DNA of 35,685 nucleotides. Origin: Minisyncoccota bacterium (lineage in GTDB: Bacteria > Patescibacteriota > Minisyncoccia > Minisyncoccales > PWPS01). How positions within the stretch are numbered: position 1 is the stretch's first letter; each line of letters starts with the position of its first letter. This document shows positions 1 through 35,685 of the stretch, piece after piece. Below the pieces are notes generated by a model, which saw only the letters and a list, made by a program, of their open reading frames with translations, did no database searches and was not told where the DNA came from. Location of the stretch: contig JAIPIL010000003.1 of NCBI GenBank assembly GCA_021734685.1, positions 1 to 35,685 of the forward strand. The letters run 5' to 3'. The position numbers and the translations under genes were made by a program.

Positions 1-89
1 AAATTATGCGATACATTGTTTGTATTATTTTTTATTGCCACTATACTATCATTAAAAATTATAGCTACTTTTGATGTTAGATTATTCAT
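1..89 (-). CDS. 5' end of an unidentified gene, cut by the window edge
   Basis: An open frame begins at an ATG (complement of 87-89) and runs without a stop to the left edge, giving 29 codons that start MNNLTSKVAIIFNDSIVAI. It lies 29 bases downstream of the nucleotidyltransferase stop on the same strand, so it would be the next gene of that accessory operon. There is no clear Shine-Dalgarno sequence. The fragment is too short for me to recognise a family; a chance open frame in AT-rich DNA cannot be excluded. Confidence 0.4.
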   Translation of the reverse strand, partial: MNNLTSKVAIIFNDSIVAIKNNTNNVSHN

Positions 90-118
90 AAGAAATACAT
101 TTCTTATCTACTCATTGA

Positions 119-1222
119 TTATTTATAATTTTTTATAATATCGTATGAAAATAGTCTATCTATCAAACCACTTTTATCTTTCATTTTAATTTCAGAATTG
201 TACTGATCAAAAATTACTGTCATAACATCATTATTTATATAATTATATTTCTGATAAAGTATATCAACGTTCTTTATTGTTAATATGTCTGGAAAAACTT
301 TAATAACATAATTTAGAGCAAAAAATACATGTCTATCAAAACCATATCTAACAGAATCATTAAATATTTTTTCAGGGTTGATTTCTTTAAAATATGCTTG
401 GATAAATACATATATATCAACAAATTTATATAAATCCAGGACCTTTCTTTTTTTAATAAGATCTATCAATGCTGAGTCTTTGTAAAAGTGGCTACATAAG
501 TGAATAAATAAATGTTCTTTTTTGAGCGAATAGATCGAGAAATTATTATCAACAGGAATAAGAACTCTCTCATCCAAAAAATAATCCACTGCTTCGTCGG
601 GGCTATCTGGTTTCCAGTTTAATGAAAAATTAACATCAATATCAATGGTTTTAATATTTTTTTCATTTACAATTTTGACAAAAGGTGCCATCTCTCCTCT
701 AGTATTTATAGACTGTGCAATTGTATCCTGATTAAACTCATCAATAACACCATTCTTGTAATTATATTTGCCTTGCAAAAAACCTAGCTCATGCAAAGCT
801 TTTTTTACACTTTGGATTGACTTTTTTGACACTAAAATATCAATATCATTAAAAGCCCTAGTGCCTGTCGGATAAATAATGTGCGATAAAATTGATCCCT
901 TTAAGAAAACGTGTTCTATATTTGCTTTACGCAACACTGAAAAGATGCTTTTAATGTACTTTTTTTGCAGTTCTGTCCTTATGCTTTGTGACTGGTGAAT
1001 CATATATATTGTAAAAAATACAGGAAAATCAAGCTTTCGTAAATTGATTGCGTTTATATTTTCATATGCAAGACCGGCAACTCGGTGATAACACAAATAT
1101 CCCAAGATTTCAATCCAATTTAAATCCTTATTCTCAAGTACTGCAAGTAACTTATCTTTTTCCCTTTTTTTATTGCCAAACTTTATTATTTCTAATACAG
1201 CATCATATTCTTTTTTTATCAT
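119..1222 (-). CDS. Nucleotidyltransferase family protein (PF14907-like)
   Basis: This 367-residue protein resembles the uncharacterised nucleotidyltransferase family PF14907 (NTP_transf_5). The diagnostic part is at about residues 104-135: an FLKGS turn, then a basic segment ending in RAFNDIDILV, which supplies the paired acidic residues of a polymerase-beta-type metal site. The rest is helical, with further LKKEHLFIHLCSHFYKD-type family features near residue 240. Family members are often found with peptide-modification or cell-surface polysaccharide genes, but their substrates are not established. The gene follows the aldo/keto reductase by 40 bases on the same strand. It is richer in A+T than the housekeeping genes further right. 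Family assignment is fairly secure; the substrate is unknown. Confidence 0.75.
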   Translation of the reverse strand: MIKKEYDAVLEIIKFGNKKREKDKLLAVLENKDLNWIEILGYLCYHRVAGLAYENINAINLRKLDFPVFFTIYMIHQSQSIRTELQKKYIKSIFSVLRKANIEHVFLKGSILSHIIYPTGTRAFNDIDILVSKKSIQSVKKALHELGFLQGKYNYKNGVIDEFNQDTIAQSINTRGEMAPFVKIVNEKNIKTIDIDVNFSLNWKPDSPDEAVDYFLDERVLIPVDNNFSIYSLKKEHLFIHLCSHFYKDSALIDLIKKRKVLDLYKFVDIYVFIQAYFKEINPEKIFNDSVRYGFDRHVFFALNYVIKVFPDILTIKNVDILYQKYNYINNDVMTVIFDQYNSEIKMKDKSGLIDRLFSYDIIKNYK

Positions 1223-1262
1223 AAATTATTCCATAAGTTAAATAATCAAAACAAAGATTTCG

Positions 1263-2153
1263 TTATGATAACTCAAAGTAATTATCAACAGTGCACCCTA
1301 ATTCTTTTTGTACTGGAAATTCTTTGTTTAGTCTCTTCCAGTCTCTATTAGAGAGTTTAAATTTATTGACATCTAAAATTTCATCGATATGTTTCTTATT
1401 AGAACTTTTAAAGACAATGGAAACCCCGTCTTGTTGTAAAAGCCATTTAGCTGCAATTTGTGTGTTTGTTTTATTATATTTTGTAGCCATTTCATCCAAT
1501 ATTTTATATGTTCCTGTGCGATAATAAGAATCTACAACTCCAGGATATGAAAGTAGGATAGGTCTCCATGCAATAAAATGAATTCCATTCCTTTTGCAAT
1601 AATAGATAATACCTTTTCTTTGAGACTCACGACAAACAAGGTTATATTGATTTTGAATTGCATATAAAGGACTGTTTAGTAACTGAGAATACTTTTTTAT
1701 TATATCAATTCCTACATTACTCAATCCTACATTTTTAATAAGACCCATGTCAAGAAGTTTATTTAAGGCGCCCACTGTTTCCTCAATAGGAACAATGAGA
1801 CTTTGCTTATGAATATAATATAAATCAATATACGGGGTATCTAATCTTTTTATAGATTCCTTACAAGAATTAATCACATTGTCATAAAAGAGATTATATT
1901 CACGAACCTTAGTAGCTATAAAGCATTTATCTCTAGAGATATGTTTTATTGCTTCTCCAATCAGTAATTCAGATTTTCCACCTGCATAGCTTTCCGAAGT
2001 ATCTATGTGCGAAATACCTTTATTAATTGCATATCTAATAGCATCAATATCTTTTTGATCATTATTGTTTGGATTCGGAGTTATTTCTCCTCCCATACGC
2101 CATGTTCCTAAACAAACTTTTAAATAAGAATATCCATTATTAATCGAATTCAT
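1263..2153 (-). CDS. Aldo/keto reductase
   Basis: A 296-residue TIM-barrel oxidoreductase that should use NAD(P)H to reduce an aldehyde or ketone. The catalytic tetrad is visible as Asp51 and Tyr56 (in HIDTSESYAGG), Lys82 (FIATKV) and His115 (YYIHKQS). The N-terminal GTWRMGG and the later GLSNVG and QNQYNL segments are also typical. Length is normal for the family. The ATG start at 2153 gives a standard N terminus. It sits in the accessory run between the TrpD-like gene and the nucleotidyltransferase, so it may act on a sugar or small-metabolite intermediate made there. That role is inference; the sequence does not reveal the substrate. Confidence 0.93.
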   Translation of the reverse strand: MNSINNGYSYLKVCLGTWRMGGEITPNPNNNDQKDIDAIRYAINKGISHIDTSESYAGGKSELLIGEAIKHISRDKCFIATKVREYNLFYDNVINSCKESIKRLDTPYIDLYYIHKQSLIVPIEETVGALNKLLDMGLIKNVGLSNVGIDIIKKYSQLLNSPLYAIQNQYNLVCRESQRKGIIYYCKRNGIHFIAWRPILLSYPGVVDSYYRTGTYKILDEMATKYNKTNTQIAAKWLLQQDGVSIVFKSSNKKHIDEILDVNKFKLSNRDWKRLNKEFPVQKELGCTVDNYFELS

Positions 2154-2259
2154 AAATTTAATAATCTCTATAAATAATTTATCTTACATTATGCCACAAT
2201 TACATAATAATACTTGTGGTGCAATACTGCAAAAATAAACTTTTCATTTCTTTTATATA

Positions 2260-3612
2260 TTAAATATTTATTAAGTTATTAAATCTCTCGATATCTCCCT
2301 CGGAATAGACAACTAATTCTTCAAGAACCTTAATGCCAGCACCATCATTAATAGTTTCTAACGCTAACTTTGATCCTCTTTTTAGGTCATTAATTACTTC
2401 TAATCCAAAGAGATTCAAGGCAACCTCCATCGCCACTGCTTGTTTGAGCTCTTTATTCCCACGACCAATTAAAATTTTAATAAATTCATTAAAATTTTCC
2501 CTTTGGTTCTGAGCAGTCTCTATGTGTTTAAATGGTCTGAAGTCAAACCCAAAATCTTTCGGAGCGATTTCTTTGACAGTTATTCTGTTCTTAATAATTT
2601 GAGTAATTTCGGTGTTGGCTGCTATGGAAATTTGATCAATAATCGGCGTACCATATAAATCTTTTCCCTGCAACACAAGAATATTTTTGTTAGGATACAA
2701 TTTACTCAAAATACCCAAACATAATCTTGTTGATCCTCTTGTCAGGCCATAATTAATTAAATCAACATTAACCGGATTTACTATAGCTGCTCCACCGACT
2801 AGCCCAGCAAATACTTGAACATCGTGCAAACAACCATCGTATACATAATTTAATCGGGGAACGATAGTATTGATATCGAATATTCCAAGTTTTGTTATAA
2901 GTGAAACCTCGGCCATCTTATCAATTGGTAAATTTAGGTTTACTCCAACAAGTTCGAATATATCACCCGACCCAGTTATACTAGAAGTCGCCCTAGATAC
3001 AGTTTTTTCTACTACAATATTTTCTCCAATCTTTTTACCAACTGCCGCTGTAATAATAGCAGCCATCGAACTAATATTTAATAATTTGATTTCTTTTTTA
3101 CCACTACCAGCTAAACTAATTAATTTTGCCTTGTTTTTATCAAGATTTATTTTCTGTTGGATGCTAAAATTATCTAAGCTAAGGGCTGATGTAATTATTG
3201 CTATTCCATATTCAACTGCTCTGTCAAAATTTTCAGGACTATTCATAAATGACCATAATGAACCATAAAAGCACCCCATTAAAATATCTCGATATTTTTT
3301 ATCGTTATCAGAAATTTTAAGTATATTTAAAAACACGCCCCCTACTTTTTCAGGAGGAGGCGACACATTTCCTTGTAAAAAAGAAAGGCATTTCAGGAAA
3401 TTTTCATCTGTTTTTAATTTTTCAAGACTACTATCTGAAAATCTATTGAATTTTGAAAAGTAGTAAAGAGCTAAAATCCCTTGATATACATTCAAATCAT
3501 GGTCAGAACTATTAACCAAATTTAATACATTAAGAATTTCTGATTCTCTAAAATCATTGCCATCTATTATGTGTTCTGTAAATTTTATGATTTTATTTAT
3601 CTGCTTTTCCAT
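2260..3612 (-). CDS. TrpD-like glycosyltransferase family 3 protein (anthranilate phosphoribosyltransferase homologue)
   Basis: This 450-residue protein aligns by eye with anthranilate phosphoribosyltransferase (TrpD) and thymidine-phosphorylase-fold enzymes. At residues 169-217 there is a glycine loop (GSGKKEIKLLNISSMAA), then EKTVSRATSSITGSGDIFE, matching the PRPP-binding GTGGD...NIST...KHGNRS...SGSADVLE pattern of TrpD. The C-terminal 60 residues also match (GRGNKELKQAVAMEVALNLFG and a helix ending in AGIKVLEELV). It differs from true TrpD: the loop lacks GGD, the Asn of the KHGNRS region is replaced, and there are about 90 extra N-terminal residues (typical TrpD is about 340). No other trp biosynthesis gene is visible. 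It probably transfers or cleaves a phosphoribosyl or glycosyl group on another substrate; that is inference. Confidence 0.65.
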   Translation of the reverse strand: MEKQINKIIKFTEHIIDGNDFRESEILNVLNLVNSSDHDLNVYQGILALYYFSKFNRFSDSSLEKLKTDENFLKCLSFLQGNVSPPPEKVGGVFLNILKISDNDKKYRDILMGCFYGSLWSFMNSPENFDRAVEYGIAIITSALSLDNFSIQQKINLDKNKAKLISLAGSGKKEIKLLNISSMAAIITAAVGKKIGENIVVEKTVSRATSSITGSGDIFELVGVNLNLPIDKMAEVSLITKLGIFDINTIVPRLNYVYDGCLHDVQVFAGLVGGAAIVNPVNVDLINYGLTRGSTRLCLGILSKLYPNKNILVLQGKDLYGTPIIDQISIAANTEITQIIKNRITVKEIAPKDFGFDFRPFKHIETAQNQRENFNEFIKILIGRGNKELKQAVAMEVALNLFGLEVINDLKRGSKLALETINDGAGIKVLEELVVYSEGDIERFNNLINI

Positions 3613-3697
3613 AATCGCCTACCTCAAAGCCTTAAATAATTTCTATAACATTGAGCAGTCAAACTCTCTCTAGTGCTTTAATAATTAAGGGATATTT

Positions 3698-3828
3698 TTA
3701 ATTCTTAGATGTTTCTTCTATTACTTTTCTTACCCCTTCTGCCCTTTTAAAGAACCACAAAAATGACCAATGTGCAACTTCCCCGTTGGTCTATCCCCAG
3801 TAAGAATTCTTTTTTTATTACTGCTCAT
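3698..3828 (-). pseudogene. trpS: trpS remnant (tryptophanyl-tRNA synthetase with large internal deletion)
   Basis: Reading leftward from the ATG at 3828, the first 28 codons give [17 protein letters not shown] followed by CGSLK. This is the unmistakable N terminus of TrpRS with its class I HIGH motif (LHIGH). The frame then stops at 3730. Shifted by one base, the sequence continues as [16 protein letters not shown] with a stop at 3698, which resembles the usual TrpRS C-terminal helix (GAEKARKVAEETL...). The simplest reading is a deletion of nearly the whole gene (TrpRS is normally about 330 residues), leaving the two ends joined out of frame. The promoter upstream looks intact. The N-terminal identity is strong; the C-terminal match is moderate. 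Confidence 0.72.
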
Positions 3829-3837
3829 ATAGTTTAG

Positions 3838-3866
3838 ATTATAATTTATATCAACCAAAAAAACAA
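3838..3866 (-). promoter_or_regulatory. Promoter for the trpS remnant and possibly the TrpD-like gene
   Basis: On the minus strand TTGTTT (3866-3861), a 17-base spacer and a perfect TATAAT (3843-3838) end 9 bases before the ATG of the trpS remnant. Transcription would begin almost at the start codon, so the message would be nearly leaderless. No terminator is visible between the remnant and the TrpD-like gene at 3612, so this promoter may now drive the accessory block. Confidence 0.6.
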
Positions 3867-3871
3867 CAAAC

Positions 3872-3904
3872 CCCCCATGTCCAACCCCGGGTTGGACATG
3901 GGGG
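3872..3904. terminator. Strong hairpin between divergent promoters
   Basis: A perfect 14-bp stem (3872-3885 with 3891-3904) closes a 5-base loop. It lies between the two outward-facing promoters, so it does not end any gene seen here. A T-rich run follows on both strands (TTTGTTGTTTTTTT on minus; a T tract about 10 bases away on plus). It may insulate the promoters, end antisense transcripts, or bind a regulator. Confidence 0.6.
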
Positions 3905-3932
3905 TTGCAAAATTATTTTTTTTAATTATAAT
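3905..3932 (+). promoter_or_regulatory. Promoter of the glyS T-box leader
   Basis: TTGCAA (3905-3910), a 16-base spacer and a perfect TATAAT (3927-3932). Transcription would begin near 3939, just before the first paired stem of the T-box leader. The -35 box starts immediately after the strong hairpin at 3872-3904. Confidence 0.7.
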
Positions 3933-3938
3933 TATTTT

Positions 3939-4142
3939 TATCGGGTTTAACTGAGGGAGATTGGCGCCCCTCTTGATATCAGGAGACTCCTGTAGATCAA
4001 AGTTAAACAAATTAAGGTGGCTTAAAAGAGGTTTAACTCTCTTTAAGCAAACTAGATGGAACCGCGGGTAGAAAACTCGTTCTAGTGATTAAAAGGTTTA
4101 ATCATTGGAGCGAGTTTTTTTATTAATTAATAATTTAAAGAT
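3939..4142 (+). promoter_or_regulatory. T-box riboswitch controlling glyS (tRNA-Gly sensing leader)
   Basis: The leader holds the core T-box TGGAACCGCGGG at 4057-4068. The antiterminator forms by pairing CTAGA (4052-4056) with TCTAG (4081-4085) around it. TCTAG is also inside the 5' arm of the terminator, so the two folds exclude each other. Upstream is stem III (4020-4026 with 4042-4048, extended by AGAG/CTCT). Stem I is only about 64 nt: an 8-bp base (3945-3952 with 4001-4008) enclosing two hairpins. One has a 10-base loop carrying GGC, a glycine codon (3963-3965). Known T-boxes turn transcription on when uncharged cognate tRNA binds; here that would raise GlyRS under glycine shortage. The specifier position is my inference. 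Confidence 0.88.
4074..4121 (+). terminator. T-box intrinsic terminator before glyS
   Basis: Arms 4074-4090 and 4100-4116 pair over 17 positions including three G-U pairs, with a 9-base loop and a run of T ending at 4121. Its 5' arm contains the TCTAG needed by the antiterminator, giving the on/off switch. The glyS start codon is 21 bases beyond the T run. Confidence 0.85.
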
Positions 4143-5537
4143 ATGGAGAAAAAAACTTTAGAAGAAGTAGTATCATTTTGTAAAAGAAGAGGTTTCATTT
4201 TTCAATCATCCGACATATATGGAGGATTTGCTGCTATCTATGACTATGGTCATTACGGAACCCTTTTGAAAAATAACATCCGTGATGCTTGGTGGAAAAG
4301 CATGGTTCAAGAAAGAGATGATGTTTATGCTCTTGATAGTGCTATTTTTATGCACCCTAAAACATGGGAGGCATCTGGACACTTGGCTGGATTTGATGAT
4401 CCCCAAGTTGACTGTAAAAAATGTAAACAAAGAATGAGAGCTGACCATATTCTTGAAGAATTTGGAATAGAGGCCGATAAAGCTCCGATGGAGTTCATAA
4501 ACGAAAAGATAGATGAACTAAAAAAAGAAGGAAAAGTTAAGTGTGTGAACTGTGGATCAACTGATCTAACTGAAGCAAAAAGATTTTCTTTAATGGTAAA
4601 GTCAAACATCGGTTCCCCAGTAGATGTCCTTTCCGAAGAGAATGTTGTTTATCTTCGCCCAGAAACTTGTGGAGGAATATACTTAGAGTATAAAAATATG
4701 ATGAACTCTGTTCACCCAAAACTTCCTTTCGGGATTGCTCAAATTGGAAAAGCTTTCCGCAACGAGATCGTTGCAAGACAGTTTATCTTTAGAACCAGAG
4801 AGTTTGAACAGATGGAGATGCAGTACTTCCTTCACCCTGACCAGATGAAAGAAAAATACGACTTCTGGCACGAGCTTCGTTGGAGTTGGTATCTAGAGTA
4901 TGGAATTCCAGAAGAAAAAATGAACTGGCACAAACACGATGTGATGGCTCATTACGCAACAGAAGCCTATGACATAGAGTTCAACTTTGATTCTCTTGGT
5001 GGGTTTAAAGAGGTAGAAGGAATTCATGCTAGAGGAGATTGGGATCTCTCACAACACTCTAAACACTCTGGAGTTGATCTAAGCTACACTGATGATCAAA
5101 CAAAAGAGAAGTTTATTCCACACATTATGGAAACCTCTGTTGGATTAAACCGTCTTGTTTTAATGTTTATTGATAACGGATATACAAAAGAAAATGTTGA
5201 TGGAGAGGAAAGATTGGTGTTGAAAATAGACAAAAGATTATCTCCAATAAAGGTTGCCATCTTCCCACTTATGAAGAATAAGCCAGAGATAATGGAGCAA
5301 GCAAAAAAAATCCACGAATCTCTTAAGAGAAAGTGGATGTGTGAATTTGATACCAGCGGAAGTATCGGAAAAAGATACCGAAGACAAGATGAGATCGGAA
5401 CTCCTTACTGTGTTACTGTTGACTTTGACTCCTTGTCAGATAAGTCAGTAACTGTAAGAGATAGAGACACGATGAAACAAGAGAGAGTTAAGATAGAAGA
5501 TCTTGAAAGTTATCTTTCTGAGAAACTGTCCCTATAA
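4143..5537 (+). CDS. glyS: Glycyl-tRNA synthetase, single-chain alpha2 type
   Basis: A class II synthetase (464 residues) that attaches glycine to tRNA-Gly. The N terminus contains the RRGFIFQSSDIYGG and YDYGHYGTLLKNNI segments of motif 1. Motif 2 is the FRNEIVARQFIFRTREFEQ region, and motif 3 ends in GLNRLVLMFIDNGY. Cys91, Cys94, Cys134 and Cys137 look like a zinc knuckle in the insertion. The C-terminal anticodon-binding domain begins with SPIKVAIFPLMKNK. Its length matches the homodimeric form, not the alpha2beta2 GlyQ/GlyS form. It is expressed from its own T-box leader. It converges on valS: the two stop codons are adjacent at 5532-5537, with no room for a terminator. Confidence 0.97.
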   Translation: MEKKTLEEVVSFCKRRGFIFQSSDIYGGFAAIYDYGHYGTLLKNNIRDAWWKSMVQERDDVYALDSAIFMHPKTWEASGHLAGFDDPQVDCKKCKQRMRADHILEEFGIEADKAPMEFINEKIDELKKEGKVKCVNCGSTDLTEAKRFSLMVKSNIGSPVDVLSEENVVYLRPETCGGIYLEYKNMMNSVHPKLPFGIAQIGKAFRNEIVARQFIFRTREFEQMEMQYFLHPDQMKEKYDFWHELRWSWYLEYGIPEEKMNWHKHDVMAHYATEAYDIEFNFDSLGGFKEVEGIHARGDWDLSQHSKHSGVDLSYTDDQTKEKFIPHIMETSVGLNRLVLMFIDNGYTKENVDGEERLVLKIDKRLSPIKVAIFPLMKNKPEIMEQAKKIHESLKRKWMCEFDTSGSIGKRYRRQDEIGTPYCVTVDFDSLSDKSVTVRDRDTMKQERVKIEDLESYLSEKLSL

Positions 5538-7688
5538 TACTGGCCACTCTTCTATCATCAGTGTTTCCTTTTTGTCTGAAAAAGGAAATCGTTGATATAT
5601 CTCCTCGGTAACATAAGGCATAAAAGGATGCATCACCTTTAAGGACTCAAGCAGGATTCTTCTAAGAAGATCCTGTCTTGTTTTCTTTCTGCTCTCATCA
5701 TCAAGCACGCTTTTTGAATCCTCCAACACTTTATCAGCAAAAGTATGCCAAATATAATGATAAATAGTTTCCGCAGAAAGAGAAAACTTAAACTCTTCTA
5801 AGTTTTTTGTTGTTTCTTTGGCTGCCTCTACAAATTCACTATATATCGCCTTGTCCTCATCACTCCAATCTTTCTCAGTAACGCTGTTATCATAATCTTC
5901 AGTTCTCATCATTATGAATCGTGATATATTCCAAATCTTGTTTGCAAAGTTGCGATATCCGCGAATCTTATCCTCAGAAAGTTTAATATCGTTCCCCGGA
6001 GCAGAACCGATTACAAGAGAGAGACGAGTTGCATCTGCGCCATACTCATCAACCATATCAAGTGGATCTATTGTGTTTCCCAAAGACTTGCTCATCTTTT
6101 TTCCTTTTCCATCACGAACCATTCCGTGGAGATAAACATTTTTGAAAGGAATCTCGCCAAGGTTATAGGTTGTCATCAAGATCATTCGAGCCACCCAGAA
6201 GAACAAGATATCATATCCCGTCTCTAAAACATCAGTTGGGTGATACTTCTTTAAATCTTCTGTTTCTTTTGGCCAACCCAAAGTGGAAAAAGTCCAAAGT
6301 CCTGAAGAAAACCAAGTATCTAAAGTGTCCGGATCCTGTTCCCATCCTTCTTCTTGTGGTGGATTGATATCACAGTAAGTTTCACCCTCTTTATACCAAA
6401 CTGGAATCTGATGACCATACCATATCTGCCTACTAATACACCAGTTGTGAAGATTATCTATCCACTGGTAATATATCTTATTAAATCTATCCGGAAATAT
6501 TTTCACCTCCCCTGTTTCAACTACTTTCTGCATAAGTTCCTTTAATGAAACCTCATCTCCTGTTTTAAATCCCTTTATCTTTGAAAAAGAAAGGTTAAAT
6601 TTTTTATTAACATCAACAAACCACTGTTTTTTTATCTGTGGTTCTATTACTCCTCCTCCCCTACTATTTAGAGCAACTCGGTGAGTGTAATTTTCTTCAA
6701 CTTTAACAACCAATCCTTTTTCGCGAAGTTTTTCAACAACAAGCGCTCTTGCCTTTTTAATCTTTAATCCTTCAAATTCTTTTGCGATTGGAAGCATCTT
6801 TCCATCAAATCCAATAATTTGTTCTTTTTCTAAATTGTGTCTTTCTGCAATCTCAAAATCAGTGTTATCATGCCAAGGAGTGATTGTCATTACTCCTGTT
6901 CCAAACTCAGGATCAATAACATCATCCTTGATTACTGTTGCAATTACTTCTCCATTAATCCACTCCACAGTTATTTTTTGACCGTGTTCATATTTTTTAT
7001 AGCGCCTGTCATCGGGATGCATTACAACATATTTATCCCCAAGCTTTGTTTCTGGGCGAGAAGTTGCTATTACAAAAGGACCAAACTGAAGATAATAAAA
7101 AGATGTTTTTTCTTCTTTATACTCTATCTCATCGTCTGAAACAGTGGTCTGCATAAAAGGATCCCAGTTAACAATTCGTGCTCCTTGATAAATAAGTCCA
7201 TCGTCATACATTCTTTTAAAAGCAGTTCTAACTGCTAAGCTTCTCTCTTCATCAAGAGTAAACGCCTCTCTACTCCAATCCAAAGAAGCTCCCATTTTTT
7301 TAACTTGATTTATTATTGTATCGTGATTATCTTTTGCAAACTGATGAACTCTCTCTAAAAAAAGATCACGACCAAGATCGTGCCTCGTCTTTCCTTCTTT
7401 TTCGTATATTATTTTTTCAGTCTTGTTTGCAGTTGCAATCGCTGCATGATCAGTTCCAGGAAGCCAAAGCGTTTTCTTTCCTCTCATTCGGTTAAAACGA
7501 ACTAAAGCATCTTGATACGCAAGCATTGCCGCATGCCCCATGTGTAGTTTTCCTGTAACATTTGGTGGAGGCAGTACAACTGTATATGACTCCCCTTCCG
7601 GAAGATTGTCTGGATTAAAGTATCCGCTATCTTCCCAAAGTTTATAATTTTTTTCTTCGCAAAGTTCGTGATTATATTTTTTTTCCAT
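5532..7688 (-). CDS. valS: Valyl-tRNA synthetase, lacking the C-terminal arm
   Basis: A class I synthetase charging tRNA-Val. I start it at the ATG at 7688 (MEKKYNHELCEEKNYKLWE, 718 residues), because the frame upstream of it lies inside idi. Visible features are the HIGH-type motif (PPPNVTGKLHMGHA), the CP1 editing domain (FVIATSRPETKLGD and GTGVMTITPWHDNTDFE), the CISRQIWYGHQIPVW region and KMSKS (GKKMSKSLGN). The protein ends right after the anticodon-binding helices (MPYVTEEIYQRF...EEWPVL). Typical ValRS has about 880-950 residues with a C-terminal coiled coil that contacts tRNA; that arm is absent. The editing site has TITPWHD where most have KITPAHD. It is the last gene of the trmD-to-valS series, 5 bases after idi. 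Confidence 0.96.
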   Translation of the reverse strand: MEKKYNHELCEEKNYKLWEDSGYFNPDNLPEGESYTVVLPPPNVTGKLHMGHAAMLAYQDALVRFNRMRGKKTLWLPGTDHAAIATANKTEKIIYEKEGKTRHDLGRDLFLERVHQFAKDNHDTIINQVKKMGASLDWSREAFTLDEERSLAVRTAFKRMYDDGLIYQGARIVNWDPFMQTTVSDDEIEYKEEKTSFYYLQFGPFVIATSRPETKLGDKYVVMHPDDRRYKKYEHGQKITVEWINGEVIATVIKDDVIDPEFGTGVMTITPWHDNTDFEIAERHNLEKEQIIGFDGKMLPIAKEFEGLKIKKARALVVEKLREKGLVVKVEENYTHRVALNSRGGGVIEPQIKKQWFVDVNKKFNLSFSKIKGFKTGDEVSLKELMQKVVETGEVKIFPDRFNKIYYQWIDNLHNWCISRQIWYGHQIPVWYKEGETYCDINPPQEEGWEQDPDTLDTWFSSGLWTFSTLGWPKETEDLKKYHPTDVLETGYDILFFWVARMILMTTYNLGEIPFKNVYLHGMVRDGKGKKMSKSLGNTIDPLDMVDEYGADATRLSLVIGSAPGNDIKLSEDKIRGYRNFANKIWNISRFIMMRTEDYDNSVTEKDWSDEDKAIYSEFVEAAKETTKNLEEFKFSLSAETIYHYIWHTFADKVLEDSKSVLDDESRKKTRQDLLRRILLESLKVMHPFMPYVTEEIYQRFPFSDKKETLMIEEWPVL

Positions 7689-7693
7689 AACAA

Positions 7694-8194
7694 CTAAAAG
7701 AATTTTCTGATTTCTTGAATAAACCAAGGAGTAAACTTCTCAGGAGTTCGCTCAACTTCTTTTTTTAAATCATCAAGAGATATCCACTTCATCTCTTCAA
7801 CTTCTTCTGGGGAAGGATTAACTTCTCCGCTATAAACTCCTTTTAAGACATAGCAAAACTCATTTTCTGATCCGATATCCTTGAATTTCGCACTATAAAC
7901 AAAAGAACCAACCTCTTCTAATTCACAAGAAAAACCAAGTTCTTCAAAAAGGCGTCTCTTTCCAGCTTCTAAAAGATCTTCATTAGGAGCAGGGTGACTA
8001 CAGCAGGTATTGCTCCAGTACTCTCCCCAAAGCATTTTTTCTTTTGCTCTTTTTTGGATCAACAACTCATCTTTGTCATTAAAAATAAAAACACTGAAAG
8101 CTCGGTGAAGCTTTCCTTCTCCAAGATGAGCTTTTATTTTTTCTTCTCTCCCAACTTCTTGATCTTCTTCATTAACAAGAACTACATAATTCAT
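7694..8194 (-). CDS. idi: Isopentenyl-diphosphate delta-isomerase, type I
   Basis: A 166-residue Nudix-fold enzyme interconverting isopentenyl and dimethylallyl diphosphate. The active-site cysteine is Cys65 in SNTCCSHP (equivalent to E. coli NxxCxHP), and the catalytic glutamate lies in SENEFCYV (Glu110/Glu112). LHRAFSVFIFN and the Nudix-like EAGKRRLFEELGF helix are standard. It sits between yjbQ (15-base gap) and valS, and near a polyprenyl synthase. No mevalonate or MEP pathway gene is in view, so the pair may work on scavenged prenyl diphosphates; that part is inference. Its DMAPP product would also feed MiaA, which is encoded elsewhere in the window. Confidence 0.95.
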   Translation of the reverse strand: MNYVVLVNEEDQEVGREEKIKAHLGEGKLHRAFSVFIFNDKDELLIQKRAKEKMLWGEYWSNTCCSHPAPNEDLLEAGKRRLFEELGFSCELEEVGSFVYSAKFKDIGSENEFCYVLKGVYSGEVNPSPEEVEEMKWISLDDLKKEVERTPEKFTPWFIQEIRKFF

Positions 8195-8209
8195 AACAAC
8201 TATTTTAAA

Positions 8210-8653
8210 TTACTCTCCCAAAACTAAAACTTGATAATAACGAGTTCTGGCACAGTCAAGTTCCAGAAACATAACTCTCTGCCACGGTCCCAGTTGCATC
8301 TCTCCTTCTATTAGATTAAGAGTTACCGTTGAGGGAAGACAGATCGCTTTACAGTGAGAGTGGCCATTAGCGCACTCATCGTCACACATATTAACTGTTC
8401 TTATCTCAAAGTTATCATGATTATAATCACCATCCATTGGGGCAACTTTATCTAATCTTTCTCTAATATCTTTAAGAAGCAGGGGCTCGTTCTCGTTTAA
8501 GATAAGAGCTGACGAGGTGTGCATAATCTGAATGTTTACCACTCCGTTTCTAACTCCACTCTCTTTAACAAAAGAAACGATATTATCAGTAACATCTATA
8601 AACTGATACGCTTCCTTCGTTTTTAATTCATGCTTTGTGTGTACAGTTTTCAT
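8210..8653 (-). CDS. yjbQ: YjbQ / UPF0047 family protein
   Basis: A 147-residue single-domain protein of the YjbQ family, annotated in databases as a secondary thiamine-phosphate synthase because of weak activity in E. coli; its real role is unsettled. Family marks are IQIMHTSSALILNENEP, the YNHDNFE segment, NGHSHCKAICLPST and a final LGPWQRVMFLELDCART. Several cysteines in and around the His-rich turn (MCDDECANGHSHCKAIC) are more than I expect for the family and could bind metal. The start codon overlaps the stop of the prenyl synthase by 4 bases (ATGA), indicating translational coupling with the isoprenoid genes. Confidence 0.9.
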   Translation of the reverse strand: MKTVHTKHELKTKEAYQFIDVTDNIVSFVKESGVRNGVVNIQIMHTSSALILNENEPLLLKDIRERLDKVAPMDGDYNHDNFEIRTVNMCDDECANGHSHCKAICLPSTVTLNLIEGEMQLGPWQRVMFLELDCARTRYYQVLVLGE

Positions 8654-9660
8654 ATTTTTCTTGTTAACATAAAATTAATCATATCTTCCATTATACCAAC
8701 TTCTTCGTTTTTTTCAAATTCACTGATAGCAATACGCGCTTCCTTCATATATTTTTCAGCAAGTTGAACCGCTCTTTTTTTTGCTTCTGTTTTTAATATA
8801 ATATCCTTGGCTCTTATCAAGTCTTCGTCTTTCAAGTGTTCTTTGTTTATTAATTCCCACAACTCTCCTTTCTTGTCTTCTTCAAGAGCAAAAAGAACAA
8901 CAACATTTCCCCCTTTTCTTTCTTCAATATCTTTCCCTATCTTCTTTCCAAACTTTTTTTCTTCGCCAAAAATATCTAAAATATCATCTTGTATCTGAAA
9001 CGCCATTCCTAAGTTAAAACCATATTTTTTCAAAAGTTCAACCTCTTCACTACTTCCTTTCCCGCACACTCCCCCCAGATGACAACTTGCCTCAAATAAT
9101 CTTGCTGTCTTCTTTTCGGCCATCATTAACGCATCCTCTATTTTAATATCTTTGTATCGGTTTTCCTTCACGAAGTTCTCTTCTTCTCTTCCTTTTAATT
9201 CTTGTAAAACATCAACTGTTTCTCCTTCGGTTAAAACTTCCAATGCTTCTGCTAATATTTTTACACATTTTTTTGGAGAAGAAGACTTCAGTCCTCCTTT
9301 TGGGATAACAGATGCATAGTGCATCGCAACACACTCTGCTCCTGAAATGCCAAGTTTTTTCCACAAAGTAGGGTCTCCTCTTCTAATCTCACTGTGATCA
9401 ATCATATCATCAATAATTAGTGAGTAGTTGTGTAAAATCTCAACTGCTCCTGCTGAACATAAAGCGTCTTCTGTCTTTCCTTTAACTGCTTTACAGCTTA
9501 AAATAACAAAAGCTGGACGCAGTCTTTTGCCTCCAGCTTTTACTTGATAAAGCACTTCTTCTTGAAACCTTGATCCAAGACAAGAAGAAAGAAGTTCTTC
9601 TATCACTGGATCAACTATTTTTTTAACTTGTTCTAAATAAGAACTAATGTTTTTTTGCAT
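8650..9660 (-). CDS. Polyprenyl (geranylgeranyl/farnesyl-type) diphosphate synthase
   Basis: A 336-residue trans-prenyltransferase that elongates allylic diphosphates with isopentenyl diphosphate. The first aspartate-rich motif is IIDDMIDHSEIRRG and the second is FQIQDDILDIFGE; the KAGGKRLRPAFV substrate lysine/arginine segment is also present. The product length cannot be read reliably. About 30 residues around VIPKGGLKSSSPKK look like a small insertion. The gene overlaps the ATPase upstream by 17 bases and yjbQ downstream by 4, so it lies in a translationally coupled operon. It likely provides the lipid carrier or quinone-type prenyl chain, using Idi next door. Confidence 0.93.
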   Translation of the reverse strand: MQKNISSYLEQVKKIVDPVIEELLSSCLGSRFQEEVLYQVKAGGKRLRPAFVILSCKAVKGKTEDALCSAGAVEILHNYSLIIDDMIDHSEIRRGDPTLWKKLGISGAECVAMHYASVIPKGGLKSSSPKKCVKILAEALEVLTEGETVDVLQELKGREEENFVKENRYKDIKIEDALMMAEKKTARLFEASCHLGGVCGKGSSEEVELLKKYGFNLGMAFQIQDDILDIFGEEKKFGKKIGKDIEERKGGNVVVLFALEEDKKGELWELINKEHLKDEDLIRAKDIILKTEAKKRAVQLAEKYMKEARIAISEFEKNEEVGIMEDMINFMLTRKI

Positions 9661-12367
9661 ATTTAATATATTTATAACCTTCTCCCGCCCATAAAACAGA
9701 AGACGATATTATTATTATAAACAAAATCTCCTGAAAGGACAAAGGAACAAAATGAAAAACATCTCTCACTTTTGGAGTAATTATCACTGCAAGTTGCAAC
9801 AAGGTTCCAATAAAAAGAGAAATTATTACATACTTGTTACTTAAAAATCCTATCTTAAAGATAGACCTTGTCATTGAACGCATATTTATCGCATTATAAA
9901 GTTGAGTAAACGCTAAAACGCTAAAAACAGCTGTTCGGGCTTTGTTTAACCCTTCTCCGTTATCATAAAACATATCAAAAACAATAATTGAAAGAACAAA
10001 CATAATTCCGACCATCATTATGAAGAAAGGAAGTATCTCTTTTGTCAAAATAGTTTCTTTTTTGTTTCGTGGTGGTTTTCTTAAAACATCTTCATGTTTT
10101 GGTTCAACGGCCAAAGAAAGAGCCGGAAGTCCATCAGTCACAAGGTTTAACCATAATATCTGGGTAGGAAGAAGCGGAAGTGGAAATCCAAGGAGCAAAA
10201 AAAGAATTATTGTTCCAATTTCTCCAAAATTTGTTGTTATCAAGAAAGCACTTGACTTCCTAGTGTTCTCAAAAACAACCCGCCCTTCTTCTATTGCACT
10301 TACAATTGATGAAAAATTGTCATCGGCAAGAACAATATCCCCTACTTCTTTAGTAACATCTGTTCCCATTATTCCCATCGCAATTCCAACATCTGCTTGC
10401 TTAACTGCAGGAGCATCATTAACTCCATCACCAGTCATCGCTATTATCGCTCCTTGTTGTTGCAGGGTTGTTGCTATTCTCAACTTCATCCGAGGAGTTA
10501 AGCGAGCAAAAACATTAACATTTTTAACAGCATCTTCAAGTTCTTCATCGCTCATCTTTACTAGTTCGGATTGTTCAAGTGCATCTGGGTAATTTTCTTT
10601 TTTTTGTTTTAAAATATTAACTTCTTTTGCAATTGCCACTGCTGTTTTTTTGTGATCTCCGGTCGCCATTACTACCCTTATCCCTGCTAAATTTGCTTTC
10701 TCAACTGCCTCTTTAACTTGTAGTCGCGGAGGATCAATCATTCCAACCGCCCCACTAAAAACAAGACTATCAAGCATATCCTCATTTATCATATTAAAAT
10801 TATCTTCAACTTCTTTGTATGCTAACCCGATAGTCCTCATTGCTTTTTCACTCATCTCCTCAATCTCAGCAATAATCTGTTTCTTTTTTTCTTCAGTAAA
10901 CTCTTTCACTTCTCCATTTTCTCTTATTTTAATTGCTCTCTTTACTACTTCTTCTGGGGAACCAGTGACATAAATCTCTTTTTTGTCGCCTATCTTTAAT
11001 AAAGAAGCTCTTAGTTTTAACTTGGAGCTAAACGGCATATCATCTATCTTTTTTTCAGAACTTTCAACCACTTCTTTTTTTAATCCAGCTTTTTCAGCAA
11101 GAACAAGCATCGCCCCTTCTGTTGGATCTCCTATTATTTCATAATTATCTTTACCATCATCGCTACGAGTTATTTCTGCTTGATTACAAATCTCGGCAAT
11201 ATGAAGCAACTTATCAAGGTCATTTTCTTCTTGTGGCAAAATAACCTGCTCATCTCTGTAAAAACTTCCTTCTGGCGTCCACCCTTCTCCACTAACCATT
11301 ATCTTGTCGCTGTTTGGAAGAGAAATCTCTCTAACTGTCATTGTGTTTTGAGTTATCGTTCCTGTTTTATCAGTAATTATATGATCAACAACGCCAAGCG
11401 TTTCTGTTACCGGAAGATGTCTTATTATCGCACTTCTTTTTGCCATTCTTGTTGCTCCAACTGCCAACACAACCGCCAAAATTGCTGGTAATCCTTCCGG
11501 AATTCCAGAAACAAGAGCTGCTATTGATCCAAAAAGCGGTTCTTCAAAATCACTAAATCCATTTTTAAAAGAAGCTCCATTTTTGACAACTGATATAAGA
11601 AATATTAAACCTGCTCCAGTAAAAGAGAAGATAGCCATTCTTCTTGTGAGAATTGATACTTTCTCTTCAAAATGTCCTTTTTCTTTCTTTATACCTCCAA
11701 TATCTTCAGCTATTCCTCCAAAAACTGTACTGCTTCCTGTTGCAACAACAACCCCCTTCCCCCTTCCTCCAGAGATAAAAGTTCCCATCCAAGCCATATT
11801 TTTCTTGTCTCCCAACTCAATGTTTTTTTGTAAAACTTCTTCATCTTTTCTAACTGGCATTGATTCTCCGGTTAGTGATGATTCGTTAGTCCTTATTTCT
11901 CTTACATCAAAAAGACGAACATCGGCTGGAACTCGATCACCTTCTTCAAGAAAAACAACATCTCCAGGAACTATCTCTTCAGCAAAAATTTTAAGCAGTT
12001 TTCCCTCTCGGTAAACTTTCGCCATCGGAACAACCATCTTTTTAAGAGCATTTATTGCTTGTTCTGCTTTATACTCTTGTATAAAGCCAATTACAGCATT
12101 AACAATAACAATCGCAATAATAACATAAACATCAATCCACTTCCCAAAAAGACCAGCAATAACCGCCGCAGAGATAAGAACATAAATCAGGCCGTTGTTA
12201 AACTGTTTTAAAAATATAAAAAACGGATGACGAGAATCACCCTCACTAATTTTATTACTGCCATACTTCTTAATGTTTTCTTCTACTTGTTTTTTATTAA
12301 GACCTTCTCTCTTTGAAAAAAATTCATTAAAAACTTGCTCTATGTTTTTTGTATGCCAGTTGTTCAT
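9644..12367 (-). CDS. P-type calcium-transporting ATPase (P2 class)
   Basis: A 907-residue membrane ion pump. The phosphorylated residue is Asp333 in DKTGTITQN, with TGES at 167-170 in the actuator domain and the hinge TGDGVNDAPA further on. Calcium-site residues are conserved: PEGLPA in M4 (about 290-295), NFGE in M5 and NLVTDGLPA in M6, matching SERCA Glu309, Asn768/Glu771 and Asn796/Thr799/Asp800. A complete cation-ATPase N domain, nucleotide-binding domain and C-terminal four-helix domain are present. It most likely expels Ca2+ (or Mn2+). It follows trmD by 8 bases and overlaps the prenyl synthase gene. Confidence 0.95.
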   Translation of the reverse strand: MNNWHTKNIEQVFNEFFSKREGLNKKQVEENIKKYGSNKISEGDSRHPFFIFLKQFNNGLIYVLISAAVIAGLFGKWIDVYVIIAIVIVNAVIGFIQEYKAEQAINALKKMVVPMAKVYREGKLLKIFAEEIVPGDVVFLEEGDRVPADVRLFDVREIRTNESSLTGESMPVRKDEEVLQKNIELGDKKNMAWMGTFISGGRGKGVVVATGSSTVFGGIAEDIGGIKKEKGHFEEKVSILTRRMAIFSFTGAGLIFLISVVKNGASFKNGFSDFEEPLFGSIAALVSGIPEGLPAILAVVLAVGATRMAKRSAIIRHLPVTETLGVVDHIITDKTGTITQNTMTVREISLPNSDKIMVSGEGWTPEGSFYRDEQVILPQEENDLDKLLHIAEICNQAEITRSDDGKDNYEIIGDPTEGAMLVLAEKAGLKKEVVESSEKKIDDMPFSSKLKLRASLLKIGDKKEIYVTGSPEEVVKRAIKIRENGEVKEFTEEKKKQIIAEIEEMSEKAMRTIGLAYKEVEDNFNMINEDMLDSLVFSGAVGMIDPPRLQVKEAVEKANLAGIRVVMATGDHKKTAVAIAKEVNILKQKKENYPDALEQSELVKMSDEELEDAVKNVNVFARLTPRMKLRIATTLQQQGAIIAMTGDGVNDAPAVKQADVGIAMGIMGTDVTKEVGDIVLADDNFSSIVSAIEEGRVVFENTRKSSAFLITTNFGEIGTIILFLLLGFPLPLLPTQILWLNLVTDGLPALSLAVEPKHEDVLRKPPRNKKETILTKEILPFFIMMVGIMFVLSIIVFDMFYDNGEGLNKARTAVFSVLAFTQLYNAINMRSMTRSIFKIGFLSNKYVIISLFIGTLLQLAVIITPKVRDVFHFVPLSFQEILFIIIISSSVLWAGEGYKYIKYAKKH

Positions 12368-12375
12368 CTTTAAAA

Positions 12376-13035
12376 CTATTTTATTAATTTTCCTTTTTTA
12401 TTTTTCCATTTTTCAACTTCTTTATGATTGCCAGAAAGAAGCACCGAAGGCACTTTCCATTTTTTTTCATCTGCTTCAAAAACCTCGGGCCTTGTATACT
12501 GTGGATACTCAATAAAAGACTCTTTCTTTTTTCTTTCTTTCAAGAAAGATTCTTTTCCAATAACCCCAGGAACAAGTCGTGCCACCGTTTCAACTACGGC
12601 CATTGCTGGAATTTCTCCTCCCATAAGAACAAAGCTTCCGATTGATATTTTTTCATCTGCAATATGCTTTGCAACTCTCTCATCAACTCCTTCATATCTT
12701 CCACATATCATTATAACTTGATCGTACTCTGTTAACTTGCTTGCTTTTTTTTGGTTAAATTTTTTACCTCTCGGAGTAAACAAAACTACTAAAGATTTTT
12801 TATTTTTTAGTTTTATATCAGAAACCGCCCGATATATCGGACCAACCTTCATCACCATTCCACTTCCTTCTCCGAAACAAGCATCGTCAACCGTTCTGTG
12901 CTTATCCGTTGTCCAGTCTCTTAGGTCATGAACATTTACCTCAAGAAGCCCTTTTTCACACCCTTTGTGCAAAATCCCTTTTGAGAAATACTCCTCAAAA
13001 AAAGAAGGAAAAATTGTTATTACATCAAAACGCAT
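12376..13035 (-). CDS. trmD: tRNA (guanine-N1-)-methyltransferase
   Basis: A 219-residue SPOUT methyltransferase making m1G37 in tRNAs, which prevents frameshifting. The N terminus MRFDVITIFPSFFEEYF, the central GEGSGMVMKVGPI, the ICGRYEGVDERV loop and the knotted SIGSFVLMGGEIPAMAV segment are all canonical. It begins only about a dozen bases after the T run of a terminator, so it must use read-through or the promoter buried in that hairpin. In many bacteria trmD follows rpsP and a KH gene, as it does here. It heads the series continuing to valS. Confidence 0.97.
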   Translation of the reverse strand: MRFDVITIFPSFFEEYFSKGILHKGCEKGLLEVNVHDLRDWTTDKHRTVDDACFGEGSGMVMKVGPIYRAVSDIKLKNKKSLVVLFTPRGKKFNQKKASKLTEYDQVIMICGRYEGVDERVAKHIADEKISIGSFVLMGGEIPAMAVVETVARLVPGVIGKESFLKERKKKESFIEYPQYTRPEVFEADEKKWKVPSVLLSGNHKEVEKWKNKKGKLIK

Positions 13036-13043
13036 AATTGTTA

Positions 13044-13083
13044 TTTATAAAAAAAGCAGTGCTATATGATTATAGCACTGCTT
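13044..13083 (-). terminator. Terminator between the KH gene and trmD
   Basis: A perfect 13-bp stem (13054-13066 with 13071-13083) with a 4-base loop is followed on the minus strand by a T-rich tail (TTTTTTATA). It lies 19 bases after the KH-gene stop. Its loop and 3' arm (on the plus strand) contain a TATAAT for a promoter reading into trmD. Confidence 0.8.
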
Positions 13084-13096
13084 AATATGTTTTCAA
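13069..13096 (-). promoter_or_regulatory. Promoter nested in the terminator, reading into trmD
   Basis: TTGAAA (13096-13091), 16-base spacer, TATAAT (13074-13069). The -10 box is within the terminator hairpin, so a transcript starting near 13062 would lack the hairpin's 5' arm and escape termination. This would make trmD independent of the ribosomal-protein operon. Supported by sequence only. Confidence 0.5.
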
Positions 13097-13102
13097 TCTT
13101 TT

Positions 13103-13429
13103 TTAGAGTTTTATGTCCTCTAATCCTTCTTTTTTGTCATCTGAAGAATCTTCTTCTCTTGGTTTGTAAGTGCTACCTTCGGGCTCAGCAATTTTCAAGT
13201 TTATTCTTGCTTTGCGTTTAAGTCCGATGGTGCGAACCAAGTCTCTTATTGCTTTTGCTGTTGATCCACCTTTTCCGATTATTTGTCCCATATCATCGGC
13301 GTGGACTCTAAGTGTAAGCAATACTCCCATCTCATCAACTTTTCTTTCTATTTCTACTGAGTCGGGGTTATCTACTAAACTCTTCACGATAAATTCCAAG
13401 AAATCCTTGTCTGAATTTTCTTTAACCAT
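13103..13429 (-). CDS. khpA: KH-domain RNA-binding protein (KhpA/YlqC family)
   Basis: A 108-residue RNA-binding protein when started at the ATG at 13429 (MVKENSDKDFLEFIVKSLVD). The longer frame upstream adds a Cys-rich stretch unlike the family, so I reject it. The KH core contains DDMGQIIGKGGSTAKAIRDL with the GxxG loop (GKGG), preceded by the beta strand LLTLRVHADD. The C terminus ends in an acidic, flexible tail. KhpA proteins bind many RNAs and are usually encoded between rpsP and rimM/trmD, exactly this context; rimM is missing here. It has its own promoter and a possibly structured leader. Confidence 0.9.
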   Translation of the reverse strand: MVKENSDKDFLEFIVKSLVDNPDSVEIERKVDEMGVLLTLRVHADDMGQIIGKGGSTAKAIRDLVRTIGLKRKARINLKIAEPEGSTYKPREEDSSDDKKEGLEDIKL

Positions 13430-13534
13430 AAGTATATTTTTTATCGTACAAGGGGTGCAATGAAGCAAATTAAGTAATCTTTTTTTGCATCTCACTCCCC
13501 CGCTTATTAAGTAATTCGACCTTTTCTTATCCTC
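13430..13534 (-). promoter_or_regulatory. Possibly structured 5' leader of the KH gene
   Basis: About 105 bases of transcribed leader carry the 10-base direct repeat ATTACTTAAT twice. An imperfect stem joins a GGGG...GATGCAA arm with a TTGCTTC...CCCC arm shortly before the start codon. RNA-binding proteins often regulate their own leaders, so this could be a self-control site; there is no match to a known riboswitch. Confidence 0.3.
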
Positions 13535-13540
13535 TATCTG

Positions 13541-13568
13541 ATTTTATCTTTTATAATAATTCTGTCAA
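13541..13568 (-). promoter_or_regulatory. Promoter of the KH-domain gene
   Basis: A perfect TTGACA (13568-13563), 16-base spacer and TAAAAT (13546-13541), lying just after the rpsP stop codon at 13574. Confidence 0.7.
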
Positions 13569-13573
13569 GTGGA

Positions 13574-14125
13574 CTATTTTTTCTTTTCTTCTGCTTTCTC
13601 TGCTGGTTTATCTTCTTTTTTTGCAACTTCTTCTTTTTCCGGTTTATCTTCTTTTACTTCTTCTACCTCCTCTGGTTTCTCTTTTGTTTCTGGAGCTTCT
13701 TCTTTTGGTTCTTCCTCTTTAGCTTCTTCTACTTTTTCTTCTTTTTCAACCACTTCTTCTTCAGAGGCCTCTTCTTTTGCTTCTTCTTTAACTTCTGAAG
13801 CTTCTTCTGCTGATTTCTTCTCTTCTGCTTTTTTGCTCATCTTTTCTTTTCTCTTATTTGTCAAAGAAACAACTTGTTTCTTTTCTCCTTCGATTATTTT
13901 TTTCTCAATTAAAAGATTATTCACCCTGTCTGATGGTTTTGCTCCGTTTCCAATCCACTTCAGTGTTTTTTCCTTGTCTATCTCACAATCTTTTGTTAGG
14001 GGATTATAAAATCCAACATCGGCGATAAATCTTCCGCTTGCTGGGGGGTTATTTTTATTAACAACTCTTATTCTGTAAAATGGTTGGTGTTTTCTCCCTG
14101 TTCTAAAAAATCTAATTTTAAGCAT
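13574..14125 (-). CDS. rpsP: 30S ribosomal protein S16 with long charged tail
   Basis: Residues 1 to about 80 are S16 (MLKIRFFRTGRKHQPFYRI, then VGFYNPLTKDCEIDKEK and KWIGNGAKPSD), which helps assemble the 30S subunit. The remaining roughly 90 residues are almost only Glu, Lys, Ala, Val and Pro in repeats such as KEEAKEEASEEE. S16 is normally 80-100 residues, so the protein is twice the usual size. Such low-complexity tails on ribosomal proteins are seen in CPR and some other bacteria; their function is unknown. It is the last gene of the rpmF-nusB-rnc-rpsP operon, 20 bases after rnc. Confidence 0.95.
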   Translation of the reverse strand: MLKIRFFRTGRKHQPFYRIRVVNKNNPPASGRFIADVGFYNPLTKDCEIDKEKTLKWIGNGAKPSDRVNNLLIEKKIIEGEKKQVVSLTNKRKEKMSKKAEEKKSAEEASEVKEEAKEEASEEEVVEKEEKVEEAKEEEPKEEAPETKEKPEEVEEVKEDKPEKEEVAKKEDKPAEKAEEKKK

Positions 14126-14145
14126 ATTTATTTTATATTATTACT

Positions 14146-14832
14146 TCACAAGTCTTTTAGCGCCTTTTTTGCTGCTTCTTCTTCAGCCTCTTTTTTTGAA
14201 TCACCCTTCCCTTCTCCTATTTTTTTTTCGCCTACAAAAACTCCCATAACAAATCTTTTTCTGTGATCTGGCCCTTCTTCTTTTACTACTTCGTAGTGAG
14301 GAGTAATGTTTGATTTTTCTTGAACTTTTTCCTGAAGTTCTGACTTTGGATCACGATAAGTTCCTAGCTCAATTATTTTTTCTAATCTTGATATTAGGTA
14401 TTTTTTTATAAAAGCATCTGCTTCTTCGTATCCACGATCCAAGTAAAGTGCCCCTATAAAAGCTTCAAAAGTGTTTGCTAAAATACACAAACGAGCTTTT
14501 CCTTTCTCTCCTCTTTCTCCTTTTGACAAAAGAAGAAAATCTTCAAAACCTAACTCATTTGCTGTGTCTCCGATCTCCTTAGTGTTAACCAGTGATGCCC
14601 TCCATGTTGTTAGCTTTCCTTCTGATTCTTCTGGATACTTAAAATAAAGATACGAAGTAACAACAAGTTCTAAAACAGCATCTCCTAAAAATTCTAACCT
14701 TTCATTCTGACCAAGATTAAAATCAGGATTTTCGTTTAAATAAGAGCGGTGGCAGAAGGCCTGAACAAGCAAGTTCTTGTCTTCAAACTCCACTCCTATT
14801 TTTTTTTCAAGTTCTTTAAATTTTTCTTCCAT
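14146..14832 (-). CDS. rnc: Ribonuclease III
   Basis: A 228-residue double-strand-specific endoribonuclease that processes rRNA precursors and structured mRNAs. The catalytic signature is NERLEFLGDAVLELV, with the second acidic set in LANTFEAFIGALYLDRG. A C-terminal double-stranded-RNA-binding domain follows, ending in GEGKGDSKKEAEEEAAKKAL. Both domains are full length. The ATG overlaps the nusB stop (TAATG), so the two are translationally coupled. Its placement beside rRNA-related genes (nusB, L32, S16) fits ribosome maturation. Confidence 0.97.
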   Translation of the reverse strand: MEEKFKELEKKIGVEFEDKNLLVQAFCHRSYLNENPDFNLGQNERLEFLGDAVLELVVTSYLYFKYPEESEGKLTTWRASLVNTKEIGDTANELGFEDFLLLSKGERGEKGKARLCILANTFEAFIGALYLDRGYEEADAFIKKYLISRLEKIIELGTYRDPKSELQEKVQEKSNITPHYEVVKEEGPDHRKRFVMGVFVGEKKIGEGKGDSKKEAEEEAAKKALKDL

Positions 14833-15266
14833 TATTCCGTTTTATCGTTTTCAATCTCCTTATAAACAGTTCCCAGTATTCCGTTGACAAATCTACCTGA
14901 ACTGCTTCCGCCAAACTCTTTCGCCAACTCAATTGCTTCATTGATAGCCACCTTTGGAGGAACTTCCTCCTTTTTTGAATAGATAAGCTCATAAAGCCCC
15001 AGACGAAGAACATTACGATCAATAATTGTCATCTTCTCTAATGGCCACTCTGGAGCAGCAACAACAATTATATTATCAATCTCTTTCTGATTATCTAAAA
15101 CACCTTTTGTTAAGCTTTCAATAAACTGAACATCTTCCTCTTTTTTCATCAACTTTTCACAGTTTCTCTTGACTACATCTTCGTAGTTTTTATTTTTCTC
15201 ATCAAAAAAATCTAACTCATAAAGAGTCCTAACTGCAATTGATCGTGCTAGATGCCTTGATGACAT
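14832..15266 (-). CDS. nusB: Transcription antitermination protein NusB
   Basis: A 144-residue all-helical protein that binds boxA RNA with NusE/S10 and prevents premature termination in rRNA operons. Recognised by [19 protein letters not shown] at the start, [16 protein letters not shown], and the C-terminal [19 protein letters not shown] followed by [15 protein letters not shown] and RFVNGILG. Length is standard. It follows rpmF by 5 bases and shares a TAATG junction with rnc. Confidence 0.95.
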
Positions 15267-15271
15267 ATTAA

Positions 15272-15556
15272 TTACTTCTTTTTTGATAATGATGCTGGGT
15301 CTAGTGGTTTTTCTTTTTCTTTCTCTTTCTTTACCGCTTCTTTGGTTTCTTTTACTTTCTCTTCTTTCTTCTTCTCTTTCTTTAAGACATCAATAATCTC
15401 TCTTCCTTTATAATAACCGCAAGCTTCACATACAGTGTGCATAACTTTCTTCTCTTTACACTGAGAACACTCTGTGAGGGTTGGCTTCTCAAGATAAATG
15501 TGCATCCTTCGTTGATTTCTTCTTCCTTTTGTTTTTCTCTGTTTTGGTACTGCCAT
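15272..15556 (-). CDS. rpmF: 50S ribosomal protein L32 with charged tail
   Basis: Residues 1-55 are L32: [19 protein letters not shown], then a zinc ribbon with CSQCKEK and [14 protein letters not shown] tail of about 35 residues rich in Lys and Glu follows, ending [12 protein letters not shown]32 is normally about 60 residues. The tail parallels the one on S16 in the same operon. The gene is first in rpmF-nusB-rnc-rpsP, preceded by a strong promoter. Confidence 0.94.
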
Positions 15557-15598
15557 AATTTATTGTTTAGTTCTAATCTAACGCTTTTACTGCTAAAG

Positions 15599-15627
15599 AT
15601 TATATCAAAAAACCGAAAAACTTGCAA
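15599..15627 (-). promoter_or_regulatory. Promoter of rpmF-nusB-rnc-rpsP
   Basis: TTGCAA (15627-15622), a 17-base spacer and a perfect TATAAT (15604-15599), 43 bases before the rpmF start. The TTGCAA form of the -35 box recurs at 3905 and 17858. Confidence 0.75.
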
Positions 15628-15649
15628 CAGCAAACAAAAACTAAAGCAT

Positions 15650-16396
15650 TCAGCGCCCAGGACGCCCAACTTTTTTAACCGCAAGGCCAACTGCAAAGGC
15701 ATAAGCGTGATGCTCTCCGAACTTGTTTATCTGATAGTCTTTTTTTCTTCCCTGCTGTTTTATAGAAACTTTTTGTCCTTTTTTATTTTTTTCTATTTTT
15801 GAGATATAGATATCAGCCTCTTTCTCTTTTCCGTAATATAGTATCTTCTGTTTTTTACCCTCCCCCACTTCTCTTACCCGGTAGTTATCAATATTAAGAA
15901 CAAGCACCCCCTCTTTTCTTGTTTTTTTTGCCAAAACTTGATACTCATCAACTAAATTATTCATATCAGAAAAACCCTCTTTATATCGCTGTGTTATATT
16001 AGTGATAATAGAAATATCTGGTTTTATTATAGACAGTAGATATCTCATATCTCCTTTATCTGAAGATCCTAAACTTAAAACCAAAAAATCAGGAAACTTT
16101 TTTTGAAATATCTTTAACGGTGCTTTTAAAATTGCAGGAATCCACTTTTTATACTCGTTATATCCACTTGGAAGATAAAGAATTGATAGCGGTAAACCAA
16201 TCTCAGTATTAAAGTTTTTTGGATTTGCTCTTACCGTAAAACCAGCCTCTTCTAGTCTTCTTTTAACTTCTTTCTTAACAAAACTCTTGTTTGTGCTTCC
16301 TGCTACTGCAATCACAACCGGCTTGTGAATAAAAAGCACAATCTTTGTTATTGTTTTCAAATAATACTTTAAAAATGTTTTTAGAATAAACTTCAT
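15650..16396 (-). CDS. Truncated Mur ligase (MurF-like) homologue with altered P-loop
   Basis: A 248-residue protein matching the central ATP-binding domain of MurF-type ligases. VIAVAGSTNKSF (residues 28-39) lies where the P-loop should be, and NFNTEIGLPLSIL (61-73) is a near-standard MurF segment. The Mur ligase P-loop is GTxGKT/S; here the second glycine is Asn36, while Lys37 and Ser38 remain. The protein stops at GEHHAYAFAVGLAVKKVGRPGR, where MurF proteins continue for about 150-200 residues. One base out of frame, after an A6 run, the sequence reads KKLGVLGAE, which looks more like the family, so a frameshift probably trimmed it. It may be a decaying gene or a repurposed non-ATPase fold. 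Confidence 0.65.
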   Translation of the reverse strand: MKFILKTFLKYYLKTITKIVLFIHKPVVIAVAGSTNKSFVKKEVKRRLEEAGFTVRANPKNFNTEIGLPLSILYLPSGYNEYKKWIPAILKAPLKIFQKKFPDFLVLSLGSSDKGDMRYLLSIIKPDISIITNITQRYKEGFSDMNNLVDEYQVLAKKTRKEGVLVLNIDNYRVREVGEGKKQKILYYGKEKEADIYISKIEKNKKGQKVSIKQQGRKKDYQINKFGEHHAYAFAVGLAVKKVGRPGR

Positions 16397-16398
16397 TT

Positions 16399-17583
16399 TT
16401 ATAAAAATAACTTTTCTAGCCGATTAAAAACTTCTAAAATATCTTCTTCTCTTCTTCCAAAACTCAGCCTGATATGCCCTTCCCCGTTCGGCCCAAAGGC
16501 AACTCCAGGAACAACCGCCACCTGACTCTTCTCAAGCAACCAGAAGGCAAACTCTCTTGAATCAACAACCTTCTTCTTTTTCTTGATATCAACAGCTTCT
16601 GGGTTTATCTTGGGGAAAATATAATACGAACTATCCGGCTTAACAAAACTAAAAACACTGTTTAGTTTTTCAATTCTTTCACACATCATATCTCTCCTTT
16701 TTTTATATCTCTCTCTAAACTCATTTATTTTTTCTTCTCCAATTTCCAATGCTCCCATTGCTCCGTACTGTGATATCACTGGAGCACAAGTAACTAAACT
16801 GTCGTGAACTTTTATTATCTCACGAATATTTTCTTCATCACTATGAAGATAAGCAACTCTCCACCCAGTCATCGCAAACGCTTTAGAGAAAGAAAAAATT
16901 CTTATAACTCTTTTTCTTAGTTCTGGGAGTTCAGCTAGAGAGAAAAACTCTTTTTCATCGTAAATAAAATCTTTGTAAACTTCGTCTGAAATAAGAAAGA
17001 GATTGTGCTTTTCTGCTAGTTCTGCTAACTCCAACAACTGCTTCTTGCTATATATAGTTCCGGTTGGATTGTTAGGATTACAGTAAAAAATAGCTTTTGT
17101 TTTCTTGGTAATAACCTTCTTATACTTCTCTATATCAAAACTCCACCCTTCTTCTTCGTTTAACGGAACAAAAACCGGTTTACATCCAGCAAGTTTTATT
17201 ACTTCCTGATAACTAGTATAAGTTGGCTCGGGAATTATAACCTCATCTCCGGGATTGGTTATCGCCATAATCGTTGCTGTAATTCCTTGAATTGATCCTG
17301 CTGTCACTAAGATCTCTTTCTCCCAATCATAAAACATATTCTCTTTCTCTAAAGACTCTTCTATCAACTCTCTCAACTCAGGAAGCCCAGGAGACAAAGA
17401 GTATTTTGCAACCACTCCCCTTTTCAAAGCTCGCTCCACCCTTCTTTTAATAAAGTCAGGAGTATCAAAATCAGGAATTCCCTGTGCCAAAGAAACTGCA
17501 TCAGGATACTTTGAAGCCCGAAGTTCTATCTCTTTAATTGTTGATAACTTAATATCCTTAACTCTCTCAAACATAAACCCCAT
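16399..17583 (-). CDS. Class I/II pyridoxal-phosphate aminotransferase
   Basis: A 394-residue fold-type I aminotransferase of the aspartate/aromatic aminotransferase group. The substrate-binding SLAQGIPDFDTP, the NPNNPTGTIYS loop, SDEVYKDFIYDE and the cofactor lysine in FSFSKAFAMTGWRVAY are all clear, as is the C-terminal HIRLSFGRREED arginine. It transfers an amino group between an amino acid and a 2-oxo acid; the exact pair cannot be told. The ATG at 17583 gives MGFMFERVKDI, and MFERV three codons later is an equally good start. It sits 5 bases after the YggU gene and 2 bases before the Mur ligase homologue. Confidence 0.93.
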   Translation of the reverse strand: MGFMFERVKDIKLSTIKEIELRASKYPDAVSLAQGIPDFDTPDFIKRRVERALKRGVVAKYSLSPGLPELRELIEESLEKENMFYDWEKEILVTAGSIQGITATIMAITNPGDEVIIPEPTYTSYQEVIKLAGCKPVFVPLNEEEGWSFDIEKYKKVITKKTKAIFYCNPNNPTGTIYSKKQLLELAELAEKHNLFLISDEVYKDFIYDEKEFFSLAELPELRKRVIRIFSFSKAFAMTGWRVAYLHSDEENIREIIKVHDSLVTCAPVISQYGAMGALEIGEEKINEFRERYKKRRDMMCERIEKLNSVFSFVKPDSSYYIFPKINPEAVDIKKKKKVVDSREFAFWLLEKSQVAVVPGVAFGPNGEGHIRLSFGRREEDILEVFNRLEKLFL

Positions 17584-17588
17584 CTTTT

Positions 17589-17807
17589 TTAGATTATTTC
17601 AACTCTTTTTTTTGAACTCTTGTGGCCACTAACAATGCTAACATCAGAAAGTGGAACTTTAAAGTAGTTGGCAAGCAAGCGCATCACTTTTTTGTTTGCC
17701 TTTCCGTCAACAGGAAGCTCTTTAACTTTTACTTTAAAGTGATTTTCATCAATCTTTTCAACTTCATCCTCTCTAGCCTTAGTTTTAACAGTAACAAACA
17801 CTTTCAT
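17589..17807 (-). CDS. DUF167 / YggU family protein
   Basis: A 72-residue protein of the UPF0235 family, identified by KVKVKELPVDGKANKKVMRLL and a C-terminal DVSIVSGHKSSKKRVEI. Structures of relatives show a small alpha/beta fold, but no agreed function. It is first in the operon with the aminotransferase and the Mur ligase homologue, from the promoter at 17835-17863. Confidence 0.9.
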   Translation of the reverse strand: MKVFVTVKTKAREDEVEKIDENHFKVKVKELPVDGKANKKVMRLLANYFKVPLSDVSIVSGHKSSKKRVEII

Positions 17808-17834
17808 TTATTAAATCCTAACTAATAGTATCTC

Positions 17835-17863
17835 ATTCTAATATATTTCCTTTTTTCTTGCAA
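17835..17863 (-). promoter_or_regulatory. Promoter of the YggU-aminotransferase operon
   Basis: TTGCAA (17863-17858), a 17-base spacer and TAGAAT (17840-17835). The -35 box abuts the T run of the terminator that ends hepT, so the two elements are fused. Confidence 0.65.
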
Positions 17864-17894
17864 AAAAAATGGCACAGATCCGACCTGTGCCATT
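17860..17894 (-). terminator. Terminator of the mntA-hepT operon
   Basis: A 10-bp stem (17868-17877 with 17885-17894) with a 7-base loop is followed on the minus strand by TTTTTTTTGC. The loop region contains the ATCCGACCT core also seen in other hairpins of this window. Confidence 0.85.
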
Positions 17895-17922
17895 AAGTTT
17901 CTGATGTCTTAAGGCAAAAAAT

Positions 17923-18369
17923 TTATTTATTCTTCTCTTGTTTTGAAATAAAACTTGAAATTTCTTTTTTAAATAATTCTAAATCTTTTAAATTTTCACT
18001 AAGAACTTTAAAAATGATTTTCCTGTCTATTTCTCCATATTCATGAACTAGTAAATTTCTCAAACCTATCATTCTGGTTATTTTTTGAGATAAATCTTCC
18101 GAAATTACTTTTTTTCCGAAAAGAATTGAGATGGCGCCATAATTATCTTCAGGTCTTTTCAAGTTAAGATCAATTATTATTAAATGAGAGGTATCAATAA
18201 TTGTTTGAATTGAAAGTTGAAGATATCTTTCAGTGTTTCCAAATAAGTGAAAATCAGACAAAAACTTTTCTTCATCTTCTATCTCTTGACGAAGTTGATA
18301 AAGATAACCTAAATACTCTTGAAAATTATCTAATTTATTTAAAATTTTCTGATAAGTTAAAGATGTCAT
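17923..18369 (-). CDS. hepT: HepT-like HEPN-domain toxin
   Basis: A 148-residue HEPN-domain protein of the HepT (DUF86) family. The RNase signature R-X4-H-X-Y is intact as RNLLVHEY (Arg104, His109, Tyr111). In studied HepT proteins Arg and His cleave RNA, and the tyrosine is AMPylated by the partner MntA to silence the toxin. The gene starts one base after mntA ends, so production of the two is coupled with the antitoxin first. The rest is a helical bundle with no other domain. Function as an RNase toxin is inferred from the motif and partner. Confidence 0.9.
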   Translation of the reverse strand: MTSLTYQKILNKLDNFQEYLGYLYQLRQEIEDEEKFLSDFHLFGNTERYLQLSIQTIIDTSHLIIIDLNLKRPEDNYGAISILFGKKVISEDLSQKITRMIGLRNLLVHEYGEIDRKIIFKVLSENLKDLELFKKEISSFISKQEKNK

Positions 18370-18370
18370 A

Positions 18371-18778
18371 CTAATAGTTTAAAACTCTTTGATTATATTT
18401 TTCTAATACTGGTTTAAAGTCAAAATAATCATTAAGAGTCTTTAATTCAAAATCAACTCTTTTGTCTTGAGATCTTTCAAAAATTATTTTCCCTTCTTTT
18501 AAAACCACATACTTCAAAAAAGATGAAGCCGTGTTTAAGACAACTATATCCGTGTCTTTCTTGAGAAGTTTTGAAATCTCGCCAATTAATTCTAATCTTT
18601 TTTCAAAAAAATCATCAACTTGATGTTTATCAAAAAACAATCCTATATCTATGTCGCTTTTTGAAATGCTCGTTCCTGTTGCCTGAGAACCGAATAAATA
18701 GCAAAACAAAACCCCTTCTTCCTGTTGAAGAAATCCTTTAAGTTCCTTAATCATATTTTCTAAATCTTGTTTTTCCAT
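18371..18778 (-). CDS. mntA: MntA-like nucleotidyltransferase antitoxin
   Basis: A 135-residue minimal nucleotidyltransferase with the hallmark GS-X10-DXD: Gly30-Ser31, then Asp42 and Asp44 (YLFGSQATGT...SDIDIGLFF). In type VII HepT/MntA systems this enzyme adds AMP to the HepT tyrosine and so neutralises it. The active-site residues needed for transfer are all present, as is the later DIVVLN strand carrying the third acidic residue. Directly upstream of hepT with its own promoter. Kanamycin-nucleotidyltransferase-like roles are less likely given the partner. Confidence 0.9.
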   Translation of the reverse strand: MEKQDLENMIKELKGFLQQEEGVLFCYLFGSQATGTSISKSDIDIGLFFDKHQVDDFFEKRLELIGEISKLLKKDTDIVVLNTASSFLKYVVLKEGKIIFERSQDKRVDFELKTLNDYFDFKPVLEKYNQRVLNY

Positions 18779-18798
18779 AATCCAAATAAGACTCTTTT

Positions 18799-18826
18799 AT
18801 TATAACAAAAAATAAAAATAAAACAA
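18799..18826 (-). promoter_or_regulatory. Promoter of mntA-hepT
   Basis: TTGTTT (18826-18821), a 16-base spacer and a perfect TATAAT (18804-18799), 20 bases before the mntA start. The -35 box lies in the T-rich tail of the preceding serpin terminator. Confidence 0.6.
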
Positions 18827-18862
18827 AAAAATGTCCTAGGTGACACCTATGACATTTTTTTG
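18821..18862 (-). terminator. Terminator of the serpin gene
   Basis: A hairpin at 18831-18855 (ATGTC arms, one mismatch, then an inner AGGTG/CACCT stem) is flanked by A and T runs on both sides, so it can work in either direction. It lies 13 bases or so beyond the serpin stop. Confidence 0.75.
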
Positions 18863-18875
18863 TTTCTTGTTTTTT

Positions 18876-20189
18876 TTAGAGTGTTGGGTTAACTACTCTT
18901 CCCATAAAAAGGATGTTTCCGCTTTTTTCTTGGATGATGAAGATGAACGGGTGGTCAGCTTTGAACTGTTTTTTTTCTTCGGGCATCGCAGATTCCATCA
19001 TCACAACTCCTGTTGCTGCTGCTGCTTCTGTTCCTTTTTCGTCAACTGTGATGTATGCGCTGTGAACAACCTTTCCAATAAAAAGAGACTTGTCACCGTT
19101 CATTCCTGAGAAGTCGGCACCGCCACTAAAAGAGCGAGTCATTCCAAGAGCTTGCAAATAATTTTTTAACTGATAATCAGATTCAAGTTCAAACTTTGGA
19201 AGATAAACGGCAACCTCTTGTTTGTATGCTTTAGTTGCAACTGTTTTTATTTTATCAACGGTAATGGTGTTTTCAACGGCAGATAAATCATTTTCCCTAG
19301 GAAGAACGACCATCATTGATACTTCCTCTCCTTTGTAAGGCATCTCTAAAACTTGGATCAGTTCATCCTCATAATATCGGTACTCTCCATCGGTCTTCTG
19401 CATCATCTCAACTTGAACTGTTTCATCACTATCTACATAAAAATCACTCTCTGTTGTATTTTCTTCATCAAACTCGTCTTCCCAGTCCCCCTTGAAGTAT
19501 ATTGCGTTAGTAATTACCAAGCGAGTTAAGTCTGAAAAAGAGTTTTCTGGAAAGAGTTCGTCAATTATATCGTTTGTTTTTTCCGCAACCCAACTGTTAA
19601 TAATCTCTCTTGCTTTCTCTGGATCTTTTCCAAAATCAATGTTTCTAGCTACTCCCCCGTAAAATCTTTCTGTTGCTTCGGTGAAAGTAGGAAGAAGGTT
19701 GTAGTCCTCTTGAACCCACAAGGCGTTTGCTGTTTTCATCTCGTAGTTATCGTTATCTGCATTAAGACGATTGTAGATACTTGCAACCGCAGGTCTGCGA
19801 ACACTATCTCCTTCCGGAAATCCAAAAACAGAAACTATCTCTTCTGCAGTTTCTTCTCTTGCTCCTTCGTAAACTATTGCAAGTGCGGTAGAGATGCTGT
19901 ATGGGGATATAAAGACATTTTCTTTTTCTTCTTTAATTATTTCTTTATAGATCTTTAAAGCAAACTCGTTATTTGCATCTTCTACCGCTTTAACTCCTTC
20001 TGGAGTTACTCCTTCGTCATCGGCAGTAAAAGTAGTTTCACTTTCTCCTCCTCCTAAAGAAAAGATATAAGAAAGAAATGTTTTGTTTTTTATCTCTTCT
20101 TCTGTGTATCCAGCAATGAGGATAAGCGAGACTCCGATGAAGAGAATAAAAAGAGACAAGATTGATAATAATAAAAACTTTTTAACCAT
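18876..20189 (-). CDS. Serpin with N-terminal membrane anchor
   Basis: A 437-residue serine protease inhibitor. Residues 4-27 form one hydrophobic helix (FLLLSILSLFILFIGVSLIL) after two lysines: an uncleaved signal anchor or signal peptide. A linker then leads to the serpin fold: NVFISPYSISTALAIVYEGA, ITNAIYFKGDWEDEF, and the C-terminal ADHPFIFII and GNILFMGRVVNP. The reactive loop has an inhibitory-type hinge (EKGTEAAAATG, 385-395), suggesting it can insert and trap proteases. Counting 15 residues from Gly386 puts P1-P1' at Ser400-Ala401, with Met and Glu close by. The probable target is an elastase- or subtilisin-like enzyme; this is inference. It likely faces outward. Confidence 0.95.
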   Translation of the reverse strand: MVKKFLLLSILSLFILFIGVSLILIAGYTEEEIKNKTFLSYIFSLGGGESETTFTADDEGVTPEGVKAVEDANNEFALKIYKEIIKEEKENVFISPYSISTALAIVYEGAREETAEEIVSVFGFPEGDSVRRPAVASIYNRLNADNDNYEMKTANALWVQEDYNLLPTFTEATERFYGGVARNIDFGKDPEKAREIINSWVAEKTNDIIDELFPENSFSDLTRLVITNAIYFKGDWEDEFDEENTTESDFYVDSDETVQVEMMQKTDGEYRYYEDELIQVLEMPYKGEEVSMMVVLPRENDLSAVENTITVDKIKTVATKAYKQEVAVYLPKFELESDYQLKNYLQALGMTRSFSGGADFSGMNGDKSLFIGKVVHSAYITVDEKGTEAAAATGVVMMESAMPEEKKQFKADHPFIFIIQEKSGNILFMGRVVNPTL

Positions 20190-20239
20190 ATATTTAATTT
20201 ATAAAAACTAATAATAATTAAAATAGCAGGTTTTAAAAA

Positions 20240-20821
20240 TTATAAAAGCCTAAATGACTGACGGTGGATGTCACAAGGACCGTGTTTTAGTATCATCTCG
20301 CGGTGAAGTTTTGTTCCGTATCCTTTATGTTTATCAAAGTGATAAAAAGCATACTTCTTGTGATAATTGTTCATTATTCTGTCTCTTGTTACTTTCGCAA
20401 TCACTGACGCCATACTGCACTCCAAAACACTCTCATCTGCTTTTGGAAGTGATCTCTGTTCGTGATTAATGTTTACTCCAAAGTTACCATCAATAATCAG
20501 AACGCACCCCTCAATACTAATCTTCTCAACTGCCTCCTGCATTGCAAGTTTTGTTGCTTGTAAGATGTTTATCTGATCTATTATTTTTTCTGAAACAACT
20601 CCCACTCCCCACTCAATCTCTGGATGATTCGTTAGTATCTCATAAAGCTCTTCTCTTCTTTTCAGGGTAATTTTTTTAGAATCCCTAATATTTAACCGGT
20701 TCTCTTTTAGATAAGAATCCATCTTTTTTATCTTCACCGCAGAGGCAACAACAGGCCCTGCTAACGGCCCCCTCCCCGCCTCATCAACCCCAACAATTAT
20801 TTTCTCCAACGATTTTGCCAT
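20240..20821 (-). CDS. rnhB: Ribonuclease HII
   Basis: A 193-residue enzyme that removes ribonucleotides and RNA primers from DNA. The signature IVGVDEAGRGPLAGPVVASAV carries the first Asp-Glu pair. The other catalytic acids are in VLIIDGNFG and SVLECSMASVIAKVTRD, and the conserved KHKGYGTKLH segment follows. Length is standard. It is divergent from dnaE across a 68-base gap, a pairing that suits lagging-strand DNA synthesis, and has a recognisable promoter. Confidence 0.97.
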   Translation of the reverse strand: MAKSLEKIIVGVDEAGRGPLAGPVVASAVKIKKMDSYLKENRLNIRDSKKITLKRREELYEILTNHPEIEWGVGVVSEKIIDQINILQATKLAMQEAVEKISIEGCVLIIDGNFGVNINHEQRSLPKADESVLECSMASVIAKVTRDRIMNNYHKKYAFYHFDKHKGYGTKLHREMILKHGPCDIHRQSFRLL

Positions 20822-20841
20822 ATTATAAAAAATGATTTATT

Positions 20842-20871
20842 ATTATAGCACAGTCAAATGTCAAATGTTAA
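20842..20871 (-). promoter_or_regulatory. Promoter of rnhB
   Basis: TTAACA (20871-20866), an 18-base spacer and a perfect TATAAT (20847-20842), 20 bases before the start codon. No convincing promoter for the divergent dnaE was found in the same gap. Confidence 0.5.
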
Positions 20872-20889
20872 TTATTAAATGTCATAACT

Positions 20890-23800
20890 ATGTCCTTCAC
20901 TCACCTACATGTTCATACCGAATACAGTTTACTTGATGGTCTTACAAAGCTAGACGATCTTTTAGATTATGTTAAGGAAAACGGAATGGATGCCGTCGCA
21001 ATCACTGATCACGGTGTTCTTTACGGTGCAATAGAGTTTTACAAGAAAGCAAAAAAAGCTGGCGTTAAGCCAATTATCGGGTGCGAAGTGTATGTCGCCT
21101 TTGATGGAATGCACAACAAAAGGCCAAACATTGACAACAAATCTAATCACCTTGTTCTTCTAGCAAAAAATATAAAGGGCTATCAAAACTTGGTGCGATT
21201 AGTGAGCAAAGCCCATCTTGAAGGATTTTATTACAAACCAAGAATAGATAATCAACTTTTAGAAGAACACACTGAGGGATTAATCTGCCTCTCTGCTTGT
21301 CTTAAAGGAAAAATCCCTCAACTCGTCCTTTCTGGGAAGTATGATGAGGCAAAAAAACTTGCTCTTCACTATAAAAATATATTTGAAAAAGATAGCTTCT
21401 ATCTTGAAATCCAAAATCATCCAAACACTCCTGATCAAGAAAAAGCAAACAAAGAACTGGTAAGAATCTCAAAAGAAACCGGAATTCCTCTTGTTGCAAC
21501 TTGCGACTCACACTATCTAAGACCAGAAGATGCGGAAACACAAGATATATTAATGTCTATCGGGACTGGCTCTGATATAAATAATCCTGACCGAATGTCA
21601 ATCATTCATGATGATTTTTCAATGCCTGCTCCTGAAAAAATGAAAGAGTTGTTTAAAAATGTTCCTGAAGCAGTTGAAAATACAGAAAAAATTAAAGATC
21701 TTTGCAATCTAGAAATTGAGTTAGGGAAAAGAATACTCCCCTACTTTCCGCTTGAAGAAGGAAAAACTGCAAACGATATGCTTCAAGAGTTGTGTGAAAA
21801 AGGAATTCCGGAAAAGTATCGCCCCGAACAAGAAGAAGAGGTTAAAAAAAGATTAAAAGAAGAGATGGATGTCATTGTTGGCGCTGACCTCTCTTCTTAT
21901 TTTCTAGTTGTCCAAGATTTTACTGTCTGGTCAAAAAAGAACAACATCGTAGTTGGTCCCGGAAGAGGTTCTGCTGGTGGATCAATTGTTGCTTATCTTA
22001 TCGGAATAACAAACATTGATCCTCTCCATTACGGATTAATCTTTGAGAGATTTTTAAATCCCGGAAGAGCAAAGGTTTCTCTTCCTGATATTGATCTTGA
22101 TTTTGCTGATAAAAGAAGAGATGAGGTTATCTCATATATTGGAGAAAGATATGGAAAAGACCGTGTAGCACAGATTATAACTTTTGGAACGATGGCTGCT
22201 AAGGCTGCAATTCGTGATGTTGGAAGAACGCTTGGTTATCCTTATGCCTACTGTGACAAGGTTGCAAAGATGATTCCCCTTGGAGCAAATCTAAAAGAAA
22301 CAAAGGAGAAAATTGCTGACTTTAGACAGCTATATGACACTGATGAGAAGGCTCGCCGAATGATAGATCAAGCTGAAAAGTTAGAGGGAGTTGTCCGCCA
22401 TGCATCAACACATGCCTGTGGACTGGTTATCTCCAATAATCCCTTAACAGACATCGCTCCTCTTCAACACCCAACCAACAACGGAGAAGGAGTTCTTACT
22501 CAGTATGCGATGGAGTCCGTTGAAGATCTAGGACTTTTAAAGATGGATCTGTTGGGCTTAAAAAACCTAACCATTCTTGAAAACACCCTGAAAAGAATAT
22601 ACGCAATCAGTAAAAAAGATATTGATTTAGAAAAAATCCCCCTTGACGATAAAGAAGCCTTCAAAATCCTAAAACAAGGAAACACAGTAGGTGTGTTTCA
22701 ACTGGAGTGTTTGTCTGGAGACACTATTATCTCCAATACAACAATTGAAAAACTATACAAGAGAAAAGACAAAAAAAGAATCACTTCTTTATATCTAGAT
22801 GAAGGAAAGATCCATCTTAACGAGATATTAGATGTTGTAAGTAGCGGAAAAAGAAAAGTTTACACTTTGATCACAGAAAATAACCGATATATAAAAGCCA
22901 CAAAAGGTCATCGCTTCCTAACTAAAGACGGCTGGAAAGAGTTAAAAGATATAAGGGTTGGAGAAACTGTTCTAATGAGAGAAAAAGCAAAACACCTTGT
23001 TTACAGAAGATGTGAATTGTGTAAAAAGCAAATTTACGGAAATCCAAGAAAGGAGGCAAAATTTTGTTACCGATGTTCAGCGCTTACTTATAAAAATCCT
23101 AGTAAACCAATCTCAAGAGAAAAAATAAAAAAAGCAAGAGTAGAATTTTACGCAAACGGTGGAAAACCGTGGAATACAGGGTTAACAAAAGAAAATAGTG
23201 ATATATGGAGGGAGACATCAAAAAAAATTGCCACTGCTCTTACTGGGAAAACACTTGAAGATCGTTACGGAAAGGAAAAAGCAGACAAGATAAAGAAAAG
23301 AATGTCAGAAAGATTTAGTGGGTCAAAAAATCCGATGTTTGGAAAAACCCCTCCTCATGGAAAAAGAGGGTTCCGTAAAGATTTAGGTCACTTTGTTCGT
23401 TCTTCGTGGGAAGCTGATTTTGCAAGAATATTGAAGCTATACAATTTAGATTATCAGTATGAACCAAAAACATTTCCTTTGACAAGAGAGAATGGAGAGA
23501 TTATCAACTACACCCCTGATTTTTATGTTCCATCTAAAAACACTTTTTATGAAATAAAGGGATTTTTACGACACCCCGATAAAGAAAAAATTGAGTTATT
23601 TGAAAAACAATACCCACAATATAACTTTGTTTTAGTCAACAATACTCTTTTTGCCGAACTTGCTTTAAAATATAAAACTCTAATTAATTGGGAGTGTCCA
23701 CAAATTCCTAAAAAAGGATTTAGTTTTGTTAAAATTAAAGAAATTAAATACTCTGGAGTAGAAGAAACCTATGATATTAAGATGAAATCCCCTGCGAACA

Positions 23801-25179
23801 ACTTCCAAGCAAGTAGTTTTATCGTTCATAATAGCGGAGGTATGCAACGCTACTTAAAGCAGTTGAAGCCTTCAAATATTGAAGAGATTATTGCTATGAT
23901 CTCTCTTTATCGTCCTGGTCCGATGAAGTTTCTTCCTGACTACATTGCAAGAAAAAACAAAAAGAAAGAGATTGTTTACCTCCACCCTTCTTTGGAGCCG
24001 ATTCTGAAGCCAACTTACGGAGTGCTTGTTTTCCAAGAACAAGTAATGCAGATCGCAACCGACTTGGCTGGGTTTAGTAAAGAAGAAGCTGATACCTTAA
24101 GAAAAGCGATCGGTAAAAAGATAAAAGAACTGATGGATAAGAAGAAAGGACAGTTTATAGAAGGAATGGGGCAAAACAAAATAAATGAAAAAATTGCAAG
24201 AGAGATATGGGAGTGGATAGAACCGTTTGCGCAGTACTCTTTCAACAAAAGTCACGCAGCAGCTTACGCTCAGATCGCTTATCAAACCGCGTATCTGAAG
24301 GCTCACTACCCTCGTGAATTTATGTCTGCTCTTTTAACTGCGGATCAAGGAGATACTGAAAGAGTTGGTTTTCTTATTAACGGCTGTAAAAAAATGAAGA
24401 TAGAAGTTCTTCCTCCTGATATCAACGAAAGTTTTATGGGGTTCAGTGTTGTTCCTGATAAAAACGAAATCCGTTTCGGATTATCAGCAATTAAAAATGT
24501 TGGAGACAAGGTAGTTGAAGTTATCGTAAAAGAAAGAAAAGAAAACGGAGAATTTAAATCACTTGATGATTTCCTCTCCCGAATCCAACCACCAACTCTA
24601 AACAAAAAGTCACTGGAAAGTTTAGTGAAGTCAGGCTCTTTTGATCGTTTCAAACCACGAGAAGACCTTATCTATAACCTTGAACGATTATTAGAATACA
24701 GCAGAGAAAAGGGAAAGTGTAAAGATAATGGACAGTCAGGATTATTTGATACGGATCTTACAGAGTGTGAGCTTAGTTTAGAGAAAGCCCCTGAAGTTAA
24801 CCATCAAGAAAAACTAAAGTGGGAGAAAGAGCTACTTGGTCTTTTTGTTACTGGACATCCGTTAGAATATCTGAAAGAAAAAACAAGAAACGGCGGAATT
24901 ACAATTAAAGAAGCAAAAAAACAGATAACCGACACTCGAGTAAGAGTTGGAGTTGTTATCTCGGCAATTAAAAAAATAACCACAAAAAAAGGTGATCCGA
25001 TGCTCTTTATTACTGTTGAAGATCTTGAAGAGACGATGGAAGTGATCGTTTTTCCAAAAACCCTTGAAAGCAACGGAACAATCTTTGAAGAAGGAAGATC
25101 AGTCTTCATATCAGGAAAGATAAACAACCGCGACGAAGTACCAAAAATAATATGCGAAACCGCAATGCCGATAGAATAA
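20890..25179 (+). CDS. dnaE: DNA polymerase III alpha subunit, interrupted by an intein
   Basis: A 1429-residue precursor; removal of the intein (607-981) would leave a 1054-residue replicative polymerase. The PHP domain opens with HLHVHTEYSLLDG. The palm has GPGRGSAGGS and LPDIDLDFADKRRDE, with catalytic Asp402 and Asp404 (equivalent to E. coli Asp401/Asp403); the third acidic residue is in LLKMDLLGLKNL. After the intein, RYLKQLKPSNIEE, SLYRPGPM and FNKSHAAAYAQIAYQTA follow. A helix-hairpin-helix region and OB-fold domain (VGVVISAIKKITTKKGDPM) close the protein. It is divergent from rnhB. No Shine-Dalgarno is evident before the ATG. Confidence 0.97.
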   Translation: MSFTHLHVHTEYSLLDGLTKLDDLLDYVKENGMDAVAITDHGVLYGAIEFYKKAKKAGVKPIIGCEVYVAFDGMHNKRPNIDNKSNHLVLLAKNIKGYQNLVRLVSKAHLEGFYYKPRIDNQLLEEHTEGLICLSACLKGKIPQLVLSGKYDEAKKLALHYKNIFEKDSFYLEIQNHPNTPDQEKANKELVRISKETGIPLVATCDSHYLRPEDAETQDILMSIGTGSDINNPDRMSIIHDDFSMPAPEKMKELFKNVPEAVENTEKIKDLCNLEIELGKRILPYFPLEEGKTANDMLQELCEKGIPEKYRPEQEEEVKKRLKEEMDVIVGADLSSYFLVVQDFTVWSKKNNIVVGPGRGSAGGSIVAYLIGITNIDPLHYGLIFERFLNPGRAKVSLPDIDLDFADKRRDEVISYIGERYGKDRVAQIITFGTMAAKAAIRDVGRTLGYPYAYCDKVAKMIPLGANLKETKEKIADFRQLYDTDEKARRMIDQAEKLEGVVRHASTHACGLVISNNPLTDIAPLQHPTNNGEGVLTQYAMESVEDLGLLKMDLLGLKNLTILENTLKRIYAISKKDIDLEKIPLDDKEAFKILKQGNTVGVFQLECLSGDTIISNTTIEKLYKRKDKKRITSLYLDEGKIHLNEILDVVSSGKRKVYTLITENNRYIKATKGHRFLTKDGWKELKDIRVGETVLMREKAKHLVYRRCELCKKQIYGNPRKEAKFCYRCSALTYKNPSKPISREKIKKARVEFYANGGKPWNTGLTKENSDIWRETSKKIATALTGKTLEDRYGKEKADKIKKRMSERFSGSKNPMFGKTPPHGKRGFRKDLGHFVRSSWEADFARILKLYNLDYQYEPKTFPLTRENGEIINYTPDFYVPSKNTFYEIKGFLRHPDKEKIELFEKQYPQYNFVLVNNTLFAELALKYKTLINWECPQIPKKGFSFVKIKEIKYSGVEETYDIKMKSPANNFQASSFIVHNSGGMQRYLKQLKPSNIEEIIAMISLYRPGPMKFLPDYIARKNKKKEIVYLHPSLEPILKPTYGVLVFQEQVMQIATDLAGFSKEEADTLRKAIGKKIKELMDKKKGQFIEGMGQNKINEKIAREIWEWIEPFAQYSFNKSHAAAYAQIAYQTAYLKAHYPREFMSALLTADQGDTERVGFLINGCKKMKIEVLPPDINESFMGFSVVPDKNEIRFGLSAIKNVGDKVVEVIVKERKENGEFKSLDDFLSRIQPPTLNKKSLESLVKSGSFDRFKPREDLIYNLERLLEYSREKGKCKDNGQSGLFDTDLTECELSLEKAPEVNHQEKLKWEKELLGLFVTGHPLEYLKEKTRNGGITIKEAKKQITDTRVRVGVVISAIKKITTKKGDPMLFITVEDLEETMEVIVFPKTLESNGTIFEEGRSVFISGKINNRDEVPKIICETAMPIE
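22708..23832 (+). mobile_element. DnaE intein with NUMOD3-like repeats and PD-(D/E)XK homing nuclease
   Basis: A 375-residue in-frame protein intron between extein sequences GVFQLE and SGGMQRYLK. Splicing residues are present: Cys1 in CLSGDT, the TKGH block B histidine, and a terminal VHN followed by Ser as +1 nucleophile (Ser982). In the middle is a likely zinc finger (CELCKKQ...CYRC), then NUMOD3-like DNA-binding motifs (GGKPWNTGLTKE, SGSKNPMFGK). A VSR/PD-(D/E)XK-type nuclease follows: SSWEADFARIL, YTPDF with Asp877, and YEIKG with Glu888 and Lys890. All catalytic positions look intact, so it could still be mobile. The site is a highly conserved part of DnaE, typical for inteins. Confidence 0.93.
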
Positions 25180-25230
25180 ATAATATAAAATTTTCAATTT
25201 TCAATTTGGCAATTTTCAAAACAATCATCT

Positions 25231-25316
25231 GTCATTCTGAACGAAGCGTAGCGTAGTGAAGAATCCCACTGTTTTTGCAGTAACTTGAGATTCTTCGGCT
25301 ACCGCCTCAGAATGAC
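25231..25316. repeat. Palindromic intergenic repeat element
   Basis: The outer arms GTCATTCTGA (25231-25240) and TCAGAATGAC (25307-25316) are exact inverted copies, and the inner arms GAAGAATC (25258-25265) and GATTCTTC (25289-25296) nest inside them. The unit could fold into an 86-base cruciform. It resembles short non-autonomous repeats scattered in many genomes and may also end dnaE transcription. Confidence 0.7.
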
Positions 25317-25344
25317 GGTGGGATGTCATTCCCACCCCTCCCTT

Positions 25345-25370
25345 GTCATTCCCGCGAAGGCGGGAATCCA
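25345..25370. repeat. Short REP-like palindrome
   Basis: ATTCCCGC and GCGGGAAT (25348-25367) form an 8-bp stem around GAAG, preceded by GTC. The same GTCATTCC head occurs at 25325 and begins the larger repeat at 25231, so these are related units in tandem. It is much richer in G+C than its surroundings. Confidence 0.65.
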
Positions 25371-25406
25371 GTTTTGGATTTTGAATTTTGGTTATTGGTG
25401 CTTATT

Positions 25407-25434
25407 TAGGATTTGGTGCTTAGGATTTGGTGCT
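25407..25434. repeat. Tandem 14-base repeat
   Basis: TAGGATTTGGTGCT occurs twice back to back, and a partial copy (TTGGTGCTTA) precedes it at 25395. Together with the palindromes it fills the 331-base gap between dnaE and thrS; no gene is evident in that gap. Confidence 0.7.
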
Positions 25435-25446
25435 TTTCCATATATA

Positions 25447-25475
25447 TTGTCAAACGACGCTTTTAGTACTAAAAT
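25447..25475 (+). promoter_or_regulatory. Promoter of thrS operon
   Basis: TTGTCA (25447-25452), a 17-base spacer and TAAAAT (25470-25475), 35 bases before the thrS start. No T-box motif lies in this leader, unlike glyS. Confidence 0.65.
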
Positions 25476-25510
25476 GTACTTATCACTATTAATAAATTAA
25501 AAATTACAAT

Positions 25511-27238
25511 ATGTCTGAAAATAATATTGAGAAAGTTAGGCACTCGCTTGCTCACATTCTTGCTTGTGCTATAAAAGAAATGTATCCGGAAGCAAAAATC
25601 GGAGTTGGTCCAGCAATTGACAACGGTTTTTACTATGATTTTGACAACATAAATATCAGTGAAACAGATCTTCCAAAGATTGAGAAAAATATGCGAAAAA
25701 TCATTAAAAAAGGAGTTGTTTTTGAAAAACAAGTTGTTGACAGAAAAGAAGCAGAAAAAATCTTTAAAGATGAACCATACAAGTTAGAACTTCTTAATGA
25801 TATTGAAGAAGAAGAGATTTCTATTTATAAAAGTGGAGATTTTGTTGATCTCTGTTCTGGCCCTCATATTGAAAATTCAAAAGAAATAAACCCTGAAGGA
25901 TTTAAGCTTGAACGAACTGCTGGTGCTTACTTTAAAGGATCAGAAGACAACAAGATGCTTCAAAGGATATACGGATTGGCATTTGAAGACAAAGAAAAAC
26001 TTCAAGATTACATCGCAAAAAAAGAAGATGCCGAAAAAAGAGACCATCGAAAGATAGGAAAAAAACTAGAACTCTTTATGTTTGATGATGAGGTTGGACA
26101 AGGTCTCCCCCTTTATCTTCCAAACGGAGGAATGCTTCGCTATCTGTTAATGAACTTTGCAATGGAAACTTATCTTGATCACGGATATGAGATTGTTTCA
26201 ACTCCTCACATCGCAAGAGAAGATCTTTGGAAAAGATCAGGGCATTTAGAGCTTTATGCAGAAGATATGTATAGTCCAATATCAGTTGATGATAAAAACT
26301 ACCGCTTGAAACCAATGAACTGCCCTTTCCATGTTAAGATGTATAACTTAAGAAAAAGAAGCTACCGAGAACTTCCTTTAAGATGGGCAGAGATGGGAAC
26401 TGTTTACCGTTATGAAAAATCAGGAGAGTTGCACGGATTAACAAGACCACGAGGATTCACTCAAGACGATGCCCACATTATTTGTACTGAAGATCAGCTT
26501 TTCCAAGAAGTTATAAACGCCTTAAAACTGGTTCAGTATATATACAAAACACTGGGAATGGAAGATCTGAAATTTAAACTGTCAGTTAGAGACCCAAAAA
26601 ACATTGATAAGTATTTTGGAGACAATAAAGATTGGGAAGAAGCAGAAAAATCACTTAAAAGAGCAATTAATGAAGTTTCCTCTTCTGGATATGAGATTGA
26701 CGAAGGTGGTGCTGTTTTTTACGCTCCAAAAATTGATATTGACGCCGTAGATGCTGTTGGAAGAAGTTGGCAGTTGTCAACAATTCAGGTTGATTTTAAT
26801 CTTCCTTACCGTTTTGATATGACCTACATCAATGAAAATGGAGAAGAAAAGACTCCGTTTATGATTCACCGCGCTCTCCTCGGTTCTTTGGAAAGGTTCT
26901 TAGGCGTTTACATAGAACACACTGAAGGAAACTTTCCTGTTTGGTTATCTCCAAAACAGGTTCTTGTCATCCCTGTTTCTGAAAAATTCGCTGATTATGC
27001 CGAAGAAGTTTTATCAGCATTAAGAAAAAAAAGAATAAGAGCATCTTTAAGTGGAGAAAACGAAACTTTGGGAAAAAAAATAAGAAACGGAGAAGTGCAA
27101 AAAGTGCCATATCTTGTTGTGGTTGGAGAGAAAGAAAAAAATGAAAAAACAGTTAGCGTCCGATATCATGGAAAAGACGAAGGAGTTATTAACCTTGATG
27201 ATTTTGTTAAAAAATTAAAAGAAGAATCAAGTATATAA
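25511..27238 (+). CDS. thrS: Threonyl-tRNA synthetase without TGS domain
   Basis: A class II synthetase of 575 residues charging tRNA-Thr. It begins directly in the editing domain (VRHSLAHILACAIKEMYP, with the HxxxH pair; later DLCSGPHI), so the N-terminal TGS domain of standard ThrRS (about 640 residues) is absent. The catalytic core is complete: MNCPFHVKMY, RYEKSGELHGLTRPRGF, TQDDAHIIC and motif 3 at HRALLGSLERFLGVY. The anticodon-binding domain starts at SPKQVLVIPVSEK. No upstream in-frame start would restore a TGS domain. Its stop overlaps the next start (TAATG). Confidence 0.97.
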   Translation: MSENNIEKVRHSLAHILACAIKEMYPEAKIGVGPAIDNGFYYDFDNINISETDLPKIEKNMRKIIKKGVVFEKQVVDRKEAEKIFKDEPYKLELLNDIEEEEISIYKSGDFVDLCSGPHIENSKEINPEGFKLERTAGAYFKGSEDNKMLQRIYGLAFEDKEKLQDYIAKKEDAEKRDHRKIGKKLELFMFDDEVGQGLPLYLPNGGMLRYLLMNFAMETYLDHGYEIVSTPHIAREDLWKRSGHLELYAEDMYSPISVDDKNYRLKPMNCPFHVKMYNLRKRSYRELPLRWAEMGTVYRYEKSGELHGLTRPRGFTQDDAHIICTEDQLFQEVINALKLVQYIYKTLGMEDLKFKLSVRDPKNIDKYFGDNKDWEEAEKSLKRAINEVSSSGYEIDEGGAVFYAPKIDIDAVDAVGRSWQLSTIQVDFNLPYRFDMTYINENGEEKTPFMIHRALLGSLERFLGVYIEHTEGNFPVWLSPKQVLVIPVSEKFADYAEEVLSALRKKRIRASLSGENETLGKKIRNGEVQKVPYLVVVGEKEKNEKTVSVRYHGKDEGVINLDDFVKKLKEESSI

Positions 27239-28788
27239 TGGCAAAAATATCTCCTTTAACTCAAAAAATAATAAAGGATTTCTCCAGAGAAAAAAAATCT
27301 TCCAAAAAGAAGAGTGATTATTTTGTTAGGATAGAAAGAACCCCTAGAAACAGTGTTTTTAGAAATAAGATGATTGAAAAAGGAGAAAAAGGAGAAAAGC
27401 GAGCTTTAAGAAGAAAAGTAGTTGTATTTTTTTTAAGAAAAAGATTGTTTAGTAAAGATCTTTTACAGACAAACCCAAAAAGCAACGCTCGTCTTCTTTT
27501 TGCTGAAATAATTAGCCGTGGATATCTCTCAAAAAACAAAATTAAAAACTTAAAATTTCAAAAAGTTAGCGCTGTTCTGGAAAAATATTCCTATCTTTTA
27601 AGACACTCTCCTGATCAAAGGATGGGTTTTAAGTGGTGGATTATTGAGGTTGCTTCTTGTGAATTAGAAGAAGTTATATGGTCAGCAAAAGAAGAGAAAA
27701 TATTTACCTCGTATATGGCTCGCTATTTGATGGAAGAAGCCGAGATTGAAAGTAGTTCAAAAAAAATAAATAGCACTTTTTTATTTCGGATATCATCAAA
27801 AAAAGCAATCTTTAAGGGAGTAGATCTTCCGGTTTTCAGTTACTACTTTATAAAAAACAAATATCCTTTCTGGAGTGAGGCGTCAGAAAAGGATCTTGAA
27901 AAAGTAATAACAACAATCAGTGAAGACAAGGAAGATATTGAAAAAGAGTTTAGAGGCACTGCCTATAAGAAAGTTTTTCTTTTTTGCAAAAAAAACACCC
28001 TCCCCTTTCTTGCTATAAAAGATCTTTTCAATCAAAATTCAAAAAAAATAAAGAGTCTTCTTTCTGATCCACAAGAAGTAGAAAAGGAAGTTAAAAAAAT
28101 ATACGAAGAAAAGAAAAAGGAAGTTGAAAAAACAATTTACCTCTCTACAACAACTCTTGCTTTCTTTTTATTTATTTTTAATTTTTCCTTTTTCAATTTC
28201 ACTGTTAATAATTTTGACGCTCTTATCGGCGTCTTCCTCCTCCCTTTCCTTGTTCTACTTCTAACTGTAAGCACTTCCCTTCCTCTTGATAAAAACAAAA
28301 ACAAACTATTATTAAAGGTGATTGATATTGTTTATAAAAAAGAAAACAAAGAAAAAAGAAAAATATCTTTAAAGAAGCATAAGAAAAGTGTTGTTTTTGC
28401 GATAAATATGTTCTATTCTTTATTTTTTGTTGTTTTAATCGCTCTTTTTATTTTCATTCTTTTTATTGTGGAGATGAAGACAAGCAACTCTTTTGTTTTC
28501 TTTTTTCTTCTTCTCTTATCATCTTTCCTTATGGTAAAAATAAGAAAAAAAGTAAAAGATCTTTTTGTAATAGAAAAGAAAGAGAAGATAACAGAAGTTG
28601 CCCTTGATGCTCTTTCTTTTCCTTTAATAAAGGTAGAAAAAGCACTTGAAATTAACGAAAAAAAATGTCACCCTGCTTTTATAATAACTGAAGCATTAAT
28701 AAAAATGAGAAAAAAAGATATTGTTGATCTTTTTAATAACTGGAAGTTGAAGTTAAAACAAAAAAAAGAAAAAATATACGAAATTTAA
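27238..28788 (+). CDS. Hypothetical multi-pass membrane protein
   Basis: A 516-residue protein I do not recognise. The first roughly 295 residues are highly basic and helical (start MAKISPLTQKIIKDFSREKK) with no visible enzyme motif. A charged stretch (about 280-298) then leads into four hydrophobic segments at about 301-322, 326-348, 384-412 and 416-434, and a Lys-rich cytoplasmic tail. The architecture of a large cytosolic head plus two membrane hairpins could suit a membrane scaffold or transport accessory. It is translationally coupled to thrS (TAATG) and followed 3 bases later by miaB, so it is made with translation genes. Function unknown. Confidence 0.85.
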   Translation: MAKISPLTQKIIKDFSREKKSSKKKSDYFVRIERTPRNSVFRNKMIEKGEKGEKRALRRKVVVFFLRKRLFSKDLLQTNPKSNARLLFAEIISRGYLSKNKIKNLKFQKVSAVLEKYSYLLRHSPDQRMGFKWWIIEVASCELEEVIWSAKEEKIFTSYMARYLMEEAEIESSSKKINSTFLFRISSKKAIFKGVDLPVFSYYFIKNKYPFWSEASEKDLEKVITTISEDKEDIEKEFRGTAYKKVFLFCKKNTLPFLAIKDLFNQNSKKIKSLLSDPQEVEKEVKKIYEEKKKEVEKTIYLSTTTLAFFLFIFNFSFFNFTVNNFDALIGVFLLPFLVLLLTVSTSLPLDKNKNKLLLKVIDIVYKKENKEKRKISLKKHKKSVVFAINMFYSLFFVVLIALFIFILFIVEMKTSNSFVFFFLLLLSSFLMVKIRKKVKDLFVIEKKEKITEVALDALSFPLIKVEKALEINEKKCHPAFIITEALIKMRKKDIVDLFNNWKLKLKQKKEKIYEI

Positions 28789-28791
28789 ACT

Positions 28792-30021
28792 ATGAAATAT
28801 CACATAATAACATACGGCTGTCAGATGAACGAAAGTGACAGCGAAAGAGTATCATCATTTTTCCAAGAAAACGGACTCTTGGAGGGAGATGAAGAAGAAG
28901 CTGATGTTATCATCTTTACTGCTTGCAGTATTCGTCAGTCAGCGATAGACAGAGTTATCGCAAGAGGAAAAGAGATAAAGAAAAAAAAGGAAAAGCCAGT
29001 AACAATTCTTACAGGATGTGTTCTTGAAGAAGATAAAAAAAGTTTATCTTCTATTTTTGATTACATTTTAGATATTAACGACCTCCCTCACTGGCCACTT
29101 CCCTTTCTTAGCAAAAGCAGTAAACAATACTTTGAAATCGTTCCAAAAAGAAACGGTATTAGTGCCTACATATCAATTATGACTGGTTGTGACAACTTCT
29201 GCACATACTGTGTTGTTCCTTATACTAGAGGAAGAGTATCTTGTCGTCCAACAAAAGAAGTTTTAAAAGAAGTTGAAGAGGCCGTAGAAGAAGGACACAA
29301 AGAGATCTGGTTTCTCGGACAAAATGTAAACGCCTATAAAGAAGAACTAACTTTTGGAGAACTACTAAAAGAAACAAACAAAATAAAAGGTGATTTCTGG
29401 ATAAGGTTTACCAGCTCTCATCCAAACGATTTTACCGATGATATGATTGAGGCGATGAAAAACTGCAAAAAAGTAACCAACTACCTAAACCTTCCTGTTC
29501 AATCTGGAAACGACGAGATTTTGAAAAAAATGAACAGACCATACAACATTTCAGAGTATAAAAAAATTATTACAAAAGTAAAAGAAGAAGTCCCCGATGT
29601 GTTTATATCAACCGACATAATTGTTGGTTTTCCCGGAGAAACAGAAAAACACTTCCGAAGTACCCTAAATCTCTTTAACGAAATCTTGTTTGATATGATA
29701 TACATCGGAAAATACTCTCCCCGAAAACAAACTGTTGCCTATAAGATGAAAGAAACAGTTTCTCCAAGCGAAAAAAAGAGAAGAGAAAAGGTTTTAAATG
29801 AACTACTAAAAGAAAGTAATCTTGAAAAAAACAAGCAATATATTGGAAAAAAATTAAAAGTGCTGGTTACTAACTCTAATAGTAAAGGATTACTGGTTGG
29901 AAAAACAAAAAACTACAAAAGCGTTAGTTTCAAAGGAAGTAAAAAACTGATCGGCAGTTTTGTTGATGTTAAAATAAATGACTACTCTCTATGGGGATTA
30001 AAAGGAACAAAGATAAGTTAA
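28792..30021 (+). CDS. miaB: tRNA-2-methylthio-N6-dimethylallyladenosine synthase
   Basis: A 409-residue radical SAM methylthiotransferase that adds the methylthio group to i6A37 of tRNAs. The N-terminal domain has the three cluster cysteines (YGCQMNESDSE, FTACSIRQSA, LTGCVLEE). The radical SAM CxxxCxxC is in MTGCDNFCTYCVVPYTRGR. The TRAM RNA-binding domain is at the C terminus (from about residue 345). It is slightly short for the family (about 430-470) but lacks no key motif. It overlaps miaA by 31 bases, matching their consecutive steps on the same adenosine. Confidence 0.96.
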   Translation: MKYHIITYGCQMNESDSERVSSFFQENGLLEGDEEEADVIIFTACSIRQSAIDRVIARGKEIKKKKEKPVTILTGCVLEEDKKSLSSIFDYILDINDLPHWPLPFLSKSSKQYFEIVPKRNGISAYISIMTGCDNFCTYCVVPYTRGRVSCRPTKEVLKEVEEAVEEGHKEIWFLGQNVNAYKEELTFGELLKETNKIKGDFWIRFTSSHPNDFTDDMIEAMKNCKKVTNYLNLPVQSGNDEILKKMNRPYNISEYKKIITKVKEEVPDVFISTDIIVGFPGETEKHFRSTLNLFNEILFDMIYIGKYSPRKQTVAYKMKETVSPSEKKRREKVLNELLKESNLEKNKQYIGKKLKVLVTNSNSKGLLVGKTKNYKSVSFKGSKKLIGSFVDVKINDYSLWGLKGTKIS

Positions 30022-30896
30022 AAGTTGTTGTTGTCTTAGGACCAACCTCTTCTGGAAAAAGTGATCTCGCCGTTGAGATCTCTAAAAAGTTTAACGGCGA
30101 AGTTATATCAGCTGATTCAAGGCAAGTTTACAAAAAGATGGATATCGGTTCTGGAAAAGTTACCGAAGAAGAGATGCAAGGAGTCCCCCACTATCTTCTT
30201 GATGTTGTTGATCCTAAAAAAAGATTTAGTGTTTCTGATTATAAAAAACTTGCTGAAAAAGCAGTAAAGCAGATTGCTGAAAAAGGAAAACTACCTATCG
30301 TTTGCGGAGGAACTGCTTTCTATATAAAAGCACTGATGGACGGGGTTGTTTTTCCTAAGGTTTCCCCTGATTGGACACTAAGAAGAAGATTGGAGAAAAA
30401 AACTACAGAAGAGCTTTATCAGGAGCTTGAAAAAAAAGATCCGCAAAGAGCGGAAAATATTGACTCTAAAAACAAAGTAAGGTTGATAAGAGCGTTAGAG
30501 ATAATATCAAAAACAAAAAAGCCAGTTCCTAAGGTAAAAGAGGAACCGCCATACAACTCACTATATATAGGAATAGATGTTGATCAAGAAGAATTAGAAG
30601 AGAGAATAGAAAAAAGACTGGACCGCCGAATTGAAGAAGGAATGATTGAAGAAGTTCGTAGCTTAAAAGAAGATGGCGTTTCGTGGGAACGGCTTGAAGA
30701 GTTAGGATTAGAGTATCGCTGGATCGCTCGCTACCTCCAAGGGAAGATTGATTACGAAGAAGCAAAAGAGAGGCTGTCCACTGATATAAAAAAGTTTAGC
30801 AAAAGACAAAGAACATGGTGGCGAGGAGACGAAAGAATCCACTGGATAAAAAACCTAAAAGAAGCAGAAGATCTAGTCAACAGCTTTATAAAATAA
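29991..30896 (+). CDS. miaA: tRNA dimethylallyltransferase
   Basis: A 301-residue P-loop enzyme transferring the dimethylallyl group from DMAPP to A37 of tRNAs, giving i6A, the substrate of MiaB. The P-loop is VLGPTSSGKSDLAVE, followed by ISADSRQVYKKMDIG, the catalytic-loop GGTAFYIKALMDG and RLIRALEI. The C-terminal FSKRQRTWWRGDERIHW region is standard. The ATG lies inside miaB. DMAPP could come from Idi, encoded at 7694-8194. A hairpin terminator follows right after the stop. Confidence 0.96.
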   Translation: MGIKRNKDKLKVVVVLGPTSSGKSDLAVEISKKFNGEVISADSRQVYKKMDIGSGKVTEEEMQGVPHYLLDVVDPKKRFSVSDYKKLAEKAVKQIAEKGKLPIVCGGTAFYIKALMDGVVFPKVSPDWTLRRRLEKKTTEELYQELEKKDPQRAENIDSKNKVRLIRALEIISKTKKPVPKVKEEPPYNSLYIGIDVDQEELEERIEKRLDRRIEEGMIEEVRSLKEDGVSWERLEELGLEYRWIARYLQGKIDYEEAKERLSTDIKKFSKRQRTWWRGDERIHWIKNLKEAEDLVNSFIK

Positions 30897-30901
30897 AAAC
30901 A

Positions 30902-30926
30902 GGGGGTTGTGTAGAACAACCCCCTT
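30902..30926. terminator. Bidirectional terminator between miaA and the small operon
   Basis: A 9-bp GC-rich stem (30902-30910 with 30916-30924) with a 5-base loop. On the minus strand it is followed by TGTTTTTATTTT, ending the small two-gene operon; on the plus strand a weaker T tract follows, ending thrS-miaA. Confidence 0.8.
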
Positions 30927-30947
30927 TGGTTAAGGGCTCAAGTGTTT

Positions 30948-31151
30948 TCATATCGCCAGCACACTTTCCTCTGGCTCTAACGAGACACTCGAGACCCTTC
31001 TTTTATTGCTGTTGTTGTAAATGGCCGAAATTTCGGCCAAAGGAATGCTCTTCACGACCTCATCATCTCCCTGAGGCAAGAAAAAAAGCATTCCCCTCTC
31101 TATCCAATGTTCCTCGGTGGCACCATCAGGGCGCCGGATGGTAATTTTCAT
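30948..31151 (-). CDS. Small protein of unknown function (second gene of the unknown operon)
   Basis: A 67-residue protein beginning MKITIRRPDGATEEHWIERG. I choose the ATG at 31151 because AAAGGAGG lies 5 bases before it; two GTG codons just upstream are less likely. It seems to be a soluble beta-rich domain: a short N-terminal sheet, an acidic turn (QGDDEVVKSIPLAEI) and a Ser/Glu-rich end. No known family is recognised. It overlaps the upstream membrane-protein gene by 26 bases, so they are coupled. G+C is higher than in neighbouring genes. The strong ribosome site and the operon context favour a real gene. Confidence 0.65.
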   Translation of the reverse strand: MKITIRRPDGATEEHWIERGMLFFLPQGDDEVVKSIPLAEISAIYNNSNKRRVSSVSLEPEESVLAI

Positions 31152-31503
31152 CACCACCTCCTTTCTTAAAAGTTACCTTCATAGAGTCGCCGTCAACTAC
31201 GGCGATCATCTTATGCCTATTGCACAAGGTTTCGATTTCCTTCAGAGAAATATCATGCAGAGAAATCTCTTTTTTTCTGAGAAGAAAAATGACTTCTTCA
31301 ACCATCTCCTGAACTTCCTCCTTTTTCCAAAGAAGGATGAAGGGAGAGAAAAGAAAAATCCATTTCGGGGTATAGGCAATCAGCCCCGGATGAGAAGCGC
31401 TTTGATCAAAGACATATAGCATTCCACCAACAATCCAGGCACCAAAAGTAAAAGTAGAGAGAACACCTACAACGAACAAGCTTGTGAAAAGAACTGATTT
31501 CAT
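31126..31503 (-). CDS. Small membrane protein of unknown function
   Basis: A 125-residue protein when started at the ATG at 31503 (MKSVLFTSLFVVGVLSTFTF), which has AAAGGAG 7 bases upstream; the longer frame runs into the promoter. Two hydrophobic segments are visible at about residues 3-31 and 45-60, joined by FDQSASHPGLIAYTP, followed by a charged helix (WKKEEVQEMVEEVIFLL) and a basic-to-neutral C terminus with KKGGGDEN. The first segment could also be a signal anchor. No family is recognised. It is first in a two-gene operon with the strongest promoter in the window, suggesting high expression. Confidence 0.75.
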   Translation of the reverse strand: MKSVLFTSLFVVGVLSTFTFGAWIVGGMLYVFDQSASHPGLIAYTPKWIFLFSPFILLWKKEEVQEMVEEVIFLLRKKEISLHDISLKEIETLCNRHKMIAVVDGDSMKVTFKKGGGDENYHPAP

Positions 31504-31537
31504 ACTATTCTCCTTTTTTCGTTTCTGTTTATCGTAT

Positions 31538-31566
31538 ATTATATAAATAATAATGATATTTGTCAA
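31538..31566 (-). promoter_or_regulatory. Perfect consensus promoter of the small unknown operon
   Basis: TTGACA (31566-31561), a 17-base spacer and TATAAT (31543-31538): all twelve bases match the sigma-70 consensus at ideal spacing. It is the only such promoter I found in the window. It lies 35 bases before the start codon. Confidence 0.85.
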
Positions 31567-31585
31567 GAGAAAAACCATAAAACAA

Positions 31586-31626
31586 CAAAAAAGCTGTGCG
31601 GGGGTGGAGTCCGCACAGCTTTTTTT
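31586..31626. terminator. Bidirectional terminator after gatB
   Basis: Arms AGCTGTGCGG (31592-31601) and CCGCACAGCT (31611-31620) are exact complements with a 9-base loop. T runs occur on both strands. On the minus strand it ends deoC-gatB, just upstream of the small operon's promoter. Confidence 0.9.
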
Positions 31627-31638
31627 CTTTTAAGCTCT

Positions 31639-31659
31639 TCCCAAGGTCCGACCTTGGGA
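31639..31659. terminator. Perfect hairpin directly after gatB
   Basis: A 9-bp stem (31639-31647 with 31651-31659) around CCG starts 4 bases after the gatB stop, with no T run downstream; a second, true terminator follows. It may protect the 3' end of the message. The AAGGTCCGACCTT core recalls the hairpin at 17868. Confidence 0.6.
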
Positions 31660-31663
31660 GTTT

Positions 31664-33115
31664 TTAGTTTAGTTTTTGTTTTAGGATTTTGTTTGCTTGA
31701 TCGGGAGATGCTTTTCCTTTTGTTTTTGCCATTACTTTTCCTATTAAGAACTGTAAAACTTCAATTTTTCCTTCTTTGTATTCTTTAATTGCTGGCTGAC
31801 TTTCAGTTATAACCTCATCAACTACTTTTTCTATCTCCCCTTCGTCGCTAATCTCAGAAAGTCCCTTTTCTTGAATCACAACTGAAGCATCTTTTCCGCT
31901 TTCAAACATTTCTTTTATCACTATTTTTGCTATCTTGCTTGATATTTTTTTGTTATAAACAAGAACTACAAAGTCAGCAAACTTTAACGGATTTATTTTT
32001 GTTTCATTAACTAATCCTCCGTTCAACATTCCAAGAACTTCACTAAAAAGATAATTTTTAGCAATCTTTCCAACTTCTTTTTTTGCTTCATTCTTGTTTA
32101 TCTTTTTCAAGGCTAGCTGAACTGTTTCTTCAAAGTAATCTGCCACTTCTCGGTTATCAATAAAGACCTCTATTTCGTTCTCTTTATCTACCCCATACTC
32201 CTCCTTAAAACGATTTCTTTTCTCTTTTGGTAGTTCTACTCCAATCTCTATTCCATCTTTCTTAAAAGGGCTTTCATTTAAAAACAAAGGGGGAAGATCT
32301 GGCTCTGGAAAGTAACGGTAATCATGAGCATTTTCTTTTGCTCTTTGAGAAAATGTTTCTTCTCTCTGATCGTGCCACCCTCTTGTTTCTTGGACAACCA
32401 ACTCCCCTCTCTCAAGGACTTCTCTTTGTCTTTTTATCTCATACTCTGTTGCGTTATAAACAGTGCGGAAAGAGTTTAGATTTTTAATCTCTACCTTCGT
32501 TCCAAACTCTCCGTTCTCTTTGCAAAGAGAGATGTTAACTTCAACCCTCATCTGCCCCTGATTCATATTTGCTTCTGAAACTCCAAGATAACGGAGAATA
32601 AGTTGTAGTTCTTTTGCAAATCCACGAGCTTCTTCCGCGCTTCTTATGTCTGGCTCTGTCACAAGCTCCATCAAAGGAACTCCTGAGCGGTTAAAATCAA
32701 TAAGTGATTCTTTTTCTTTTTCGTTGTGAACAATTCTTCCTGTATCTTCTTCAAGGTGAATACGATTAATTCTTATCTTTCTATCCCCCACCTCTAAATA
32801 ACCATCATAACAAAATGGTTTTTCATCTTGTGATATCTGATATCCTTTTGGGAGGTCTGGGTAAAAGTAATTTTTACGATCAAAGCGGGATTCATCTCTT
32901 AAGCTACAATTCAGTGCCTTCCCTGCTTTCAAAACACTAATAACTGCTTCTTTGTTTATTACCGGAAATGTTCCCGGATGCCCCAAACAAACAGGACAGA
33001 TATAGGTATTAGGACTTCCTGCTTCAGCATTATTAGGACAAGAACAAAACATCTTTGATTTTGTTTTCAACTGAGCGTGAATCTCTAATCCTATTACAGG
33101 CGTATATTTTTTCAT
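31664..33115 (-). CDS. gatB: Aspartyl/glutamyl-tRNA amidotransferase subunit B
   Basis: The B subunit of GatCAB, which converts Glu-tRNA-Gln (and Asp-tRNA-Asn) to the correct amide form. I start at the ATG at 33115 (MKKYTPVIGLEIHAQLKTKSK, 483 residues), since the earlier in-frame region lies within deoC. The kinase-like domain contains CSCPNNAEAG and CPVCLGHPG (zinc cysteines), the HLEEDTGRIVH and DFNRSGVPLMELVTEPD segments. The C-terminal tail ends with YKEGKIEVLQFLIGKVM and ASPDQANKILKQKL, the YqeY-like tRNA-binding part. GatA and GatC are not in this window. It starts 4 bases after deoC. Confidence 0.97.
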   Translation of the reverse strand: MKKYTPVIGLEIHAQLKTKSKMFCSCPNNAEAGSPNTYICPVCLGHPGTFPVINKEAVISVLKAGKALNCSLRDESRFDRKNYFYPDLPKGYQISQDEKPFCYDGYLEVGDRKIRINRIHLEEDTGRIVHNEKEKESLIDFNRSGVPLMELVTEPDIRSAEEARGFAKELQLILRYLGVSEANMNQGQMRVEVNISLCKENGEFGTKVEIKNLNSFRTVYNATEYEIKRQREVLERGELVVQETRGWHDQREETFSQRAKENAHDYRYFPEPDLPPLFLNESPFKKDGIEIGVELPKEKRNRFKEEYGVDKENEIEVFIDNREVADYFEETVQLALKKINKNEAKKEVGKIAKNYLFSEVLGMLNGGLVNETKINPLKFADFVVLVYNKKISSKIAKIVIKEMFESGKDASVVIQEKGLSEISDEGEIEKVVDEVITESQPAIKEYKEGKIEVLQFLIGKVMAKTKGKASPDQANKILKQKLN

Positions 33116-33119
33116 TTTT

Positions 33120-33776
33120 CTAATTATTAGATTCTTCTTCTGCGATCTCAACTCCGGAACTACTTCCAATGATATCCGCTCCTGCTTCTATCATTTTTTT
33201 TGCTTGTTCATAATTACCTATATTCCCCGAAGCCTTTACTAAAAGCCCGGGAGCATTTTCTCTCATCATTTTTAGATGACGAGCTTTTTCTTCAGCTTCT
33301 CTTCCTTCAAGGGGGTCTTTTGATGTTGCTGTTTTAACACAAATTGCTCCCGCTTCTTTAACCATTTGTGAAGCTTTTTTTATCTCATCATCGGTTAAAT
33401 ATCCTGATCCGATAATCACCTTTGTTGGAGCAATTGCACAAACCGCTTTCAGATCTTCTAAGACTTTTTCGTGTCTATCGTGCTTCATATCAATAATGTT
33501 CATCACAATATCAACCTCGTCAGCTCCGTCTTCTCTGACTTTTTTACACATCTCCACTCTTTCTTCAGTGCTACTTAATCCCATTGGAGGATCAACGAGA
33601 ATAACTGTTTTAACATCGGTTCCTTCTAACTCTTCAGAAACAACTTTTGTCCACTCAGGATTAACACATACTCCGTGAAATCCATACTGCTTTGCTTCTT
33701 CACAGGTTTTTTTAATATCTTCAACTGTTGCATCTTTCTTAATATTTGTGTGATCAATTTTTTCTGTAATAGACAT
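33120..33776 (-). CDS. deoC: Deoxyribose-phosphate aldolase
   Basis: A 218-residue TIM-barrel aldolase cleaving 2-deoxyribose-5-phosphate to glyceraldehyde-3-phosphate and acetaldehyde. EKIDHTNIKKDAT is the N-terminal motif. The Schiff-base lysine lies in GAICVKTATS, and the partner lysine in VKASGNIGNYEQA. EVDIVMNI supplies the conserved Asp. CPR genomes often keep deoC as part of a nucleoside-based carbon route. It is first in a two-gene operon with gatB and is separated from thyX by a terminator carrying its promoter. Confidence 0.95.
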   Translation of the reverse strand: MSITEKIDHTNIKKDATVEDIKKTCEEAKQYGFHGVCVNPEWTKVVSEELEGTDVKTVILVDPPMGLSSTEERVEMCKKVREDGADEVDIVMNIIDMKHDRHEKVLEDLKAVCAIAPTKVIIGSGYLTDDEIKKASQMVKEAGAICVKTATSKDPLEGREAEEKARHLKMMRENAPGLLVKASGNIGNYEQAKKMIEAGADIIGSSSGVEIAEEESNN

Positions 33777-33809
33777 ATAGTGTTTTTAAATTAAATTATT
33801 ATAATTAAT

Positions 33810-33838
33810 AATATAGCAAAAAAGAGCCCCTTAATCAA
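33810..33838 (-). promoter_or_regulatory. Promoter of deoC-gatB, -35 inside the thyX terminator loop
   Basis: TTGATT (33838-33833), a 17-base spacer and TATATT (33815-33810), 34 bases before the deoC start. The -35 box is in the loop of the hairpin that ends tmk-thyX. Confidence 0.55.
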
Positions 33839-33845
33839 GGGCTCT
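33816..33845 (-). terminator. Terminator of tmk-thyX
   Basis: A 7-bp stem (33823-33829 with 33839-33845) with a 9-base loop is followed on the minus strand by CTTTTTTGC. It lies 26 bases past the thyX stop. Confidence 0.8.
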
Positions 33846-33870
33846 TTGCTTTATAGACCAAGGCCTATAT

Positions 33871-35211
33871 TTATATTTTTCTTTCCGGAAAAGGATTTTT
33901 TTCTACTGCTTTCATATCTCGGCCACAGTATCTCCCTCCTTCTCCACACTTTCCAGTTAAAACGCAGTTTGGCGCCATTGCTCTTGCAAGAGGATGATCT
34001 TGAAGTTGCTCCTGTAAAGAGCGAGCCACTTCATATATCTCTTCTTGGGCACACCAGCATAGTCTTTTTGAAAGCTCGTGAACCACTGCGTTGTATGACC
34101 CTTTCTTGTGATACTTGACCATCGCTCCGTAGGGGGCAAGAACAAGCATCAAGCTTTCTGGAAGTTCATCTCGGAGAGAGAGCCAGCTGTTAAAAACATC
34201 TTCTGCCTCGCTCTCTAATCCCAAGCCATCAAGAACTGGTGGAAAGTAGAACTTTCCGTTAAAAGAGGGCCTACTTCTTCTCACTGTCCGGTGTCTCTGG
34301 TCTTGTCCCATTGTTGCAATGGAAATTTCTATCTCTGTTTCAATATCCAGAACATTGTTATCCATTAAGTGAGGAGAAAAGTGAGCAAGATCAACGGGAT
34401 GCATCTCTTCTGATTTTGGTAAGATGAAGTCTTCAACTCCTTCCTTGTTTATCAGTTTCGTTTTTGGTTTTTTTGCAATTCCGCTAAAACCATCGCACCA
34501 ACCAACAGCACTTATCAATTCGGCATGCTCTCTTCTTTGAAACGCAAACTCAAGCTCTGGCCACTTTTCCAAAACAATATCCACCATCTTTTGAGTAACA
34601 TCGATCATTCCCGGAGACCAAGCGGAGCGGTACATCCCTGCCAAAGCAGAAATATTAACCGTGTACTCTAACGCCGTTGGAAATACAACTGGGATAAACA
34701 TTCGTAACTGCTCTTGTGCAATCTTCGGAGCATTTTTCTCAATGTAAGAAGCTGAGGCGTTTGGTCTTTCTTCTTTGATCAACCGTTCAACTTCTTTCAC
34801 TGCTCTGTTAATGTTTGATTGGTAAACAGTTATCGCCTTCTGGATGTAGTTCAGAACAAGCTCCCTGTTTTTCACTTCCGGCCAGTAGTGCTTAATATAT
34901 CCTTCAATCATATCAAAATCAGGATTATTAAACATCTTTCCACAAAAACGACCCGAGCGTTGGCTGGTATTGTAGAAAGGGCTTGCCAGATGTAACCCAA
35001 ATGTAACATCACCAATCGCAATATCTTCTATCAAAAATGTGCAGTAGAAGTGTTGAAAAGTTGTGTGATGTCCTGTTCCCCAAAGGTTGTTTTCAATATC
35101 AATTGTTTTGCCCCACTCTGGAGCAGTGTCTTGATAGCAAACCTTTGCTGCATGGGAAATTGACTCTAATGGATTCTTTGTTGGCCAGTTTATTAAACTT
35201 GCTTTAATCAT
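33871..35211 (-). CDS. thyX: Tandem-domain flavin-dependent thymidylate synthase (ThyX)
   Basis: A 446-residue protein made of two ThyX-like halves, about twice the usual 220-250. The first half has GHHTTFQH (47-54), a motif region HLASPFYNTSQRSGRF (74-89) that keeps the N/S/R end but lacks RHR, and an LRMFIPVVFPTALEYTVN helix. The second half has DQRHRTVRRSRPSF with the RHR at 306-308 but a lost SxNExS end, then VLAPYG, a CAQEEIYEVA helix and a Cys-rich tail (NCVLTGKCGEGGRYCG). So the ThyX motif appears shared between halves. It makes dTMP from dUMP using FAD and methylene-folate. AAAGGAGG precedes the ATG; tmk lies 46 bases upstream. Confidence 0.85.
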   Translation of the reverse strand: MIKASLINWPTKNPLESISHAAKVCYQDTAPEWGKTIDIENNLWGTGHHTTFQHFYCTFLIEDIAIGDVTFGLHLASPFYNTSQRSGRFCGKMFNNPDFDMIEGYIKHYWPEVKNRELVLNYIQKAITVYQSNINRAVKEVERLIKEERPNASASYIEKNAPKIAQEQLRMFIPVVFPTALEYTVNISALAGMYRSAWSPGMIDVTQKMVDIVLEKWPELEFAFQRREHAELISAVGWCDGFSGIAKKPKTKLINKEGVEDFILPKSEEMHPVDLAHFSPHLMDNNVLDIETEIEISIATMGQDQRHRTVRRSRPSFNGKFYFPPVLDGLGLESEAEDVFNSWLSLRDELPESLMLVLAPYGAMVKYHKKGSYNAVVHELSKRLCWCAQEEIYEVARSLQEQLQDHPLARAMAPNCVLTGKCGEGGRYCGRDMKAVEKNPFPERKI

Positions 35212-35257
35212 AGTTTCCTCCTTTAACCTTTAATAATAAAGAATCTCCCCCCTTATC

Positions 35258-35685
35258 CTATAACCCTAAAACCTTTTTAACTTTGTTATGTATCTCTTCT
35301 CGTGATAAAAGCTTTCCTTCTTTGTCAAGACACTCAACAGCAATAAACTCCTCTGGATACTCTTTTGCCATCTCTAAATAAACACTTAAACTATCGGCAA
35401 GATGTTTTTTATCTTCCTCATGAATGTCTCTTTTTTTATCTCCTAAATAAAGGTGTTTTTTCGCTTTCTTCTCTTTGTCAGTAATTTTTGAAGAAAGCTC
35501 GTATGAAAAAGCTGTTGATGTTTTAAGAATAACCGTAACATCCGGCTTTGGTATTTCAAATATTTTATACTCCAAATTATACAGCCACTTGATATACTCT
35601 TTTCTTTCCTTCTTGTCTTTTATCTTTCCTCCTTGATGAGCAACATTAGAAGAAACATATCTATCAGAAACAACCACAAATCCTT
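35258..35685 (-). CDS. tmk: Thymidylate kinase, 5' end beyond the window
   Basis: The C-terminal 142 or so residues of dTMP kinase, which phosphorylates dTMP to dTDP. The frame is open to the right edge, so the N-terminal P-loop is outside the window. The conserved segment VVVSDRYVSSNVAHQGGKI is at the beginning, followed by KPDVTVILKTS and the lid region rich in Lys (LGDKKRDIHEEDKK). It is co-directional with thyX, so two consecutive steps of dTTP synthesis are encoded together. Confidence 0.92.
   Translation of the reverse strand, partial: GFVVVSDRYVSSNVAHQGGKIKDKKERKEYIKWLYNLEYKIFEIPKPDVTVILKTSTAFSYELSSKITDKEKKAKKHLYLGDKKRDIHEEDKKHLADSLSVYLEMAKEYPEEFIAVECLDKEGKLLSREEIHNKVKKVLGL

Follow-up and report, generated by a model that had tools for sequence, protein, structure and literature searches.

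The genomes of Patescibacteria are very small, and many of the accessory genes they carry have no explanation. In a 35,685-nucleotide stretch of the genome of a Minisyncoccota bacterium (contig JAIPIL010000003.1 of assembly GCA_021734685.1; hereafter the window), two small overlapping open reading frames (ORFs) lie between miaA and gatB, core genes that converge on each other. This locus raises the question of whether the two frames are genes and, if so, what kind of system they encode. A sequence-only reading had proposed a highly expressed, self-contained unit coding for an unfamiliar membrane protein and an unfamiliar soluble protein, perhaps a surface or membrane-regulatory pair.

Operon layout and control signals

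The operon consists of two ORFs, both on the minus strand, that have 26 bases (31126-31151) in common. Gene 1 (31126-31503) encodes P0001, a 125-residue membrane protein with two transmembrane (TM) segments and a cytosolic-type tail, while gene 2 (30948-31151) encodes P0002, a 67-residue soluble ORFan. A sigma-70 promoter, TTGACA-N17-TATAAT, matching the consensus at 12/12 positions is located at 31538-31566 on the same strand, with its -10 element ending 34 nt ahead of the gene 1 start. Direct reading of the sequence places the Shine-Dalgarno site AGGAG before gene 1 (31510-31514, minus strand) and a second one, AAAGGAGG, before gene 2 within the 3' end of gene 1 (31157-31164, minus strand). 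The intrinsic terminator behind gene 2, AGGGGGTTGTTCTACACAACCCCCT GTTTTT, occupies 30901-30925 (minus strand), 22 bases from the gene 2 stop. On the other side, a strong hairpin with a 16-bp stem and T/A runs on both sides (31587-31625) lies between gatB and the operon promoter and is a terminator insulating the operon from gatB. A second terminator-like hairpin is found at the end of gatB (31638-31660). The GC content is 0.413 for gene 1 and 0.480 for gene 2 compared with 0.348 for the remaining window. The earlier description of a compact, self-contained unit with overlapping genes, strong Shine-Dalgarno sites, terminators on both sides and a G+C content above that of its neighbors is borne out by these features.

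The operon promoter represents the sole 12/12 site in a 6-kb scan and also in the whole window, confirming it as the best promoter there. Dinucleotide shuffles give an expectation of 0.06 such sites for the window, with a site present in 6 of 100 shuffles, and genome-wide there are 12 in 456 kb compared with 0 for a reversed control pattern. The proposed high expression is matched by strong expression signals, but high expression itself is a prediction from sequence. All Rfam matches around the operon fall far under the gathering scores, yielding no riboswitch or sRNA, and a search of the same surroundings for mobile-element marks, including flanking direct repeats, returned short chance-like repeats only.

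Another contig of this genome (C26) carries the same 28-base perfect promoter twice, at 4145-4172 and 4711-4738, with the copies separated by 566 bases. One precedes a small toxin-antitoxin-like ORF pair and the other a 229-aa membrane-anchored ORF, and together they look like a duplicated promoter. The window itself holds further unusual genes. Judging from its translation, the 1429-aa DNA polymerase III alpha subunit at 20890-25179 (plus strand) contains an apparent intein (CLSGDT after FQLE, ending in IVHNSGG) that embeds an endonuclease-like part. Adjoining ORFs for a 135-aa nucleotidyltransferase-like and a 148-aa HEPN-like protein (17923-18778, minus strand) have the appearance of an MNT-HEPN toxin-antitoxin pair. 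By inspection, a serpin-like protein of 437 aa carrying a membrane segment at its N-terminus (18876-20189, minus strand) is unexpected in a genome so reduced, and a 446-aa ThyX-like protein (33871-35211, minus strand) is about twice the usual length with an apparent two-domain form.

The two-TM hairpin family and its modular tail

Judged by codon usage (z = 4.6 versus shuffles) and by homologues with intact frames, gene 1 is a real gene. Its residues 1-60 (31324-31503, minus strand) form a two-TM hairpin according to alignments, hydropathy and a model helix spanning residues 2-35, the structure model itself having low confidence (mean pLDDT near 60). Searches for this hairpin were carried out genome-wide, blind to position and promoter. 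With the single P0001 sequence as query, three genomes out of 147 relatives were recovered (G018, G025 and G071; E 8e-7 to 6e-10), and a profile search of 247 genomes of the order added G228, G243 and G235 (E 6e-21 to 8e-9). One genome from another order of the class matches the profile at E 2.6e-4, rising to 88 bits once included (G291), and one from the wider phylum is a weaker member at E 4.7e-5 (G901). The hairpin family is consequently found in seven other lineages of Patescibacteria plus a weaker eighth. Proteins identical to those of G228 and G243 are carried by a Candidatus Staskawiczbacteria bacterium (L178) and by a further metagenome-assembled genome (L177), respectively. Three weak matches from the first pass (L006, L007 and L008, another membrane gene) were discarded as chance hydrophobic matches that the profile failed to recover.

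Alignments define a family core of about 75 residues comprising TM1, a loop, a P-x-W motif, TM2 and a basic tail. Residues L9, V12, G13, P46 and W48 are invariant across eight aligned members, and P0001 fits the pattern with L-x2-VG in TM1 and P-x-W ahead of TM2. By hydropathy the second TM segment is weak in some members. The combination of hydropathy and charge pattern predicts an inner-membrane hairpin with both ends in the cytoplasm. A surface role, one of the two functions proposed earlier, is not indicated, the hairpin having a cytosolic-type tail. Neither P0001 nor any other family member scores above cut-off in Pfam, NCBIfam, PHROGs or PADLOC, the family profile has zero matches among PDB chains, and no hairpin relatives were found in viral, phage or plasmid collections. 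The hairpin family is thus small, sparse, uncatalogued and new, in agreement with the suggestion that gene 1 belongs to no recognized family. The same reading held that a lack of homologues with conserved frames would count against the system; for gene 1, intact frames are present in other lineages.

Most hairpin genes stand alone, each followed at once by a terminator, and in most a terminator hairpin lies within about 100 bases past the stop. P0001 follows this stand-alone pattern with a 12/12 promoter before the gene and a terminator that comes after gene 2. The best promoter reaches 12/12 in this genome, G228, G243 and G071, 11/12 in G025, G235 and G901, and 10/12 in G291 and G018, the G018 site being 211 bases away. 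In equal windows of 90 or 120 bases, promoters of at least 11/12 precede 5/8 or 6/8 of the non-seed members, respectively, compared with 8/44 or 11/44 of the other ORFs found between miaA and gatB (p 0.017, 0.011) and 4/29 of the other genes in the window (p 0.012, 0.002). Because hairpin members exceed both groups, the strong promoter is a trait of the family and no quirk of this window.

Separate from the hairpin, gene 1 carries a small alpha-beta-beta 'DGD' mini-domain at residues 79-116 (31156-31269, minus strand), a tail for which P0001 is the sole carrier among hairpin members. At low confidence, the model shows a helix at residues 87-96 and two strands, 99-104 and 109-114, whose turn holds DGD. 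The tail matches a stand-alone 59-aa ORF of the same-genus genome G005 with a score greater than all 2000 shuffles. It also matches ORFs from the miaA/gatB gap of G015 (p 0.0005) and G197 (p 0.0065), and the DGD motif occurs within ORFs from this gap in G008, G014, G015 and G197. The relatives in G008, G015 and G197 were chosen by eye from these ORFs before any profile was built, an ascertainment bias, so that their clustering in the gap is no independent evidence. A profile search returned no further strong member besides G014, a near copy of G008.

The miaA/gatB slot

The operon sits in a slot whose walls are miaA (29991-30896, plus strand), assigned by translation and tblastn conservation, and gatB (31664-33115, minus strand; the listed ORF extends to 33169). 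In all 7 of 7 same-genus genomes and in two genomes of the same family (G010 and G013), gatB and miaA adjoin each other in convergent orientation, without the operon. To describe the slot more widely, we surveyed the region behind gatB in 80 genomes of the order (L097-L176). In 66 of the 80, miaA is convergent within range, with 20 gaps below 100 bp and 46 gaps of 190-2100 bp, lengths that are approximate as they were measured from the tblastn boundary; the other 14 have no measurable gap, some owing to contig ends. The 46 filled gaps contain mostly unrelated small genes that differ between families. By inspection, the cargo includes HAD-like, metallophosphatase-like, AbrB-like and transposase-like proteins, receivers and small ORFans. 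Few cargo clusters cross families, namely AbrB-like proteins (f2, f19), receivers (f4, f19), the hairpin (f1, f4, f33) and two or three others.

The hairpin occupies the slot in G000 (this genome), G018, G228 and G291, with the remaining members located elsewhere. Three of the eight non-seed members thus share one gap, which we estimate, as opposed to formally test, to be far above random placement. Across Patescibacteria the hairpin is patchy, and among the genomes searched gene 2 is confined to this one. The operon represents an accessory insertion missing from its same-genus relatives, and no core system of Patescibacteria. The history of the slot is compatible both with old inheritance followed by repeated loss and with exchange by way of flanking homology. 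Two hairpin members of different families (L004 and L177) both adjoin uvrA and uvrC, a position that may be another recurrent slot.

Gene 2, a proposed exchangeable partner and competing readings

Homology searches gave relatives for gene 1 and none for gene 2. No gene 2 homologue was detected in 147 relatives, 170 genomes of the class, viral contigs or phage collections, plasmid collections contain no relative of P0002, and Pfam, NCBIfam, PHROGs and PADLOC returned nothing above cut-off. P0002 is accordingly a soluble protein in no recognized family, as had been suggested, but the proposed two-protein pair does not extend beyond this genome. The P0002 model shows a beta-beta-beta-beta-alpha arrangement (mean pLDDT 61.5), and a fold search with it gave nothing at E <= 0.001. 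PH-like and LexA-like folds were dropped at E values of about 1 and a model pLDDT of 61, and a likeness, seen by eye, to the C-terminal region of the slot protein in G197 was unsupported when tested. Codon usage lends gene 2 weak support (z = 1.4 versus shuffles). In our judgement gene 2 is nonetheless probably a translated gene because AAAGGAGG is well spaced, the frame overlaps gene 1 and the terminator lies 22 bases past its stop.

Hairpins occur in three contexts: bare, with the DGD tail and P0002, or with an overlapping receiver gene. The last is observed in G018, where a second gene, sharing 4 bases with the hairpin gene, encodes a receiver (PF00072, 2e-17) that is 39% identical to a slot receiver of G196. 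The cytosolic partner may therefore be exchangeable, since a CheY-like receiver takes the gene 2 position in G018 and other members are bare hairpins. P0002 itself matches neither PF00072 nor any other family. The idea of a membrane-regulatory pair is partly retained: a membrane and a soluble protein are encoded, but the hairpin mostly stands alone and is only once accompanied by a CheY-like receiver.

We tentatively favor, at somewhat less than even confidence, the prediction that the operon is an accessory, strongly transcribed membrane dock or regulator with an exchangeable cytosolic partner. Strong constitutive transcription from the promoter at 31538-31566 would yield a bicistronic mRNA. 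Gene 1 would produce an inner-membrane hairpin with two TM segments, a short outside loop and both ends in the cytoplasm, leaving the DGD tail of P0001 in the cytosol. Gene 2, starting inside gene 1, would be translated off the same mRNA by translational coupling, supplying P0002 in matched amounts, and P0002 would most likely bind the P0001 tail. The hairpin would then serve as the membrane dock or regulator, with the cytosolic partner swappable. The docking role is drawn by analogy, no hairpin member having a characterized relative. MgrB is a 47-aa small regulatory membrane protein described as inhibiting the sensor kinase PhoQ (PMC8404706). The likeness is one of mode only, a tiny membrane protein acting on a larger partner, and differs in that P0001 adds a cytosolic mini-domain and the operon a second gene.

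Other readings were weighed against this one. Gene 1 alone could be functional, with the hairpin modulating a host membrane complex and gene 2 being a recent or non-functional ORFan. The single-gene organization of most hairpin members, with a terminator right behind, and the lack of homologues and low codon score of gene 2 suit this reading, which we hold to be rather unlikely given the perfect, correctly spaced AAAGGAGG, the way gene 2 fills the stretch from gene 1 to the terminator, and the second overlapping gene of G018, which is clearly coding. It is barely credible that the two frames are chance ORFs, or the product of an assembly artefact, in intergenic DNA. The operon is indeed missing from all same-genus genomes and its GC is unlike that of the flanks, but the gene 1 frame and motifs are kept across seven or more other lineages, where the genes have promoters of their own and three occupy the same slot, which for gene 1 already contradicts a chance origin.

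The patchy distribution and the accessory slot would also accommodate a defence effector or toxin-like two-TM unit kept at an accessory hotspot, gene 2 being its sensor or antidote. A sub-threshold match of one hairpin relative to the PADLOC '2TM effector' (E 0.041) points the same way, but PADLOC matches neither P0001 nor P0002, the partner gene is missing in most members, viral and phage homologues were not found, and consensus promoters of constitutive type are unlikely for an unopposed toxin, making this reading improbable. A small accessory subunit of a transporter is a further candidate. YhdT (DUF997, PF06196) is a small protein encoded beside PanF and, like P0001, a short membrane protein. 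The G243 hairpin aligns with DUF997 over residues 13-53 (E 0.0037), but this best score of 17.6 bits is below the curated gathering score of 26.3, and P0001 and the other members have no match. Hairpin genes neighbor miaA, gatB, uvrA, uvrC, ksgA and others, with no sodium:solute symporter such as panF and no recognized transporter gene beside any member, so that we consider a transporter role distinctly improbable.

Returning to the dock or regulator with an exchangeable partner, a broader and, in our view, unlikely extension would make the gatB/miaA gap an integrase-free exchange site of ultra-small bacteria. Short autonomous cassettes, each made up of promoter, gene and terminator, would be swapped between distant lineages by homologous recombination in the conserved flanking genes and would draw on a shared pool of modules (hairpin, DGD, CheY-like receiver, AbrB-like regulator), the hairpin and its changing partners forming a minimal modular membrane-signalling device. 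Most genomes of the order retain the convergent gatB/miaA junction with its widely differing cargo, which makes it a practical place to trace how genes are gained and lost. Its conserved walls let gain, loss and exchange of cargo be followed over hundreds of genomes, and a laboratory host allows the pairing between hairpin and partner to be tested.
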